From Natrinema sp. SYSU A 869 (GTDB lineage: Archaea > Halobacteriota > Halobacteria > Halobacteriales > Natrialbaceae), in contig NZ_CP082249.1 in assembly GCF_019879105.1 (NCBI RefSeq), positions 3,162,001 through 3,226,000 on the forward strand: a stretch of 64,000 nt of DNA, given 5' to 3'. Numbering within the stretch: the first letter of the stretch is position 1; each line of letters starts with the position of its first letter. Below the pieces are notes generated by a model, which did no database searches, had not been told where the DNA came from, and saw only the letters and a list, made by a program, of their open reading frames with translations. The position numbers and the translations under genes are program-made. Positions 1 to 64,000 of this stretch are shown here, piece by piece.

Positions 1-880
1 TGACCTCCCTATTCGGTACGCCGAGAACGGGAAGGTCTACCGCAAGGAGCAACGCGGGGAGCTATCGGGCCTCTCGCGGGTCTGGGCCTTCACCATCGAC
101 GACGGCCACCTATTCGTCCGCCCCGAGCAGATCAAGTCGGAAGTGGAGCAGATCATGGACATGATCACGGAGGTGCTCGACACGTTCGACCTCGAGTACG
201 AGATGGCTCTGGCCACGCGCCCCGAGAAGTCGGTCGGCAGCGACGAGATCTGGGAGCGTGCGGAGGAGCAACTCGAGAGCGTCCTCGAGTCACACGGCCA
301 CGAGTACGAGATCGAGGAGGGCGACGGTGCATTCTACGGGCCGAAGATCGACTTCGCGTTCGAGGACGCCATCGGCCGCTCGTGGGACGGGCCGACGGTC
401 CAACTGGACTTCAACATGCCCGACCGGTTCGACCTGAACTACGTCGGCAAGGACAACGAGGAGCACCAGCCCGTGATGATCCACCGCGCACTCTATGGCA
501 GCTACGAGCGGTTCTTCATGATGCTCATCGAGCACTACGAGGGCCGGTTCCCGCTCTGGCTCGCGCCCGAACAGGTCCGCGTGCTACCGATCTCCGACGA
601 CAATCTCGGCTACGCCCACCGCGTTGCGAACGAGTTCGACGACTTCCGCGTCGAGGTCGACGGTCGCGACTCCACCTTGGAGCGGAAGATCCGCGCGGCC
701 CATGACGACCGGGTCCCCTATCAGATCATCGTCGGCGACAACGAGGAGGACGACGGCAACATCTCGGTTCGAGACCGCTTCGAGGACCAAGAGTACGATG
801 TCGAGATCGATGAGTTCCGTGCGCACCTCGAGGACGAAATCGAGGAACAGCGGACCGAACCGGACTTCCTGCAAGACTGA
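1..880 (+). CDS. thrS: Threonyl-tRNA synthetase, C-terminal part (5' end outside window)
   Basis: The frame is open from base 2 and ends at the TGA at 878-880, so about 292 C-terminal residues are visible. The first residues ([20 protein letters not shown], then [12 protein letters not shown]) match class II ThrRS motif 2, where ATP and the tRNA acceptor end bind. Motif 3-type residues and the HGH-like anticodon-binding domain follow ([14 protein letters not shown], then a mixed alpha/beta domain ending in a charged tail). The enzyme charges tRNA-Thr with threonine in the cytoplasm. The next gene starts 95 bases downstream and looks unrelated. Identification rests on the core motifs; the N-terminal editing domain cannot be judged. 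Confidence 0.96.
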
Positions 881-975
881 GCGCTCGAGTGCCGTCCGTC
901 TTTTCCGTTCTCGCGAGCACGAGTTATCGTCGCCACAACGACAAGATACTTATCTAACACCTCGAACGTGAACAT

Positions 976-1155
976 ATGTCTGCCCTCCATACCTCGAGAC
1001 GCGGACCGCTCAGAGCGGGGGTCGCCGCGACCGGTACGGCCGCCACCGGCTGTGCCGACGGTTCGACCGCCCCCGACGGAACCGACGACGTGAGTCCGTC
1101 GTGCGAACCGGGGTCCGAAACCGACGGTGACGGACACGCGGAGGGCAACGAATGA
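976..1155 (+). CDS. Small putative lipoprotein, 59 aa
   Basis: A short frame from an ATG at 976 to a TGA at 1153-1155. The N-terminus carries two arginines (SRRGPLRAG), then a short Ala/Gly/Thr-rich stretch ending in TAATGC, which resembles a Tat-type haloarchaeal signal with a lipobox cysteine. The rest is a Thr/Asp/Gly-rich acidic tail with a second cysteine. The stop overlaps the start of the next gene as ATGA, so the two are probably translationally coupled. That neighbour is also a predicted lipoprotein, which supports the reality of this small gene. I do not recognise a family. Confidence 0.5.
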   Translation: MSALHTSRRGPLRAGVAATGTAATGCADGSTAPDGTDDVSPSCEPGSETDGDGHAEGNE

Positions 1156-2500
1156 CCCGCCTCGAGCGACAAACGGTGCTCGGCGCGGTCGGGACGGGTG
1201 CCCTCGGCGCGGCGGCCGGCTGTCTCGATTTCGAGTTCCTCGAGGCTGACGACTCGCCTCAGCAGTTCGAAGCCGACGACCTGGACTCGATCCTGTCGAT
1301 GGACGCGCTGAACGTCGCCCGGCCGGCACCGGTCCGGCCGAGCGAGGGCGCCGTCGACGACGCCATCGACCGACTCGACGAACTGCTCGAGTCCGTTCCG
1401 GACCCGCTCGAGGCCGATGACGTATCGATCGATGCCGTGCGGAGGGAGATCGACGGCACGCGGGAGATTGCACGGGACAAACACGAGGCGGTCGCAGAGT
1501 CGTCGGATCGGTTCCACACGATGCGACGCAGTATCGTCGCGCGTCGCTTCGCCCGCCAGGCGGCCATCGCGTTCGATGCGGTGGACGATGGCCCATCCGG
1601 AGACAAGCTCGAATCGGCGTTCGAGGACGTCGCGACACGGGTCGAGCGACAGAAAACCGAGAGCGAGTATCTCGGCACCGATCCGCAGCGAACGCTGCTC
1701 CTCGAGTACCGCCGTGAGAGCGAGTTGGCCGCCGCCGGTCGGTGGCTCGAGCGCCTCGAGAGCGAGCTGGATACCGCCGGTCGGTGGCTCGACGACCGAT
1801 CACGCGACGACACGACCGTCGCCCTCTCCGTCGGAGAAATCGGCGGCGTAATCGAGCGGGCTCGAGCGGCACTCGCGTTCACGACGGAACTCGAGCGTCG
1901 CCACGAGGCGCGGCTCGACGACGATCGATCGTTCGAAACACGATTCGAGGACGCGCTCGACCGATCGCTCGCCGCGATCGATGCGGCGGACATCCCGGGT
2001 CACTCATCGGGTCTCGTCGAATCGGTCGACGCCGATGTCTCGGAGACGGTCGCCGAACGGGTGCTTCGCGAAGGGCGCTTTCGGTTGTCGAAGCGCGTGC
2101 GCGGACGAGGGACGAAGCGGCGGCCGGCCGGACGGCGTCCGCACTTCGTGAGGCCTGCGCGTTCGAGCGCGACCGACGCGCGTTCGAGACGATTCGTGAA
2201 CGGATCGAAGACGGCGCTCACCGAACTATCGAGACGGTCGACGACGTTCGCGAGGTCCGCGAATCCGCGCTCGAGACCGCGGCCGACGCATCGTTCGCAC
2301 CCGACGATCCGTCGCTGGGCGGCGATTCTCTCGCGCACGAATGCGAACGACTCGAGCGGGTCGATGCCTCGATCCGAAGCGTGGTCGATGCCTCTGGGAC
2401 GGACCTGTTCGACCAGTATGCGGAGTACGTCGTCATCGGCGCACGACTCGAAGCGTTACCCGAGGCGGTCGCCGTTCTCGAGGATCGGCTCGAGGCGTAA
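1152..2500 (+). pseudogene. Haloarchaeal lipoprotein (about 448 aa) broken by one frameshift near 2075
   Basis: Starts at the ATG at 1152 (ATGA overlap with the previous gene). The N-terminus has a Tat/lipobox-like signal (LERQTVLGAVGTGALGAAAG followed by Cys). The body is long, acidic and helical with many RLE/ERLE-type segments, so probably an extracytoplasmic coiled or helical-bundle protein. Coding character switches to another frame at about 2073-2075. Restoring one G in the ggg run there joins REG to ALSVVEARAR and continues to the TAA at 2498-2500. Without that base the first frame runs on into low-quality sequence to 2828. A homopolymer error or a true one-base deletion both fit. Function unknown. 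Confidence 0.7.
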
Positions 2501-2800
2501 TCACTCCGGTGCGATCGACGCGTCGCGGTCGACGAGCGTACGAACCGTCCACACCCCGACAAACCGCAGAACCTGTTCGGCGTTCCCACCGTCGATTCGT
2601 CTCCCATCGGCGGCGCTCCCGCCGTCCTCCGGAAGGCGAAGGCGCGGGTCATGCAGCGCCTCGTCCGTCGACACGGACACGGAGATGACCTCGAGCGGCC
2701 CGAAACCGGTCCATCCGTGGCCAACAGGTGACGGACCGACTCCGTGTTCCGGAGGGACGCGCCCGCCGACGCGACACAGCCACGTTCGTGCTGATCCCAT
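2501..2800 (-). CDS. Hypothetical protein, 99 aa
   Basis: Open frame on the minus strand from the ATG at 2798-2800. Its stop abuts the stop of the convergent lipoprotein gene at 2500. Composition is plausible for a haloarchaeal protein (GGNAEQVLRFVGVWTVRTLV, and an EVISVSVSTDEAL segment), but no domain is recognised. A second minus-strand frame crosses the same stretch, and the first 25 residues are less convincing, so the start is uncertain and the gene may be a remnant. Confidence 0.4.
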   Translation of the reverse strand: MGSARTWLCRVGGRVPPEHGVGPSPVGHGWTGFGPLEVISVSVSTDEALHDPRLRLPEDGGSAADGRRIDGGNAEQVLRFVGVWTVRTLVDRDASIAPE

Positions 2801-2850
2801 CGTTCGAACCCGATCGCAATACCCATAGTTGCGGAATCATGCATATCTGT

Positions 2851-3561
2851 ATGAACAGAGCCGAGAAGGCAGCCCTCCAGTTACGGGCCGTCGACGTGTT
2901 GCGGATGCTGAAGGAGACGCGGACCTACGACGAACTCGCCGAGACGACGGGGCTTCCGGCGGGCGATCTCAATCGGTACGTCAACGGCCACGTGCTGCCG
3001 GGGACCGACCGCGCACGCGAGGTCGTCGAGGATCTCGGCCGAGAGGCGCTCGCCGAGGAACTCAACGCCCGCATCCGCGTCGATGACGAGGGGTACGTCG
3101 ACAATTCCGCGACCGTCTTCGACCAGCCGTTCCTCGACCTGGCCGCTCCGGTCGTGGCCAACGGGTTCGACTTCGATCGCCCGGACGTCGTCCTCACCGC
3201 CGCGACCGACGGGATCACGCTCGCGGCCGCGCTCGCGAGCTACTACGGCGTCCGCTGTGCCTACGCGAAGAAGAGCAAGGAGACCGCTGTCGAGGAGTTT
3301 ATCGAGGCCCGCCAGCGCCTGCAGTCCGGCATCGAACTCACCTACTACCTGCCCGCCTCGGCCATCGCCCCGGGCGAATCGGTGTTGGTCGTCGACGATC
3401 TCATCCGATCGGGCGAGACCCAGGAACTCCTGCTAGACATCGCTCACACCGCCGAGGCCGATGTCGCCGGCGTCTTCGCGCTCATTGCGGCCGGCGGGGA
3501 CGGTATCCGGCGCGCCCGCGAGCGCACCGACGCGTCGGTCGGCGCGCTGACGACCGTCTGA
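2851..3561 (+). CDS. gfcR: GfcR-type transcriptional regulator (HTH plus phosphoribosyltransferase-like domain)
   Basis: 236 aa from the ATG at 2851; an alternative in-frame ATG lies at 2839. Residues 1-70 form a helix-turn-helix (RAVDVLRMLKETRTYDELAE, then TGLPAGDLNRYVNG). The rest is a type I phosphoribosyltransferase fold with the PRPP-loop signature VLVVDDLIRSGET near residue 180. Such proteins were once annotated PyrE2-like. In Haloferax GfcR is known as an activator of glucose and fructose catabolic genes. It is probably monocistronic: it lies downstream of a convergent small gene and is followed by an intergenic region. The regulatory role here is inferred from the family. Confidence 0.9.
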   Translation: MNRAEKAALQLRAVDVLRMLKETRTYDELAETTGLPAGDLNRYVNGHVLPGTDRAREVVEDLGREALAEELNARIRVDDEGYVDNSATVFDQPFLDLAAPVVANGFDFDRPDVVLTAATDGITLAAALASYYGVRCAYAKKSKETAVEEFIEARQRLQSGIELTYYLPASAIAPGESVLVVDDLIRSGETQELLLDIAHTAEADVAGVFALIAAGGDGIRRARERTDASVGALTTV

Positions 3562-3702
3562 CGTGCGACTCGCGTTCCGCGCAGTACCGTGACGATCGGA
3601 CAGCGATTTTCTTCACGAGGGGACGAACGAATTAGTGAGGGCCCCGTCCGCCGAAAAACGCCGAGTAATCGCAGGACGGAAACCGTGCGAACCATTGCCA
3701 CA

Positions 3703-3710
3703 TTATTAAT
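3703..3710 (+). promoter_or_regulatory. Probable TATA box of the methylaspartate mutase S gene
   Basis: The AT-rich octamer ttattaat stands out in GC-rich DNA 43-50 bases before the ATG at 3753. This spacing suits an archaeal TATA box with a short 5' leader. A second AT-rich patch (ggtttatgg) lies at 3716-3724. Confidence 0.45.
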
Positions 3711-3752
3711 CATTAGGTTTATGGTGGTCCCCCGGTTTGTGGTGGTACGCAC

Positions 3753-4199
3753 ATGACGAAGACAGTCATCCTCGGCGTGATCGGATCCGACGCTCACGTC
3801 GTCGGGATTACCATCCTGGAACAGGCGCTGGAGGCAGCCGGATTCGACGTCGTCAACCTGGGAGTCCAGAGCTCTCAGGAGGAGTTCGTTGAAGCCGCAT
3901 CCGCCAACGACGCCGAGGCTGTACTCGTCTCCTCGCTCTACGGGCACGCGAAACAGGACTGCGAGGGCTTCCACCAGCGGATCACCGAGGCCGACCTCGA
4001 CGTCACGACCTACATCGGCGGCAACCTCGCCGTCGGACAGGACGACTTCGACGAGACGCGGTCGTTCTTCCGGAAGATGGGATTCGACCGAGTCTTCGAC
4101 TCCGAGACCGATCCCGAGGAGGCCATCGACGCCCTGATGGCCGACCTGGACATGCGCTCGACCGAGAGCGAGCAGGAAGGCCAGACCGTCTCGGCCTGA
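3753..4199 (+). CDS. glmS: Methylaspartate (glutamate) mutase, S/sigma subunit (B12-binding)
   Basis: 148 aa. The cobalamin-binding signature DxHxxG is present as SDAHVVG at residues 12-18, followed by a flavodoxin-like fold with VLVSSLYGHA and a TYIGGNLAVG loop, as in the small subunit of glutamate mutase. With the large E subunit it interconverts glutamate and 3-methylaspartate. In haloarchaea this feeds the methylaspartate cycle for acetyl-CoA assimilation. The large subunit, methylaspartate ammonia-lyase and mesaconyl-CoA enzymes are not adjacent here: the next gene is a usp gene on the other strand. The last 15 residues form an acidic tail. The symbol glmS follows glutamate mutase usage, not glucosamine synthase. 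Confidence 0.93.
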   Translation: MTKTVILGVIGSDAHVVGITILEQALEAAGFDVVNLGVQSSQEEFVEAASANDAEAVLVSSLYGHAKQDCEGFHQRITEADLDVTTYIGGNLAVGQDDFDETRSFFRKMGFDRVFDSETDPEEAIDALMADLDMRSTESEQEGQTVSA

Positions 4200-4303
4200 T
4201 CTGACCGACGCGTCACCTCTTTTCACGCACCGACTCGAGCGGGTAGCGGTCGCTACGTTTGTCTCCGCACACGAGTCTGTAACCGCTATTGGCAACGGAC
4301 CGA

Positions 4304-4738
4304 CTACCGGACAATCGTCACCGGCACCGGCGACCGGCGGGCGACCGTCTCCGCGACGCTGCCGAGGAGAATTCGACTCGCACCCGTCCGGCCGTGGCTG
4401 CCAACGACAATGTGATCCACATCGTGCTCGGCGGCGTAATCCACGATCGATCGTGAGACACTCCCAAGGACGTGCTCCGTCTTGAGTTCGACGCCGTGTT
4501 CGGCCGCCTGTTCCCGTGCCGTCTCGAGGATCTTCTCCGCTCGCTCCTCGTGGTGGCCCTGTATCTCGTCGTAGTTCGCCATCGCGGTTCCTTCGATACC
4601 GCTGACCGCGTAGAAATCGCCCGGATCGAGGACGTAGAGCGCAGTGATCGTCGCCTCCGGATACTCCCTGCAAGCGAACTCGAGCGCCTCAGTCGACTGC
4701 GTCGAGTCATCGATCGCGACGAGAACGTGGTTTGCCAT
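4304..4738 (-). CDS. Universal stress protein (UspA family)
   Basis: 144 aa, the usual single-domain Usp length. It begins with HVLVAIDDSTQS, the first beta strand and ATP-contacting Asp. Near the C-terminus is the ATP-binding motif GSHGRTGASRILLGS, matching G-x2-G-x9-G-S, so it is probably an ATP-binding Usp. Cytoplasmic. It is transcribed away from the E1 gene upstream with a short gap and ends facing the methylaspartate mutase gene. The specific stress is unknown. Confidence 0.93.
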   Translation of the reverse strand: MANHVLVAIDDSTQSTEALEFACREYPEATITALYVLDPGDFYAVSGIEGTAMANYDEIQGHHEERAEKILETAREQAAEHGVELKTEHVLGSVSRSIVDYAAEHDVDHIVVGSHGRTGASRILLGSVAETVARRSPVPVTIVR

Positions 4739-4799
4739 ACCTACCCGTACGTCGGCCCTCGGAATAAGTCCACCTCCGGGTTCGGAACTCTGGGAGCAC

Positions 4800-6953
4800 C
4801 TACGCGGCGAGCACCCGTTCGATCGCCGCTCGAATCCGGTTCGGATCTGGCCGATACGACTCCTCGCGGGCCGGGAGCGGAACGGGAACGTCGTAGCCCG
4901 TCACCCGTTCGATCGGTGCCTCGAGATACCAGACAGCCTCGTCCGAAATCCGGGCGGCGATCTCGCCGGCGAATCCGCCTGTCCGCGGGGCCTCGTGGAC
5001 GACGACGCACCGACCGGTCTTGCGGACCGATTTGAGGACGGTCTCGGTGTCCATCGGGCTAATCGTCCGCAGGTCGATCACCTCGATATTGGCCGCGACA
5101 TCGGAGACTGCGTCCTCGACCTCCGGGACCATCGCGCCCCACGTGACGACGGTGGCGTCGGTCCCCTGTTCGACCGTGCGCGCCTCTCCCAGTGGGACGA
5201 CCGTCTCTTCCGGCACCGGTCGCCGGGCCGCCCGATACAGCGGCATCGGTTCGAAGAAGAGGACCGGATCGGGACTGCGGATCGCCGACCGCAACAGTCC
5301 GGCTGCGTCCCGAGCCGTCGAGGGGATCGCGACTTTCAGCCCCGGAATGTGGGCGTAGCCTGCCTCGTAGCTCTCGGAGTGGTGCTCGAGTGCCGACACA
5401 CCGAGGCCGTAGGGCGCGCGGACCACCATCGGACAGGTGACTTGTCCGCGCGAGCGGCTCCGCATCCGCGAGAGATGCTGGTGGATCTGCGAAAAGGCCT
5501 GAAACGTGAACCCGGCGAACTGGATCTCGGCGACCGGTCGGTAGCCCGCCGCCGCGAGGCCGATGCCGAGGCCGACGATGCCCGCCTCGGCCACCGGCGC
5601 GTCGTGAACTCGGCCGGGGAAGGCGTCGAGCAGTCCCTGCGTCGCGCGGAAGACGCCGCCGTCGACACCGACGTCCTGACCGTAGACGAGCACGTCGTCG
5701 TCCCGCTCGAGTTCGGCACGGAGCGTCCCTCGGATGGCTTCGACCATGTTCAGTCGCTCGGCGTCTGCGAGGTCCGTATCGGTGGCTTCTGCCGTCTCGC
5801 CAGCACTGCTTCCATCACCAGTGCCCGAATCTGCCGCCGACCCACCGTCACCGCGTTGGCTTCCATCGGCTGGCGCGACCGTATACTCCTCGTCCGCGAC
5901 GAACGCCTCTCGCTGGCGCTCGAGATACGGGGGTCGATCCGCGTACGCGGTGTCGAACATGTCGACCGGGTCGGCGTTCGCTTCCGTCTCTCGGGCCGCC
6001 TCGAGTGACTCCTCGAGGTCGGCTTCGATCTCGGACTCGATCGATTCGACCGTCTCGTCGCCAAGAATCCCGCGCTCGCGGAGATAGCGCTCGAACCGAA
6101 GGATTGGGTCGAACGGTTCCCATGATTCCTCCTCCTCGGTGGTGCGGTAGACAGAGGGATCGTCCGCCGTCGTGTGCATCTCCCGCCGGTAGGTCGTCGC
6201 CTCGATCAGCGTCGGGACGCCGCGGCGGGCGCGCTCTCTGGCCTCCTTCGTCACCGCGTAGACGCCCAGAATATCGTTGCCGTCGACCTGAATCGGCTCG
6301 ATGCCCGCGGCGACGGCCTTCTGAGCGAGCGACGCCGCTCGCGTCTGTTTCGACAGCGGCGTCGAGATCGCGTACTGATTGTTCTGGCAGAAGAAGATGG
6401 TCTGTGCCTCGTAGACGCCGGCCAGGTTCAGTGCCTCGTAGACCTCGCCCTCGCTGGTCGCGCCGTCCCCGAAGTAGGTGAGCGCGACCGAATCAGTGTC
6501 GTTCATCGACTCCGCCCACCCGATTCCGGCAGCATGCAGCGGTTGGGTTCCGACGGCGATCGACGGCGGCATCATCGGCACGTCGTCGGGCGGCTCCCCG
6601 CCCTCCTCGAGCCCCATCGCGTACTCGATGATCGCTTGCGCAGAGCCCCCGCGGGCCAGCGCCGAGGGGTGCTCGCGGAATGCGGGCACCGTCCAGTCGG
6701 TCTCATCCAGCGCCGCGGTGCTTCCGACCTGGGCGGCCTCCTGTCCCGTCGCGGGCGCGAACGTTCCTAACTCACCCCGTCGCTGGAGGGCGATCACCCG
6801 ACGGTCGAGTCGGCGCGACCGCTTCATCGTCCGATACCACTCGAGGAGCCGGTCGTCGTCGATGTCGGGCTCGAGCGACTCGTCGACGCGGCCGTCCTCG
6901 TCGAGTATCTCGACGCGATCGATCGAGAAGGTGGCGACCTGCGAGCGTGGCAT
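4800..6953 (-). CDS. Fused E1 alpha-beta component of a 2-oxoacid dehydrogenase
   Basis: One uninterrupted frame of about 717 aa from the ATG at 6951-6953; an ATG at 6977 would add eight residues. Residues 1-350 are the E1 alpha fold. The thiamine diphosphate motif starts with GDG at 162-164 and ends with NN at 191-192. A Gly/Ser/Asp-rich linker spans about 355-395. From about 400 (NMVEAIRGTL) comes the E1 beta fold, with DVGVDGGVFRATQGL and EIQFAGFTFQAF, ending in the transketolase C-terminal domain (VVTWGAMV, VVHEAPRTGGFAGE). The enzyme decarboxylates pyruvate, branched-chain or related 2-oxoacids and passes the acyl group to E2. No E2 or E3 gene is nearby, so the substrate is open. Haloarchaeal E1 subunits are usually two genes. 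Confidence 0.93.
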   Translation of the reverse strand: MPRSQVATFSIDRVEILDEDGRVDESLEPDIDDDRLLEWYRTMKRSRRLDRRVIALQRRGELGTFAPATGQEAAQVGSTAALDETDWTVPAFREHPSALARGGSAQAIIEYAMGLEEGGEPPDDVPMMPPSIAVGTQPLHAAGIGWAESMNDTDSVALTYFGDGATSEGEVYEALNLAGVYEAQTIFFCQNNQYAISTPLSKQTRAASLAQKAVAAGIEPIQVDGNDILGVYAVTKEARERARRGVPTLIEATTYRREMHTTADDPSVYRTTEEEESWEPFDPILRFERYLRERGILGDETVESIESEIEADLEESLEAARETEANADPVDMFDTAYADRPPYLERQREAFVADEEYTVAPADGSQRGDGGSAADSGTGDGSSAGETAEATDTDLADAERLNMVEAIRGTLRAELERDDDVLVYGQDVGVDGGVFRATQGLLDAFPGRVHDAPVAEAGIVGLGIGLAAAGYRPVAEIQFAGFTFQAFSQIHQHLSRMRSRSRGQVTCPMVVRAPYGLGVSALEHHSESYEAGYAHIPGLKVAIPSTARDAAGLLRSAIRSPDPVLFFEPMPLYRAARRPVPEETVVPLGEARTVEQGTDATVVTWGAMVPEVEDAVSDVAANIEVIDLRTISPMDTETVLKSVRKTGRCVVVHEAPRTGGFAGEIAARISDEAVWYLEAPIERVTGYDVPVPLPAREESYRPDPNRIRAAIERVLAA

Positions 6954-7114
6954 ACGGCCGGTACCACGGTTGTACACTTAGTGTCCGTCTCGGCGATGGC
7001 GCGCCTTGCGGTCGGCTCGACATCGTCCAGACTGCCCGAGTGATTGACGGCGCTCGCGCTCTTGAGGCGAGTCCGAAAAAATCGGCGTGAAATCGGCTGC
7101 GGTAACTGTGCGCG

Positions 7115-7705
7115 TTACTTCGCGCGGCCCTGACCGCCCGTGTTAGACGGACGAACCTTCTCTGCGCCCTTGCCACGGTTGTTGAGACCGCGGTTGGACT
7201 TGCCAGCGTTGGTGAGGCCACGGAACGCGCGGTTCGTGTGGTCGTCGTTGCAGATCCAGCTGAGATCGTCGTCGTTCTCGATCGCGGGGTGGTTCGGATC
7301 GACGAGAATCATTTCGAACCACTTCTGCGAACCGTCTTCACCGACCCAGTAGCTGTTGAGCACCCGCATGTTGGGGTACTTCCGGGAGACGCGCTCTTCG
7401 CCGATGCGCTGGATGTTCTTCCGCCGCCCGATACGGTTGACACCCTGGCGCTTCGAACGCCGACCGGCTTTGTGTCGCTGCTTCCGGGCGGTCCCTTTGC
7501 GGACCGAGACCCGGGTCACGATGATGCCCTGTTTGGCCTTGTAGCCGAGTTCGCGTGCCTTGTCGAGACGCGTCGGGCGATCGATCCGTTCGATCGCACC
7601 CTGGTCGCGCCACTCCTGCTTGCGCTGCCACTGCAGCTCCCCGAGCTTACCGTCGTCGGGGTCCTTCCATGCGTCCTTGATGTGGGAATAGAAGCTTTTT
7701 GCCAT
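7115..7705 (-). CDS. rpl15e: Large-subunit ribosomal protein L15e
   Basis: 196 aa, the normal archaeal length. It starts MAKSFYSHIKDAWKDPDD and contains the conserved basic core with VTRVSVRKG and RPTRLDKARELGYKAKQG, then the late motif PNMRVLNSYWVGEDG. L15e is an archaeal/eukaryotic 50S protein that binds 23S rRNA. The C-terminal tail is rich in Asn, Gly and Arg. The gene stands alone with its own upstream region of about 220 bases and reads toward the E1 fusion gene. Confidence 0.98.
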   Translation of the reverse strand: MAKSFYSHIKDAWKDPDDGKLGELQWQRKQEWRDQGAIERIDRPTRLDKARELGYKAKQGIIVTRVSVRKGTARKQRHKAGRRSKRQGVNRIGRRKNIQRIGEERVSRKYPNMRVLNSYWVGEDGSQKWFEMILVDPNHPAIENDDDLSWICNDDHTNRAFRGLTNAGKSNRGLNNRGKGAEKVRPSNTGGQGRAK

Positions 7706-7929
7706 TGTATTCTCCCGCGGGCGTTGCGTGGTTCAATCCCGACCGGGGCCGAGCCCCGCGGATCACATCCCGACCTGTGACACCGCGTCGTACAGGTGCC
7801 CGCTGATGCCCGCGCGAACCAGCGAGTCTACTTCCAATTCCCAGCTCTCGAGTATAAGGGCTTCGAACTCCGTAGTAGCCGTGTTAGCAATTCGCGAAGC
7901 GATCGCCCGACTGCCGGCCGATTTCCGGA

Positions 7930-8460
7930 TTACCGTATCGCGACGAAATCACGCACGCCGCTGGGCGTGATCCCGTTGATCGTCGCGAAGACGGAGCCCA
8001 ACACCAGTCCGTAGACGAGGTGGCCGAGGCCGAACACGAGCGCGCTGAACAGCTCCGCTGTGGGTCCCGTGATCGGGAGGAACGGCAGCGGCAACGCTGC
8101 CACGCCGGCCCGCTCCATCGCCAGCGGAAACAGGACGCCGCCGGCGAAGAGCCCGAGGACCGAACCGAAAGCGAGCCCCATGACGACGTAGTCACTGAAG
8201 TTGTCTACCAGCTGCTGGATCGCCTTCCTCGAGACAATGACGGCGAACAGGAGCCCGAACGCGATGCTCAACATCAGGTGAATCGTCCAGCCGACGCCGA
8301 CCGCCGTGCCAGGATCCGTCGCGAGCCCGCCCAACAGTTCAATCTGGTTCCCGCCGAGGTGGAGGACCAGCCCCATCGCGATCCCGGCAACCAGTCCGCC
8401 GGTGACGCCGCCGCCCCAGATACCGACACTGTCGAGACTCTGTGTGTTATCACCACTCAT
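7930..8460 (-). CDS. Conserved haloarchaeal membrane protein, 176 aa
   Basis: The ATG at 8458-8460 (MSGDNTQSLDSVGIWGGG) is preferred because the frame upstream of it is poorer. Four to five hydrophobic segments can be seen: Gly-rich near residues 13-35, IHLMLSIAFGLLFAVIV, YVVMGLAFGSVLGLFAG, then ALVFGLGHLVYGLVLGSVFA. A positively charged, soluble-like segment (SRKAIQQLVDNFSD) lies in the middle. No catalytic motif is seen. The 5' end faces a DtxR-type palindrome 81-96 bases upstream, so metal control of this gene is possible. Confidence 0.75.
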   Translation of the reverse strand: MSGDNTQSLDSVGIWGGGVTGGLVAGIAMGLVLHLGGNQIELLGGLATDPGTAVGVGWTIHLMLSIAFGLLFAVIVSRKAIQQLVDNFSDYVVMGLAFGSVLGLFAGGVLFPLAMERAGVAALPLPFLPITGPTAELFSALVFGLGHLVYGLVLGSVFATINGITPSGVRDFVAIR

Positions 8461-8540
8461 ATGTAGGGCTACGAACGCGAGTGGGATTAAGTCCACCATC
8501 CGTCGGTCGCTGCGACAGTCTCCGGCGGAGAACGACAATA

Positions 8541-8556
8541 TTTAGGGCAACCTAAA
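8541..8556. promoter_or_regulatory. DtxR/Idr-type iron or manganese operator (TTTAGG-N4-CCTAAA)
   Basis: A perfect inverted repeat tttagg-gcaa-cctaaa sits in an AT-rich patch of the divergent intergenic region. The half-site TTAGG/CCTAA is the known recognition core of DtxR-family metal regulators, including haloarchaeal Idr and SirR proteins. It could act on the membrane-protein gene to the left or on sequence to the right. Binding is inferred from the motif. Confidence 0.55.
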
Positions 8557-8584
8557 AGAGGGAAGGCGATAACAGGGGGAGACG

Positions 8585-8722
8585 ATGAGCGAGAACCCAA
8601 TTTCGGGAGCGACAACACAGGTGTGTGGTGGGTCGACAACCGGGGCCGGGGGCGTTGGGGCGGCGTTTCTCGCGCGGTCGGAACACAGGTCTGCGTCCTT
8701 GAAGAACAGAGGCGAGATCTAG
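8585..8722 (+). other. Possible 45-codon gene or 5' gene remnant downstream of the metal box
   Basis: An ATG 28 bases after the palindrome at 8541-8556 opens a 45-codon frame starting MSENPISGATTQVCGG and ending at a TAG at 8720-8722. The first 30 residues are Gly/Thr/Ala-rich and the last 15 are basic. The placement behind an operator-like site suggests it is, or was, the start of a metal-regulated gene. There is no family match to support coding. Confidence 0.25.
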
Positions 8723-8867
8723 GAACCCGAGCAACTTCGGAAAGAGTACCCATATAACTCGAGCCATGATTCTCGCGTTCACACGACGAGATCGTCGCTC
8801 TCCAGTCCGCGCTGTCACATGATACCGAAACGGCAATTCATTTCGGTACGGTTACCAATACTTCGAC

Positions 8868-9560
8868 ATGGTCTGCTCGCTGGAGATGGGATGGCGGAAC
8901 CTCCTGTTCGAGAACTGGCCCGTCGCTGCCGACGTAATCGACGCACACCTCCCCGAGCGACTCGCCGTCGACGAACATGACGGCACTGGGTGGCTCTCGG
9001 TCGTTCCGTTTACCAACGTCACCGTTCGGCCGCGAGGGATCCCGTCGCGGCTGGGAATCCCACTGCCAGAAATTAACCTCCGGACGTACGTCACCTGTGA
9101 CGGCGAGCCGGGCGTCTACTTCTTCAGTCTCGATGCAGAGGGCGTGATGAGCGTGCTCGGTGCGCGTTGCTTCCAACATCTCCCCTACTATTACGCCCGA
9201 ATCTCGCTTACCGAAGCCGACGGCCGAGTAGCGTTCTCGAGTCGCCGTCGGCATCCTGGGGCGCGACCCGCGGCCTACGAAGCAACCTACGGACCGACCG
9301 GAGACTCCTTTTCGGCGGCCGACGATTCGCTGGCGCGGTTCCTCGTCGAGCGGTACCGGTTTTTCACCGAAGCACCCGACGACACGCTCAGATACACGAC
9401 CGTCGAACATGACCCGTGGACGCTCTATCCAGCGGCCGCCGCCGTCGAGACTAACACGCTACTCACTGCCAACGGGTTTCGACTGCCGGACGCGGAGCCG
9501 ATCTATTACTACAGCCCGGGCGTCGACGTGACCGCCGGACAGAGCAAGCGATGGGAGTGA
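8868..9560 (+). CDS. DUF2071 family protein (YqjF-like)
   Basis: 230 aa. It has the DUF2071 pattern: N-terminal MGWRNLLFENWPVAADVIDAH, GWLSVVPFTNVTVRP, then PEINLRTYVTCDGEPGVYFFSLDA, a beta-rich fold related to acetoacetate decarboxylase, and the central LPYYYARI. Family members are cytosolic proteins of unknown substrate. The upstream region contains a DtxR-like palindrome more than 300 bases away, so regulation by it is doubtful. Followed by about 240 bases with no gene before rio2 on the other strand. Confidence 0.9.
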   Translation: MVCSLEMGWRNLLFENWPVAADVIDAHLPERLAVDEHDGTGWLSVVPFTNVTVRPRGIPSRLGIPLPEINLRTYVTCDGEPGVYFFSLDAEGVMSVLGARCFQHLPYYYARISLTEADGRVAFSSRRRHPGARPAAYEATYGPTGDSFSAADDSLARFLVERYRFFTEAPDDTLRYTTVEHDPWTLYPAAAAVETNTLLTANGFRLPDAEPIYYYSPGVDVTAGQSKRWE

Positions 9561-9800
9561 ACTACTGGGTAACGGACAGTAGGCAACTACTGGCACAACG
9601 GATCGACAGATTCCCTCTCCGAGCAGAGGGTATTACACTACTTTGATATAGCGTCTTTCGATTTATTTCTGAGTTCGTCCACTATTTGTGCTACGACGGG
9701 CGACTTGCGATCACGCCGCTCTCGAGCGTGAACACGGCGCTTACGCGCACGAAAACGTCGATTCCTCGAGAAGCGGTGGCGCTGCTTCGGTCGCGGGTTC

Positions 9801-10709
9801 TCAGACGTGGGCTGCGAGTGACTCGAACGACTCGTCTTCGATGGCGCGAGCGATGTCGTCGCTCGCGAGCTCGTCGGGGACGTGCTGGGGGTACTTGCGG
9901 CGGAAGTAGCCGACGATGTTCGTCAGGTCACGCCGGAGGAACTCCTCGGCGTTCTCGTGATCGGTCGGGACGGCCTGGGGCCAGTCGAAGACTTTCACGC
10001 CCTCCTCGTTGACGAAGACGTTGTACTCGCTCATGTCCGCGTGGACGTACCCGTTCACGTACGCACGCGAGATTTCGGAGAGCAGTAGTTCGAGGACACC
10101 CAGCACCTGTTCGTCCTCGAGGCGGGTTTGGGAGAGCTCAACGCCGTCCATCTTCTCCATGACGATGGCGTGGCGATTCTGCCCGATCGGCTGGGGAACC
10201 GCGACGTCAGGGTAGAGTTCCTCGAGAATGCTATGCTCACGCTCGGCGGCCTTTCGAGCGGTGTACATCCAGGAGACGTGGTCGTTGTCCGACGTGTAAT
10301 CGCGTTCCTTGTGGACCTTCCGGAAGTTCGTATAGCCCTCGCGGTGGTACTTCAGTGCGAGGGGCTTGTAGGACTTGACCTCGTAGACGTCGCTTTCCTT
10401 CCCGACGCCCAGCGGCGAGCCGAACTCCGAGATCGTGTCCTGCTCAACGAGTGCTCGCAAGGCCAGGACGTCGTAGCCCTCGAACTGGAGGGTGTATCCC
10501 TCGTACTGGATCGTCTTCTTCTCGACTAACCCGCGCTCGAGACAACGCTCGAGGCGGTAGTCGACCTCCTCTTCGGTCATGTTGGCGAACTTCGGGAGCT
10601 TCTCCCGTTGGACCCACTCGGAGAACCGCATCCCCTGTTCGACCCCCGAGAGGAGATAGAAGTCTTCCTCGTCGAGTTCCGGGAGCAACCCGGCGACGTT
10701 TCGCACCAT
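9801..10709 (-). CDS. rio2: RIO2-type serine protein kinase
   Basis: 302 aa. An N-terminal winged helix (about 1-85) is followed by the RIO kinase domain. The glycine loop is SPLGVGKESDVYEV, the catalytic loop YVHADMSEYNVFV (HxDxxxxN), and the metal-binding segment VKVFDWPQAV (D in place of the usual DFG). RIO2 works in late maturation of the small ribosomal subunit in archaea and eukaryotes. The gene is monocistronic and its start is clear (MVRNVAGLLPELDEEDFYLL). Confidence 0.97.
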   Translation of the reverse strand: MVRNVAGLLPELDEEDFYLLSGVEQGMRFSEWVQREKLPKFANMTEEEVDYRLERCLERGLVEKKTIQYEGYTLQFEGYDVLALRALVEQDTISEFGSPLGVGKESDVYEVKSYKPLALKYHREGYTNFRKVHKERDYTSDNDHVSWMYTARKAAEREHSILEELYPDVAVPQPIGQNRHAIVMEKMDGVELSQTRLEDEQVLGVLELLLSEISRAYVNGYVHADMSEYNVFVNEEGVKVFDWPQAVPTDHENAEEFLRRDLTNIVGYFRRKYPQHVPDELASDDIARAIEDESFESLAAHV

Positions 10710-10846
10710 AGGAGTCCGTAGCCGGTGTGTACGTAAAAACGGCGTGACGGCCGGCCACCAGCAGCGTTGGTTGCGCCCGCCCTTGGGTCGTGGCCGCTGA
10801 TCGTGGTCCGACGCTGTCTCGAGCCCCTCGGACCTAGTCGCCCCTA

Positions 10847-10873
10847 CTTATGATAAATGCTATAATGCTATAT
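10847..10873 (+). promoter_or_regulatory. Probable promoter of the lipoate ligase-like gene
   Basis: A strongly AT-rich patch with overlapping TATA-like words (tatgataaa, tataatgctatat) stands 55-80 bases before the ATG at 10927, inside otherwise GC-rich DNA. Confidence 0.5.
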
Positions 10874-10926
10874 GGAATCGCGCATCCGTCGGAATCACTT
10901 TCCACCTCGTCCGCGTGGCTTCGCAC

Positions 10927-11766
10927 ATGACGGCACTGGCCGATCGGGACTGGCGGCTAATTCGGGACGAACCCCGTGACGGAGCGACACAGATGGCCAT
11001 CGAGGAGATCGCCGCGCGAACGGCGCTCGAGGACGATGTTCGAACCGTCCGTACGTACTCGTGGGAACCGAGCACACTCTCGCTTGGGTATCGACAGGAA
11101 GCCGACACGGTCGACTGGGATTTCTGCGATCGGGAAGGGATCGACGTGACGCGCCGACAGACCGGCGGCGGCGGGATCTATCACGACCGGTACGCCGATA
11201 TTTCCTATACCATCGTTGCACCCGCCGACGAGGTTCCGGGGAACCTGATGGACTGTTACGAGCTGTTCTGCGAGCCGATCCTCGAGGCCTTCGATCGAAT
11301 GGGCGTCGACGCGGCCTTCGCGTCGGCCGAACAGGACGCGATCTATCATCCCTCGTGCTATCTGCGGGACATCAACCCGGCACACGACATCGTCGCACCG
11401 GCGGACGCGGGCGCGGACGCCAAAAAGATCAGCGGTAACGCACAGTACCGCCAGCGCGATGTCGTCATCCAGCATGGCTCGATCAGTTACGCTCTCGAGC
11501 CCCGGAAACATGTCGGTGTCTTCGATACTGATCTCGAGGAGTCGACGTTCACGGATCGGGTGACGAGCATCCGAGACGAAGTTGGAATTGACCGCGAGGA
11601 GGCCGTCGACGCGATCGCAGGCGCGCTGCGCGACTGGGCTGACGCAGAGGAATCGACGTGGCGCGACGGCGAACTCGAGGCTGCCCGTGACCTTGCCGAC
11701 CGGAAATTTGGATCCGACGCGTGGGTTCGGGACCGGGAGGTGCTTGAGGCCGGCGAGCAGCAATAA
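10927..11766 (+). CDS. Lipoate--protein ligase A family protein
   Basis: 279 aa from the ATG at 10927 (MTALADRDWRLIRDEPRDG); a GTG at 10915 would add four residues. It shows the biotin/lipoate ligase fold: MAIEEIAA, YSWEPSTLSLGYRQEADTVD, the substrate-binding RRQTGGGGIYHD, and the lysine segment AKKISGNAQYRQRDVVIQHGS, where the Lys contacts lipoyl-AMP. Such proteins attach lipoate to E2 or GcvH. The fused E1 gene 4 kb away would need a lipoylated E2, but no direct link is visible. The C-terminal 70 residues are acidic. Confidence 0.88.
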   Translation: MTALADRDWRLIRDEPRDGATQMAIEEIAARTALEDDVRTVRTYSWEPSTLSLGYRQEADTVDWDFCDREGIDVTRRQTGGGGIYHDRYADISYTIVAPADEVPGNLMDCYELFCEPILEAFDRMGVDAAFASAEQDAIYHPSCYLRDINPAHDIVAPADAGADAKKISGNAQYRQRDVVIQHGSISYALEPRKHVGVFDTDLEESTFTDRVTSIRDEVGIDREEAVDAIAGALRDWADAEESTWRDGELEAARDLADRKFGSDAWVRDREVLEAGEQQ

Positions 11767-11861
11767 TTAGTGATCGACCGGCCGCTCGTGACGTGACTCG
11801 AGTGACTGCTGCGGTGGCGCGTGCTATCCTGCGATGAACGATCAGTGAATCGCGGAGAACA

Positions 11862-11906
11862 CCGCGCGAGGTCTTCGTGAACAGAGTGAACGAAGACCTC
11901 ACGCGG
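11862..11906. repeat. Stem-loop palindrome (17-bp arms, 11-nt loop)
   Basis: Arms at 11862-11878 and 11890-11906 match at 16 of 17 positions, the exception being a G-T-compatible pair. The loop is gaacagagtga. The same loop in the form gaacggagtga is found in the smaller palindrome at 24861-24881. It lies between the lipoate ligase-like gene and nfo and could act as a terminator or be a repetitive extragenic palindrome. Confidence 0.7.
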
Positions 11907-12042
11907 CTTCGAGCGACGGTTCGCCACTGGCAAACTGTAGCCCAGCACGCGCCACTGCACGCATCTTAGCCAAGCATAGAGACGCTGTTTGAACTCGAGT
12001 CGCTCCGAAGTACCTATCACGAACCGGTACTGACGAGTGGCC

Positions 12043-12927
12043 ATGAAGGTTGGCGCACACGTTTCGATCTCCGGATCGCGCGTCTCGTCTGACAAGGAAA
12101 CACCGCCGTACGACGACCTCCGCAATGCGGTCCACCGCCAGACCGCGTTCGGCGGGAACTGCGGGCAGGTGTTTACCACCTCGCCGCAGGTCTGGGCACA
12201 GCCCGAGATCAGCGACGAGGCGGCCGCGGGCTTCCGAGATGAGAGCGACGAACGACTCGAGGGGCCGTGGGTCATCCACTCGGCCTACCTCGTCAATCTC
12301 TGTACGCCCAAAGACGACCTCCGCCGGAAGTCCATGGAGAGCATGCAGGCGGAACTCGACGCCGCCGAACGACTCGGAATTCCGTACGTCAACGTCCACC
12401 TCGGAGCCCATACCGGCGCTGGCGTCGAGGGCGGACTGGACAACGCCGCGAGCGTCATCGACGACCTCGAGGTTCCCGACGACGTTCAGATCCTCATCGA
12501 GTCCGACGCGGGCAGCGGGACGAAGCTCGGCGGCGAGTTCGAGCACCTCGCGGGGATCATCGACCGCACCGAGACGGATATCGGGATCTGCATCGATACC
12601 GCCCACACGCTCGTCGCGGGCAACGACCTGACGACCCCCGAGGCGGTCGACGAGACCGTCGGTCGCTTCGACGACGAGGTCGGCCTGGAGTACCTCGAGT
12701 ACATCCATCTCAATGACTCGAAACACGACGTCGGCACCCACAAGGACGAACACGCCCACATCGGCGAGGGCTACATCGGTGAGGACGGCATGAAGGCGAT
12801 CGTGAACCATCCCGATCTGCGGGAGCTTCCGTTCGCGCTCGAGACGCCGACGGAGGACGGCCGCGGCTTCGCGTGGAACATCGAGAAAGTCAAAGAGCTC
12901 CGACAGGCGGAGCCGGTGCGACCGTAA
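12043..12927 (+). CDS. nfo: Endonuclease IV (AP endonuclease)
   Basis: 294 aa from the ATG at 12043 ([11 protein letters not shown]), the family's typical start; the upstream GTG at 12037 is less likely. It is a TIM-barrel zinc enzyme whose ligand motifs are all present: [63 protein letters not shown] and FALETPTE. It incises DNA 5' of abasic sites in base excision repair. It stands alone, convergent with the next gene. Confidence 0.97.
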
Positions 12928-12972
12928 TCGTTTCAGGGCAGCTGCCACGAAACTCGCCGTTTTGACGGCAAC

Positions 12973-13449
12973 TCACTCCAGAAACGATTTCCATTCTCCG
13001 GTTTCTGCGACCCGCTTCAACCGCGCGTTTCGCTGTGCAAGAAGCTCTCGCATGTACCGATCGAGGTACGCACGATCGACGAGCGTCCCGACCGGTCCAC
13101 CGGGTGAGGAAAACGAGAACTCGTCACACAGTCGCGTGACGTCGCTCGAAACGGCCGTGAAGTGATGATCGTGGCGGAGCTCGGCGAACGGGCTGGAAAC
13201 GAGCTCGTCCCTGAAGAACGTCGGTCGCTGACAGTCCGATATCTCGACCGTCATCTCCAGGTGAAGCCCGAAGTAACGAGCTCGCCAGGTCACGTGGTCG
13301 CCCTCGGACAACAGGTCCGTACTCGGCCGTTCGATGGCTGATTCGTCGTGGTCTGCCATCGTCTCGAGGTGAGCGTCGACGGACCTGGCCAGGTCGAATA
13401 CTCGCTCGATGGGGGCGTGAATCGTGGTTTCGAGCTCGAGCGTAGGCAT
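12973..13449 (-). CDS. SRPBCC (START/Bet v1-like) ligand-binding protein
   Basis: 158 aa. It opens with a beta strand and amphipathic helix typical of the polyketide cyclase/SRPBCC fold (ETTIHAPIERVFDLARSVDA). It continues through WRARYFGLHLEMTVEISD and DELVSSPFAELRHDHHF, ending in a long C-terminal helix (DRYMRELLAQRNARLKRVAE). Such proteins form a hydrophobic cavity. The ligand is unknown. Transcribed divergently from the methyltransferase to its right. Confidence 0.85.
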   Translation of the reverse strand: MPTLELETTIHAPIERVFDLARSVDAHLETMADHDESAIERPSTDLLSEGDHVTWRARYFGLHLEMTVEISDCQRPTFFRDELVSSPFAELRHDHHFTAVSSDVTRLCDEFSFSSPGGPVGTLVDRAYLDRYMRELLAQRNARLKRVAETGEWKSFLE

Positions 13450-13556
13450 ATCTGGTTCCTTTCTTCCGGCGAGTTAATTATTGCTGATGAGTGAATCGGT
13501 ATTGACCAGTTCGAGAAACCGACCCGTTTTTACTCGATTCACTCGTACGGCCGTCC

Positions 13557-14360
13557 GTGCGCGAGTTCTCCGAATCGTACCTCAGCCGAACCCGTGAGGG
13601 GATGTGGGCCGACTCCCGCGACGCCCTCGAATCGCTCGCCCTCGACGCTCGCGACCGGATTCTGGACGTGGGCTGTGGGACCGGCGAGTTGAGCCGCGTC
13701 CTCGCAGCGGAGTCGCCGGGCGAGGTAATCGGTTGTGACGCCGATCCCGACCTACTCGCGACCGCGGGCGAGCACGTCCCGGTCGTGGCGGGTGATGCAT
13801 TTCAACTTCCGTTCTCCGACGACACCTTCGATCTCGTCGTCTGTCAGGCGTTGCTGATCAATCTGCCCGAGCCCGCGGCCGCCGTCACCGAGTTCGCGCG
13901 CGTCTCGAGCGACCTCGTCGCAGCCGTCGAACCCGACAACGCTGCGGTCGAGATCGACTCGAGCGTCGACGCGGAAGGCCAACTCGAGCGCCGCGCGCGC
14001 CGGGCCTACCTCGACGGCGTAAAGACGGACGTCGCGCTCGGAGCCGACGCCCGCGAGGCGTTCGACGCAGCGGGACTCGAGGTGCTCGAAACCCGCCGGT
14101 ACGATCACGTTCGGACGGTCGAGCCGCCGTACAGCGACGGCGCGCTGACGGCTGCCCGCCGCAAGGCGACCGGTGACGGACTGGCCGACGATCGGACGAC
14201 GTTGCTCGCCGGCGCGCTGACCGAAGGCGAGTACGATGACCTCCGCGGGTCGTGGCGCGAGATGGGTCGAGACGTGATCGAGCAGATGCGTGACCGCGAC
14301 TACCGACGGACCGAACGGGTGCCGTTTTACGTGACCGTCGGCCGCGTTCCGGAGTCGTAG
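13557..14360 (+). CDS. Class I SAM-dependent methyltransferase
   Basis: 267 aa from a GTG at 13557. Motif I for S-adenosylmethionine is ILDVGCGTGELSRVLA near residue 38; motif II-like acidic residue GCDADPDLL and post-I DTFDLVVCQALLINLPEP follow. The C-terminal half (from about 150) is helical, with GVKTDVALGADAREAFDAAGL, and may shape the acceptor site. Substrate unknown. It precedes an ABC exporter but is separated by 170 bases. Confidence 0.9.
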   Translation: MREFSESYLSRTREGMWADSRDALESLALDARDRILDVGCGTGELSRVLAAESPGEVIGCDADPDLLATAGEHVPVVAGDAFQLPFSDDTFDLVVCQALLINLPEPAAAVTEFARVSSDLVAAVEPDNAAVEIDSSVDAEGQLERRARRAYLDGVKTDVALGADAREAFDAAGLEVLETRRYDHVRTVEPPYSDGALTAARRKATGDGLADDRTTLLAGALTEGEYDDLRGSWREMGRDVIEQMRDRDYRRTERVPFYVTVGRVPES

Positions 14361-14532
14361 CTCGCCGCTCGAGCAGCCGATATCGCTCGTTCAGTCACTG
14401 TTCGATTCACCGTCGGCCACAGTCGCTGAAACGTGCATTTTGATGCCACGCACGGTCGAATGCGCGTCTCCGTTGACCCACGACCGGCCGCTGGACCACC
14501 ACAGCAATGGTGTCAGGCCACTAAGGCAACGT

Positions 14533-15516
14533 ATGGCCGCAATCGAACTCGAGGGGCTCACGAAGGACTACGGCGAGGTACTCGCCAACGACGGCGTCAC
14601 GTTCGATGTCGAGCACGGCGAGATTTTCGGCTACCTCGGACCGAACGGCGCGGGGAAGACGACGACGATCCGGACGCTACTCGGATTGCTCTCGCCGACC
14701 GCCGGAACGGCCCGGCTGCTCGGACGGGACGTAACCGACGAGGAGCAACTGCTCGAGGCCAAGCGTCGGCTCGGCTACCTCCCCGACGATCCGGCGTTCG
14801 ACGAGACGGCGACCGGCCGAGAGATCCTCGACTTGCACGCCTCGCTGAAGGGCAACGAGCGCAGCGACGAGTTGCTCGAGCTGTTTGACCCGCCGCTCGA
14901 TCGCGAGATCCGGGAGTACTCGCGGGGGAACGTCCAGAAACTGGGGCTGGTGACGACGTTCATGCACGACCCCGACCTGGTGATTTTAGACGAGCCAACC
15001 AGCGGGCTCGATCCCCTGTTACAACAGCGGTTCAACGAGTTCGTTCGAGCCGAGCGGGAGGCGGGGCTGACGGTGTTTTTCTCATCGCATATCCTGAGCG
15101 ATGTCCGCAAGCTGTGCGATCGCGTCGGGATCATTCGGAACGGACAGTTGGTCACGGTCGAGCCCGTCGAATCGCTGTTAGACAGAAGCGGCAAGTTCGT
15201 CCGGCTCCACGCCGACGAGTCGATCCCAATTCAATCGCTCGAAATAGACGGCGTTCACGGGCTCGAGTCCAATACCGGGGCCGGCCCGAGCGACGGGACC
15301 GAATACGTCTTTACGTTCACCGGGGACGTCAACGCCCTGCTCGCAGCCTTCCGGGAGTACCGATTGCTCGACCTCTCGATCGAGGAAGCGCCCCTCGAGG
15401 AAGTCTTCATGCGGTTCTACGGCGGCTCGGCAACGACCGACCGGGGCGAGCAGGGCGATCGCGGGGCCGTCGCTGGTAGCGCAGGCGAGGGCAACACGGG
15501 TGATGGCGATGTTTGA
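14533..15516 (+). CDS. ABC transporter ATP-binding protein (ABC-2 type exporter)
   Basis: 327 aa from the ATG at 14533. Walker A is GPNGAGKTTT, the signature loop is EYSRGNVQKLGLV (a relaxed LSGGQ: SRGNVQK), and Walker B is LVILDEPTSGLDP. The H-loop is SSHILSDV. The C-terminal 110 residues form the regulatory extension seen in CcmA/DrrA-type exporters, with a Gly/Ser-rich tail. It overlaps the permease gene by eight bases, so the two form one operon. It hydrolyses ATP at the inner face of the membrane. Confidence 0.95.
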   Translation: MAAIELEGLTKDYGEVLANDGVTFDVEHGEIFGYLGPNGAGKTTTIRTLLGLLSPTAGTARLLGRDVTDEEQLLEAKRRLGYLPDDPAFDETATGREILDLHASLKGNERSDELLELFDPPLDREIREYSRGNVQKLGLVTTFMHDPDLVILDEPTSGLDPLLQQRFNEFVRAEREAGLTVFFSSHILSDVRKLCDRVGIIRNGQLVTVEPVESLLDRSGKFVRLHADESIPIQSLEIDGVHGLESNTGAGPSDGTEYVFTFTGDVNALLAAFREYRLLDLSIEEAPLEEVFMRFYGGSATTDRGEQGDRGAVAGSAGEGNTGDGDV

Positions 15517-16297
15517 ACTGACGCGGTACGATGGTCGCCGGCGGATTCGGGGTAGTATTTATCTCTCGATTGGACTTTCCCTGCTCGCGGCGATGGTCAT
15601 CTGGGTCTACCCGTCGTTCGAGGCCGAGGTCGACCTCAACCAGCTGCTGGCCGCCTATCCCGAACCGATTCTGCAGGTGATGGGCATACAAACGATGACG
15701 AGTCTGGGTGGGTTCCTCTCGTTCGAGCTCTACACCTTCGGCTGGATCATCATGCTGGGCCTGTATCTGGCCTACGCCACAGCGGGAGCGATCGCCGACG
15801 ACGTCGATCGCGGCCGGATGGATATTCTGCTTTCGATTCCGATTTCCCGGGCGCGAGTAGTCGGCGAACGGTTCGCTGCGATGGCGGTCCCGATCGTCGG
15901 CGCGAACCTCCTGCCGCCGGTCGTCGTCTACGTCGGCGCGCGACTGATCGACCACCCCCTCGCCGCCGCGGACGTGCTCGCGGTCCACCTGCTCTCGATC
16001 CCCTATCTGTTCGCCTGCGCCGGGATCGGCCTGCTCGCGTCGGTCGCCTTCGATCGCGCGGCGATCGCCCAGCGGGTCGCTCTCGGGGTCACGTTCGTGC
16101 TCTTCCTGTCCGAGTCGCTGCTCACCGGGACCGACGCCGAGACGGTCGGTGCGATCGCACCGATGCGCTACTACGATCCGAACGCAGTGTTGCTCGAGGG
16201 GAGCTACGACCTCGTCGGGGCGGGGATTCTCGTCGCGATGACGCTCGCCTTCCTCGTCGCGAGCCAACTGTGGTTCGGACGGATCGATATCCACTGA
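15509..16297 (+). CDS. ABC-2 type transporter permease
   Basis: 262 aa; the ATG at 15509 lies inside the end of the ATPase gene, with two alternative starts at 15500 (GTG) and 15503 (ATG). Six hydrophobic helices can be traced (IYLSIGLSLLAAMVIWV, LYTFGWIIMLGLYLAYA, MAVPIVGANLLPPVVVY, LLSIPYLFACAGIGLLA, LGVTFVLFLSESLL, GAGILVAMTLAFLVASQ). The DDVDRGRMDILLSIPISRARV segment is typical of ABC-2 permeases. It forms an exporter with the upstream ATPase. The cargo is unknown (drug, lipid or polymer). Confidence 0.93.
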   Translation: MFELTRYDGRRRIRGSIYLSIGLSLLAAMVIWVYPSFEAEVDLNQLLAAYPEPILQVMGIQTMTSLGGFLSFELYTFGWIIMLGLYLAYATAGAIADDVDRGRMDILLSIPISRARVVGERFAAMAVPIVGANLLPPVVVYVGARLIDHPLAAADVLAVHLLSIPYLFACAGIGLLASVAFDRAAIAQRVALGVTFVLFLSESLLTGTDAETVGAIAPMRYYDPNAVLLEGSYDLVGAGILVAMTLAFLVASQLWFGRIDIH

Positions 16298-16400
16298 AAC
16301 CGACTCACAGTGCCGGATTCGGTAACATATCAGTTTCTGTCATTGGGGGAACACGACCAGGCAAGTGATACCGTTCGACTGCGAAACACCGATCATATCG

Positions 16401-16826
16401 ATGCCAGATTTCGAAGCGCTCGTCGAGGGGAGTCCGGACCTCTACACCGTTTTCGACGAGGACGGGGTTGTCCTGTATCAGAACGCCGCACTCGAGCGAT
16501 TGTCTGGCCACGCCGTCGAACACGGATCGACGAACCCTGCATCGCAAACTCAGCAGGACGCCGTCGAACACGGTGGTTCGGGCGTAACCGTTACCGTCGA
16601 CGATCTCGCAGACGGCTTCTTCCTCGAGGACGACGGGTGCGGGATTCCGGCCGACCGGCGCGAGCAGGTCTTCGAACCGGGTTACTCCACCGCGAGCGAG
16701 GGAACGGGGTACAGGCTCGGGATCGTCGAACGGATCGTCGACGCGAACGGCTGGTCGATAACCGTTACCGAGGGATCGGACGGCGGCGCGCGATTCGAGA
16801 TTACCGGGGTCGAATTCGTGGCCTAG
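16401..16826 (+). pseudogene. Internally deleted PAS-histidine kinase remnant
   Basis: 141 codons from the ATG at 16401. Residues 1-40 are the start of a PAS domain (LVEGSPDLYTVFDEDGVVLYQN). Residues 60-141 are the end of a HATPase domain, with the G1 box in the form VEDDG-like LEDDGCGIP and the G2-type loop STASEGTGYRLGIVERIVDA. The rest of PAS, the whole phospho-acceptor helix with its His, and most of the N-box are missing. The joint falls between two direct copies of a 16-base repeat at 16510-16525 and 16558-16573. The open frame could still make a short protein, but it cannot be a kinase. Confidence 0.75.
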
Positions 16827-16868
16827 AGACCACGGTTGATTTACGATTCTCGTGCTAACGCCCGTGTA

Positions 16869-17870
16869 ATGCGTTCGAAGGAACGGTTGCAGCGCCACCA
16901 GATCGCCGTTTACGCAGTCGCGGTCGCGCTCGCCGTCGGGATCGGAGTGGGGCGACCGGCGATCGCAGCGCTCTTCGAGCGGCTCATCACCCCCGTTCTC
17001 GCGGTGTTGCTCTACGTGACCTTCCTCGAGATTCCCTTCGTCCGGTTTCGCGCGGCGTTTACGAACGGCCGGTTCATGGCCGGTGCGTTCGGGCTGAACT
17101 TCCTCGTCGTCCCGGTCGTCGTCTACGGGCTCACTCGATTTCTCCCGCAGGAACCGGTGGTTCTCGTCGGTGCGTTCATGGTGTTGTTGACGCCCTGTAT
17201 CGACTACGTGATCGCGTTTACCGACCTCGCCGGCGGGGACGCCGAGCAGATCACCGCTGCGACGCCGGCATTACTGCTCCTGCAGTTACTCCTATTGCCG
17301 GTCTATCTCTGGCTGTTCATGGGAAGCCGGATTGCCACTATCGTCGAGCCTGAACCGTTCCTTGAGGCGTTTTTCTTTCTCATCGTGATGCCGCTGGCGC
17401 TCGCATGGCTCACCGAAGTGGGGGCGACGCGGTCGGAAACCGGCCGCCGATGGCAGGCGGCGATGGGGTGGCTTCCCGTCCCGATGATGGGTGCGACTCT
17501 GCTGGTCGTGATCGTCTCCCAGTTGCCTCGCGTCCAGGACTCGATCGGTCAGATCGCCGCTGTCGTCCCGGTGTACGTCGCCTTTCTCGTCGTCATGCCG
17601 CTTCTCGGTCGAGTGACGGCCGGGCTCCTCCGAATGGATACCGGTGAGAGCCGCGCGCTCATCTTCACCGCTGTGACGCGAAATTCGCTAGTCGTACTCC
17701 CGCTGGCACTTGCGCTCCCTGCAGGCTACGAGCTAGCTCCGGCGGTCGTCGTCACCCAGACGCTCGTCGAACTGACCGGCATGGTCGTCCTCACTCGAGT
17801 CGTGCCGGCGTGGCTCGTCTCGGAGGCACCGGACACGATTGCGGTCCCCGGTATCGAACCGGACGAGTGA
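16869..17870 (+). CDS. Arsenite/bile acid-type exporter (ACR3/BASS superfamily)
   Basis: 333 aa from the ATG at 16869; an in-frame ATG at 16836 would add eleven residues. About ten hydrophobic helices. The segment MVLLTPCIDYVIAFTDLAGGD around residue 105-125 carries the cysteine after a Pro that aligns with the arsenite-handling region of ACR3-like proteins annotated arsenic resistance protein. The late segment TAVTRNSLVVLPLALALP fits the discontinuous helix of BASS carriers. It could export arsenite, or carry an organic anion. No ArsR or arsenate reductase is adjacent. Confidence 0.8.
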   Translation: MRSKERLQRHQIAVYAVAVALAVGIGVGRPAIAALFERLITPVLAVLLYVTFLEIPFVRFRAAFTNGRFMAGAFGLNFLVVPVVVYGLTRFLPQEPVVLVGAFMVLLTPCIDYVIAFTDLAGGDAEQITAATPALLLLQLLLLPVYLWLFMGSRIATIVEPEPFLEAFFFLIVMPLALAWLTEVGATRSETGRRWQAAMGWLPVPMMGATLLVVIVSQLPRVQDSIGQIAAVVPVYVAFLVVMPLLGRVTAGLLRMDTGESRALIFTAVTRNSLVVLPLALALPAGYELAPAVVVTQTLVELTGMVVLTRVVPAWLVSEAPDTIAVPGIEPDE

Positions 17871-17887
17871 CCCGTGAGTTACGGCGA

Positions 17888-18547
17888 TCAGTTGCTCGAA
17901 TACACCGTGTTCTCGATGAGTCGCTTGACGCCGCGCCGGAAACGTTCCGACGTTGCGTTCGGCGAGATATCGAACCGCTCGCCGAGTTCGGCCAGCGAAC
18001 AGGATCGCGGAATGTCGAGATACCCGGTGTCGACGGCAGCGACGAGTGCCTCGCACTGTCGGTCCGTTATCCCATACTGCGATCGCGACCCCGCTAGCCC
18101 GAGTGACTCGCTTTCGTCGTACAGCTCTCGAATTTCGACCTCCAGACTGTGCTCCATGAAGAAGGCGTGAAATCGCTCGAGCGCCTCGTCGCTCGGAAAG
18201 GCGACGCGGAAATACCAGCCCTCGTGTGTCGCGGTCACTTCTCGTAGGACGCCGCCTTCTTTGATTACGGTCGGATAGACGCTCACTCGCTGGCCATCGG
18301 GCGTCAACTCGAGTTGGTAGAGGCGACGGCTGTCGAACTCGACAACCGGGGACGACGCAATGACGGTCGGATCGGCCTCGAGGCCGGCGTCGAACTTCTC
18401 GAACCCGTCGCCGTCGACCCAGACGAGCATCTGATGACCACCGTCCCCGGTGAGATCCGATTGTTCCCACGTAAGTTCGATATCGAGCGCTTCTGAGAGC
18501 GTTTCGCGCAAAATAGGATAATCGACCAAGAGCGTAGCGAGTAGCAT
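17888..18547 (-). CDS. Bacterio-opsin activator-like HTH regulator (Bat/HTH-10)
   Basis: 219 aa from the ATG at 18545-18547. The N-terminal 150 residues are a beta-rich domain found in many haloarchaeal one-component regulators. The C-terminal HTH-10 domain is clear (GITDRQCEALVAAVDTGYLD, then SLAELGERFDISPNATSERF, then GVKRLIENTV). It probably binds DNA and senses an unknown signal. It is convergent with the ACR3-like gene and divergent from the winged-helix gene at 18685, whose promoter region it shares. Confidence 0.9.
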   Translation of the reverse strand: MLLATLLVDYPILRETLSEALDIELTWEQSDLTGDGGHQMLVWVDGDGFEKFDAGLEADPTVIASSPVVEFDSRRLYQLELTPDGQRVSVYPTVIKEGGVLREVTATHEGWYFRVAFPSDEALERFHAFFMEHSLEVEIRELYDESESLGLAGSRSQYGITDRQCEALVAAVDTGYLDIPRSCSLAELGERFDISPNATSERFRRGVKRLIENTVYSSN

Positions 18548-18684
18548 ATAGCGATTATCTCTTGGAACGTCGCAGTACGGTTTCTTACTTGTGGTCCGAA
18601 TCCACGAGGCAAATAACAACTAGTATAAAGGACGTGAATACTTACGCGCCGTCCCTATCCGACGGAACCGTCCATTGTTGGGCA

Positions 18685-19044
18685 ATGAATGGCAGAGATG
18701 GAACGCGGCCCAGAGAACCGGAATCGATCGACGTGTTGTTCGACGTACTGGGCAATTCCTGTCGTCGGTCACTCTGTCGGTACGTGATGCAGACGGAGAC
18801 GGACGTCGTCACGAACGAGGAACTCGTCGAGTACGTTGTTGAGCGGGCACCGGAAACGGCTGCGCATGACGCCGACGAGCACCGCATCGCGACGGAACTC
18901 CGCCATATTCACCTGCCGAAACTAGACGAAGCTGGTTTGGTCGAGTACGATCGCCGAAGTGAAGTCGTTCGTGTCGATCGCGCGACAGTATCCGAACGGC
19001 TCGAGCAGGTTCACACGATCGTTCAGGACGTACAGGACGCGTAA
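18685..19044 (+). CDS. Haloarchaeal winged-helix protein (DUF7344-like)
   Basis: 119 aa from the ATG at 18685. The first half reads IDVLFDVLGNSCRRSLCRYV and the second ATELRHIHLPKLDEAGLVEYDRRSEVVRV, the standard pattern of small haloarchaeal winged-helix proteins annotated DUF7344. Probably a DNA-binding regulator. A sister of the same type lies at 40156-40521 (minus). The upstream region is shared divergently with the Bat-like gene. Confidence 0.85.
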   Translation: MNGRDGTRPREPESIDVLFDVLGNSCRRSLCRYVMQTETDVVTNEELVEYVVERAPETAAHDADEHRIATELRHIHLPKLDEAGLVEYDRRSEVVRVDRATVSERLEQVHTIVQDVQDA

Positions 19045-19063
19045 GACAGCGGTACTGATAGCG

Positions 19064-19762
19064 TCAGACCACGTCACCGCGAACCGTCACGCCGTCCTGA
19101 CGTTCGCGCCAGGCGTGGAGCTCCTGTGCCGCCGTTTCGGCCTCGTCGTCGTCCATGCCGAGCATCTCGAGGGCGGCCGACAGCGTCGGCAGGGCCAGCT
19201 CGCCCTCGCGGAGCTTCCGGAACGCCTCGTCGCTTCTGGTGCCCTCGGCCCAGAGGCAGACCCCACGGGGATCGAGCAACTGGGTGTAGTCCTCGCGCAG
19301 TTGCGCGCCACGCAGACGCTGGGTGACGTTGTCCTCGAACGGCGAGTTACAGACCTCGAGGTGGACGGGTTCATCGTCCGCGAGAAGGTGGGCGGCCAAA
19401 CACCCTTCCGGCGCGGCGTGGCCGTTCGCGTTGGCCCGGAGATACTCGGGATAGTCGCGAGCCCAGTCCGCTCGAACGGATTTACCGACGCCTTCGATGC
19501 CGTGGGACTCTCGGAACCGGGCGTTTGGATCCTGTCCGTCCGAGTCGTCCCCACCGGCGCTCGAGTCGGTCGACTCGCTGTCGTCGCGCAGCAGGATGTC
19601 CTTGGTCACGTAGACGTCCAGACGCTCGACGGGATCGAGACCGAGCGCAACGTCGCCGAAGGCCCACACCTCGCGGACCGGCACCGGCATCCGCTCGTTC
19701 GCGACGGTATTGACGATCTCCTCGAGGCGATCGACCGCGTCACTGCGGTCAAATCCAGTCAT
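19064..19762 (-). CDS. Conserved haloarchaeal protein of unknown function
   Basis: 232 aa from the ATG at 19760-19762 (MTGFDRSDAVDRLEEIVNTV). A beta strand segment VPVREVWAFGDVALGLDPVERLDVYVTKDILL resembles a nucleotidyltransferase-like core, but no catalytic signature is complete. A Ser/Asp/Gly linker (about 72-85) is followed by an alpha/beta part (CLAAHLLADDEPVHLEVCNS) and a helical C-terminus. The family is haloarchaeal. It is convergent with the winged-helix gene at 18685. No function is proposed. Confidence 0.8.
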   Translation of the reverse strand: MTGFDRSDAVDRLEEIVNTVANERMPVPVREVWAFGDVALGLDPVERLDVYVTKDILLRDDSESTDSSAGGDDSDGQDPNARFRESHGIEGVGKSVRADWARDYPEYLRANANGHAAPEGCLAAHLLADDEPVHLEVCNSPFEDNVTQRLRGAQLREDYTQLLDPRGVCLWAEGTRSDEAFRKLREGELALPTLSAALEMLGMDDDEAETAAQELHAWRERQDGVTVRGDVV

Positions 19763-19942
19763 TGCGCTCCCTTGGGCGTCGACGCGCAAAGTCGTTTCTC
19801 AGTGGGGCGGTAGTGACACCCGCCAGCGGTTCCGCGGGTTCGTGCCCGACTCAGTCATGGCCGAACCGCCATGACGCCGCGACCGTCTCGAGCGCCGCAT
19901 TGAGAGATCAGGTTTTTATCGGTTCCCGGCGAACGGAAACCT

Positions 19943-20662
19943 ATGCGACACCGGATCTTCAACGAGGACGGCGAGGAGGAACTCGTCTTCGTCATGGGCT
20001 GGGGCAATCGCTGGACCCACGAGAACGTCAGCTGGCTCATCGGACAGTTGACCGAGGCCGACTACCGGGTCCACGCGTTCGAACTCCCCACGAATATCGA
20101 CGACTTCAAAGCCGACTGGCTCGAGCCGGTCGCCGAGTACGTCCGCGACCTCGAGGAGTACCAGCTACTGGGCCACAGCGCAGGCGCGCTCGTAGCCCAG
20201 GCCTTGGACGGCGCGGACAATCACGTCTATCTGAGTCCGTGGTGGGGGTACGGCGAGGACTTCCCCAAGCCGCTGTTGGACGCGGTCTCGAAGCTCCCAA
20301 CGACCTTCCCGTGTCTCCCGATCGGCGACCTCGACGAGGAGGCACTGGGCGAACGGACGACGGACCACCAGATCGAGACGACGCCGTCGTGGATCTCGCC
20401 GGCGTTCATCCGAGAGACTCGCCGCGCACAGGCCGACCTCCTGACGATCGACCACGACGCGGTCGTCTTCTGCTCGCTGCGCGATCCCGTCGTCAGTCTC
20501 CGACCGATCGGCGAGCGAGTACCCGCCGAACACGTCGTCCTCTACAACGGCGGCCACGAACTGTTCTCCTCTGCCGCCCGCGACCGCTACGTCGACCTCT
20601 TGCTCGCCGCTCTCGAGGACGGCTCCGACGCCGTCGAGGAGCGAGAACGGGTCCCCGCTTGA
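19943..20662 (+). CDS. Alpha/beta hydrolase
   Basis: 239 aa. The nucleophile elbow is LLGHSAGALVAQ (GHSAG, Ser near residue 80), the acid is probably in VVFCSLRDPVVSL, and the catalytic His in LYNGGHELFSS. The N-terminus (EDGEEELVFVMGWGNRWT) sets the oxyanion region. It is a soluble esterase/lipase-like enzyme of unknown substrate. It stands alone. The following 280 bases to ncsA carry no gene. Confidence 0.9.
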   Translation: MRHRIFNEDGEEELVFVMGWGNRWTHENVSWLIGQLTEADYRVHAFELPTNIDDFKADWLEPVAEYVRDLEEYQLLGHSAGALVAQALDGADNHVYLSPWWGYGEDFPKPLLDAVSKLPTTFPCLPIGDLDEEALGERTTDHQIETTPSWISPAFIRETRRAQADLLTIDHDAVVFCSLRDPVVSLRPIGERVPAEHVVLYNGGHELFSSAARDRYVDLLLAALEDGSDAVEERERVPA

Positions 20663-20944
20663 ACCAGACGCGCCATCGCACCGCCGCCACCGCCCTCGCT
20701 CAGAGCGCGTCGATCAGCGCGCGCAGTTGCGGTCCACCTTGAAGCAGGGAACGCAGAAATCACCGTCGTGTGATCGCGAGAACCTCATCGAGAGCGCTCA
20801 GCGGGGTCGTTCAGTAGTGCCATCTCGAGGCGGCGACGACCGCGGCTGACCGCTCACACTGACTGTAAGACATCGTCGTGAGACGCCGCCGGTCGCCTCC
20901 GCCAGACGAAACCGTGATTGGCGGTGACCGACAACGGACCGCTA

Positions 20945-21904
20945 ATGGACTGTAACCGCTGTGACGAGGAGGCGGTCATGCACGCCGCCTACTCCGGGGC
21001 ACACCTCTGTGCGGATCACTTCCGCGAATCGGTCGAAAAGCGGGTGCGTCGCCGGGTCCGCCGGGACGATCTCGTCCCCCACGACGTGACGCCCGAGAAT
21101 CCACAGACCTGGGTGATCGGCCTCTCGGGCGGCAAGGACAGTGTCGTCCTCACACAGATCCTCCACGAGACGTTCGCCAAGGATCCCCGCATCGAACTCG
21201 TCGGGCTGACGATTCACGAGGGCATTGAGGGGTACCGAGACAAATCGGTCGATGCCTGCGTCGAACTCTGCGAGGACCTCGAGATCCGCCACGAACTCGT
21301 CAGCTACGAAGAGGAGTTCGGCGTCCGGATGGACGACGTCGTCGAGGACGACCCCGAAAACATGGCCGCCTGCGCCTACTGCGGCGTCTTCCGCCGGGAT
21401 CTCCTCTCGGAGTACGCCGACGAATACGACGCCGATCTCCTCCTGACTGGCCACAATCTCGACGACGAGGCCCAGACCGCGCTCATGAACATCCTCGAGG
21501 GGGACGTCGAACAGATGGCGAAACACTTCGACGCCAGCCTCGGCCCCCTCTCCGAACGGGAGGAGCAAGACGAGTTCGTCCCGCGGGCGAAGCCGCTGCG
21601 GGACGTCCCCGAGAAGGAAGTCGCCCTCTACGCCCACATCAACGACCTCCCGGCACACATCACCGAGTGTCCGCACGCCAGCGAGGCCTACCGGGGTGAG
21701 ATCCAGCAGCTTATCTACGATCTCGAGGAGAACCATCCCGGGACTCGCCACTCGATCCTCTCGGGATACGAGGAACTCGCGGATATCGCGGCCGAGAAGT
21801 ACGCCGGCGACGACGGTGCTGACCTACAGGAGTGCGTCAAGTGTGGATCGACGACGACTCGAGAGGTTTGTCGGAAGTGCTCGCTGCTCGAGTCGTTAGT
21901 CTGA
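20945..21904 (+). CDS. ncsA: NcsA/TtuA-type tRNA 2-thiolation adenylyltransferase
   Basis: 319 aa from the ATG at 20945. The N-terminal zinc site CNRCDEEAVMH plus HLCADHF, the PP-loop VIGLSGGKDSVVL, the central AACAYCGVFRR cysteines and the C-terminal CVKCGSTTTREVCRKC zinc site are all present, as in the archaeal Ncs6/TtuA family. It adenylates U34 (or U54) of tRNA for thiolation, using a SAMP-type sulfur carrier in haloarchaea. It is monocistronic, followed by an AT-rich 490-base gap. Confidence 0.95.
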   Translation: MDCNRCDEEAVMHAAYSGAHLCADHFRESVEKRVRRRVRRDDLVPHDVTPENPQTWVIGLSGGKDSVVLTQILHETFAKDPRIELVGLTIHEGIEGYRDKSVDACVELCEDLEIRHELVSYEEEFGVRMDDVVEDDPENMAACAYCGVFRRDLLSEYADEYDADLLLTGHNLDDEAQTALMNILEGDVEQMAKHFDASLGPLSEREEQDEFVPRAKPLRDVPEKEVALYAHINDLPAHITECPHASEAYRGEIQQLIYDLEENHPGTRHSILSGYEELADIAAEKYAGDDGADLQECVKCGSTTTREVCRKCSLLESLV

Positions 21905-22392
21905 GTTCGAGTTCTGCCCTCAATCATCCGTTTCCCCCACTCTCGCCGTCTCAATTCCGTTCACTGATTGTTCATCCTCGGACCCGCGATTCCGATTGGG
22001 GGTATGGACGCCGCTCTACAGCGTATACACCGTGTCATACGCAGCACGACCTCGTCGACACTGCGTACGACAACCGTTTGACTCGAGTAGTATTGGTTCA
22101 CTTTTCTCTCGGTTCCTACAGTTGTTAGACTCGCCAGATATACTGGACGTAATCCTGAGATAGTTATAGCACATCTGAACAGGTTCTCCTATCGACGAAA
22201 GTCGTTCAGCAATAGTGCAGCTGTGCGTCCACATATCATTCGGCGATAGGGTGGCACGTACTGAGCCACGACGAGTGTCGCCACTCGCAAACCGAATTTG
22301 TATAAAACATACCTCGTGAAACCGATCACCGGTCGGCACGATGGTGGTGTGTCAATCGTGTGGTCGTGCCGGATCGGTCCGGGATATCTCGA
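21905..22392. other. Gene-free AT-richer region containing an inverted repeat
   Basis: 488 bases between the convergent ends of ncsA and ftsZ2. It is noticeably less GC-rich than the genes. An interrupted inverted repeat (cctatcg at 22188-22194, cgatagg at 22244-22250) encloses about 50 bases. A TATA-like word, tataaaacata, lies near 22302-22312. No convincing frame was seen. It may hold an RNA gene or a transposon remnant. Confidence 0.5.
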
Positions 22393-23583
22393 TTACCGGA
22401 TCACGTCGACGCCGTTCTGTCGATCGACTTCGTCGCGGCCGCCGTCGCTTTGCGCGCCGAACCCGGAACTGGCGTTCTCGACGTTCTTGCTCGCGTCGAA
22501 CTCAGCCTCGGTCACGCCCTCGATGCTCTGGCGGGACTTGTCGGCCTGCTTCTGGGTCGTCGGGCCGAGCACCTGTGCGCTCTGGACGCCGGTCATGATC
22601 GCCATGACCCGCACCTTGCCCTTGTACGAATCCTGGATTCGTGCGCCCCAGATGACGTTTGCACTGGCCTCGAGGCGTTCGGTGATGTTGTCGGCGATGC
22701 CCTCGGCCTCTTTCAGCGTGAGGTCGGGGCCGCCGGTGATGTGGACGAGTCCGCCCGACGCACCGCGGTAGTCGACGTCGAGCAACGGATGATTCATCGC
22801 GTCCTTGACGACCTCGTCGGTCTTGTTCTTGTCCTGGGTCTCGCCGACGAGCATCACCGCGACGCCGCCCTGATTCATGATCGTGGACATGTCAGCGTAG
22901 TCTAGGTTGATCAGGGATGGCTGGGTGATCGTCTCCGAAATTCCCTTGACGGTCTCGGCGATGATCTGGTCCATCACCGAGAAGGCCTTGCCGATCGGGA
23001 GGTTCGGAACGTAGTCGAGCAGTCGGTTGTTGTCCAGCACGATGATCGAGTCAGCCTGCTCGCGCAGCTTCTCGAGGCCTTCCTCGGCTTTGACCGTACG
23101 GGCGCGCTCAACGTTAAAGGGCGTCGAGACCATTCCGACGACGATCGCACCCTGCTCTTTGGCGATCTTCGAGACGACGGGGGCGGCACCCGTGCCGGTG
23201 CCACCGCCCATGCCGGCGGTCACGAAGACGAGGTCTGCGTCGCCCAGCACCTCCTTGATTGTGCCCTGGGCCATCTCGGTCGCGCGCTCGCCCATCGACG
23301 GGTCGCCGCCAGCGCCGAGCCCGTTCGTGAGCGATTTGCCGACGAGAATCTTCGTGTCGGCCTCGATCATCTTGAGGTGTTGTTTGTCCGTGTTGATCGC
23401 CACGGTGTCTGCACCGTCGACACCGATGTTGTACAGCCGGTTGATGGTGTTGTTACCGGCACCACCCGCACCGACGATCACGATTCGGGGCTCCCCGAAC
23501 TCGTCGTCACCGTCCATCGGGGCGTCCATCTTCTGGGCTTCTTCCTCCGCGTTCTCCAAGGCGTCCTGGACGATATCCTGCAT
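22393..23583 (-). CDS. ftsZ2: Tubulin-like division protein FtsZ2
   Basis: 396 aa. The GTP-binding tubulin signature is [14 protein letters not shown] and the T7 catalytic loop is [10 protein letters not shown] (NxDxxD). [18 protein letters not shown] opens the GTPase domain. The N-terminal [17 protein letters not shown] is typical of the haloarchaeal FtsZ2 paralogue, as is the cdrS gene directly upstream (2-base gap). The C-terminal 50 residues are a disordered acidic tail. In Haloferax FtsZ2 is needed for constriction at midcell together with FtsZ1, which is not in this window. Confidence 0.95.
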
Positions 23584-23585
23584 CG

Positions 23586-23765
23586 TTACACCTTAGCCCA
23601 GTTGCGTTTGCCGGACTGTTCACTAGGTCCGTCCTGTTGCTCGTTGATCATCTCACGAACGGCCGATCGGATCGCTTCGCTTCGGTTCGGGAATTCGCCC
23701 GAGTCGACTAATTGTTCTACTTCTTCGATCTGCTGTTTCGGGATTCGCAGTGTCACACGCTCCAT
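23586..23765 (-). CDS. cdrS: Ribbon-helix-helix regulator CdrS
   Basis: 59 aa from the ATG at 23763-23765, the internal start chosen because [20 protein letters not shown] is the exact RHH beginning. The helix pair [19 protein letters not shown] follows, with a short basic tail (GKRNWAKV). It sits two bases before ftsZ2 and is co-transcribed with it. CdrS is described in haloarchaea as a small RHH regulator controlling ftsZ2 and other division genes. Confidence 0.93.
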
Positions 23766-23783
23766 GGTTGTATTCCCCGTTGG

Positions 23784-23955
23784 GTAAGACGGTGGCGCGC
23801 CCCTGTCAGACGCGGCGTGTCTTACGACGGAACTGCCCGACATCGGGCGATTTTCCGTCTTATCGACGGGTGTAAGACAATCCGTCTTACGCGAATAAGT
23901 GGAAGTTCGGCCTGAATAATAAAGCTTTCGCCGAGCCTGACTTTCCGTGTCTTAC
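23784..23955. promoter_or_regulatory. Cluster of six gtcttac/gtaagac half-sites upstream of cdrS-ftsZ2
   Basis: The heptamer gtcttac or its complement gtaagac lies at 23784-23790, 23819-23825, 23872-23878, 23884-23890 and 23949-23955, with a near copy gtcttat at 23857-23863. The pair at 23872-23890 is a perfect palindrome with a 5-base spacer (aatcc). All sit between the cdrL stop and just inside the cdrS leader. RHH proteins bind short spaced half-sites as dimers of dimers, so CdrL or CdrS operators are the natural reading. An AT-rich stretch at 23912-23926 may be the TATA region. Repeat positions are observed; the role is inferred. Confidence 0.65.
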
Positions 23956-23960
23956 ACCGG

Positions 23961-24587
23961 TCAGTACTGTTGCTTGTCTGACTCGAGGACGTCCGCTGCA
24001 GGTGTCCGACGACCACAGCCGGGACAGAACGACCAGTCCGACCGGACCTCGTCGCCGCAGTCACAAAACAGCCGTCGCGAGGCTTTTTCGCCGCAATTGG
24101 GGCAGTAGACGTGGTCGCCGTCGAGTTGGTCACCACACTGGTTGCACTGGACGCTTCCCTCGCTGGATTGTGTGTCCGACAGCTCGCGCGCCCGCGTCGA
24201 TTGCTGGTCCTCGGTCAACTGGCTCGTCGTCTCTCGCGTGCGCCCGTCGTCGATCTGGACCCGTTCGTCGGACTGCGTCGCCCCCTCGAGCGAGATGCTG
24301 ACGTTGATGTCCTGCGAGTCAGCCGTCGGTTCTCGCGCGCTCGTGTGCTCGAGTCCGAGTTCCCGCAATCGTGTCTCGAGTCGCTCGTCGACCCGTTTCC
24401 GAACCAGTTCGTCGATGGCTCCCTCTCCATCGCTGTGCTGGTCCGAACGGTCCCTACCGCTCCGCGCCGGCTCGTTGCCCTCGAGATACGACCGCAGCGC
24501 CTCCCGCATTGCTTCACTCTTGGAGGCCTCTAAGTCCTCGAGTTGCTCGACGAGGTCGTCGTCGGCGCGGAACGTGATCTTGCTCAT
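23961..24587 (-). CDS. cdrL: RHH plus zinc-ribbon regulator CdrL
   Basis: 208 aa. Residues 1-45 are a ribbon-helix-helix domain (MSKITFRADDDLVEQLEDLE, then SKSEAMREALRSYLEG). A long acidic, low-complexity middle follows. The C-terminus has two zinc ribbons (CNQCGDQL with YCPNCGEKA, and CDCGDEV with FCPGCGRRT). This is the architecture of CdrL, the partner of CdrS, which acts on the cdrS-ftsZ2 promoter in Haloferax and Halobacterium. It is transcribed in the same direction as cdrS, with a 195-base spacer holding the repeated sites. Confidence 0.9.
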   Translation of the reverse strand: MSKITFRADDDLVEQLEDLEASKSEAMREALRSYLEGNEPARSGRDRSDQHSDGEGAIDELVRKRVDERLETRLRELGLEHTSAREPTADSQDINVSISLEGATQSDERVQIDDGRTRETTSQLTEDQQSTRARELSDTQSSEGSVQCNQCGDQLDGDHVYCPNCGEKASRRLFCDCGDEVRSDWSFCPGCGRRTPAADVLESDKQQY

Positions 24588-24670
24588 CGGTGAGTTGCTT
24601 CCGTGTTATCACGCCTCCTATATCAATCATGCTGCCGATAACGATTCCTGACATGTACGAGGCGTCCCGA

Positions 24671-24685
24671 ATAATAACCCTTATG
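24671..24685 (+). promoter_or_regulatory. Probable TATA region of tRNA-Tyr
   Basis: ataataacccttatg lies about 30-44 bases before the first base of the tRNA. It is the only AT-rich patch there and sits at normal archaeal TATA spacing for a tRNA gene. Confidence 0.5.
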
Positions 24686-24714
24686 TGCATCACGGCGGCT
24701 ACGTTTGAGTGCAC

Positions 24715-24788
24715 CCGCCCTTAGCTCAGACTGGTAGAGCAGTCGACTGTAGATCGACTTGCCCCCCGTTCAAATCGGGGAGGGCGGA
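24715..24788 (+). tRNA. tRNA-Tyr (GTA anticodon)
   Basis: A full cloverleaf folds by eye. The acceptor stem ccgccct/agggcgg is perfect with discriminator A. The D arm is gctc/gagc. The anticodon stem gtcga/tcgac encloses loop ctgtaga with anticodon gta. The T arm is ccccg/cgggg with loop ttcaaat. No intron and no encoded CCA. A T-rich run follows at 24791-24796. The 1 kb downstream contains only gene fragments, as is common beside tRNA genes used as integration sites. Confidence 0.96.
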
Positions 24789-24860
24789 CTGCTTTTCCGC
24801 AAACCAAACGGTGAGCGGAAAGCACGTCCAACCGAGCCAATTTGAACACGCCAGTCGCAG

Positions 24861-24881
24861 CGCGCGAACGGAGTGAGCGCG
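24861..24881. repeat. Small haloarchaeal palindrome with gaacggagtga loop
   Basis: A perfect 5-base stem cgcgc/gcgcg encloses gaacggagtga. The loop differs by one base from that of the larger stem-loop at 11862-11906. Such gaac-gagtga palindromes are frequent in haloarchaeal intergenic DNA. Confidence 0.55.
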
Positions 24882-25007
24882 ACCGTCTGACATCTGTTCA
24901 AATCAGGGCGATCTGACCGTTTCACCAATCAATCCCGAAGCGGCTAGCCTGCCGTTTTTCGGTCTCCGGCCTCTCGAGGCGACCGACAACTTACAGGTCA
25001 GGCTGAG

Positions 25008-25160
25008 TTACCGTTCTCCTCGAGTCCACGTCTCCGTGTCGAGGTCCTCCTCGCGATATGTCTCTCCCTCGTCCGTAATGACGTAAACACCATTCCCGAG
25101 ATGGGTAAGTGATCTCTTCTCCGCGAGCGTCCGACATCGCCGAGCGATATGCTGGCGAGA
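25008..25160 (-). pseudogene. C-terminal fragment of a winged-helix regulator
   Basis: About 50 codons end at the TAA at 25008-25010. The sequence HIARRCRTLAEKRSLTHLGN followed by GVYVITDEGETY has the recognition helix and wing of small haloarchaeal winged-helix (PhiH1-repressor-like) proteins. The first helices and the start are missing: upstream of about 25160 the frame loses similarity and another fragment begins on the other strand. Confidence 0.5.
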
Positions 25161-25188
25161 AGTCGCTGCTCTGACCGACGATGGGTAG

Positions 25189-25380
25189 GCCTTCCTCGTC
25201 CAGCGCGTCGAACGCTTCGCGGACGCCTGCGAGCGTAAGACGACCAACGCTCGAGCCGGGGAGCCGATACGGTGTCCCGACTGCGGCGCGGCAGTGCCCG
25301 AACGCGATCCGGTGGTCGGCTGGTGGTGCTGTGACGACTGCGGGATCGTCCTTGACGACGACGGTGAGCAGCTGACGTGA
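25189..25380 (+). pseudogene. C-terminal fragment of a zinc-ribbon protein
   Basis: 63 codons follow directly after a TAG at 25186-25188, with no usual start codon. The end contains a convincing zinc ribbon, RCPDCGAAV then WWCCDDCGIVLDDDGEQL, with two Cx2C knuckles. It abuts the opposite-strand winged-helix fragment at 25008-25160, so two unrelated gene ends were joined here. Confidence 0.5.
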
Positions 25381-25836
25381 CCACCCCGAGGCCGACGGCG
25401 GACGGACGGCCGTTCGCGAGTTCGTGATCACGGCTACTGGCCACTCGGCCGGTGATCACCCGTCGTTGGGGATTCCGATTTCTAGACGTTGGCACTCGAG
25501 GTCGACTCCGAGTCGGTCGGGATCGTCGCCACGCTGCTAGACGATCACGGAGCGGCCCGTCAAATCAATGACTGACCGCGACCGAAAACGTCCGTCTTCA
25601 CTGACCTGTACGGCCCCGTTTCCACGGGATTGGCGGGACAACCTGTCCCTACCGGTCGGTGGCGTCGGTCGACGACGTCCGATACCGCGTCGGTTCCCAA
25701 CGGGACGGACAGCTCCTGAGCGTGCGGTCTCAAGACCATTGTCTCCATGAAACTGCCTGTAACGCCCGTCTGCCAGGGGTAACCGGGTCGAAACAATGAG
25801 CCGGTGGGCCGTCCGCTGGGAGTGAGACCGTTGCGA
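25381..25836. other. Gene-poor stretch with possible remnants
   Basis: A 29-codon protein-like tail (VDSESVGIVATLLDDHGAAR) lies at 25486-25575 directly after a TAG. Weak competing frames exist on both strands at 25560-25750. None can be called as a gene. The region reads as the continuation of the decay zone that begins after tRNA-Tyr. Confidence 0.4.
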
Positions 25837-26598
25837 ATGTCCAACCAATCAGTACACGGTTCGCGATCGTCAGTGGGGAATCGGACGGACGAACGCGAAC
25901 CGGCGACGGCCGCTCGCCTCGAGGGAGTCACCCACGAGTACGGGTCGACGGGCGGGCGGTTCCGCTCGGGTGACGAGCGGACGGTGACTGCACTCCGGGA
26001 CGTCTCTCTCGATGTCCCAACGGGGACGATCGTCGGCCTCGAGGGGCCGAGCGGGAGCGGGAAGTCGACGGTGTTACACGCGGTAGCGGGGCTGTTGGTC
26101 CCCACGGCGGGCAGCGTCGAGCTCTGCGAAACTGACCTCGCGGCGCTGTCCGACGCGGAGCGAACGCGGATGCGGCGACGCCATATCGGCATCGTCTTTC
26201 AGCGATTCCACCTCTTACCATCGCTCTCCGCTCGTGCGAACGTCGCACTGCCGCTCGTACAGTCGGGTGTTCCGCGGGCCGCCCGCCGGGACCGCGCGAC
26301 AACGTTGCTCGAGGCGGTCGGGCTCGGTGACCGAACGACGCATCTCCCCAGCGAACTCAGCGGCGGCGAGCGCCAACGGGTCGCGATCGCGCGGGCGCTG
26401 TCGACGGATCCGGACGTGATCGTCGCCGATGAGCCGACGGGCGAACTCGACACGGCGACAGGCCGGGACGTTCTCGAGGTGCTGACTGACGTCGGACGCG
26501 ATCGGGCGGTGGTAGTCGCCTCGCACGACAAGGCCACGCTCGATGTCGCAGATCGTGTCGTCACGCTGTGTGACGGACGGGTGGACGATGTCCGATGA
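25837..26598 (+). CDS. ABC transporter ATP-binding protein (MacB/LolD type)
   Basis: 253 aa from the ATG at 25837. Walker A is GPSGSGKST, the Q-loop IVFQRFHLLP, the signature LSGGERQRVAIARAL, Walker B VIVADEPTGELD and the H-loop VASHD. LolD/MacB proteins pair with FtsX-like permeases, and two such genes follow. It overlaps the first by eleven bases (start at 26588). The family moves lipoproteins, drugs or peptides by mechanotransmission; the cargo here is unknown. Confidence 0.95.
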   Translation: MSNQSVHGSRSSVGNRTDEREPATAARLEGVTHEYGSTGGRFRSGDERTVTALRDVSLDVPTGTIVGLEGPSGSGKSTVLHAVAGLLVPTAGSVELCETDLAALSDAERTRMRRRHIGIVFQRFHLLPSLSARANVALPLVQSGVPRAARRDRATTLLEAVGLGDRTTHLPSELSGGERQRVAIARALSTDPDVIVADEPTGELDTATGRDVLEVLTDVGRDRAVVVASHDKATLDVADRVVTLCDGRVDDVR

Positions 26599-27871
26599 GG
26601 CCGACGACCTGCCTACGGACGCCGGTTCGCGGCGTCGGACGCGCTGGCGAGGGGTCGTCGGACTGACTTTCTCCAGGTGGTGGCAACGCGCGACGCGAAC
26701 AACGACGGGCCGAATCGCGTCGACAATCGCTGCCGTCGCACTGACGATAGCGCTTCTGGTCGTCGTGACGGGCGTCGCGCTGGCGCTCGCCGACGGTGGC
26801 GTGGCGAACAAGGACGACGCGGACGTCCGGATCACGCCCGAGGAGAGCGGGACGCTGTCGTCCGTCGACGGCGTCGAGGGGCCGCGGCTCGGTGCGACCA
26901 ACGAGCGGGCCGCGACGATCCGCTCGCGGGACGGCGTCGAGCACGCCTCGCCGGTGTTGGTCGAGACGGCGCGACTCGAGTCGACGGACGGCGATCCCCG
27001 TCCCGTCCGGCTGATCGGTATCGTGCCGGACGAGGAGTCGCGGACCGTCGCGGGGCTGTCGACGACGGCCCTCGAGTCGGGAGATCCCCACTACGCGAAC
27101 GGGAGCTACGACGGGCCGCGAAACGGGGAGATCGTCCTCTCTCCGACCGCCGCGGAGCGACTCGATGCCACCGCGGGCGACGAACTCTCCGTCTCGATGG
27201 GCGGCACGGAACGGGCCAGCGAAGCGAACCCCTCGGTGACGGTGGCGGCCGTCGCGGACGAGGGGGCGGGCGGTGGCGGTGCCCCGATCGCGCTGGTTCA
27301 CCTGAGCGAACTCCAGTCGTTCTCGGGCGCCGACAACGGCGAACTCGCCGATCGGCTGCTGCTCTGGGGCGATTCCGAGGCGGCGCAGTTGGCTGCCGCC
27401 GACACCTACCCCGCCGCGGCGGTCGAGGTGGCTGGTGGCACCGATCCGTCGACGCTGTTCGAAGACGGCCTGGCGTTCGCGACGAGCGTGATCGCGCTGC
27501 TGGTCGGCGTGACCATCTGTGCGTCGTTCGTCGCGACGACCATGGGAATGACTGTCGACGAGGACCGGCGCACCCTCGCCGTCCTCGAGTCGGTCGGCTT
27601 CCCAACTCACAGCCGGCTCGCCATCGTTGTGGTGTCGACAGGGATCACGACGCTGGTGGGATCGATCGTCGGTATCGGACTCGGCATGGCCGGGATCGTC
27701 GCCGTCAACGCCGTCGCCGGTGCGACCGTCGCACCGGGCGCGGTCGCCCACTTCCACCCGGTGTTCGTCCCGTACGCGATCGTCGTCGCTCTCGTCGCGG
27801 GGCTGGTCGCCGTTCCCTACCCGCTGGCCGTGGCCGCGCGAACGTCCGTCCTCGAGGAGGTGGGCCGATAA
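26588..27871 (+). CDS. FtsX/MacB-like ABC permease 1
   Basis: 427 aa from the ATG at 26588. One N-terminal helix (IASTIAAVALTIALLVVVTG, near residue 45) is followed by a large extracellular domain (about 70-290). Three C-terminal helices follow (FATSVIALLVGVTICASF, IVVVSTGITTLVGSIVGIGL, YAIVVALVAGLVAVPYPLA). The motif TLAVLESVGFPTHSRLAIVV is typical of FtsX permeases. It overlaps the ATPase upstream and the second permease downstream (TAATG), so this is one operon. Confidence 0.92.
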   Translation: MSDEADDLPTDAGSRRRTRWRGVVGLTFSRWWQRATRTTTGRIASTIAAVALTIALLVVVTGVALALADGGVANKDDADVRITPEESGTLSSVDGVEGPRLGATNERAATIRSRDGVEHASPVLVETARLESTDGDPRPVRLIGIVPDEESRTVAGLSTTALESGDPHYANGSYDGPRNGEIVLSPTAAERLDATAGDELSVSMGGTERASEANPSVTVAAVADEGAGGGGAPIALVHLSELQSFSGADNGELADRLLLWGDSEAAQLAAADTYPAAAVEVAGGTDPSTLFEDGLAFATSVIALLVGVTICASFVATTMGMTVDEDRRTLAVLESVGFPTHSRLAIVVVSTGITTLVGSIVGIGLGMAGIVAVNAVAGATVAPGAVAHFHPVFVPYAIVVALVAGLVAVPYPLAVAARTSVLEEVGR

Positions 27872-29100
27872 TGCTGGGACGAGCGATCGTCAGAACCCGC
27901 GCCGTCGTCGGGCTTGCAGTCGCACAGCTCCGTCGGTCACCCGGTCGAACGGTCCTGACAGTCCTCGCGGTCATGCTGGCCGTGCTCTCGGTGACGGTGC
28001 TCGCGAGCCTCGGCGTCGGCGTCGTCGAGAAGGGTGAGAAGGGACTGGATCGGGCCAACCGGGACATCTGGGTCTCGAGCGATCCGGTCGATCCGGCTGC
28101 GAGCGGCACCGAGAACCCGATCGTGGGCTCCCACGGGATGGCTGCCGAAATGACTGCTCGGGACGACATCCGGACCGCCTCTCCGATCGCGATGTACGAC
28201 GTCTATATCGGAACGAACGCCTCGGAGCTGGAACGCAGGCCCGCGGTCGGTGTCCAGCAGACCCACGAGGGGTTCGATTTCCGAACGGGGAGCGGGTTCG
28301 AGGTCGACGAGGAGGCCGCCGCGGGTCCTCCGCCCGAGGAGCCGACGACCAACGAGATCGTAATCGATCCACGCGTCGCCGACGCAATGAACGTCTCCGT
28401 CGGCGACACGATCTATGTCGGGACGAGCAGGCAGACGGCCGAGGCCCACGAGTTCACCGTCGTCGGGACCGCCGGCTACTACTCGCAGTATCTGAGCTCG
28501 CCCACGGTGACGATGCCACTGGGGGACGTACAGGCTGTCGCCGGCACGTCGGGAACCGATCGGGCAACGTTCATCACCGCGGACGTGGCGGACGACGCCA
28601 ACCGAGATGCCGTCGCGAGCGACCTCAGTGAGGAGTACCCCGAGTACGACGTGCGAACCAGCGACGAACAGGTCGAGTCGATGATCGAAGAGCGGACGAT
28701 CGTCCTCGCGAGCGGCGCGACGCTGGTCGGCCTCGCCATCGTCGGCGGCGTCGTCCTGACGGCGAACCTGTTCGCGCTCGTGGCCCATCAGCAGCGCGAG
28801 CAACTCGCAGCACTCCGTGCGATCGGCCTGTCCCGGCGAGTCCTCGCCGGCACGATCGGCGCACAGGGGCTCGTTATCGGCCTGGTCGGTGGACTTGCCG
28901 GCCTCGCGGCGACGCCGCTGGCCGTGCTCGGACTGAACCGGTTCTCGGCCTCAGTGCTTGGCTTCGAGAACCTCTTGCAGACACCGCTCGAGGTCTATCT
29001 CGGCGGCTTTGCGCTCGCACTCGTCGTCGGCACGGTCGTCGCGATCGTCGCTGGCTGGCGAGCGGGCCGCTACGCCCGCATCGAACACCTCGAGGCCTGA
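27871..29100 (+). CDS. FtsX/MacB-like ABC permease 2
   Basis: 409 aa. The same topology as its neighbour: an N-terminal helix (TVLTVLAVMLAVLSVTVLAS), an extracellular domain with NEIVIDPRVADAMNVSVGDTIYVG, and three C-terminal helices with EQLAALRAIGLSRRVLAGTIG. The start overlaps the previous stop by one base. Two different permeases with one ATPase suggest a heterodimeric membrane part. Confidence 0.92.
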   Translation: MLGRAIVRTRAVVGLAVAQLRRSPGRTVLTVLAVMLAVLSVTVLASLGVGVVEKGEKGLDRANRDIWVSSDPVDPAASGTENPIVGSHGMAAEMTARDDIRTASPIAMYDVYIGTNASELERRPAVGVQQTHEGFDFRTGSGFEVDEEAAAGPPPEEPTTNEIVIDPRVADAMNVSVGDTIYVGTSRQTAEAHEFTVVGTAGYYSQYLSSPTVTMPLGDVQAVAGTSGTDRATFITADVADDANRDAVASDLSEEYPEYDVRTSDEQVESMIEERTIVLASGATLVGLAIVGGVVLTANLFALVAHQQREQLAALRAIGLSRRVLAGTIGAQGLVIGLVGGLAGLAATPLAVLGLNRFSASVLGFENLLQTPLEVYLGGFALALVVGTVVAIVAGWRAGRYARIEHLEA

Positions 29101-29185
29101 CCGCCAACCAGTCGCCTCGGGGTTGGGATCGGTGCCGGCTTTCGCACCCCGAACCCACTTGCCGGTTGCACCCGTATATGTCGTG

Positions 29186-29821
29186 ATGCAACTTCGAACA
29201 CCCGCCCGCGAGCGATCAACCGCGGTGTCCGGATCGGGATCGACAGCTGTCGCCTCGCGTAGGAGACGGTTCGGCAGACACCTCCTCACTGCGGCCGGCC
29301 TGCTCGCGTTCACCTACGCCGCGTTGCGAGTACTGGGCTCGCGGGACGACGTGCCCGTCCAGTCCGTCGACGAAGTTCGGGACAATCTGGACGACGCCGT
29401 TCCCGACGACATCCAGAGCCGAGCCGTGGACGCCGTTCCGGGCGATCGCTCGATCGACACGATTCGGAATCGAGCCGGTGGCACCGTCCCCGACGATATT
29501 ACGCAGATATCCATCGACGGACCGCGAAGCGATGAATCGGAACGCGAGCCCGATATCGAGTCGCCGACGGAGACGGACGAACCCGATGGCGATGTGATCG
29601 ACGAAACGGAGACGAACGCCGACTACACCGACGAGCGCTCGGACGAGGAGATCGCCGAGCGTGCCGAGCCCGACGTGCAGGGCGAACCGGCGGAGCCGGG
29701 CGAGATGGCGGTCGACGAAGACGTCGCTGAGGACCTCGTCGACACCGATATCGACACCGACGCGGACTCCAAGGACGAGACTACCGACTCCGAGAGTGAG
29801 AGCGACGACTTTGCGGAGTGA
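29186..29821 (+). CDS. Acidic single-pass membrane protein, unknown function
   Basis: 211 aa from the ATG at 29186. A basic N-terminus (RRRRFGRH) precedes one hydrophobic segment (LLTAAGLLAFTYAALRVLG, about 33-51). The remaining 160 residues are very acidic and low in complexity (Asp/Glu/Thr/Ser repeats), so a disordered tail is likely. It follows the ABC operon by 85 bases and may be transcribed separately. No family is recognised. Confidence 0.7.
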   Translation: MQLRTPARERSTAVSGSGSTAVASRRRRFGRHLLTAAGLLAFTYAALRVLGSRDDVPVQSVDEVRDNLDDAVPDDIQSRAVDAVPGDRSIDTIRNRAGGTVPDDITQISIDGPRSDESEREPDIESPTETDEPDGDVIDETETNADYTDERSDEEIAERAEPDVQGEPAEPGEMAVDEDVAEDLVDTDIDTDADSKDETTDSESESDDFAE

Positions 29822-29940
29822 ACCGACCCTCGGCCGCCGCGTCGGTCGATTGCCGTGATCGCCGACGCCGACTCGAGCGATCCCCATCGAATTCACCGGA
29901 AACGTGGCCCTTATCCGGCGTTCGATCCTAGCGCGTTTCG

Positions 29941-32780
29941 ATGACTGACGGGGACGTCGCGGCGTTTACGCACCTCGGAACGACGGTTCGCGGGGCGCTC
30001 TCCGAGCGCGGGTTTTCCCGGCCGACGGCACCACAGCGACTGGCGATTCCGCCGCTGTCGGCCGGTGAGAACACGCTCGTGATCGCGCCCACCGGGAGTG
30101 GCAAGACCGAGACGGCGATGTTACCCGTCTTCGACCATCTCGTGGCAGGTGAGGGCCCGCCGGAGGGGTTCGGCGCGCTATACATTACCCCGCTGCGAGC
30201 GCTCAATCGCGACATGCGCGAGCGCCTCGAGTGGTGGGGTGAGTACTTAGATCTCGAGGTCGACGTCCGCCACGGTGATACGACCCAGTATCAGCGCGGC
30301 AAACAGGCCGAAGACCCGCCGGACGTGCTGGTCACGACGCCCGAGACCGTCCAGGCGATGCTTACCGGCAAACGGCTGCGCGAGGCTCTGGCGGACGTCT
30401 CCCACGTCGTGATCGACGAGGTCCATGAACTCGCCGCCTCGAAGCGCGGCGCACAGCTCGCGATCGGCCTCGAGCGGCTCCACGACCTCGCGGGGCGGTT
30501 CCAGCGGATCGGCCTCTCGGCGACCGTCGGCGATCCGGGTGAGGTCGGCCAGTTCCTCACGGGCGGTCGACCCTGTGAGATCCGGGAAATCGACGTCGGG
30601 AGCAACGTCGACGTGACGGTCCGCAAGCCTGAGATCACAGCGGAAGACGAGCAGTTAGCGGGCGAACTGATGACCGAAGCCGACACGGCCAGTCACGTCC
30701 GGCTGATTCGGGACCTGGTCGAGACGAACGAGTCGACGCTGATCTTTGTCAACACGCGCCAGACGGCGGAGGCGTTAGGCTCGCGGTTCAAGGAACTCGA
30801 CCTGCCGATCGGCGTCCATCACGGCTCGCTCTCGAAGGAGGCCCGGATCGACGTCGAGGACCGGTTCAAAGCCGGCGACCTCGACGGCCTGCTCTGTACC
30901 TCTTCGATGGAGCTCGGGATCGACGTCGGACAGGTCGATCACGTGATCCAGTATAAGAGCCCGCGGCAGGTCACCCGACTGCTCCAGCGGATCGGCCGCG
31001 CGGGCCACCGTCAGGACGAGGTCTCGAGTGGCACGATCGTCACGACGCGACCGGACGACACGTTCGAGGCGCTGTCGATCGCACGACGAGCCCGCGATGG
31101 CGAGGTCGAGCCGGCAGCGATCCACGAAGGCAGTCTGGACGTGGTCGCGAATCAGTTACCGGCGATCGTCCAGAGCCGCGGAGATACGTACGTCGACGAA
31201 GCCGTCGAGACCGTCACGCGATCGTACCCGTTCCGGAACGTCCCTGAGGCGACTGTCCGCGAAATAATCTCGGAACTGGACCGGAACCGGATCCTCTGGT
31301 TCGACGAGGCCGAAGATCGCATCGAAACTACCGGCGGCACCTGGCAGTACGTTTACGCCAATCTCTCGATGATCCCCGACGAGGAGACCTACGAGGTCCA
31401 CGACATCGCCTCGGGGGCCAGATCGGGACCCTGGACGAGCGGTTCGTCGTCAACTTCGCCCAGCCGGGCGAGGTGTTCATTCAGCGCGGCGAGATGTGGC
31501 GGATCGCCGAAATCGACGACGAGGACGCTCGGGTCAAGGTCAGCCCGATCGAGGACCCCGCCGGCGAGGTGCCGTCGTGGATCGGACAGGAGATCCCGGT
31601 TCCCGCCGCGGTCGCAGGGGAGGTCGGCGAGATCCGCGCCGTCGCGGAGCCCCAGCTTAGTACCGGAGCCGACGCCGCTGCGGTCGGCCGCGAACTCGCC
31701 CATCGCTACCCGTCCGACGAGTACACGCTGACCGAGGCCTGCACGCAACTCAAGGCCCAGATCGATAGCGAGTCGCCGATGCCGACGGCCGATCGACTGG
31801 TGCTCGAGCGACAGGGGCGAACGATCGTGCTCAACGCCCCCTTCGGCCACATGGCCAACGAGACGCTCGGCCGGATCCTCTCTGCACTGCTCGGCCAGCG
31901 TGCGGGCTCGTCCGTCGGGCTCGAGACGGATCCCTACCGGATCGAACTCGAGGTGCCGAACTCGATCGCGACCAGCGAAGTGATCGAGGTGCTCGAGGAG
32001 ACTGACCCCGACCACGTCGAGGCGATCGTCGAACTCGGGCTCAAGCGCTCCGACGCCTTAGCGTTCCGGCTCGCACAGGTCTCCGCGAAGTTCGGTGCGC
32101 TCAAGCGCTGGCAGAGCAATGGGTCGGGACGGATCTCGAACGACCGGTTGCTCTCGGCGCTCGAGGACACGCCGATGTACGAGGAGGCGATTCGGGAGGT
32201 GTTCCACGAGGACCTCGATATCGAGCGCGCGAGTGCGGTGCTCGAGGGGCTCCAGTCGGGCGAGCTTGAGCTGGTGACCCACCGCGGGCGGACGCCGATC
32301 GGGCTGGGCGGTCGCTCGTCGGGAGGCAAGGAACTACTCGCGCCGGAAAATGCCGACGCGAGCGTCATCAAGACGGTCAAGGAGCGGATACAGGACGACC
32401 GCGTCATCCTGCTGTGTACCCACTGTAAGGAGTGGAAGGTGAAGACGGTGGTCAAGCGGGTGCCCGACCAGCCCGAGTGTCCCGAGTGCGGGTCGACCCG
32501 GGTCGCCTCCCTGAACCCATGGGCCGACGAGGTCGTGCAGGCGGTCCGATCTCAGGAGAAAGACGAGGAGCAACAGCAGATGACCGAACGCGCGTTCCGA
32601 GCCGCGAGTCTCGTCCAGAGCCACGGGAAGCAGGCCGTGATCGCCATGGCCGCCCGCGGGGTCGGTCCCCACAACGCCGCCCGGATCATCAACAAGCTCC
32701 GGGAGGACGAAGCCGAGTTCTACCGTGATATCCTCTCGAAAGAGCGAGAGTACGCGCGGACCCAGTCGTTCTGGGACTGA
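29941..32780 (+). pseudogene. lhr: Lhr-type large DNA helicase, frameshifted at 31413-31417
   Basis: About 946 codons in all. The first frame (from 29941) has the SF2 motifs VIAPTGSGKTETAM, VTTPETVQ, VVIDEVHELA (DEVH box), RIGLSATVGD, then ESTLIFVNTRQTAE and LLQRIGRAGHRQ. It continues well to EVHDIASG at about 31415. Adding one G to the ggggg run at 31413-31417 joins GQIGTLDERFVVNFAQPGEV and runs in the second frame to 32780. The late part holds a zinc-binding cluster (LLCTHC, ECPECGS). Lhr helicases unwind DNA/RNA hybrids in repair. A homopolymer miscall is as likely as real inactivation. Confidence 0.85.
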
Positions 32781-32783
32781 TGC

Positions 32784-33420
32784 ACCGAGGCCGTCGCCGA
32801 ACTCGAAGCCTCGAACGAACGCCTCGAGCAGTTCGCCTACGCCGCGTCTCACGACCTCCAAGAGCCCCTGCGGATGGTCTCGAGTTACCTGCAACTCATC
32901 GAGAGCCAGTACGCAGACGAACTCGATGCGGACGGCCGGGAGTTCATCGACTACGCCGTCGACGGCGCGGACCGCATGCGCGACATGATTGACGGCCTCC
33001 TCGAGTACTCCTGGATCGACTCGCAGGGCGATCCGTTCGAACCCGTCTCAACGCCGTCCTCGAGGACGTCCTGACTGATCTGCAGGTGATGATCGAGGGG
33101 GCCGACGCCGAGATTACTGCCGAGTCATTGCTCGAGATCCAGGGCGACCCGCCGCGAGTGCACATCGATGCCGAGCGCAACGGCAAGAACTGGGAGATCT
33201 CGGTCGCGGACGAGGGGATCGGTATCGATCCTGACGATCAGGAGCGCTGTTCCGCGTGTTCTAGCGACTGCACAACCGCGAGGAGTACGACGGAACTGGC
33301 ATTGGGCTCGCGCTCTGTTGCCGCATCCTCGAGAGCCACGACGGCCGCATTCAGGTTGACTCTGAACCCGGTGAGGGATCGACGTTCACCGTCACGATCC
33401 CGGCCGACGGCTCGCGGTAA
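32784..33420 (+). pseudogene. Degraded phytochrome-class histidine kinase, C-terminal part
   Basis: Starts right after the lhr stop without any N-terminal sensor domain. The phospho-acceptor helix is clear (RLEQFAYAASHDLQEPLRMV, with His). The DGADRMRDMIDGLLEYS helix follows. A frameshift near 33050 moves coding to the frame LEDVLTDLQVMIEGADAEI. The N-box segment is deleted (ESLLEIQGDPPRVHI). A further shift and a TAG near 33264 interrupt the G1 box after SVADEGIGIDPDDQ. The end ([23 protein letters not shown]) is again recognisable up to the TAA at 33418. Several lesions make this a real pseudogene. Confidence 0.85.
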
Positions 33421-33458
33421 CGCAGTCGACGGCTCGAACGGCGGGACGAGGCCGCCGG

Positions 33459-34693
33459 TCAGCGAACGACCGCGTCTTCGACGTCCGCCGGAAGGATCAC
33501 CTCGAGTTCGCCGGCCGATTCGAGCTCGTCGAGATGACCGACCGTCTCCTCGAGTACCGACTCGGCGTCGTCATCGAGTTCACCGAAGGCAAGCGACGTG
33601 ACGCCGCCCATTTCGGCGGTGAGTTCGAGTATCGAACGCGCCTCGTTGGCGTCGAGACCGGTAACCCGCGAGCAGAGGTGCGGGTTCGTGGCGGCCCCCT
33701 GGGACGGATAGCGACCGGCGAACGCGAGGTCGTGGTGCGTCGTGACGGCCTCGAGCACGTCCCCGTCGTACCGACCGTACGGGTACGAGAAGTACTGTGC
33801 GCCCTCTTCGAACCCTCGTCCTCGAGCCACTCCACGGCGTCGCCGACTTCCGTCTCGGGGTCGCGATCCGCCGAGAGATTGGTGAGGTCGGCCCCGTGTG
33901 CCGAGTGACTCCCGATCGTCCACCCAGCGTCGGCGAGTGCCGTCAGCTGATCGCGAACGAGGTGGTCGCCCTCGTCGCCGTCGTCATCGCGGATCCGACC
34001 CGTCATAATGAACGATACTGCGGGATAGTCGTATTCCTCGAGGATCGGCAGTGCACGCGTATAGTCCGATTCGTAGCCGCCATCGAACTGGAGCATGACC
34101 TGTCCGGTCTCCGGCGCGTCGACGAATTGGAGGTCGTCGACCCACACCGACCCTTTGTCATCCTCGCCCGTCCAGCGGAGGAGTTGGATTTCGCTCACGG
34201 CACTGAGATCCGGGTCGCCGTCGATATCGCTGATCCCGAAGTTACACTGCACGAGCGGCGTTCCGGCGTGCGTTCGCTGTCGGAACTCGAGCCGGTCGCC
34301 GTCCTCGTCGATCACCTGGACGACGACATCGGCCTCCTCCTCCGTCGCCATCGCGAGCCCCGGTCGGGTCCCCGAGAGATCGCGGGGCTCGGACAGTTCC
34401 CGAACAATTCTGACCTGATCGTCTCCGTCCTCTGCCTCGAGTCTCGCGGATTGGGACCCGGTATACGATCGATCGGCATCCGCCGAGAGGGAACCAATCC
34501 GTTCTTCCCACTCGTCGAGGTTCTCGAAGTCGTCGAACGCGTTGGCTCTCGCCCCGTCGCCCGACTCAGCTTCGTCGTCGGTTCCGGCCTCGCTGCTCCC
34601 GTTCTCCGGGGACTCGTCCTCTGCCTCTTCGGTGCTCGAACAGCCCGCGAGCACGGCCGCCGCGGCAACGCCGAGATATGTTCGTCGTTTCAT
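33459..34693 (-). pseudogene. Polysaccharide deacetylase-type lipoprotein, frameshifted near 33814
   Basis: About 411 codons. The start MKRRTYLGVAAAAVLAGC gives a twin-Arg-like signal with lipobox Cys. Residues 20-45 are an acidic linker, about 50-190 a carbohydrate-binding-like beta domain, and from about 200 the NodB-like deacetylase fold (GQVMLQFDGGYESDYTRAL, IGSHSAHGADLTNLS). One G missing in the G run complementary to 33813-33815 breaks the frame after AVEWLEDEG. The other frame then continues FEEGAQYFSYPYGRYDGDVL to the stop at 33459. It would remove acetyl groups from a surface glycan. The lesion looks like a homopolymer error. Confidence 0.8.
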
Positions 34694-35086
34694 CGCTGGC
34701 GACCGCTTGCGACACGAAGAGGCCCATTGTTATTCTCGGCCACCAACGGTATCTTCGAATATGTAGCGACGGGAAAACGCAGAGAGGGACGAACGCTCCG
34801 CGGTGACAAACGATCACCCTGTGACGACGGTTCGGTCGAATCGAACCCCGTTACCTATCGTCCATCGCCTTCCAGAACGTCTGTTACGGGTGTATGGCCT
34901 CTCTATCGCGACAGTACGTCCAGCCTATCCCCATTCCAGCCGCCTAGCGAGCGATTGCCACTGAGTGCGGTCATCGTCAAACCGTATTCCGCGCTCACTG
35001 GATCGTTCGATACGCGAGCGGCTCCGAGTGACCGTCCGAGTGATCGATCCGTAACGGCCATACGATTCGATCCCGTCAATTCGTCC
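34694..35086. other. Intergenic region, nothing recognised
   Basis: 393 bases between the divergent deacetylase and decarboxylase genes. It should contain both promoters. No gene, repeat or strong operator stands out. Confidence 0.5.
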
Positions 35087-35884
35087 ATGAACTTCGCGCC
35101 GGGGGCCTGGAAGTATGCTATCCTTCCGCTGCTCGCTGCCCCGTTTGCCATCATTATCAGCGTCACCGCGAGCCTCGTCGCCCTCGCAGTCGGCGCCGCC
35201 ACCCTCGCCTTCTTTCGCGACCCCGAACGCTCCCCGCCGCCGACGGGCGTCGTCTCGCCGGCCGATGGAAACGTCTCCGTCCTCCGCGAGGAGGGCAACC
35301 GGGTCCGGCTCGGTGTCTTCATGAACGTCTGGCACGTCCACGTCGTCCGCGCCCCCTTCGCCGGCCGCGTCACCGACGTCGAACACGTCTCCGGCGCGAA
35401 CCGACCCGCATTCTCGAAGGAGTCCGACCGCAACGAACGCGTCCACGTCCGCCTCGAGACCGAGTCTCCCAATCTCCCATCAGACGGAGACGAGGCAGCG
35501 ACGATCGCGGACGACGGCGGGGAACCGGTCGCAACGGACAGCGAGACGAGGACCGCGGACGAGACCCCGACTGCACACCCCGACGAACCGGACTCGGACG
35601 CCGAAGTAACACTGATCGCCGGCGCGTTCGCCCGCCGCATCCATCCCTACGCCGAACGTGGCGACGACATCGATCGCGGCGACCGTATCGGCCACATCGC
35701 CTTCGGAAGCCGCGTCGACCTCCTCTTTCCGCCCGCAGTCGACCTTGCGGACATCGCCGTCGATATCGGTGACTCGATGACCGCCGGGGAGACCGTAGTG
35801 CTCGAGTCTTCGGCCGAGGACCTCTCCAGTACGTTCGATATCGAAACCGACGGCGGGCCCGATGTCGACGACCGAAACGAGTAG
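35087..35884 (+). CDS. Archaetidylserine decarboxylase proenzyme (phosphatidylserine decarboxylase family)
   Basis: 265 aa from the ATG at 35087. An N-terminal membrane hairpin (AILPLLAAPFAIIISVTASL and following), then FFRDPERSPPPTGVVSPADG, FMNVWHVHVVRAPFAGRV and the self-cleavage segment HIAFGSRVDLLFP. There Gly-Ser is cut to make the pyruvoyl group. It converts archaetidylserine to archaetidylethanolamine. In haloarchaea the PssA/PssD pair supports ArtA-dependent lipid modification of surface proteins. An acidic insert of about 50 residues (about 120-172) makes it longer than usual family members. Confidence 0.92.
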   Translation: MNFAPGAWKYAILPLLAAPFAIIISVTASLVALAVGAATLAFFRDPERSPPPTGVVSPADGNVSVLREEGNRVRLGVFMNVWHVHVVRAPFAGRVTDVEHVSGANRPAFSKESDRNERVHVRLETESPNLPSDGDEAATIADDGGEPVATDSETRTADETPTAHPDEPDSDAEVTLIAGAFARRIHPYAERGDDIDRGDRIGHIAFGSRVDLLFPPAVDLADIAVDIGDSMTAGETVVLESSAEDLSSTFDIETDGGPDVDDRNE

Positions 35885-35920
35885 TCGAACAGCGCATGGT
35901 CATCGGACCCGCCGGTAGTG

Positions 35921-36331
35921 ATGACGTTTTTACGGTATCGGGCGGCCAAACCGGCCGTGATCGAACTTGACTGGGAGACGGACCGTACCGAGGGCGTAAC
36001 GCTAATTTCGGCGACCGTTGCGAACGCCCTGACGACGCCTCAACTCGTCCGTATCGAAAGTCGCATCGACGGTCCACTCTGGTCCCCGGACCGCGAACAG
36101 CATCCGGCCCCCGAGTGGACTGACGGGCGCTGGGAAGGTGTTGTCAAGCCCACACAATGTCGCGGCGTCGGCTTCGCGAGTCCGTCAGTACCGTCCGACC
36201 CCGCGGATCCGCCGCTCGAAGTGACCGAGACACGCCGCGTTTCGAGCGACCAGTCCGCGGCGACGACTGACGTACTCGCGTCACTGCCCAACTGGCGACC
36301 GACGCTCAACATCCTCGGACGGCAGCGATGA
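35921..36331 (+). CDS. Haloarchaeal protein of the MinD-like locus (DUF7857-like)
   Basis: 136 aa from the ATG at 35921. The core reads VIELDWETDRTEGVTLISAT, then TTPQLVRIESRIDGPLW and DGRWEGVV, an immunoglobulin-like beta pattern. It ends with an overlap (ATGA) into the MinD-like gene. I recall this pairing from other haloarchaea, where both stand near small DUF proteins and type IV pilus-like genes, but the exact DUF number is from memory. Function unknown. Confidence 0.75.
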   Translation: MTFLRYRAAKPAVIELDWETDRTEGVTLISATVANALTTPQLVRIESRIDGPLWSPDREQHPAPEWTDGRWEGVVKPTQCRGVGFASPSVPSDPADPPLEVTETRRVSSDQSAATTDVLASLPNWRPTLNILGRQR

Positions 36332-37057
36332 TCGTCGCCGTCAGTGGTGGGAAAGGCGGCGTCGGCAAATCGACGATCGCCGTAAATCTCGGACACGAAC
36401 TTGACGCAGTCGTCATCGACGGCGACCTCGCGACCCCGGACCTCCCGCGTGGTCACGGGCCGACCCTGCATGACGTACTGGCCGGCCAGGCCGAGCCACT
36501 CGAGGCGATCAACCAGCACGGACCGGTCCGCTTTCTTCCGTCCGGGCGGACGCTCTCTGGTGCCCGCGCGGCGGACCTGACAGCGTTTCTGCGAGTCATC
36601 GAGCGGATCGAGCGGGAGTACGGCCGCGTCGTCATCGACTGCCCCGCCGGGCTGGCACGTGATGTCGGTCGGCAACTCGAGAGCGCACAGTTGACGGTCG
36701 ACGCCGGTCGAGTCAGCACTCGCCGACGCACTGCACACGAGACAGCTCGCGCTCGACCTCGAGACACCGGTCGCAGCGGTTGTTCTCAACAAGACTGGGT
36801 CCGACGCGACCGACGCGATCGCCGAGCAGTGCGACGAATCGACCGGCCGATCCGAGGAGAGCGACGCCGGGGTCGGCGTACCGATACTCGAGCCCGTTCG
36901 AGCGGACGACGATCCGTTCCGCATCGCGGTCGGTGAGCGTGTCGACCACCGTTCGCCGGCAGGCGCTTGCGGCACCGAGAGCACCGTCGCAGTCGGCCGC
37001 ATCGAGGACGAGAGTCTTGCCCTCGAAGGACGTTCGACAGCGACACGCCGACGCTGA
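36328..37057 (+). pseudogene. MinD/ParA-like ATPase, frameshifted and 3'-truncated
   Basis: The start at 36328 gives the deviant Walker A SGGKGGVGKST (residues 6-16), then VVIDGDLATPDLP and the Walker B-like RVVIDCPAGLARDVG. After QLTVDA at about 36706 coding moves to the next frame (one G too many in cgg, 36706-36707): ESALADALHTRQLALDLETP then VAAVVLNKTGSDA. From roughly 36815 the sequence is shared with the better-supported opposite-strand gene. The open frame to the TGA at 37055 is therefore probably a shadow, and the natural MinD C-terminus is missing. Confidence 0.6.
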
Positions 37058-37171
37058 GTCGTCGGTCCGATCGAAGAGGCGGCCGACGCCACGGCCGGCT
37101 CGACCGAAGTAGTCACGCCCGCCGAAATCGTCGATGACCGATCGAATGCGTCCGGTCCCGTCCTGTGACAT
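36713..37171 (-). CDS. Haloarchaeal hypothetical protein, C-terminus probably truncated
   Basis: 152 aa from the ATG at 37169-37171. The N-terminal part is well formed (IRSVIDDFGGRDYFGRAGRG, FEGKTLVLDAADCDGALG, ERIVVRSNGLEYRYADPGVA, then LLGSAGRFVALLGDR) and belongs to a haloarchaeal family I recall beside MinD-like genes. After GDR, at about 36815, the usual continuation is absent and the frame runs antisense through the MinD gene to a chance stop. It appears that a deletion joined the 3' ends of two convergent genes. Confidence 0.55.
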   Translation of the reverse strand: MSQDGTGRIRSVIDDFGGRDYFGRAGRGVGRLFDRTDDSASACRCRTSFEGKTLVLDAADCDGALGAASACRRTVVDTLTDRDAERIVVRSNGLEYRYADPGVALLGSAGRFVALLGDRVGRVGPSLVENNRCDRCLEVERELSRVQCVGEC

Positions 37172-37202
37172 ACCGTTGCTGGCAGCGGCATCCGATTTAA
37201 AC

Positions 37203-37661
37203 TCACACACGGCTCGCAACGACGACGGGGTCACCGTTCACGTCGGATCGCAGGGTCAGGGCCAGTCGCGTCGTGCCGACCCCACCGAGTTCGACCGATT
37301 CGGTGGCAGCGGGGTCGTTCCAGACGATGCGTTCCCCGATCGCCGCCTCCCGCGTCGTTCCGTCCGCGAGGACGTACCGAACGGAACTGTAGCTCTCTCG
37401 AGGCGTGATCTCGAAGTGATCGACGGACTCGGTCGTGAGCGAGCGCTGCGGCAGCGTCACGTCGACGACTCGCCGGGGTGCAGGATGGTCGTCGGGCGGG
37501 GTTTCCTCGGTTTCGGTGAGAGACGTCGCCGCATCGTCGATCGCCGCGATACTCGTCTCGACCTGCCGCTGGCTGTTCATCGATGCCCCCCGCTCGATCG
37601 CCGGGACAGCGAGCGCGATGAGTGCAATCGTGAGCACGACCGCGACGACGTACCGAATCAC
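37203..37661 (-). CDS. Small secreted or pilin-like haloarchaeal protein (DUF7311-like)
   Basis: 152 aa if started at the GTG at 37659-37661, which overlaps the TGA of the upstream gene as GTGA. A longer form could start at 37733. One N-terminal hydrophobic helix (VVAVVLTIALIALAVPAIE) is followed by a soluble beta-rich part with RRVVDVTLPQRSLTTESVDH and TTREAAIGERIVW, ending LALTLRSDVNGDPVVVASRV. It resembles an anchored pseudopilin. It is in the same operon as the coiled-coil protein upstream. Confidence 0.75.
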   Translation of the reverse strand: MIRYVVAVVLTIALIALAVPAIERGASMNSQRQVETSIAAIDDAATSLTETEETPPDDHPAPRRVVDVTLPQRSLTTESVDHFEITPRESYSSVRYVLADGTTREAAIGERIVWNDPAATESVELGGVGTTRLALTLRSDVNGDPVVVASRV

Positions 37662-38440
37662 GGTAGTCGTGCGCGAAGTGATTGCAACACGCCCTCGGTC
37701 GACCCATCGTCGCCGTCGGAGCCGTGAGCCCACTCGCGAGGCTCATCTGTCGCCATTGCCGCCTCGCTCGAGGAAGTGCCATCGGCCGATTGATCCCGAT
37801 CAACTGAGTCGGAATCGACTGCTCCGGAATCGGCTGAGTCGGCGAGCCGACGCTCGAGTACGTCCTGCGATGACTCGGTCTCGGAACCGGGAGCCATCGA
37901 CGCGGTCCAGATCGGTGGACGGTCAGCGACCGGATTCGGCTGACTCTCGCCGGGGTCGCCGTTCCCGTCGGTGGTTGGGGAAACGATTTCCGAGACGGTG
38001 TGTTCCACGAGAGGCGGACCGCTAGTCGGTTCGGTCGCAGTGATCGACGCGTCCGACGGCCCGGTCGACTCGCGATCGGTCCGGGTGGCTGGCCCGTTCG
38101 CCCCCGGCATGTCCATCCCCGGCACGTCCGTCCGGTCGTCAGCCGTGCCCTCATCGTCTCGGGGCGGTGTCAGAGCGAGCCCATCGACGTCGGTTCCGTC
38201 GACGGCTTGCTCGAGTTCATCGAGCCGGTGTTCGAGGCGACCGACGGCGGCGACCGCGACATCAGCGCGACGTTCGATGTCGTCGTTGACCGATTTGACA
38301 CTACCGATGAACCCGCTGAGCGCGTCGACCCGCCCCTCGAGATCTGCGATGCGGCGCTCGTGTGCATCGAGCCGCGCGGTGAATTCCTCGAGGTCGTCGG
38401 CGACGGACGCGATGTCGGCGAGTTCGTCTATAGTAGCCAC
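37658..38440 (-). pseudogene. Coiled-coil protein (DUF7310-like), 5' end split off by a mobile element
   Basis: 260 codons can be read from a GTG at 38438-38440. Residues 2-85 are a coiled coil (FTARLDAHERRIADLEGRVD, VGRLEHRLDELEQAVDG); the rest is acidic and disordered, ending LQSLRARLP. The GTG lies inside the 74-bp element at 38434-38507. On its other side, minus strand 38508-38585, is the lost N-terminus: an ATG at 38583-38585 followed by SDIDRIEQRLAAVEHVVVDG and a TAG at the element edge. The element therefore inserted into the gene after about codon 24. The body may still be made from the new GTG. Confidence 0.8.
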
Positions 38441-38507
38441 TGAAAATCACTGCACGCCTGATCGCACGACGGCTGTGCGATCGGCGCGTAAATAGTTTCA
38501 GTTGTTA
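38434..38507. mobile_element. 74-bp palindromic MITE-like element, copy 1
   Basis: Bounded by the direct duplication ctatag at 38428-38433 and 38508-38513. Ends are tagccactgaaa and tttcagttgtta, imperfect inverted repeats. The centre is a palindrome gatcgca...tgcgatc. Copy 2 at 57372-57445 is also exactly 74 bp, 64/74 identical, and has a different duplication (ctatcg). Too short to encode protein, so it must be moved by a transposase elsewhere. It interrupts the coiled-coil gene here. Confidence 0.85.
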
Positions 38508-38802
38508 CTATAGTTTGACGTCGCCGTCGACGACTACGTGTTCGACGGCGGCCAACCGCTGTTCGATCCGGTCGATGTCGCTCATGGCGAGCGTTGCCCG
38601 GCCTTCGTATTTAAAGCTGAGAACGGGTCTCCGATTCGAATTCGTCGATCGGTACTGTCGTGATTCGCGGGCCAAACAACTGTTTTCCCGGAGTAAATAG
38701 ATTGTTCAGTCGTCCGATTCCGCTGAATTCACCGTAATCTATCGAAACGGTGGACCCGGTATTTGCGTCGTCGCCGTCAAGGAACCACTCTCAGTGAGTT
38801 CG

Positions 38803-39078
38803 ATGGTGAGTCCTCCCTCCCTCTCCGATCAGCGGTCCGCCGATTCGAATCCGCCGAACGACTACCGCGACGACGATCACGGCGCGCTCGAGCGCGCAGC
38901 ACCGGGGCTCGCGACCCCGATCCGCGCCGCGGGGTTCTGGGTGGCGATCGCCATGCCGATTCTGTACCTCCCCCTGCTCGCGACCGGACTCTCGTCCTCG
39001 CTCGACGGCATTCTGTTTCTTGGCTTGCTCATCGGCAACCTCCTCGCGCTCTACGTCGGCCACTCACATCGCCGGTAG
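38803..39078 (+). CDS. Small membrane protein, 91 aa
   Basis: From the ATG at 38803; a GTG at 38794 would add three residues. The first 40 residues are polar and acidic. Two hydrophobic helices follow (FWVAIAMPILYLPLLATG and GILFLGLLIGNLLALYVG), ending HSHRR. It lies tail to tail with the DMT transporter gene. No family name is given. Confidence 0.7.
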   Translation: MVSPPSLSDQRSADSNPPNDYRDDDHGALERAAPGLATPIRAAGFWVAIAMPILYLPLLATGLSSSLDGILFLGLLIGNLLALYVGHSHRR

Positions 39079-39087
39079 CGGCGCAGA

Positions 39088-40014
39088 TTACTCGCTTGAG
39101 CCACGCGACTGGACGTGGCTGAATTCCCGTCGGATCGCCCGCCGCTTGACGAGGAGAAAACCGATTGCGATGAGGCCGAACCCGGCGAACGTCTCGGTAT
39201 TGACGACTTCGCGGAGATAGAGCCAGCCGACGACCGCGGTGACGATCGGTGCGACATAGGAGACCATGTTGATCTCGACGGCACCTAGTCGCTCGAGCAG
39301 GTCGAAATAGATGAGGAAACCGATCGCGCTCGCGCCCAGCGACAGGTAGGCAAGCGCGCCGATCGCCTCAGGGCGGATCCATGCAGCCGGCTCGAGCGGT
39401 TCGCCGATCGCGAGGCTCACGAGGTGCATGACGACCGCGCCGCCGAGCATCGACCAGGCCTCCATCGTCTCGATCGGGAGCGAGGCGTCGAGTCGACGAG
39501 TGAGGACGCTACCGAGTGCGAACGCCGCCGCGGCACAGAAGACGAGGCCCTTCGCCACTGCGTCGGTAGCCAGAAGATTGGCCGGGTCGGGCTGGACAAT
39601 GACAGCGACGCCTCCGAGGCCGACGACGATGCCGACGATGCCGACCGGCGAGAGTGCGTCCGAGGGGACCAGCAGCCGCGCGAACCCGGTGCTCAGGACG
39701 GGCGAGAGACTCACCAGGATCGCCGCCGCCGCGGCCGTCGTGTTTTGCTGTCCGACAAACAGAAACGCGTGGTAGGCCGCGATTAAGAGGACGGCACCGA
39801 CGGCGACCTGTGTCCACTCGACTTGGCCGCGGGGCAGCCAGTTATCGACGGCATACACCGCGTAGCCGAGCATCAGGAGACCGGCGATATCGTAGCGCAG
39901 TGCCGCAAACAGAACCGGCGGGATATAGGAGAGGCCGGCACTGATCGCGACGAAGGCGGATCCCCATAGCGTTGCGAGCACCAGGAAGAGCGCGAGGTTT
40001 CGATACCGGCTCAC
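39088..40014 (-). CDS. EamA/DMT superfamily transporter
   Basis: 308 aa with ten predicted helices in two EamA repeats. The first begins LALFLVLATLWGSAFVAISA and the second LVFCAAAAFALGSVLTRRLD. VSYVAPIVTAVVGWLYLREVV is typical of the last part. Such carriers export or import metabolites (amino acids, nucleosides). The substrate is unknown. Monocistronic. Confidence 0.93.
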   Translation of the reverse strand: MSRYRNLALFLVLATLWGSAFVAISAGLSYIPPVLFAALRYDIAGLLMLGYAVYAVDNWLPRGQVEWTQVAVGAVLLIAAYHAFLFVGQQNTTAAAAAILVSLSPVLSTGFARLLVPSDALSPVGIVGIVVGLGGVAVIVQPDPANLLATDAVAKGLVFCAAAAFALGSVLTRRLDASLPIETMEAWSMLGGAVVMHLVSLAIGEPLEPAAWIRPEAIGALAYLSLGASAIGFLIYFDLLERLGAVEINMVSYVAPIVTAVVGWLYLREVVNTETFAGFGLIAIGFLLVKRRAIRREFSHVQSRGSSE

Positions 40015-40155
40015 GGTAGCTCTCTCGATGGGGATATCCTATGCATTTCGGTTCGAAATGACTACAGCGTCGAGCAAGCTGCCGATTCGCTCGTCAAAAG
40101 GAGGGGGGAGGGGAGTGGAAGGATTTGGCAGCTGAGTCCGTATCAGTCGAACGGC

Positions 40156-40521
40156 TCAGAGTGGGGGTCGTTCGCGAATCTCGGGTTTCTCTTCGGTCTG
40201 TCTGAACTGCTCGAGTAGCGGTTTGATGTCGTCGAACCCCTCCGCGAGCACGATATCGCCGCTCCGCAGGTCGTACTCGATGATGTCGTAGTCCTCGAGT
40301 CGCGGCAGGTGGTTGTGGACGAGCGAGACATAGATACGCTGTCTCACCTCCTTGTCGATCGTTTTGGCGTGGGCATCGAGCTCCCAGACCGCGACCTGCC
40401 TGATGAGATCCTCGAGGTTCGCGGTCCGATCATCCGCGAGCTGGTAGAGCAGAAATCGCCGTTCGGACTCCGCGAGAAGGGAACAGGCTGCTTCCATCCG
40501 GTCGGCGTTCGTCTGATTCAT
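40156..40521 (-). CDS. Haloarchaeal winged-helix protein (DUF7344-like)
   Basis: 121 aa. ACSLLAESERRFLLYQLADD, then VSLVHNHLPRLEDYDIIEYD and LRSGDIVLAEG give the same winged-helix pattern as the gene at 18685-19044. Probably a DNA-binding regulator. It stands alone between intergenic regions of 140 and 270 bases. Confidence 0.85.
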   Translation of the reverse strand: MNQTNADRMEAACSLLAESERRFLLYQLADDRTANLEDLIRQVAVWELDAHAKTIDKEVRQRIYVSLVHNHLPRLEDYDIIEYDLRSGDIVLAEGFDDIKPLLEQFRQTEEKPEIRERPPL

Positions 40522-40795
40522 ACTTTTTCAATGTACCCAGTGGTATTACTCCTGCTGCCAACACAGATTGGGTCCTGAACGCTCGGCCGCGTCCCCAATT
40601 TCACTGCGCCGCTTATTCGGGCGCTATATACCCTGCTTTACGGATGTACGTCGTTTTAGTTGGCTGCTTTGACGGTTCGTTCCAAGTGAATAACTCTGGA
40701 ATGAGACTGTGTCGTACGGACCGCTCCCCTGGACTATATTGGCATTTGTTATCACGGACGACATGATTAAGTAGGTAACCGGCCTACAAACTCCC

Positions 40796-41431
40796 ATGGC
40801 CGCTCACGGCCGGTCCGCACTGCGGGATCTGTTCGACGAGTCGCCCACGCCTCACATCGCCCACCCCCCTCGAACCCATCACCGTGACTTCTACGTCGCT
40901 ACCGACGGGTCCTTCCGGGGAACGGGCGGCGGGCTGGGTGCCGTTATCGAAACGCGCGACGGCACCCGCGTCGCACGCGTCGCGACCACGGATACGCCGC
41001 CGGACAACAATGTTGCGGAGTATCGAGCCCTCCACCTTGGACTCGACGTCCTCGCAGCGCGAGCGCCGCGAGACGCCGCCGTCGGCGTCCTCATCGACCA
41101 CGACGCGCTCGCTAGTAACGTCAACAGCGCCATCCTCGCGACGAAGCATCCGGACGGAAAATCGCCGCGTCCCGTCTCCGTCCCGACCGCGACGGAGTAT
41201 CACTGGCGCGGGATTCGGGCCCGACTCAGCGGGTTCGACGAGGTACGGGCCGCACGGATCGATAGCGATCAGAATCCTGCCCATCCGCTCGCGAACGCGC
41301 CGAACCAGTACCGTCATGTCAACCGCGAACCCGACCGCTGTGTCCTCCCCGAAACCCCTGAGCCGAGCGCCGGCGAGTTCCCGCCGCCGTCCCGAGCCGA
41401 TCGCAACGGCGGCGGTCGCGCCTCCGACTGA
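40796..41431 (+). CDS. rnhA: RNase H-like (type 1) protein
   Basis: 211 aa. The first acidic residue is in YVATDGSFRGTGGGLGAV, the glutamate in NNVAEYRALHLGLDVLA, and the second aspartate in VGVLIDHDALASN. The fourth position, usually an Asp, falls in NPAHPLANAPNQY and is not evident. A 30-residue N-terminal extension precedes the domain and an Arg/Pro/Gly-rich tail follows it. It probably removes RNA from RNA-DNA hybrids, but activity should be treated as likely rather than certain. Upstream AT-rich promoter (gattaagtag) near 40763. Confidence 0.85.
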   Translation: MAAHGRSALRDLFDESPTPHIAHPPRTHHRDFYVATDGSFRGTGGGLGAVIETRDGTRVARVATTDTPPDNNVAEYRALHLGLDVLAARAPRDAAVGVLIDHDALASNVNSAILATKHPDGKSPRPVSVPTATEYHWRGIRARLSGFDEVRAARIDSDQNPAHPLANAPNQYRHVNREPDRCVLPETPEPSAGEFPPPSRADRNGGGRASD

Positions 41432-41508
41432 TCGCCGGATGGCACCGTCCCGGCCGCAGGTCGGTCGGAACCGCCATCGTTTCTCACCGCTCGAGCAAAT
41501 CCTCTCCG

Positions 41509-41967
41509 ATGAGTCTCCGCGTCGCGGTCGCCGCCCCGTTCATCCAGAACGGCACCCGTCGCCTCAAGGAAAACGAGTTCGTCGTCGCCCTCTCGCTCGA
41601 TCGGGACTGGTTCTCCCCCGATCAGGCCAAGCGGCTGATCGATGTCGCTACGGGCGAGGGACTCCTCGAGCGCGGCGACGACGGTCTCGCGGTCACGTTC
41701 GACCCCGCCGAGGTGACGGTCCCGGAAGATTTCGTCCCCGAGGAGGACCTCCTGCAAGAACGCTCGGCATTCGAACGCGTCCTCGATTCGCTGGTCGCCG
41801 AGGGCATGGAGAAACACGAGGCGGTCGGTGCGATCAATACCGTCCAACAGGAACTCGGGCTGACGATCGAGGCCGCTGCAGTGATCTATGCCCGTCGCGA
41901 AGGGATCACTGTCGATGATCTTGCACCGATCGCCCGGGCAGCCGTGCTCGACACCGAAGACGACTAA
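41509..41967 (+). CDS. DUF2240 family protein
   Basis: 152 aa from the ATG at 41509. It has the archaeal DUF2240 pattern: SLRVAVAAPFIQNGTRRLKE, then FVVALSLDRDWFSPDQAKRL, GEGLLERGDDGLAVTFDP, and a helical end with AINTVQQELGLTIEAAAVIY. The N-terminal half looks like a winged helix. Function unknown. Followed after 23 bases by another small haloarchaeal gene in the same direction. Confidence 0.9.
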   Translation: MSLRVAVAAPFIQNGTRRLKENEFVVALSLDRDWFSPDQAKRLIDVATGEGLLERGDDGLAVTFDPAEVTVPEDFVPEEDLLQERSAFERVLDSLVAEGMEKHEAVGAINTVQQELGLTIEAAAVIYARREGITVDDLAPIARAAVLDTEDD

Positions 41968-41990
41968 TCCCGCCGACCCGACCCACGGGT

Positions 41991-42383
41991 ATGGTCGAGG
42001 ACCGGATCACCGACGGTCGCCGGATTGCTGAACTTCTCTCGAGCGAAATCGACGGCCGTGAGGACGGCGAACTCGCACGCTTTGCCGTCACTAACGCCGA
42101 TCGAGACGTCGAGCCGACGGCCGACGGCGCTCGCGCTTATGACGTCACCCGCCGCGACGAGCGGATCGCTCGCGCGTTCATCCACGACGACAGGGCCCAC
42201 CTCGAGTTCGAGGCGGGTCAGGACGCAGCGGCCGAGACGGCGTCGGACATCGGCCTCCGAGTGCGTCCGAAGGCGACGCAGCCGCCGAAAACGCTCGTCT
42301 TTGTCGAGAGTGGAGCCGAGGTCAAGCGAGCGACGGACGTGTTACAGACCGTGAGCCAGCGGCTCGAGGAAACTGAGTCGTAA
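41991..42383 (+). CDS. Conserved haloarchaeal hypothetical protein
   Basis: 130 aa. Begins VEDRITDGRRIAELLSSEID and ends with TLVFVESGAEVKRATDVLQT and a helical tail. Beta-rich in the middle (YDVTRRDERIARAFIHDD, AHLEFEAGQDAA). Probably co-transcribed with the DUF2240 gene, 23 bases upstream. No domain recognised. Confidence 0.75.
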   Translation: MVEDRITDGRRIAELLSSEIDGREDGELARFAVTNADRDVEPTADGARAYDVTRRDERIARAFIHDDRAHLEFEAGQDAAAETASDIGLRVRPKATQPPKTLVFVESGAEVKRATDVLQTVSQRLEETES

Positions 42384-42511
42384 TCGCGGAACGTACGGGG
42401 TGGGTAATCGACGTGCGGTGGCACGCGCTAGCTCACTGTGAGTCACTGGCGAACCGCGGCATAGACACGTTCGAGGTCTGTACGAGCCGGCGAGCAAAGG
42501 TCTAGCAGCGT

Positions 42512-43294
42512 CTACGGCCCTTCTTCACCGACGTACGAGATCTCGATACGATGGGAGAGACGATAGATGAGAGAGAGACCGATTATCGGACCGAACAGCG
42601 AGAGAACGATACCGTAGAACGGACCCAGCGGTGCGGGCTCGTTTCGATCGGTCCGATAGACGCGGTAATACGTGTCATCGTCGACGCGAACCGGTGTCTG
42701 TGGAATCTCAGCCTCGTGGTCCGCGGAAGCGGTCCCTTGTCTGGCGGCTTCGACGACGACCGACGGGGCATCGACGTTCTCGGTCGTGGCATCTATCGAG
42801 ACATCGCGGAGCGCGTCCGTCGCCGAGGCCGACTCGAGTGTCAGATCGACCCGATATAGTCCGTTCTCGTTTTGAACCGTCCGATTCGCAGCATAGGTCG
42901 GCTCGTAGACGGACCCGTTACTCTGAACGTACCGATATCGGTCGATACCTATGTCAAACGCGGGAGACGGGAGAGACGGATTACTCGTGTACACCTCGGT
43001 CGGGATCGTGGCGTTTGCGACGAGTTGTCGCTCGAACGCGCACAACCGGATATCCTGAGGGACCGAACAACCGATATCCTCGCTCAGGTGTGTGTTAAAC
43101 AGCTTCAACCGCGGGTCGCCAGCATACGTGATCCCGTCCTCGTCGTCAACGATGACTTCCGCGCGCTCGTACGTGTACGTCGTCTCCGAAATGTTCGTTG
43201 CCGAGACTCCGACGGGAGTGGCGAGAAAAACAAGCGCAACGACCGCCAACAAGAGATCTCGACGAAACGGAGTGAGAAAGCCGTTGGAAGGCAT
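42512..43294 (-). CDS. Exported membrane-anchored protein of unknown function
   Basis: 260 aa. The N-terminus has a Sec-type signal (RRDLLLAVVALVFLATPVGVSA). The extracytoplasmic part is Thr/Ser/Asn-rich with two Cys (IGCSVPQDIRLCAFERQ), likely a disulfide. A C-terminal membrane helix (FYGIVLSLFGPIIGLSLIY) is followed by a short cytoplasmic end. Its base composition is more AT-rich than that of its neighbours. Possibly a surface-associated protein. No family recognised. Confidence 0.7.
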   Translation of the reverse strand: MPSNGFLTPFRRDLLLAVVALVFLATPVGVSATNISETTYTYERAEVIVDDEDGITYAGDPRLKLFNTHLSEDIGCSVPQDIRLCAFERQLVANATIPTEVYTSNPSLPSPAFDIGIDRYRYVQSNGSVYEPTYAANRTVQNENGLYRVDLTLESASATDALRDVSIDATTENVDAPSVVVEAARQGTASADHEAEIPQTPVRVDDDTYYRVYRTDRNEPAPLGPFYGIVLSLFGPIIGLSLIYRLSHRIEISYVGEEGP

Positions 43295-43492
43295 GATTTA
43301 TTGATCATTTCTCTAATGTCAAAAGTATATACATTGTGTTTGTCTGAATGGAAGTGAGAGACGATTTCCCTTTTGCATCGCCTCTCGAGACACTCGTGGA
43401 TTATTGAACGACTGAGTCAGCCTCGCCTCTAGGATGCGTAGCAGGAAGAGACTGTCCGCTCCGGATGAGGCGGCTATCAACGGGCGTTCGTT

Positions 43493-44152
43493 TCACTCGA
43501 GATCCGCGACGATCTCCGGAAGCAGAGCCGCGATCTCGGTCTGCTCGACGTGGGCGACGGCGCGGGGATCGGGTCCGGGTCCGTCCTCGAGCAGCACCTG
43601 AATCGCTCGCAGTCCGGCCTCGGTTGCGCCCCGAACGTCGGCTTCGATCTCGTCGCCGACATAGACCGCATCGGCGGGGTCAACGCCGAGTTCGCCGACG
43701 ATTGCCTCGAACGCCCGCGGATCGGGTTTGCCAGCCTCGAGTTCGCCCGTTACGAGCGCGGCGTCGAAGGCATCCGTCCAGCCCAGCGTCTCGAGTTTGT
43801 CCCGCTGGGCGCGGACGGGGCCGTTGGTGAGCAGGCCGACCCGATACTTGCCATGCAGGCCGGCGAGCATGGCCTCGACGCCCGGTAGCGGCTCGAGGTC
43901 CTCGGAAATCGTCTCGCGGTAGGCCGTCGCGACGGCAGCCGGGTCGGCGTCGCTTTCGCTGTCTTTGAGCAGGTCGGCGAAAATCGGCTCGCGCGTTTCA
44001 CTAGTGAGATTTCGTCGGTGTGCTTCGAGGTACGACTCGCGCGTCAGCGAGGGCGCACCCGTTGCGGTCGTGGCCTCCTCGAGGATGGTCGCTCGATCCC
44101 GTCGGGGGACGGCGAGCGTGTAATCGAGATCGAAGACGACCGCTTGTGGCAT
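43493..44152 (-). CDS. HAD-family hydrolase
   Basis: 219 aa. HAD motif I is VVFDLDYTLAVPR, motif II in VGLLTNGPVRAQRD, motif III/IV in GKPDPRAFEAIV and YVGDEIEADVRGATEAGL. It has the small helical cap of subfamily IA. A phosphatase of unknown small-molecule substrate. Stands upstream of mgsA on the other side, separated by about 130 bases. Confidence 0.92.
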   Translation of the reverse strand: MPQAVVFDLDYTLAVPRRDRATILEEATTATGAPSLTRESYLEAHRRNLTSETREPIFADLLKDSESDADPAAVATAYRETISEDLEPLPGVEAMLAGLHGKYRVGLLTNGPVRAQRDKLETLGWTDAFDAALVTGELEAGKPDPRAFEAIVGELGVDPADAVYVGDEIEADVRGATEAGLRAIQVLLEDGPGPDPRAVAHVEQTEIAALLPEIVADLE

Positions 44153-44287
44153 AGGTGTGTCAGGGTGCTCGAGCCGGTTGAAGCTATCCCTTCCGAGTGG
44201 CCTGCCGCATCCGCTCAGTCGTCAGCCGGCTGCGGGATTCCGTCCCGTCCCCGTTCGTCGAGACTCATCTCGCTGACGGGCAGCAGT

Positions 44288-44656
44288 CTACTCTGCCAGC
44301 CCCTCGATGAGAAACTCCGCGGAAGCGAGGTTCGTCGCGAGCGCCGTATCGTGGACGTCACAGATCCGTAGCAGCGCCGAGATGTCGGGCTCGTGGGGCT
44401 GGGCTCGCAACGGATCTCGGAGGAAGACCACACCATTGAGTTTCTCTTCCGCGACCTCCGAACCGATCATCAGGTCGCCGCCGAGCGGTCCCGACTCCTT
44501 GCGCTCGATATCGAGGCTGGTCTCGTCTATCAGCCGTTTTCCGGTCGTGCCGGTCGCAATCAGGTCGTACGCTCGCAATTGGTCCTCGTGGGCCTGTGCG
44601 AACTCGATGAGATCCGGCTTCTTCTCGTCGTGGGCGATCAACGCGACGCGTGTCAT
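44288..44656 (-). CDS. mgsA: Methylglyoxal synthase
   Basis: 122 aa. ALIAHDEKKPDLIEFAQAHE, LIATGTTGKRL, the catalytic region SGPLGGDLMIG, FLRDPLRAQPHEPDISALLR and CDVHDTALATNLASAE are all typical. It converts dihydroxyacetone phosphate to methylglyoxal and phosphate, a bypass of lower glycolysis. Monocistronic. Haloarchaea are known to carry mgsA and to form methylglyoxal from DHAP. Confidence 0.97.
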   Translation of the reverse strand: MTRVALIAHDEKKPDLIEFAQAHEDQLRAYDLIATGTTGKRLIDETSLDIERKESGPLGGDLMIGSEVAEEKLNGVVFLRDPLRAQPHEPDISALLRICDVHDTALATNLASAEFLIEGLAE

Positions 44657-44757
44657 ACCGATCCATCGGCCCCGTGGGAAATAAGCGCTCGTCTACAGGA
44701 CAGTCGCTCCTGTCGGTGGTCCGGCAACGCTCGACGAGAGTTGACTTCGATTTCGGG

Positions 44758-45459
44758 TCAGAACTCCTCGACATGGGGTCGAACGTCTAACTCGAGTGTC
44801 CATGCCGACCGGTCCTGGGTGACGAGGTGCCAGTATGAGTCGGCGATCGCGTCTGGGTCGAGGTAGTCGTCCTCGTCGCGGTCGGGCTGTAATTCCCGGA
44901 CCTCCGGGGTTTCGATCTGGCCGTCGATCACGACGTGGGCGACGTGAATACCGTCGGGACCGAGTTCGCGGGCCATCGACTCGGCCATCCCGCGAACCGC
45001 GAACTTGGCCGCGCTGAATCCGAGTGCACCGCCGCGGCCGCGGACCGCCGACGTTGCGCCAGTAAAGATGATCGTTCCGCCATCGTCGTCGAGCATATCG
45101 TCGACGGCCTCCTGTGAACACAGCAGGGACCCGTAAGCCGATGTCCGCCACGCCCGTTCGAACTGGTCCGGTGAAATCCCCTGCAGTCCCGTCCAGGAAC
45201 CGCCACTGGCGTGATTGACGAGGATATCCGCGGGGCCGAACGCGTCGCGAACCGCCCGGAAGCCCGCCTCGACTGCCTCGGGATCCGTGATATCCGTCGG
45301 GACAGCGAGTGCATCGTCGCCCAGATCGGATTTCAGTTCCTCGAGGTAGTCCGTCGACCGAGCGAACAGTCCTACCTGACAGCCTTCGTCGACGAATTTC
45401 CGGGCAAGCGATTCTCCGAGACCGGGACCGACGCCGGCGATCACTGCTGTGTGCGCCAT
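44758..45459 (-). CDS. Atypical SDR oxidoreductase with Phe in place of the catalytic Tyr
   Basis: 233 aa from the ATG at 45457-45459. The nucleotide loop is AVIAGVGPGLGESLARKF, a variant of TGxxxGxG. The active-site region reads IIFTGATSAVRGRGGALG then FSAAKFAVRGMAESMARELG: the YxxxK motif is FxxxK, so the usual Tyr is missing while the Lys remains. This fits a subgroup of SDR proteins with GVGPGLG loops. It ends with an acidic tail. Oxidoreductase activity is uncertain. Confidence 0.85.
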   Translation of the reverse strand: MAHTAVIAGVGPGLGESLARKFVDEGCQVGLFARSTDYLEELKSDLGDDALAVPTDITDPEAVEAGFRAVRDAFGPADILVNHASGGSWTGLQGISPDQFERAWRTSAYGSLLCSQEAVDDMLDDDGGTIIFTGATSAVRGRGGALGFSAAKFAVRGMAESMARELGPDGIHVAHVVIDGQIETPEVRELQPDRDEDDYLDPDAIADSYWHLVTQDRSAWTLELDVRPHVEEF

Positions 45460-45580
45460 GGGACGAGAGACGGCCGCGGTTCCCAAAATGTTGTCCGGGG
45501 ACTCCCACATGAACACGAGGGCACCGCTCGCGGTCGTCGTCGGCAGAATCGTCTTTTGGTTCGAGCGGCAACCCTCCGAT

Positions 45581-45793
45581 ATGGAACGACAGACAATCTC
45601 CGTCAGCGGCATGTCCTGTGATGGCTGCGAACGCACCATCGAAAGCGCTCTGACGACCCTCGAGGAGGTCTCTCGAGTCGAGGCCGATCACGAGAACGAG
45701 CGCGTCGAGGTCGTCGTCGACGAGGGCATCACGGAGGACGACCTCCACGCGGCCATTCGGGAGGCCGGCTACGAAGTCCCCGGAACCGCGTAA
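45581..45793 (+). CDS. Heavy-metal-associated (CopZ-like) copper chaperone
   Basis: 70 aa from the ATG at 45581. The metal site is MSCDGCERTIE (CxxC) in a beta-alpha-beta-beta-alpha-beta ferredoxin-like fold, complete to IREAGYEVPG. It binds Cu(I) and hands it to a P-type ATPase. It lies tail to tail with the ATPase gene (10 bases between stops), a convergent pair rather than an operon. Confidence 0.93.
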   Translation: MERQTISVSGMSCDGCERTIESALTTLEEVSRVEADHENERVEVVVDEGITEDDLHAAIREAGYEVPGTA

Positions 45794-45802
45794 CGACGCC
45801 GA

Positions 45803-48133
45803 TCACTTCTCGAGGTTCCTCGCCGGTACCGTCGCTTCCGTTGCTGAAGGCTCGTCAGTCGATATCTCCGCCGATCGGTCGTCCCGAACGGAACCGTCCG
45901 CGTCGAGGTCCGCACCCGAGAGCAACTGACCGGCGAAACTGTTGGCGAGGACGGCGGTGACCGATAGGACCATCGCGATCATCGCGACCACCGGATGGAC
46001 GAGTCCCGTCGTGGCTGCGGCGACGCCGACGCCGTTGAACGCGAACGCGGCGACCAGGTTCTGTTTCGTTTTCCGGTAACTCTCCAGCCCGATCTCATAG
46101 GCATCTATTACTCCGCCCAACCGCTCGCCCATAAGGACGACATCGGCGGATTCGATCGCGATGTCCGTCCCGGCACCGATCGCGATGCCGATATCTGCCT
46201 GCGTGAGCGCCGGCGCGTCGTTGATGCCATCGCCGACCATCGCCACACGGTGGCCCGCCGCTTGCAGGCGACCGACCTCGTCGCGCTTCTCGCCGGGGAG
46301 GACGTCAGCCATCACGCGGTTGATACCGACGTCTTCGGCGACCGCTTCGGCCGTCCGTTCGCCGTCACCGGTAATCATCACGGGCGTGACGTCCGCCGCG
46401 AACAGCCGCCGAACGGTCGCGCCGGCGTCGTCCTTGATCTCGTCACCGATACCGACGAGGCCGATCAGCACTCCGTCGCGTGCGACGCCGGACACCGTGA
46501 GTCCGCGATGCTGGAGGCGCTCGATTTCGTCACTAGCTCCCGAAACGCCGACGCCCTCGACATCGAGCCAATCCGGTTTCCCGATCAGAACCTCCTCGCC
46601 GTCGACCGAGGCGCGGACCCCCTTGCCGGTCGCGGAGTCGAAGGTGTCCGGATCCTCGTACGTCACTCCGCAGTGGTCTGCGCGCTCGAGGACGGCGTCG
46701 GCGAGCGGGTGTTCGCTGAACGCTTCCGCGCTCGCGGCTGTGGCGAGGACACCTTCCTTGTTGCTCCCGTCTGTGAGTGACACGATCTCGGCGACTGCGG
46801 GCTCGCCGACCGTGATCGTACCGGTCTTGTCGAGGACGACGCGATCGACGTCGGGGAAGAGCTGGAATGCGTCGCCCGATCGAAACAGGATGCCTCGATT
46901 CGCCGCCGCGCCGCCGCCGCGGATGAGCGCCAGCGGGGTCGCCATCCCGAGCGCACAGGGGTAGCCGAGCACGAGGACCGCGAGCGCGGCGAACGTGCCG
47001 CGCTGTACGTTCGGCCCTGCACCGAACGGACCGCCCGGCCAGACGGCGGGAACGACGAGCCAGAAGCAAAAGGAGAGCGCGGCGACGGTGAGCACACCGG
47101 GAACGAAGTACCGGAGGACGCGGTCGGCGAGCTGTACGATACTGGGTTTCATTGCGCGGGCCTCCTCGACCTCGCGGGCGACCCGATTCAGGAACGCGTC
47201 CGATCCGGTCGCCGTCACCTCGACGAGGAGCGTCCCGGTTTGGGTGACGCTCCCGCCGATCACGTCGTCACCCAGCCCCTTCTCCGCGGGGATCGACTCG
47301 CCGGTCGCCACCGACTCGTCGACGGCCGACTCCCCTTCGAGGACGACGCCGTCAACGGGGATGCTTTCGCCGGGCTTGATCCGAACGCGATCGCCCACCT
47401 CGAGGTCGTCGACTGCGACCTCCTCGACGGTGCCGTCGTCCGCGACGCGACGAGCGGTGTCCGGCCTGAGATCGAGCAGGTCCTGCACCGCCTGCGACGC
47501 GCGGGTGCGAACGAGCAGGCTGGTGTACTCCGAGAGGACGTGGTAGGTCGTGATGAAGACGGCGACGGCGAAGAAGTGGACGGTCGGGAAATCGGGGAAG
47601 ACGGTCAGACCGAGGAGCCCACCGAGCAACCCGGCGAACGCGCCAGCCTCGAGGAGGACGTGCTGGTTGAAGATACCGCGACGAAGGCTGTGGTAGGCCT
47701 TCTCGAGGATGTAGCGACCCGGGACGAACATCGTCCCCAGCGCGAGGCCCAGTGTTACGAGGTCCATCGACAGTGATCCCGACTCGAACCGTCCCCGCAC
47801 GACGATCATCCAGAGCATCAGCGCGGCAGCGACGACGGACGCACCGCCGGTGAGGACGAGTCTACGTTTGCCCGACTCGAGTTCCGCCTGTTGTTCTCGG
47901 AACCGCATTTGCTTGTCCGGATCGCGGATCGTATAGCCGAGGTCCCGCAGGGTATCCTTCAACTCGACCTCGCTTACCGTCACCTCGTCGTACTGGACGA
48001 GGACCCCCTCGTGGGCGAGGCTCACGTCCACGTCCGCCACGCCGTCGGTCCGGTCGTACGCCTTCCGAATGCTCTCGGCACAGAACGAACAGCTCATTCC
48101 GCCGACAGCGAACTGCTCTCGTGCGGTCTCCAT
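45803..48133 (-). CDS. Heavy-metal P1B-type ATPase (copper type) with YPC motif
   Basis: 776 aa from the ATG at 48131-48133. An N-terminal HMA domain has GGMSCSFCAESIR. Eight membrane helices follow. The actuator loop has GDRVRIKPGESIPVDG and DESVATGES. The membrane metal motif is GYPCALGMATPLALI with Tyr391-Pro-Cys393 instead of the classical CPC. The phosphorylation site is VVLDKTGTITVG (Asp435), then MITGDGERTAEA and MVGDGINDAPAL. It exports Cu(I) or a related ion. A CopZ-like chaperone is the convergent neighbour. Confidence 0.93.
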   Translation of the reverse strand: METAREQFAVGGMSCSFCAESIRKAYDRTDGVADVDVSLAHEGVLVQYDEVTVSEVELKDTLRDLGYTIRDPDKQMRFREQQAELESGKRRLVLTGGASVVAAALMLWMIVVRGRFESGSLSMDLVTLGLALGTMFVPGRYILEKAYHSLRRGIFNQHVLLEAGAFAGLLGGLLGLTVFPDFPTVHFFAVAVFITTYHVLSEYTSLLVRTRASQAVQDLLDLRPDTARRVADDGTVEEVAVDDLEVGDRVRIKPGESIPVDGVVLEGESAVDESVATGESIPAEKGLGDDVIGGSVTQTGTLLVEVTATGSDAFLNRVAREVEEARAMKPSIVQLADRVLRYFVPGVLTVAALSFCFWLVVPAVWPGGPFGAGPNVQRGTFAALAVLVLGYPCALGMATPLALIRGGGAAANRGILFRSGDAFQLFPDVDRVVLDKTGTITVGEPAVAEIVSLTDGSNKEGVLATAASAEAFSEHPLADAVLERADHCGVTYEDPDTFDSATGKGVRASVDGEEVLIGKPDWLDVEGVGVSGASDEIERLQHRGLTVSGVARDGVLIGLVGIGDEIKDDAGATVRRLFAADVTPVMITGDGERTAEAVAEDVGINRVMADVLPGEKRDEVGRLQAAGHRVAMVGDGINDAPALTQADIGIAIGAGTDIAIESADVVLMGERLGGVIDAYEIGLESYRKTKQNLVAAFAFNGVGVAAATTGLVHPVVAMIAMVLSVTAVLANSFAGQLLSGADLDADGSVRDDRSAEISTDEPSATEATVPARNLEK

Positions 48134-48260
48134 CGTGGTAAAGACTAGCGCGCTACGCCACAAAAGCAACCGCTCGCCGCTACCACGACACGCTCCGAAC
48201 ACTTCTCCCTCGCCTCACAGCGACCGCCGATTTTTGTCCGTGGCGAGCCGATACCGTGGT

Positions 48261-49061
48261 ATGAATGATCCAACCGAGCCCGACGATCGATCGGCGAGAC
48301 ACGTCTGGTCGGCCGGCCGGTATCCCGCGATGGCACCGAACATGTTGCCCGCCATCGCGCGGCTGGTCAACGTCGCGGGCATCGATCCGGGCAACCGCGT
48401 CCTCGACGTCGGCTGCGGGACGGGCAACGCTGCGCTGACAGCCCGCAGTGCGGGCGCAGCGGTCGTCGGCCTCGACCTCGCCCACGACATGCTCGAGCTC
48501 GCCCGCGAGAACGCGACCCTCGCCGGCTACGACGATATCGGTTGGGTCACCGGCGACGCCGAGACGCTCCCCGCTGCGGACGATGCGTTCGACGTCGTCC
48601 TTTCGAACTTCGGCCACGTGTTCGCGCCGGACTCGACCCGCGCCGGTGCGGAACTCCGCCGTGTGACCAAACCCGGTGGCCGGGTCTGTTTCACCGCGTG
48701 GTCGCCCAACGGCGTCGTCGGGGACCTCACCGAGGTCCTGACCGACCACGTCGCTGACTCACCCAGCGACCCGTGGTCGCATCTTCAGTGGGGCGACCCC
48801 GACTTCGTCCGCGAGCAGTTCGCCGATGTCACCGACTGCTCGTTCCAGCGCCGGCTGCTCGAGTTCCGGTACGCCACGCCCCATCACTTCTGGCGCGAGT
48901 TCGCCGAGGAGTCCGGCCCGCTCTCGCCCGTCCTTCAGCGGATGGACGATGACGACTCGCGGGCCGCGCTCCGCCGGGACGCGGTCGCGGCGCTCGAGGA
49001 CTGGTTCGGGGACAACGCGATCCGCGTCGAGTACCTCCAGGTGCGGGCGGTGATCGATTGA
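48261..49061 (+). CDS. Class I SAM-dependent methyltransferase
   Basis: 266 aa from the ATG at 48261. Motif I is VLDVGCGTGNAALTA, motif II GLDLAHDMLELARENA, then GDAETLPAADDAFDVVLS and the late KPGGRVCFTAWSPNG. It is of the UbiE/COQ5-like small-molecule type. Substrate unknown. Divergent from the copper ATPase and convergent with the DehI-like gene. Confidence 0.92.
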   Translation: MNDPTEPDDRSARHVWSAGRYPAMAPNMLPAIARLVNVAGIDPGNRVLDVGCGTGNAALTARSAGAAVVGLDLAHDMLELARENATLAGYDDIGWVTGDAETLPAADDAFDVVLSNFGHVFAPDSTRAGAELRRVTKPGGRVCFTAWSPNGVVGDLTEVLTDHVADSPSDPWSHLQWGDPDFVREQFADVTDCSFQRRLLEFRYATPHHFWREFAEESGPLSPVLQRMDDDDSRAALRRDAVAALEDWFGDNAIRVEYLQVRAVID

Positions 49062-49079
49062 GGGTGCTCGAGCGCCGTC

Positions 49080-49961
49080 CTAGAGCGATCGCTCGCCGGC
49101 AGCGTCGAGCGTCGCCGCGTAGACGAAGATGGCCGTGAGAACCGTTTCGATGGCACCTCGGTTGAACGATCGAACGAATTCTTGCAGCTCCTCAACCGTC
49201 GACTTGTCGAACCCCTGATCCGCGAGCGCCGTCGGCGAGAGCCGAGGCACGTACGGAAGCTTCTCGAGGTGTGCGTCGACGACCGCGTCGGCGTCGTCAC
49301 ACCCGCGTTCGAACGCCGCACTTTCGAGAATCGGCTCAAGGTCAGTCCACGCCAGATCGAGATACCCCGGCCACTGTGCGAGACAGCGGTAGATGCTCGG
49401 TAGCCCGCCCTCGAGGCCGTGAAACTCTCGGATACCGTCGATAGCGTCCGAGAGGTCATTGGGAACGCCGTCGTCGTCGATCATCGTCACGGATCGACCG
49501 CGGTCGCGGTCGAGCCACGGCGGAAGCGGTGCCATCGACGCCGCGTCGTCCGGATCGGACTCGAGCGGGCCGTCGTTCATCGCTCGGTCACAGACCGCAA
49601 ACGTGAGCGCGAGTCGCGGTGCGACGATGTCGAACGTCGCGAGCTGCCCCCGGAGTTCGCGCCACTCGGCCGGTCGGACGTCGAGGTCGTCGCGCCGGTA
49701 GCGCGGCAGGTCCGGAGATCCGTCCTCGAGCGCGGAGAGCACGGTGTCTCGGTACGAGACGGTGTAGTCCCCGAACGCGCGCGTCTGGAAGAGCGGTTTG
49801 AGTTGCCCCCACATGTACCGCGCGAAGACGGGCTCGTTGGCCGTCAGCGTCCGGAAGAACCAGTTGACGATCGGTGCGCGAAGTGTCGTCTTGACGTCCT
49901 CGTACATGCCGCGCTGCCAGCCCGTCGCATCCTGCTCGTACAGCTGTGTACTTGGATCCAT
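49080..49961 (-). CDS. DehI-family (group I) haloacid dehalogenase-like protein
   Basis: 293 aa from the ATG at 49959-49961, very close to the length of DehI (about 296). It shows the two pseudo-repeats: one with VNWFFRTLTANEPVFARYMWG and one with FHGLEGGLPSIYRCLAQWPG then YLDLAWTDLEPIL. VCDRAMNDGPLES lies between. DehI enzymes hydrolyse D- and L-2-haloacids by direct water attack. The active-site Asp and Asn cannot be confirmed by eye. Haloarchaeal members are usually annotated halocarboxylic acid dehydrogenase DehI family. Confidence 0.8.
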   Translation of the reverse strand: MDPSTQLYEQDATGWQRGMYEDVKTTLRAPIVNWFFRTLTANEPVFARYMWGQLKPLFQTRAFGDYTVSYRDTVLSALEDGSPDLPRYRRDDLDVRPAEWRELRGQLATFDIVAPRLALTFAVCDRAMNDGPLESDPDDAASMAPLPPWLDRDRGRSVTMIDDDGVPNDLSDAIDGIREFHGLEGGLPSIYRCLAQWPGYLDLAWTDLEPILESAAFERGCDDADAVVDAHLEKLPYVPRLSPTALADQGFDKSTVEELQEFVRSFNRGAIETVLTAIFVYAATLDAAGERSL

Positions 49962-50107
49962 ACTGCGGCGTCCACGGCACGCTCTATCAGTTTCGTGCCA
50001 GCAAGCGGTCCGGCCCGCATCGCCGTCCGCGAGCGCCGAAAGCACTGCGTTCGAGGAGATTCGGTGCCGGGCCAAACTATTTCGACAGCGGCGCGGTAGG
50101 CCGAGCT

Positions 50108-50800
50108 ATGTCGTTCGACCCCGACGCGGTCGAGACGATCGCGTTCGACTCCTATGGGACGCTCGTGGACGTCTCCGCCGTCGCCGAGCCCCTCTCGGAG
50201 CATCTCGACGAATACGATCCCGAACTCGTCGCGAAGCTCTGGCGCGAGCGGTCGCTGTCCTACGCGATGGTTGGCAATGCCATCGAGGAGTACGACTCGT
50301 TCTACGAGATGAACCGGCACGCGCTGCGATACGCCCTCGAGACGTGTGGCGTTGACATCGACGAGGACGAGCGCGAGGAGATCCTTTCGACGTACCACGA
50401 CCTGCCGGTCTTCGACGACGTTCACGACGGCATTGAACGGCTTCGCGACGCGGGTTACGACTGCTATATCGTCTCGAACGGCAACGAGGAGATGCTCAAG
50501 TCGCTGCTCGAGTACGCCGATATCGGCGATTTGATCGAAGACACGGTCAGCGCTGACGAGGTCGAGCAGTTCAAACCCGAATCCGAGCTGTACCGCCACG
50601 CCGCCGACCGGATCGGGACGCCGATCGAGGAGATCGCGTTCGTAGCGGCGGGCTGGTGGGACGTGCCCGGCGGGATCCACGCCGGGATGCAGGGCGTCTG
50701 GATAAACCGCCAGGACACCCTCTGGGGACCGTACGAGATGGATCCCGATCTGACGATCGAGAGCTTCCACGACCTCGCGGACGAACTCGAGGCCGATTGA
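50108..50800 (+). CDS. Haloacid dehalogenase, type II (HAD fold)
   Basis: 230 aa from the ATG at 50108. Motif I is TIAFDSYGTLVDVSAV (Asp nucleophile), a signature of L-2-haloacid dehalogenases (FDxYGTL). Then CYIVSNGNEEMLKSLL, EQFKPESELYRHAADRIG and EIAFVAAGWWDVPGGIHAGM follow. The GWWDVPG segment fits the type II active-site lid. It lies head to head with the DehI-like gene, 146 bases apart. The two are evolutionarily unrelated enzymes for the same kind of substrate. Confidence 0.88.
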   Translation: MSFDPDAVETIAFDSYGTLVDVSAVAEPLSEHLDEYDPELVAKLWRERSLSYAMVGNAIEEYDSFYEMNRHALRYALETCGVDIDEDEREEILSTYHDLPVFDDVHDGIERLRDAGYDCYIVSNGNEEMLKSLLEYADIGDLIEDTVSADEVEQFKPESELYRHAADRIGTPIEEIAFVAAGWWDVPGGIHAGMQGVWINRQDTLWGPYEMDPDLTIESFHDLADELEAD

Positions 50801-50836
50801 TCTCTCGACGGTGAGACAGTCCGTCGAGCGGCTCGG

Positions 50837-51859
50837 TCAGTCGTAGGTGTGGAACTCAACGGCTTGCTCGAGCAACTCGTCCGGAATCCCCGGCACTTGC
50901 TCGTCCCTGATGGGGCCTGCCGTTTCGGTCTCCTCGAGTTCGCGGGGGAACTCCCGCAGCTCCCAGTGGATCGCGATGCCTGCTTTCGCGCCCTCGCCGA
51001 GCGCGATCGGGACCTGATTGTGTCCCGGCGTGACGTCGCCGACCGCGTAGATACCGTCGACGCTCGTTCGGCCGTGATCGTCGACTGCGATCGTCCCGTC
51101 GTCGTTGATCTCGCAGCCCAGATTTGCCGCCAGCCCGTTGTGATACTCGGAGCCGTACATTCCGAACCCGCCCCGATACTCTCGCTCGGTCCCGTCGGCG
51201 AACTCGAGTGCCTCGAGCCAGCCGTCCTCGCCGTTCCGGACGCCGGTAACCTCCTCGCGGACGATATCGATGGGATGATCCTCGAGCATCGTCGCGGTTT
51301 CGTCGCTCCACTCGGGTTCGTCACCCCGCGTCAGCAGATCTACGTCGTCGGTGAAGTTGAGCATGATCGCGGCGACGTGGGCCGCGCTCTCGCTGCTGCC
51401 CATCACGTAGACCGGCTCGTCAACGAACATGTACGCGTCGCAGTGCAGACAGTAGTGGAGCCCGCGGCCGGTTCGCGGCAGCGGCGGGTCGGGATGGACA
51501 TCGTCGAACCCCGTCGCGAGGACGACGCAGTCCGCAACGTAATCCGCGTCGGTGCCGCAGATGCGAACCCGGCCGTCGTCCGTCTCGCCGGCCGAGGAGA
51601 CGAACTCGCGGATCACGTCGCAGCCGTAGGCGACGAGTTGCTCGCGCCCCGTCTCGAGGAACTCATTTCCGCTCGTGTCCTCCGTGACGCCGACGAGATT
51701 GTGGACGTCCTGCATCATCGCCGCGCGGCCGCCGCCGCGCTCGATGACGGCCGTCGAGTGGCCGAGTCTGGTGGTGTAGAGCCCGGCGGTCAGTCCCGCC
51801 GGTCCGCCGCCGATTACAACGACATCGTACTCCCGCTGGTCGGTCGAATCGTCCGTCAT
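50837..51859 (-). CDS. NAD(P)/FAD-dependent oxidoreductase, thioredoxin-reductase-like
   Basis: 340 aa from the ATG at 51857-51859. FAD loop VVVIGGGPAGLTAGLYTTRL, redox-type motif GLHYCLHCDAYMF (CLHC), NAD(P)-loop VYVMGSSESAAHVAA and C-terminal GIYAVGDVTPGHNQVPIA. It probably transfers electrons from NAD(P)H to a disulfide or peroxiredoxin partner. Its start region is shared divergently with the peroxiredoxin gene 114 bases away. Confidence 0.92.
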   Translation of the reverse strand: MTDDSTDQREYDVVVIGGGPAGLTAGLYTTRLGHSTAVIERGGGRAAMMQDVHNLVGVTEDTSGNEFLETGREQLVAYGCDVIREFVSSAGETDDGRVRICGTDADYVADCVVLATGFDDVHPDPPLPRTGRGLHYCLHCDAYMFVDEPVYVMGSSESAAHVAAIMLNFTDDVDLLTRGDEPEWSDETATMLEDHPIDIVREEVTGVRNGEDGWLEALEFADGTEREYRGGFGMYGSEYHNGLAANLGCEINDDGTIAVDDHGRTSVDGIYAVGDVTPGHNQVPIALGEGAKAGIAIHWELREFPRELEETETAGPIRDEQVPGIPDELLEQAVEFHTYD

Positions 51860-51973
51860 GGGGCCTTCCTCCACCGCGCAGTCCCAAAGTATCCGTGTGG
51901 GCCCCGGTATCCGCCACCCATTGCTTCCACATTCAGCTCGCAGACATACCCCACTGTGGACCTTCGTCGGCGT

Positions 51974-52456
51974 ATGGGATTAGAAGGCAAGCGAGCGCCC
52001 GACTTCACACTTCCGAGCACCGCCGGTGACGAGGTCTCGCTCTCGGACCGCCTCGAAGAAGGGCCAGCTATCGTCATCATCAACCGCGGCCACTGGTGTA
52101 GCTTCTGTGCGGAACAGCTCCAGACGTTCAGTCAGATCTCCTACGACCTCTGGTTCAACGAGAACGTCGATATCCTGCCGGTCGTGACCGATACCCTGCC
52201 GCGACTCACTGAGATGCGCGACCGCTACGACCTCGAGATCCAACTCCAGGCTGATCCGGACGGTGAGGTGGCCAACCGATACAGCGGGACTGAGGAGACG
52301 AGCCACGGCCTTACCGGTATCGCGGGCGTCTACGTCGTCGACGAGGAGGGGACGGTCCGGTACGAACAGGTCGCGGACAATCCCACCGACCGAACCTACG
52401 GCAACTGGGTTCGGTACTTCATCCAGAACGATTACGAAAACCCGTTCGGCGAGTAG
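51974..52456 (+). CDS. Peroxiredoxin/AhpC-TSA family redoxin
   Basis: 160 aa from the ATG at 51974. APDFTLPSTAGDEVSLSDRL opens the thioredoxin-like fold. The active-site segment is VIINRGHWCSFCAEQLQTFS (CxxC), then VLPVVTDTLPRLTEMRDRYD and GIAGVYVVDEEGTVRYE. It probably reduces peroxides or disulfides. Divergent from the thioredoxin-reductase-like gene, so the two likely form a redox couple. Confidence 0.92.
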   Translation: MGLEGKRAPDFTLPSTAGDEVSLSDRLEEGPAIVIINRGHWCSFCAEQLQTFSQISYDLWFNENVDILPVVTDTLPRLTEMRDRYDLEIQLQADPDGEVANRYSGTEETSHGLTGIAGVYVVDEEGTVRYEQVADNPTDRTYGNWVRYFIQNDYENPFGE

Positions 52457-52574
52457 CTACTCGTTGGCTGTATAGGGGCTTTTTCGAACGAGTACTAGTC
52501 GCTAACGGCGGGTGTGCACGATCGATACATCGCAGGGTATCATTAAAGACAGTTCGCGGCGAGAGGACCGATAC

Positions 52575-52865
52575 ATGAGTGATCAGGTCGTTCTCACCGC
52601 GGAAACCGCTCCCGACGTCGTCGACGAGACCCCGCCGAGCGCCAAACTCGTGCTAACGGTCCTCGCCCACGAAGGCAGCCTCACACAGTCCCGTCTCGCC
52701 GAGGAGACGATGCTCCCCGCCCGAACTGTCCGCTACGCGCTGAAGCAACTCGAGGAACACGACCTCGTCGACTCGCAAATCTCCTTTGCGGACGCCAGAC
52801 AACACGTTTACTCCCTCAACGGCAACCGGTTTGCGGACCCGTCCGCTCGAGAACCCAGTTCGTAA
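52575..52865 (+). CDS. MarR-like winged-helix protein, 96 aa
   Basis: From the ATG at 52575. SAKLVLTVLAHEGSLTQSRL, AEETMLPARTVRYALKQLEE and HDLVDSQISFADARQHVYSL make a complete winged-helix domain with a short N-terminal extension. A common haloarchaeal DNA-binding type. It precedes the alpha/beta hydrolase gene by 115 bases and could regulate it. Confidence 0.9.
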   Translation: MSDQVVLTAETAPDVVDETPPSAKLVLTVLAHEGSLTQSRLAEETMLPARTVRYALKQLEEHDLVDSQISFADARQHVYSLNGNRFADPSAREPSS

Positions 52866-52980
52866 TAGAGCCGACCGGAACGCTCGTCTCGCCGACGGTC
52901 CTCGAGCCCGATTCTGTGAAACAGTCAGTATTCCAACCGATGAAACCTCTTTCGGCGTCGGCGTGGCAGCGCGACACGGT

Positions 52981-53816
52981 ATGGAGTACGAGACATGGGC
53001 CGAGAATCAGGAGACAGCGACCGTCACTGTCGACGAACATGACCTTGAGGTCGCCTACTACGACGACGGCGACGGGGAGCCGGTGCTCTTTGCCACGGCA
53101 TCCCGACCTCGTCGTTCCTCTGGCGCGAGGTCGCACCGCCGCTGTCGGACGACTATCGCGTGATCGCGCCGGACATGGTCGGCTACGGGAACTCCGCGAT
53201 GCACGACGGTTTCGACCGCTCGATACGAGCCCAAGAGGTGATGATCGACGAGTTAGTCGCGGAACTGGGCCTCGAGACGCTCTCGTTCGTCGGGCATGAC
53301 CTCGGCGGCGGTGTGGGGCTTCGCTACGCCGCACACAATCCCGATGCGGTCGAGACCCTCGTGCTCTCGAACGCAGTCAGTTACGACTCGTGGCCGATCG
53401 AGACGATCGTCGACCTCGGGCTGCCGTCGACGATCGATGGGATGAGCGCCGACGATCTGCAGGAGTTGCTCGAGGGGCTCTTCCGGGATACCCTGACCGG
53501 CGAGCCCGACGAGGCGTTCATCGAGGGAATGCTCGCCCCGTGGGACTCCGAGGAAGCGGTTGTCTCGCTCTCGCGAAACGCGATCGGAACGAACACGAGC
53601 CACACGACCGAGATCGACCCGAGCAACATTTCGGCCCGGACACTCCTGCTGTGGGGTGCCGACGACGAGTTCCAGGCAATCTCCTACGCCGAGCGACTGG
53701 CAGACGACATCGACGACGCCGAACTCGTCGGGCTGGACGACGCAACCCACTGGGTCATGGCCGACCGACCGGACGCCTACGGCGACCGGCTTCGCGAGTT
53801 CCTCGACGGGAACTGA
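52981..53816 (+). pseudogene. Alpha/beta hydrolase with Asp nucleophile (dehalogenase/epoxide hydrolase class), frameshifted near 53090
   Basis: About 278 codons. The first frame from the ATG at 52981 reads EHDLEVAYYDDGDGEPVLF and then loses sense. One extra T in the ttt at 53089-53091 joins CHGIPTSSFLWREVAPPLSD to the second frame, which runs to the TGA at 53814-53816. The nucleophile elbow is SFVGHDLGGGVGLRYA: Asp, not Ser, which places it with haloalkane/fluoroacetate dehalogenases and epoxide hydrolases. Acid and His lie in LLLWGADDEFQ and DATHWVMADRPDA. The lesion is probably a sequence error. Confidence 0.75.
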
Positions 53817-53904
53817 TCCGCTGACCCGGTCTTCCGTCCGCCGAGTCCCGTCCCGTACCACCCCGTACCCGGGATTATTCAGCGCGAATCGCATACACCT
53901 GCGT

Positions 53905-54833
53905 ATGCCCGCGGACATTCCCGGCATCCACCACGTGACCGCCATCGGCAGCGATCCCCGCCGTAACCTCGAGTTCTACACCGAGACACTCGGGCTCCGT
54001 CTGGTGAAACGAAGCGTCAATCAGGATGATGTCTCGGTCTACCACCTGTTCTACGGCGACCACAGCGGGAGTCCGGGGACGAGCATGACGTTCTTTCCGT
54101 ACACCGACGCCCGTCCCGGACAGGTCGGCACCGGACAGGCTAGCGCAGTTGCGTTCCTGATCCCAGACGGGGCGGTCGAGTTCTGGACCGACCGGTTGGC
54201 AGACGCCGGCGTCGACGCCGAGGAGCCCACCGAACGGTTCGGCGACACCGTCATCTCGTTTGAGGATCCGGACGGGCTCCCGCTCGAGTTCGTTGCTCGA
54301 TCCGATGCACCCGCGGGTGATCCGCCCGAGGGGCCGGTTCCGGACGAGCACGCGATTCGGGGCTTCTTCGGCGTGACGCTGTCACTGGCGACGGCCGGCC
54401 CGACCGCGGAAGTCCTGCAGACGATGGGGTACAGCGAAACCGATGCGGACGGCAGCCGCCAGCGGTACGAGAGTGACGGCGACCTGGGATACGTCGTCGA
54501 CATCTGCGAGAAGCCACAGGCCCCCGTGGACAGCCCGGTGCCGGCACCGTCCACCACGTGGCGTTTCGAACGACCGCCGACGACCAGCCCGAGTGGCGCG
54601 ACGTGCTCCAGGGGCAGGGACTCCGGCCGACCGAGATCATCGACCGCAAGTGGTTCGAGTCGGTCTACGTCCGCGAACACGGCGGGGTCCTCTTCGAGTT
54701 CGCCACGACGGAACCGGGGTACACGGTCGACGAAGACCTCGAGTCGCTCGGCGAGCGCCTCGTCCTCCCCGAGTGGCTGGAAGACCGACGTGATGAGATC
54801 GAAGCCGGACTGCCAGAGCTGTCTTCGGAGTAA
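53905..54833 (+). pseudogene. VOC family ring-cleaving dioxygenase-like protein, frameshifted near 54538
   Basis: About 310 codons from the ATG at 53905. Four VOC modules can be traced: PGIHHVTAIGSDPRRNLEFY, then GQASAVAFLIPDGAVEFWTD, HAIRGFFGVTLSLATAGPTA, and after the frame change TVHHVAFRTTADDQPEWRDV with LFEFATTEPGYTVDED. One G missing at 54537-54538 (agcccgg) joins SPGAGTVHHVAF. Family members (MhqO/glyoxalase type) use a metal bound by His and Glu. The lesion again looks like a homopolymer error. Confidence 0.8.
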
Positions 54834-54941
54834 CGACTCGAGTGGATCACCCTCGCCGTCGGTTGACGGACTCACTGCCGCCCGACTGCGCGGACGGCGC
54901 AGACGGAAGCGTTTTTCCGGTGCGCTCGTATGATCCGACTA

Positions 54942-55361
54942 ATGACAGATCTCAGTGCACACCACATCGGTATCACCGTCGCCGATCTCGAGGAGACGCT
55001 CGCGTTCTACCGAGACGTGCTCGATCTCTCGGTCATCGATCAGTTCAGCGTCGGCGGCGAGGCCTTCGCCGACGCTGTCGGTGTCGAGGGTGCGAGTGCC
55101 GATTTCGCACACCTCGAGGCGGACAGAACCCGGATCGAACTCGTCGAGTACGACCCTGAAGCCCGAGGCTCCCCGGCGGCGGGGCTCAATCAACCGGGCG
55201 CGTCACACGTCGGCTTCTCGGTCGACGACCTCGAGATCTTCGCCGAGAGCCTTCCAGAGAACGTGCCGACAATCAGCGAGCCGCGAACGACTGAGAGCGG
55301 CACCACGATCATGTTTCTGCGCGATCCCGAGGGGAACCTGATCGAAGTCCTTGAGGTGTAA
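54942..55361 (+). CDS. VOC family protein (glyoxalase/methylmalonyl-CoA epimerase-like)
   Basis: 139 aa from the ATG at 54942. Two VOC half-domains: AHHIGITVADLEETLAFYRD and ASHVGFSVDDLEIFAESLPE, with metal ligands His near 6, Glu in RIELVEYDPEA, His in ASHVGF and Glu in NLIEVLEV. This full His-Glu-His-Glu set is typical of metal-dependent isomerases and lyases. It follows the larger VOC gene by 108 bases. Confidence 0.9.
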   Translation: MTDLSAHHIGITVADLEETLAFYRDVLDLSVIDQFSVGGEAFADAVGVEGASADFAHLEADRTRIELVEYDPEARGSPAAGLNQPGASHVGFSVDDLEIFAESLPENVPTISEPRTTESGTTIMFLRDPEGNLIEVLEV

Positions 55362-55411
55362 CGAGAATTGAGAGCGCGAACACGACGCGAGCGAGCACAG
55401 GACGCGAGGTA

Positions 55412-55678
55412 TCAGGGACCGTTGCACGCCAGCGTCGATCGGACCTGTTCGACCTCTTCGTCACACTCCGAACAGATGCGTTTCTCGGTAGCGATATACA
55501 CGTCGCCACACCGCGAGCAGTGAAAGAGATTGCCGAACGAATTCGAGACGCACTCCGCTTCCCCGTGGTCACCCTGGGCAGTCTCGTTGCCCACCATTCC
55601 CGTTTCGTCCGTCAGCGTCGACCGAACCTGGTCCCGAAGTCGACGCGAGAACGACGCTGCGCTTTGTCGAATCGTCAT
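55412..55678 (-). CDS. Small zinc-ribbon protein, 88 aa
   Basis: From the ATG at 55676-55678. The C-terminal half holds FHCSRCGDVYIATEKRICSE and CDEEVEQV, two Cx2C knuckles forming one zinc ribbon. The N-terminal 45 residues are basic then acidic, without a fold that I can name. Convergent with the VOC gene, divergent from pyrF. Probably a nucleic-acid or protein-binding small zinc protein. Confidence 0.75.
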   Translation of the reverse strand: MTIRQSAASFSRRLRDQVRSTLTDETGMVGNETAQGDHGEAECVSNSFGNLFHCSRCGDVYIATEKRICSECDEEVEQVRSTLACNGP

Positions 55679-55858
55679 ACAGTGATACACTAGTACATGA
55701 ACGAAGTAGCTGATGTCTAAAATATTTGGAACGACCCGGTATAACGTAGCACACGACGGGCTTACGGCATCGGGCCAACCGGCACTGTCGACGAGTCGTC
55801 CGCTCCGGTCGGCCAACCGGATAGCAACCTTTTCGACCATTGCGTGGCCAGTTCCGCC

Positions 55859-56659
55859 ATGAACTTCTTCGACCGCCTGCACGACCGCATCCGAACGGTC
55901 GACAGCGTCGTCTCGGTCGGGCTCGATCCCGATCCGTCGCGCATTCCAGATCACCTCCAAGAGTACGACCTCCCGCGGTGGGCGTTCAACCGCCGCATCA
56001 TCGACGAGACCCACGAACACGCCGCCGTTTTCAAGCCGAACGCGGCCTTCTACGAGGACCCCGACGGCTGGGCCGCTCTGGAGGAGACCATCGCCTACGC
56101 CCACGGGAAGGACGTACCGGTCCTGTTAGATGCCAAGCGCGCAGATATCGGCAACACGACCCGGCAGTACGCACAGTTGCTCGAGAAAGCCGACGCGATC
56201 ACCGTCAACCCCTACATGGGCCGGGATTCCCTGCAGCCGTTTCTGGCTGACGAGGAGGCCGGCATCTTCGTCCTCTGTCGGACCTCGAACCCGGGCGGGG
56301 CCGACATTCAGGACCTCGAACTCGAGACGGGCGAACCGGTCTACGAGCGCGTCGCGGCGCTGGCAGACCTCTGGAACGAGAACGACAACGTCGGGCTCGT
56401 CGTCGGCGCGACCCAGCCCGCGGAACTCGAGGAACTGCGCGAGCAGGTACCGGACCTCCCCTTCCTCGTCCCCGGAATCGGTGCACAGGGCGGCGACGCC
56501 GAGGCAGCCGTCGAGTACGGACTGGCCGACGGCGTCGGGCTGGTCAATTCCTCGCGCGGGATCATTTTCGCAGGGGAAGACGACGGTGAGGAGTTCGCGG
56601 CGGCCAGCGGCCAGGCGGCGAAGCGGCTGAAAAAGCGGTTGAATCGGTATCGCGAATAA
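55859..56659 (+). CDS. pyrF: Orotidine 5'-phosphate decarboxylase (type 2)
   Basis: 266 aa from the ATG at 55859. The long (about 270 aa) type 2 class. The catalytic Asp-Lys-Asp set is VLLDAKRADIGNTTRQYAQL. VSVGLDPDPSRIP, AVFKPNAAFYEDPDG, ITVNPYMGRDSLQPF and FLVPGIGAQGGDAEAAVEYG complete the barrel. It makes UMP from OMP in pyrimidine synthesis. Monocistronic. Confidence 0.97.
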   Translation: MNFFDRLHDRIRTVDSVVSVGLDPDPSRIPDHLQEYDLPRWAFNRRIIDETHEHAAVFKPNAAFYEDPDGWAALEETIAYAHGKDVPVLLDAKRADIGNTTRQYAQLLEKADAITVNPYMGRDSLQPFLADEEAGIFVLCRTSNPGGADIQDLELETGEPVYERVAALADLWNENDNVGLVVGATQPAELEELREQVPDLPFLVPGIGAQGGDAEAAVEYGLADGVGLVNSSRGIIFAGEDDGEEFAAASGQAAKRLKKRLNRYRE

Positions 56660-56704
56660 AACGCTGACTGACTGAACTGATACCTTGTCAGCCGGCGGTT
56701 ACGG

Positions 56705-56974
56705 TTACTCGTGTTCGTTTCCGTCGACGCTCTCGCGATCGACTACCCGTCCCGCGATCCGACCGTCGACGACTCGGCCGACGATTTCGACCGTGACCGG
56801 CTCCGCTGGCGGGCGCTCCGCGAGCCGGTCCAGCCCCTCGACGACGGCGATGTCCATCGGACTGGTGTCGTTCGGATGCTCGGCGACGAGGGTTCCCTCG
56901 CGCTCCTCGAGTCGGCAACGAAACCGCTCTCCGACGCCGACTGACTCGCTGAGCAGGTCGCGAATCGAGGTCAC
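56705..56974 (-). CDS. Conserved haloarchaeal hypothetical protein, 89 aa
   Basis: TSIRDLLSESVGVGERFRCR, then LEEREGTLVAEHPNDTSPMD and VTVEIVGRVVDGRIAGRVVD suggest a small beta-barrel, perhaps TRAM/OB-like. It lies 27 bases downstream of the small zinc protein gene in the same direction, probably one transcript. No function is proposed. Confidence 0.7.
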   Translation of the reverse strand: MTSIRDLLSESVGVGERFRCRLEEREGTLVAEHPNDTSPMDIAVVEGLDRLAERPPAEPVTVEIVGRVVDGRIAGRVVDRESVDGNEHE

Positions 56975-57001
56975 GATATCGAGTTCATTCGTGGTCGTCG
57001 A

Positions 57002-57181
57002 TTAGAACCGGTTGATCTCCACGTCATCGTTCCCGGGATCCGGCTGAGCCTGCGAGGCGCAGTCGGCACACAGGTCCATGGTCTCCTTGAAGTGGACCTC
57101 GCACGCAAGCGTGCCGCAGTTGGAACACCGTTCCTGTGCGGGACGGGATTCACAGATCTGACAGAGGCCGCTAACACTCAT
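57002..57181 (-). CDS. Small zinc-finger protein, 59 aa
   Basis: From the ATG at 57179-57181. LCQICESRPAQERCSNCGTL then ACEVHFKETMDLCADC contains four Cys pairs or Cys/His ligands enough for two zinc sites, resembling HIT/B-box fingers. A short acidic tail follows. Such micro-zinc-finger proteins are common in haloarchaea. It probably heads a two-gene transcript with the gene at 56705. Confidence 0.8.
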   Translation of the reverse strand: MSVSGLCQICESRPAQERCSNCGTLACEVHFKETMDLCADCASQAQPDPGNDDVEINRF

Positions 57182-57371
57182 ACTACTCGTAGGGTCTCGA
57201 GCGTCTTGAAAGCGGCCCCGGAATGCGTCGACGGTGGGTCCCCATCGAGTATGGTATAGGAGGAGAGAGCGTCTCACTCGACACAGTTGTCGTCTGTTCG
57301 AACCCACCCGAACGAGTCACCGGCAGGCACTCACGCTCTCCGGCGCTGCCCTCTCGACGCGATCACTATCG

Positions 57372-57445
57372 GAGCCACTGAAAGTCACTGCACACCTGAT
57401 CGCATGACAGCTGTGCGATCAGCGTGTAAATCGTTTCAGTGGCTA
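57372..57445. mobile_element. 74-bp palindromic MITE-like element, copy 2
   Basis: Flanked by the duplication ctatcg at 57366-57371 and 57446-57451. Ends are gagccactgaaa and tttcagtggcta. Same length as copy 1 (38434-38507), 64/74 identical, in the same orientation. This copy lies in an intergenic region and disrupts no gene. Confidence 0.85.
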
Positions 57446-57516
57446 CTATCGCTGTACCAGCGGGGCGACAGTCCCTCCAATAGTTCGATTGTGCGGTAGT
57501 GTATAACTCAATATTG

Positions 57517-57550
57517 CGGCTATAGAGGGGGTTCAAATCCTCGCTTTCGC
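57517..57550 (+). other. tRNA T-arm-like fragment
   Basis: The sequence gagggggttcaaatcctc has the invariant T-loop ttcaaat (57532-57538) between partly complementary stems. No D arm or anticodon arm can be folded before it. It may be the remnant of a tRNA-derived attachment site. Confidence 0.3.
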
Positions 57551-57628
57551 ATCGATGCATAGCAATGCCATGACAATTATTGTCAATGCACAGGAAGGCT
57601 TTTGCCATGTGCCCAACTACCAGGGGGT

Positions 57629-59233
57629 ATGAGCCGTGACCGGGCTCTCCTCGAGCGAGCCCTGGACCGTGGCGAACAGGACGGTGGCAACGTCGAGTTC
57701 AAGGAACGACTGTCACGAGACGTCCACCTCGAGGGTGGACGGCGGGAGAGCCTAGCCGCGCAACTCCGACATCGACTCCTCTCGGGCGATGGCGAGGCAA
57801 CGTACGTGGTCGGCGTTACCGACGACGGCGGTCTCGCCGGAATCGATCCTGACACCTTCTCCGAAACGATGGACGTCCTCTCCCTCCTCGCCGAGGAGGC
57901 CGACGCCCATATCGAAGACGTCCAGACCTGGGGAATAAACGGAGGATTGGTGGGGGTCGCACAGGTTCGTGAGGGCGGCGTCCTCGAGACGGACGACGAA
58001 CACGTTGTCGTCGGGACGGCGGGCCACGTCGACCACGGGAAGAGTACACTCGTCGGCTCGCTCGTAACCGGCAAGCCCGACGACGGAGACGGTGCAACCC
58101 GCGCGTTCCTCGACGTGCAGCCCCACGAGGTCGAGCGCGGCCTCTCGGCCGACCTGTCCTACGCCGTCTACGGCTTCGACGACGACGATGGACCAGTTCG
58201 AGTGCGGAATCCGAACCGCAAGGCCGACCGCGCCGAAGTCGTCCAGGAGGCCGACCGGCTCGTCTCCTTCGTCGACACCGTCGGCCACGAGCCGTGGCTC
58301 CGGACGACGATCCGCGGCCTCGTCGGCCAGAAACTCGACTACGGACTGCTGGTCGTCGCCGCCGACGACGGGCCGACCCGGACGACGCGAGAACACCTCG
58401 GGGTCCTGCTCGCCACCGACCTCCCGACGATCGTCGCGATCACGAAGACCGACACCGTCGATGAGGAGCGCATCGAGGAGGTCGAACGCGAGGTCGAACG
58501 ACTCCTTCGAGAGGTCGACAAGTCGCCGCTGCGGGTCAGCCGTCATGGCGTCGACGCCGCGATCGAAGAGGTCAGCGAGCGAGTCGTTCCGATCGTCGAA
58601 ACCAGCGCGATCACGATGGACGGCCTCGAGACGCTGGACGAACTGTTCGACCGGCTTCCGAAGACGTCACAGGACACCGGCGAGTTCCGGATGTACGTCG
58701 ACCGCAGCTACTCGGTCACCGGCGTCGGTGCGGTCGCCTCGGGGACGGTGATGGCCGGCGAGGTCGAGGCCGGCGACAAACTCCTGATCGGCCCGATGAC
58801 GGACGGTCGCTTCCAAGAGGTCGAAGTCCGTTCGATCGAGATGCACTACCACCGGGTCGACACAGCGCAGGCGGGTCGGATCGTCGGTATCGCGCTTAAA
58901 GGCATCAAGGAGAGTGCGATCGAGCGCGGCATGGTCTTGCTCCCCCGGGATGCCGACCCCGAACCCGTCCGAGAGTTCGAAGCCGAAGTCATGGTGCTCA
59001 ACCATCCCACTCGGATCGGCGAGGGATACGAGCCCGTCGTCCACCTCGAGACGATCGGTGAAGCCGCAGCCTTCTATCCCGAGAACGGTCGCCTCCTCCC
59101 GGGCGATACGGGCAAGAGCACCGTCCGGTTCAAGTTCCGCCCGTACCTCGTCGAAGAGGGTCAGAAGTTTGTCTTCCGTGAGGGTCGCAGCAAGGGTGTC
59201 GGTACAGTTACCGACGTGTCCCCGATGGGGTGA
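57629..59233 (+). CDS. GTPBP1-like translational GTPase
   Basis: 534 aa from the ATG at 57629. A roughly 115-residue N-terminal domain (FKERLSRDVHLEGGRRESLA, YVVGVTDDGGLAGIDPDTF) precedes the GTPase: G1 GTAGHVDHGKSTLVG, G3 VDTVGHEPWLRT, G4 AITKTDTVDEE, G5 VETSAITMDGL. Two EF-Tu-like beta barrels follow (SYSVTGVGAVASGTVMAGEV, RPYLVEEGQKFVFREGRSKG). The archaeal GTPBP1/2 family is linked to translation quality control or mRNA decay in eukaryotes; the archaeal role is unknown. Confidence 0.92.
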   Translation: MSRDRALLERALDRGEQDGGNVEFKERLSRDVHLEGGRRESLAAQLRHRLLSGDGEATYVVGVTDDGGLAGIDPDTFSETMDVLSLLAEEADAHIEDVQTWGINGGLVGVAQVREGGVLETDDEHVVVGTAGHVDHGKSTLVGSLVTGKPDDGDGATRAFLDVQPHEVERGLSADLSYAVYGFDDDDGPVRVRNPNRKADRAEVVQEADRLVSFVDTVGHEPWLRTTIRGLVGQKLDYGLLVVAADDGPTRTTREHLGVLLATDLPTIVAITKTDTVDEERIEEVEREVERLLREVDKSPLRVSRHGVDAAIEEVSERVVPIVETSAITMDGLETLDELFDRLPKTSQDTGEFRMYVDRSYSVTGVGAVASGTVMAGEVEAGDKLLIGPMTDGRFQEVEVRSIEMHYHRVDTAQAGRIVGIALKGIKESAIERGMVLLPRDADPEPVREFEAEVMVLNHPTRIGEGYEPVVHLETIGEAAAFYPENGRLLPGDTGKSTVRFKFRPYLVEEGQKFVFREGRSKGVGTVTDVSPMG

Positions 59234-59503
59234 CCACCTTCAGTCACGTTCCGCTCGAGCCGGTTCTCTCCCGGAGCGACCAGTGTCACCGCTCGTACAC
59301 CATCGGAGTGTACTGAGATTCCCGACGGTTCGGGCTCGGTTTCGCCGTCGATACAGCCAAACGACCACCGCTCGTTCGGTCACCGTTTCGAACGTCCACT
59401 CTCATCCGGTTTGATCCATAACAGGTATACATTAGACGAGGCTAAACCACGGTATGATTGGTGGCGTTATTGAGCAACTGCGCTCTTCCACCGCTCGGTA
59501 CGC

Positions 59504-60199
59504 ATGACTGGCTGGCTCGAGGTCCTTGTCGCCGCGTTCGTCCTGCAGCTAACGGTGCTCCCCGGCGAGAAGGTACAGTTCATCATCGCGGGTCTCGCGA
59601 CTCGATTCAACCCCTGGATCGTGGTCGCCGCCGCGGGGAGCGCCTTCGCCGGATGGACGGCCCTCGAGATAGCCTTCGGTGCGGCGATTCAGGGCATCCT
59701 CCCGACCGTATATCTCGATGCGATCACGGCGGGACTGTTCTTGCTCTTCGCGGCGCTACTCATCAGGTCGGCACCCGAGACAAGTCAGCGGCCGGCCGCG
59801 ACGAACGGCGGCACGGCGACGGCCGACGCGATCGATATCTCGGTCTTCGGGTACGACGTTCCGCCGTATCTCCGCGGGTTCGTTCCCATCTTCGCCCTGA
59901 TGGCCGTCGGGGAGTTCGGCGACAAGACCCAACTCGTTACCATCGGGCTCGCCGTGCAGTACGGCGCTCACCCAGCGATCTGGGCCGGCGAAATGCTCGC
60001 GATCGTTCCCGTGAGCGCGGCTAATGCCTACTTCTTCCACATGTTCTCCCACCGATTCGATGCCAGGCTGGCCCACCTCGCCGGTGCGGGGCTCTTCCTC
60101 TTTTTCGGACTCGATACGGTGTTGCAGATAGTTGCGGGCGTTTCAGTCTGGGAGACGATCGTCGAGACGATCACGTCCGTGGTCCTCGGATTCGTTTGA
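59504..60199 (+). CDS. TMEM165/GDT1-family (UPF0016) cation transporter
   Basis: 231 aa with about six helices in two repeats. The second repeat has the full signature LMAVGEFGDKTQLVTIGLAV (ExGDKT). The first has the degenerate LTVLPGEKVQFIIAGLATRF. A Gly/Thr-rich loop separates them. Family members exchange Mn2+ or Ca2+ for protons. Preceded by about 270 gene-free bases. Confidence 0.9.
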   Translation: MTGWLEVLVAAFVLQLTVLPGEKVQFIIAGLATRFNPWIVVAAAGSAFAGWTALEIAFGAAIQGILPTVYLDAITAGLFLLFAALLIRSAPETSQRPAATNGGTATADAIDISVFGYDVPPYLRGFVPIFALMAVGEFGDKTQLVTIGLAVQYGAHPAIWAGEMLAIVPVSAANAYFFHMFSHRFDARLAHLAGAGLFLFFGLDTVLQIVAGVSVWETIVETITSVVLGFV

Positions 60200-60387
60200 T
60201 CAACCCTCGAGTGCCAAGACAGAGTAGTAGCCATCCTTCCGTCGTATCGACAGTTCGGGACGCGAAACGGGCGGCAAATCGATGTATCACGGCTACTCAT
60301 ATCGAAATCCGGTGGAACGACTCGAGCCCACTGGTCCGATCGAAACCAAAGTTGGTATGTCCACCTCGGTTCCTCGGCTAGGACAAG

Positions 60388-61173
60388 ATGGTACAGACGA
60401 GCGTTATCGGTTGTGGAAATATGGGGAGTGCCCTGATAAAGGGACTCCATCGATCGGGGAATCACACGGTGACCGCGTGTGACCTCGATCCCGACGCACT
60501 CGAGTCGGTCGCCGACTACGTCGACCACACGACGACGGACGTGTCGGAAGCGACCGAGTCGAACGTAGTTATCGTCGCGGTGAAACCGGACATCGTCGGC
60601 GCGGTGCTGGATGATCTCGATCTCTCGCCGGAGCAGACGCTGCTCTCTATCGCTGCGGGCGTCTCCACCGACTACGTCGAAGCGCGGACCGACGCGAACG
60701 TCGTCCGAATCATGCCCAACCTCGCGGCCGAGACGGGCGATATGGCGGCGGCCGTGACCACCGAGGGCATCACTGATGAGGTGCGGACACTGCTCGACGA
60801 CGTCGGCGAGTTCGCCGAGATCGACGAGGAGAAAATGGACATCGCGACCGCGGTCAACGGGAGCGGCCCCGCCTTCGTCTTCTATCTCATCCAGGCGATG
60901 GCCGACGCGGGCGTCGAGGGCGGGCTCGAGCCCGACGACGCCGAGACGCTGGCCGCACAGACGTTCAAAGGTGCGGCCGAGACCGTCCTCCGGTCGGACC
61001 GGAGCGTCGAGGAACTGATCGACGCCGTCTGTTCACCCAATGGGACGACCATCGAAGGCATGGAAGTCCTCTGGGACAGCGACGCCGAGGCGGACGTCGC
61101 CGAGGCAGTGGCCGCGGCCAAAGAACGCTCGACAGAACTCGCGAACGAATTCGACAGTGAGGACGATGCATAA
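60388..61173 (+). CDS. proC: Pyrroline-5-carboxylate reductase
   Basis: 261 aa. NAD(P) loop [52 protein letters not shown] and the C-terminal [20 protein letters not shown], then [13 protein letters not shown]. It makes proline from pyrroline-5-carboxylate, the last step of the glutamate route. First gene of proC-proB-proA: its stop overlaps the proB start by eight bases. Confidence 0.97.
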
Positions 61174-61999
61174 GGGACTCGAGGAGTCGGCCGTCACAGA
61201 GGCACGACAGCTCGCGGCCAACGCCGACCGCGTGATCGTCAAGGCCGGGACGAACTCCCTGACCGACGAGGACTCCAATCTGGACGACGAGAAACTCAAC
61301 AAACTCGTTGACGACATCGAGGACCTCCTCGAACGCGACAAGGAAGTCATCCTCGTCTCGTCGGGCGCAATCGGGGCCGGTACCGGCCGGATCGAGCAGG
61401 CCAACGAGACCGTCGAGGAATCGCAGGCCCTCTCGACGGTCGGACAGAGCCACCTCATGCACCGTTACACCGAGAGCTTCGGGCGGTACGATCGGAAGGT
61501 GGCCCAACTCCTCCTTACCCAGCACGACCTCGAGAACCCCGAGCGGTTCACGAACTTCCGGAACACGGTCGAGACGCTGCTGGACTGGGGCGTCGTCCCG
61601 ATCATCAACGAGAATGACGCCGTCGCGACCGAGGAGATCCGGATCGGCGACAACGACATGCTCTCGGCGGCGGCGACGATGGGCGTCGACGCCAACCTGC
61701 TCGTCACGCTGACCGACGTCGGCGGCGTCTACACCGGCAACCCGAAACACGATCCCGACGCCGATCGCATCGAAGCGGTCGGCACGAACTACGACACGGT
61801 CCAGGAGATCATCTCCGAGAGCACGTCCGACGGGTTCGGCGGCATCCAGACGAAAGTCGAGGGCGCACGTGACGTCAGCGAGCACGGGGTGCCAGCCTTC
61901 ATCGCGAAGTCTACCGAGCCCGACATCCTCGAGAAGATCGCTACTGCCAAGCCCGTGGGCACCATATTCGTCCCCATCAACGGTGTGAGCGATGACTGA
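61166..61999 (+). CDS. proB: Glutamate 5-kinase
   Basis: 277 aa from the ATG at 61166. [70 protein letters not shown] and [20 protein letters not shown] give the amino acid kinase fold. There is no C-terminal PUA domain. It phosphorylates glutamate in the first proline step. It overlaps proC and proA by eight bases each, so coupling is tight. Confidence 0.97.
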
Positions 62000-63329
62000 A
62001 ACCGACATCGAAGACGACGTCGAGGAGGCACAGAGCGCGGCCTTAGAGCTCGCGAAACTGTCCGACGAAGAGCGGAGGCGAGCGCTTCGAGAGATCGCCG
62101 ACGCGATCGAAGCCCGCACCGACGAGATCCTCGCGGAAAACGAGAGGGACGTCGAGGAAGGCGAACGACTGCTCGAGGCAGGCGAGTACACGCAGGCGCT
62201 GGTCGACCGGCTGAAGCTCTCGGAGTCGAAAATCGAGAGCATCGCCGAGATGGTCCGCAGCGTCGCCGACCAGGACGACCCGCTCGAGAAGACGCTTTCC
62301 GCACGGGAGCTCGACGAGGACCTCGAACTCTACAAGGTCGCCGTGCCGATCGGCGTCGTCGGGACGGTCTTCGAGTCCCGGCCCGACGCGCTCGTCCAGA
62401 TCGCCGCGCTCGGCCTGAAATCGGGGAACGCGGTAATCCTCAAGGGCGGCAGCGAGGCGCTGCACTCGAATCGAATCCTCTTCGAGATCATCGAGGACGC
62501 CGCGTCCGAGGCCGGCATCCCCGACGGCTGGGCCCAGCATATCGAAGCCCGTGAGGACGTCGACGCTCTCCTCGAGATGGACGACGCGATCGACCTCCTC
62601 ATGCCGCGGGGAAGCTCCGAGTTCGTGAGCTACATTCAGGACAACACGAGCATTCCCGTCCTCGGCCACACGGAGGGGATCTGTCACGTCTACGTCGACG
62701 ACGCGGCCGACCTCTCGATGGCGGAGGACATCGCTTTCGACGCCAAGGTCCAGTATCCGGCGGTCTGCAACGCCGTTGAGACCCTACTGGTCCACGAGGA
62801 CGTCGCCGCGGAGTTCCTGCCGTCGATCGCGGACCGCTACGAGACCGCCGACGTCGAGATCCGCGGCGACGAGGCCACGCAAGAAATCATCGACGTGCCG
62901 GCCGCGACCGACGCGGACTGGGACACCGAGTACGGCGATCTCATCGTTTCGATCCGGATCGTCGACTCGATCGAGACCGCGATCGATCACATCACCGCCC
63001 ACGGCTCAAAGCACACCGAATCGATCGTGACCGAGGACGCCGACCGCGCGAGCACCTTCATGCGGAGTCTCGACTCCGCGAGCGTCTTCCACAACGCCTC
63101 GACGCGCTTTGCCGACGGCTACCGGTTCGGTCTCGGTGCCGAAGTCGGGATCAGTACGGGCAAGATCCACGCCCGCGGCCCCGTCGGTCTCGAGGGACTG
63201 ACGACCTACAAGTATCACCTCGAGGGTGACGGCCAGCTCGTCGCCACCTACGCCGGCGAGGACGCCACGCCGTTTACTCACAAGGAATTCGACGGCGACT
63301 GGAATCCCGGCCACCTTGCCGACAAATAA
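61992..63329 (+). CDS. proA: Gamma-glutamyl phosphate reductase
   Basis: 445 aa. An aldehyde dehydrogenase-like enzyme: [38 protein letters not shown], the catalytic Cys in [36 protein letters not shown] and [19 protein letters not shown]. It reduces glutamyl phosphate to glutamate semialdehyde, which cyclises to the substrate of ProC. Last gene of the operon. Confidence 0.97.
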
Positions 63330-63343
63330 ATTCTCTTTCCGCG

Positions 63344-63769
63344 TTACCCGCGTGCGGGAGCGGCCCGGTAGCCATCTCCCGGTTTCTCCGCGAGCCCGAG
63401 TAGAACAGCCCACTCGAGGAGTCGTTCAACCCGTTCGCGCTGGGCTTTCTCGTCCCGGTTCGAGCGTCGTCGCCAGTCGCCGGACTGCTGTCGCTCACTC
63501 TGGATCGCAGCAGCGACCTCGTTGGCAGTCAGCGAGCCGTCGGCTCGCTCGAGTTCGTCTTGCTCGAGGTCGTCCGGTGTGTCCGAATCGGTACGCGACC
63601 TCGAGCGCGCGCAGAAAAGTGAGCCACGTCGCCGCGTCTCGAGGGGTGTCTCGTCGATAAGATGTTGACAGCAGTCGTCGACGTCGCTGGCGGTCGCGGG
63701 GAGGGTTCGACAGACCGTCGCGAGGAGTGTGCGGTCCGTGGGCGGTTCGGGAACGGGCTTGAACTGCAC
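63344..63769 (-). CDS. Haloarchaeal hypothetical protein with an internal out-of-frame segment
   Basis: 141 aa from a GTG at 63767-63769, two bases after the mch stop, so translated with mch. N-terminal TLLATVCRTLPATASDVDDC and C-terminal ERVERLLEWAVLLGLAEKPG are good. The middle (about residues 46-62) is odd, whereas the next frame over the same bases reads DAATWLTFLRALEVAYRFGH. Two compensating indels at about 63630 and 63574 therefore appear to have shifted and restored the frame. The gene may be intact in the organism. Confidence 0.65.
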   Translation of the reverse strand: MQFKPVPEPPTDRTLLATVCRTLPATASDVDDCCQHLIDETPLETRRRGSLFCARSRSRTDSDTPDDLEQDELERADGSLTANEVAAAIQSERQQSGDWRRRSNRDEKAQRERVERLLEWAVLLGLAEKPGDGYRAAPARG

Positions 63770-63771
63770 GA

Positions 63772-64000
63772 CTACAGGTTGAAGGAGTCGACAAGCAGTT
63801 CCTCGTCCGTTTCGCCGTGGACGTACGTCGGGCCGCCGATTACGTCGATCGTCACCGAGGCGGGCGCGAAGAGATCCGACGGGACCTCCGAAAAGTCCCA
63901 GTCGAGGTCGTCGAAGACCTCGCCGAACGGCCGGCCGTGATCCTCGGCGGCCGTCGACGGGACCGAATCGAAGATATCGGCGTCCTCCCGGACGGTGAGA
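63772..64000 (-). CDS. mch: Methenyltetrahydromethanopterin cyclohydrolase, C-terminal part
   Basis: The frame is open from the window edge to the TAG complementary to 63772-63774, about 75 codons. The residues HGRPFGEVFDDLDWDFSEVP, DLFAPASVTIDVIGG and the end GETDEELLVDSFNL match the C-terminus of archaeal Mch. It hydrolyses methenyl-tetrahydromethanopterin (folate analogue in haloarchaea) in C1 metabolism. The rest of the gene lies outside the window. Identification is from the tail alone. Confidence 0.8.
   Translation of the reverse strand, partial: LTVREDADIFDSVPSTAAEDHGRPFGEVFDDLDWDFSEVPSDLFAPASVTIDVIGGPTYVHGETDEELLVDSFNL

Follow-up and report, generated by a model that had tools for sequence, protein, structure and literature searches.

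A TA-duplicating 80-bp palindromic element interrupts a DUF7310 gene in Natrinema and very probably belongs with the IS630-type MITEs

The window, that is, the whole stretch of DNA that was analysed, comprises 64,000 nt of the Natrinema sp. SYSU A 869 genome (NZ_CP082249.1, positions 3,162,001 to 3,226,000), and all coordinates refer to it unless another record is named. It carries a block of MinD-like, DUF7311 and DUF7310 genes into which a short palindromic element is inserted; a second copy of the element lies further along the window.

36328-36936, plus strand: MinD-like ATPase fragment, frameshifted near 36750, with its C-terminal part missing (Pfam and ORF inspection).
37203-37733, minus strand: DUF7311 gene adjoining the broken gene, apparently intact (PF23993, 7.2e-47).
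37658-38440, minus strand: remainder of the DUF7310 coiled-coil gene, 260 aa, reading from a GTG that lies within the element (PF23991, 7.6e-21).
38429-38430, no strand: left-hand TA of the target duplication (the C of C-TA-G lies at 38428; net insertion 82 bp).
38431-38510, plus strand: palindromic MITE of 80 bp, TAGTAGCCACTGAAA...TTTCAGTTGTTACTA (empty sites in relatives G015 and G025, and alignment of ~90 copies).
38459-38483, plus strand: inner hairpin stem TGATCGCAC...GTGCGATCG, in which copies differ by paired changes (fold and covariation).
38511-38512, no strand: right-hand TA of the target duplication (the G of C-TA-G lies at 38513; net insertion 82 bp).
38514-38585, minus strand: broken 5' end of the DUF7310 gene, 24 codons and then Leu-stop at the edge of the element (orthologs 67-71% identical over these 24 aa).
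57369-57448, plus strand: second MITE copy, its CTATCG edges coincidental (copy search and copy table; a clean empty site was sought and not found).

The DUF7310 gene of this genome is disrupted by the element after codon 24. On the minus strand, the reading frame runs through MSDIDRIEQRLAAVEHVVVDGDVK(L) and meets TAG at the element edge, and an ORF beginning at GTG 38440-38438 within the element would continue the protein, just as the initial annotation had described; the coiled-coil protein that it named is DUF7310. The one-base difference between the upstream and downstream frames, likewise read correctly, follows from the net gain of 82 bp, since 82 = 1 mod 3. Rejoining the flanks with a single CTAG restored the ORF to MSDIDRIEQRLAAVEHVVVDGDVKLDELADIASVADDLEEF, matching MSDIERIERRLSAVERAVVDGDIELDELADIASVA of relatives; rejoining them with a single CTATAG produced a stop codon and left the ORF unrestored.

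Comparison with relatives revealed the site to be empty in G015 and G025, which have exactly 82 bp fewer at this place, corresponding to the 80-bp element plus TA. At the DNA level, window positions 38428 and 38512 align with positions 2166 and 2168 of L091 (G015) and with positions 1977 and 1979 of L092 (G025), and the empty site reads CCAG in both. These empty sites in orthologs, together with many dispersed copies, bear out the proposal that a MITE-like element has split the gene. The palindrome was absent from the equivalent place in the orthologous DUF7310 genes examined and is therefore not a conserved hairpin of that gene. Further copies in the Natrinema genome face empty sites in G011, reading CTAG (L007 and L025), CTGG (L028) and CTGA (L022); a difference of +82 was the best fit for all of them, with less clean flanks for L025. 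The element thus shows 82-bp net insertions with TA, while for copies L012 and L026 a clean empty site was sought in comparison with relatives and not found. One copy specific to G011 and missing from the Natrinema genome differs by 80 rather than 82 bp and has a degenerate right edge, and one degenerate copy appears to be common to both species; copies therefore differ in age.

We tabulated the edges of ~90 complete copies from this and related genomes, one place being counted twice. The distance from the flanking C to the flanking G was exactly 86 bp in 84 of the ~90, and with these edge bases included the palindrome spans 38428-38513 and the second window copy 57366-57451. CTATAG forms the left edge in 67 copies and the right edge in 62. 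Left and right hexamers agree in 52 copies: 51 of these pairs are CTATAG, and the only other one is CTATCG, at the second window copy (57366/57446). Common one-sided variants stay on their side: left-edge ATATAG (six copies) was absent from the right edge of any copy, and right-edge CTATAT (eight copies) and CTATAA (five copies) from the left edge of any. The architecture of the element is C-TA, then 80 bp reading TAGTAGCC...GGCTACTA, then TA-G, and CTATAG appears at both edges because C-TA is followed by the element's own terminal TAG. The inferred target is CTAG in 53 of the ~90 copies. This tetranucleotide occurs 32 times in the 64-kb window, whereas a Markov estimate predicts 54 occurrences and base composition 212; because CTAG is scarce in these genomes, the element has few insertion sites, and they can be predicted.

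A search of the Natrinema genome returned 40 scored copies among 84 candidates (E 4.8e-23 for the second window copy), a repetition that chance does not explain, and a further 17 copies, whether full, partial or of the long variant, came from fetching unpartnered end matches. The genome thus holds at least 57 copies in 5.67 Mb, answering the call to count copies, and with its length of 80 bp, lack of a transposase and terminal inverted repeats (TIRs) of ~15 bp the element has the general features of a MITE. Across the order, 68 of 293 genomes carry it, comprising 50 of the 63 genomes of its own family, 17 from one other family and a single genome from a third (the family names, Natrialbaceae and Haloarculaceae, were taken from plasmid records). 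Plasmids carry it at 170 places, spread over 47 records from Natrinema, Natronorubrum, Natrialba, Haloarcula, Halomicrobium and others; most of these places are intergenic, without an annotated gene under the best match. Searches for the element in phage records gave no match, and an exact 15-mer search of viral contigs gave 40 matches, all chance-like. Longer variants of ~120-127 bp, which contain an additional internal hairpin, were also observed (L052, L267, L273, L281, L285 and L232:10966-11091), and one L232 copy at 41758-42175 has grown to ~416 bp through internal repeats. On pNMAG02, half an element is joined to the 3' end of the TnpB-like CDS NMAG_RS19815 (L235:22157-22218); this MITE-like end appears to be what is left of a MITE and not part of a parent insertion sequence.

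IS630 reportedly prefers CTAG, to go by the title of the 1991 work of Tenzen and Ohtsubo, which PMC2170065 lists among its references. Elements of the IS630 family transpose into TA and duplicate it (PMC2170065), and the present element shows the same behaviour, with TA duplicated and CTAG preferred. IS630 elements of the genus (PF13358) are 1055 bp long, end in TAGTARCCGTTAGAA and are flanked by CTA/TAG. On Natrialba magadii pNMAG02, ISNma7 and ISNamo16, both IS630 elements, sit inside copies of the MITE at a MITE-internal CTAG with TA duplicated (L235:14278-15420 and L236:9495-10636), other MITE copies providing the empty site. The ends of the MITE and of ISNma7-type IS630 elements agree in 7/8 terminal bases and 19/30 overall (shuffle p 5e-5, the best of four comparisons, uncorrected), with a common terminal TAGTARCC, weak further similarity and no exact partner found; in a sister IS630 group ending in TACTGTCGGCTGAAAA, CTGAAA lies in the same register as in the MITE. 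The TA duplication, the CTAG preference and the TAGTA ends therefore place the element with the IS630 (Tc1/mariner-type) elements. It is very probably a non-autonomous MITE of this type: a near-palindrome of 80 bp whose target is TA, preferably within CTAG, and which duplicates TA alone.

Looking for an insertion sequence with the same ends, as the initial annotation had advised, returned no autonomous element with an identical full TIR in the Natrinema genome or in ~1.6 Mb of further sequence. As to a parent transposon in the genome itself, the unpartnered end matches proved to be whole, degenerate, truncated or ~127-bp variants of the MITE, or chance; Haloarcula and other sister IS630 groups were set aside as parents because their ends differ from those of the MITE. 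A DDE_3 transposase was not detected in many MITE-rich genomes, including the single-contig G020, and the co-occurrence of MITE and IS630 in the family was not significant (25/28 versus 25/35, Fisher p = 0.12). These results weigh against movement by an IS630-type transposase.

The initial annotation had instead read a 74-bp MITE flanked by 6-bp target duplications, ctatag here and ctatcg at the second copy, as a transposase making 6-bp staggered cuts would leave them. Its description of the second copy was accurate (a 74-bp stretch, 64/74 identical, edges ctatag/ctatag and ctatcg/ctatcg), and the matching 6 bp at the edges of both window copies are what such duplications would produce. The length-exact empty sites argue otherwise, as a 6-bp duplication predicts +80 bp and a leftover CTATAG rather than the +82 seen; empty sites and copy alignment together set the length at 80 bp, and empty sites and the edge table confine the duplication to TA. 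In that table, the near-uniform identity of matching hexamers as one palindrome and the restriction of common variants to one side run counter to flanking hexamers that match at each site and differ between sites, and ctatcg, taken as proof of insertion, is an isolated coincidence. The 6-bp duplication and the 74-bp element are thus refuted. Mobilization by a non-IS630 enzyme, such as an IS5-type element with a YTAR/CTAG target, is very unlikely: the IS5-type MITE MITEPsy1 can choose CTAG (PMC3189936) and no exact IS630 parent was found, but MITEPsy1 duplicates a 4-bp target, whereas here CTAG is not duplicated, only TA, and the MITE ends begin with TAGTA, as do local IS630 ends.

A further reading takes the palindrome for a conserved structured RNA or cis-regulatory hairpin with an ERIC/REP-like function, kept because it acts as DNA or within transcripts and dispersed secondarily. 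The single-stranded element folds strongly (z = -6), and stem-keeping paired changes link columns 32-56 (T-A to C-G in 21 rows), 16-71 (11 rows) and 39-49 (8 rows), giving a covariation score of 0.090 as compared to 0.060 for shuffled alignments (0/500); the mostly intergenic plasmid copies would also fit. Throughout the palindrome, its inner stem included, which is not a transposase end, subfamilies carry double changes with few intermediates, as a pairing constraint would leave them. Paired changes are, however, also expected from arm-matching in transposition or from hairpin copying, and many rows share them by descent; the pairing may stem either from the matching of arms as the element transposes or from selection for the hairpin. 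An Rfam search returned no family at the gathering score, the best match scoring 24.7 bits where the gathering score is 95. Sites occupied in one species are empty in another, and the window copy breaks a gene. Of the two observations that had been named as speaking against the initial reading, copies elsewhere without 6-bp duplications were indeed found, and a palindrome at the same place in relatives was not seen in the orthologs examined. On this balance a primary RNA or regulatory role appears unlikely.

Under the favoured IS630-type reading, a DDE transposase acting in trans would bind the TAGTAGCCACTGAAA ends and move the MITE by cut and paste. For this mobilizer, the ISNma7/ISNamo16-like group is the best candidate at present, the alternative being a sister with closer ends that is extinct or has yet to be sampled. 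Haloarchaeal IS630 elements of that group are like the MITE in their TA duplication, CTAG target and TAGTA ends, with weak further similarity, but differ in their 1055-bp length with a transposase and in the inner half of the TIR, GTTAGAA as opposed to ACTGAAA in the MITE. The window copy inserted into the DUF7310 gene of a locus that is itself decaying.

The initial annotation's 'MinD-like locus' holds insofar as a MinD-like ORF adjoins the broken gene; it is a remnant only, the ORF being frameshifted and truncated and the block missing in close relatives. The MinD/DUF7311/DUF7310 block (35932-38617) is missing from G011, G013 and G017, which have the same synteny, and of the 29 genomes in the genus only 11 gave a DUF7310 match. 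This locus is in decay and dispensable, and the insertion therefore need not have been selected; it was probably neutral, having struck a gene that can be dispensed with. Further frameshifted-looking ORFs lie at 33086-34693 (kinase-like near 33.1 kb, polysaccharide-deacetylase-like at 33.5-34.7 kb), reflecting decay or sequencing errors.

The family resembles a known kind of element, the RUP- and Correia-like MITEs. RUP lives in another host, Streptococcus pneumoniae, and to our knowledge its sequence is unrelated to that of the MITE; the Correia/NEMIS elements of Neisseria, to which promoter, IHF and RNase III roles are ascribed, differ in having a bacterial host and another TIR. RUP is likewise ~100 bp, non-coding, present in ~100 copies, intergenic and directed to TA, and an IS630-type mobilizer has been proposed for it, namely IS630-Spn1 (PMC2229807); RUP and the resident IS630-Spn1 have close TIRs in common, whereas for the MITE no exact partner is known. 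Correia/NEMIS elements have short inverted repeats with TA termini, a target duplication and size variants with an inner insert in common with the MITE, and give a hairpin transcript (PMC2229807, PMC10969869). Closer in host are the small mobile repeats (SMRs) of Haloquadratum walsbyi, also haloarchaeal, ~80-110 bp long, with terminal inverted repeats and no TIR-matching transposon; by their description they are set apart, being reported without target duplication, with SMR-A targeting PATE/IS605, while the MITE duplicates TA and targets CTAG (PMC3119063). In the open-licence literature searched, ISfinder apart, we found no published description of the MITE family, for which a name may exist, and a literature search by its sequence returned unrelated papers only.

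With these results, exact ends and a target rule are defined for a repeat that is very common in Natrialbaceae and Haloarculaceae. A wrong duplication length, such as 6 bp, would point to the wrong transposase. If selection, and not arm-matching, maintains pairing throughout the palindrome, the element could have been domesticated as a family-wide haloarchaeal hairpin that acts as RNA or DNA. Relatedly, the SMRs could be IS630-type elements whose TA duplication is hidden in their inverted repeats; we regard these extensions as unlikely. The mobility of SMRs has been termed enigmatic (PMC3119063), and with the MITE the unexplained movement of small repeats in haloarchaea can be put to the test.
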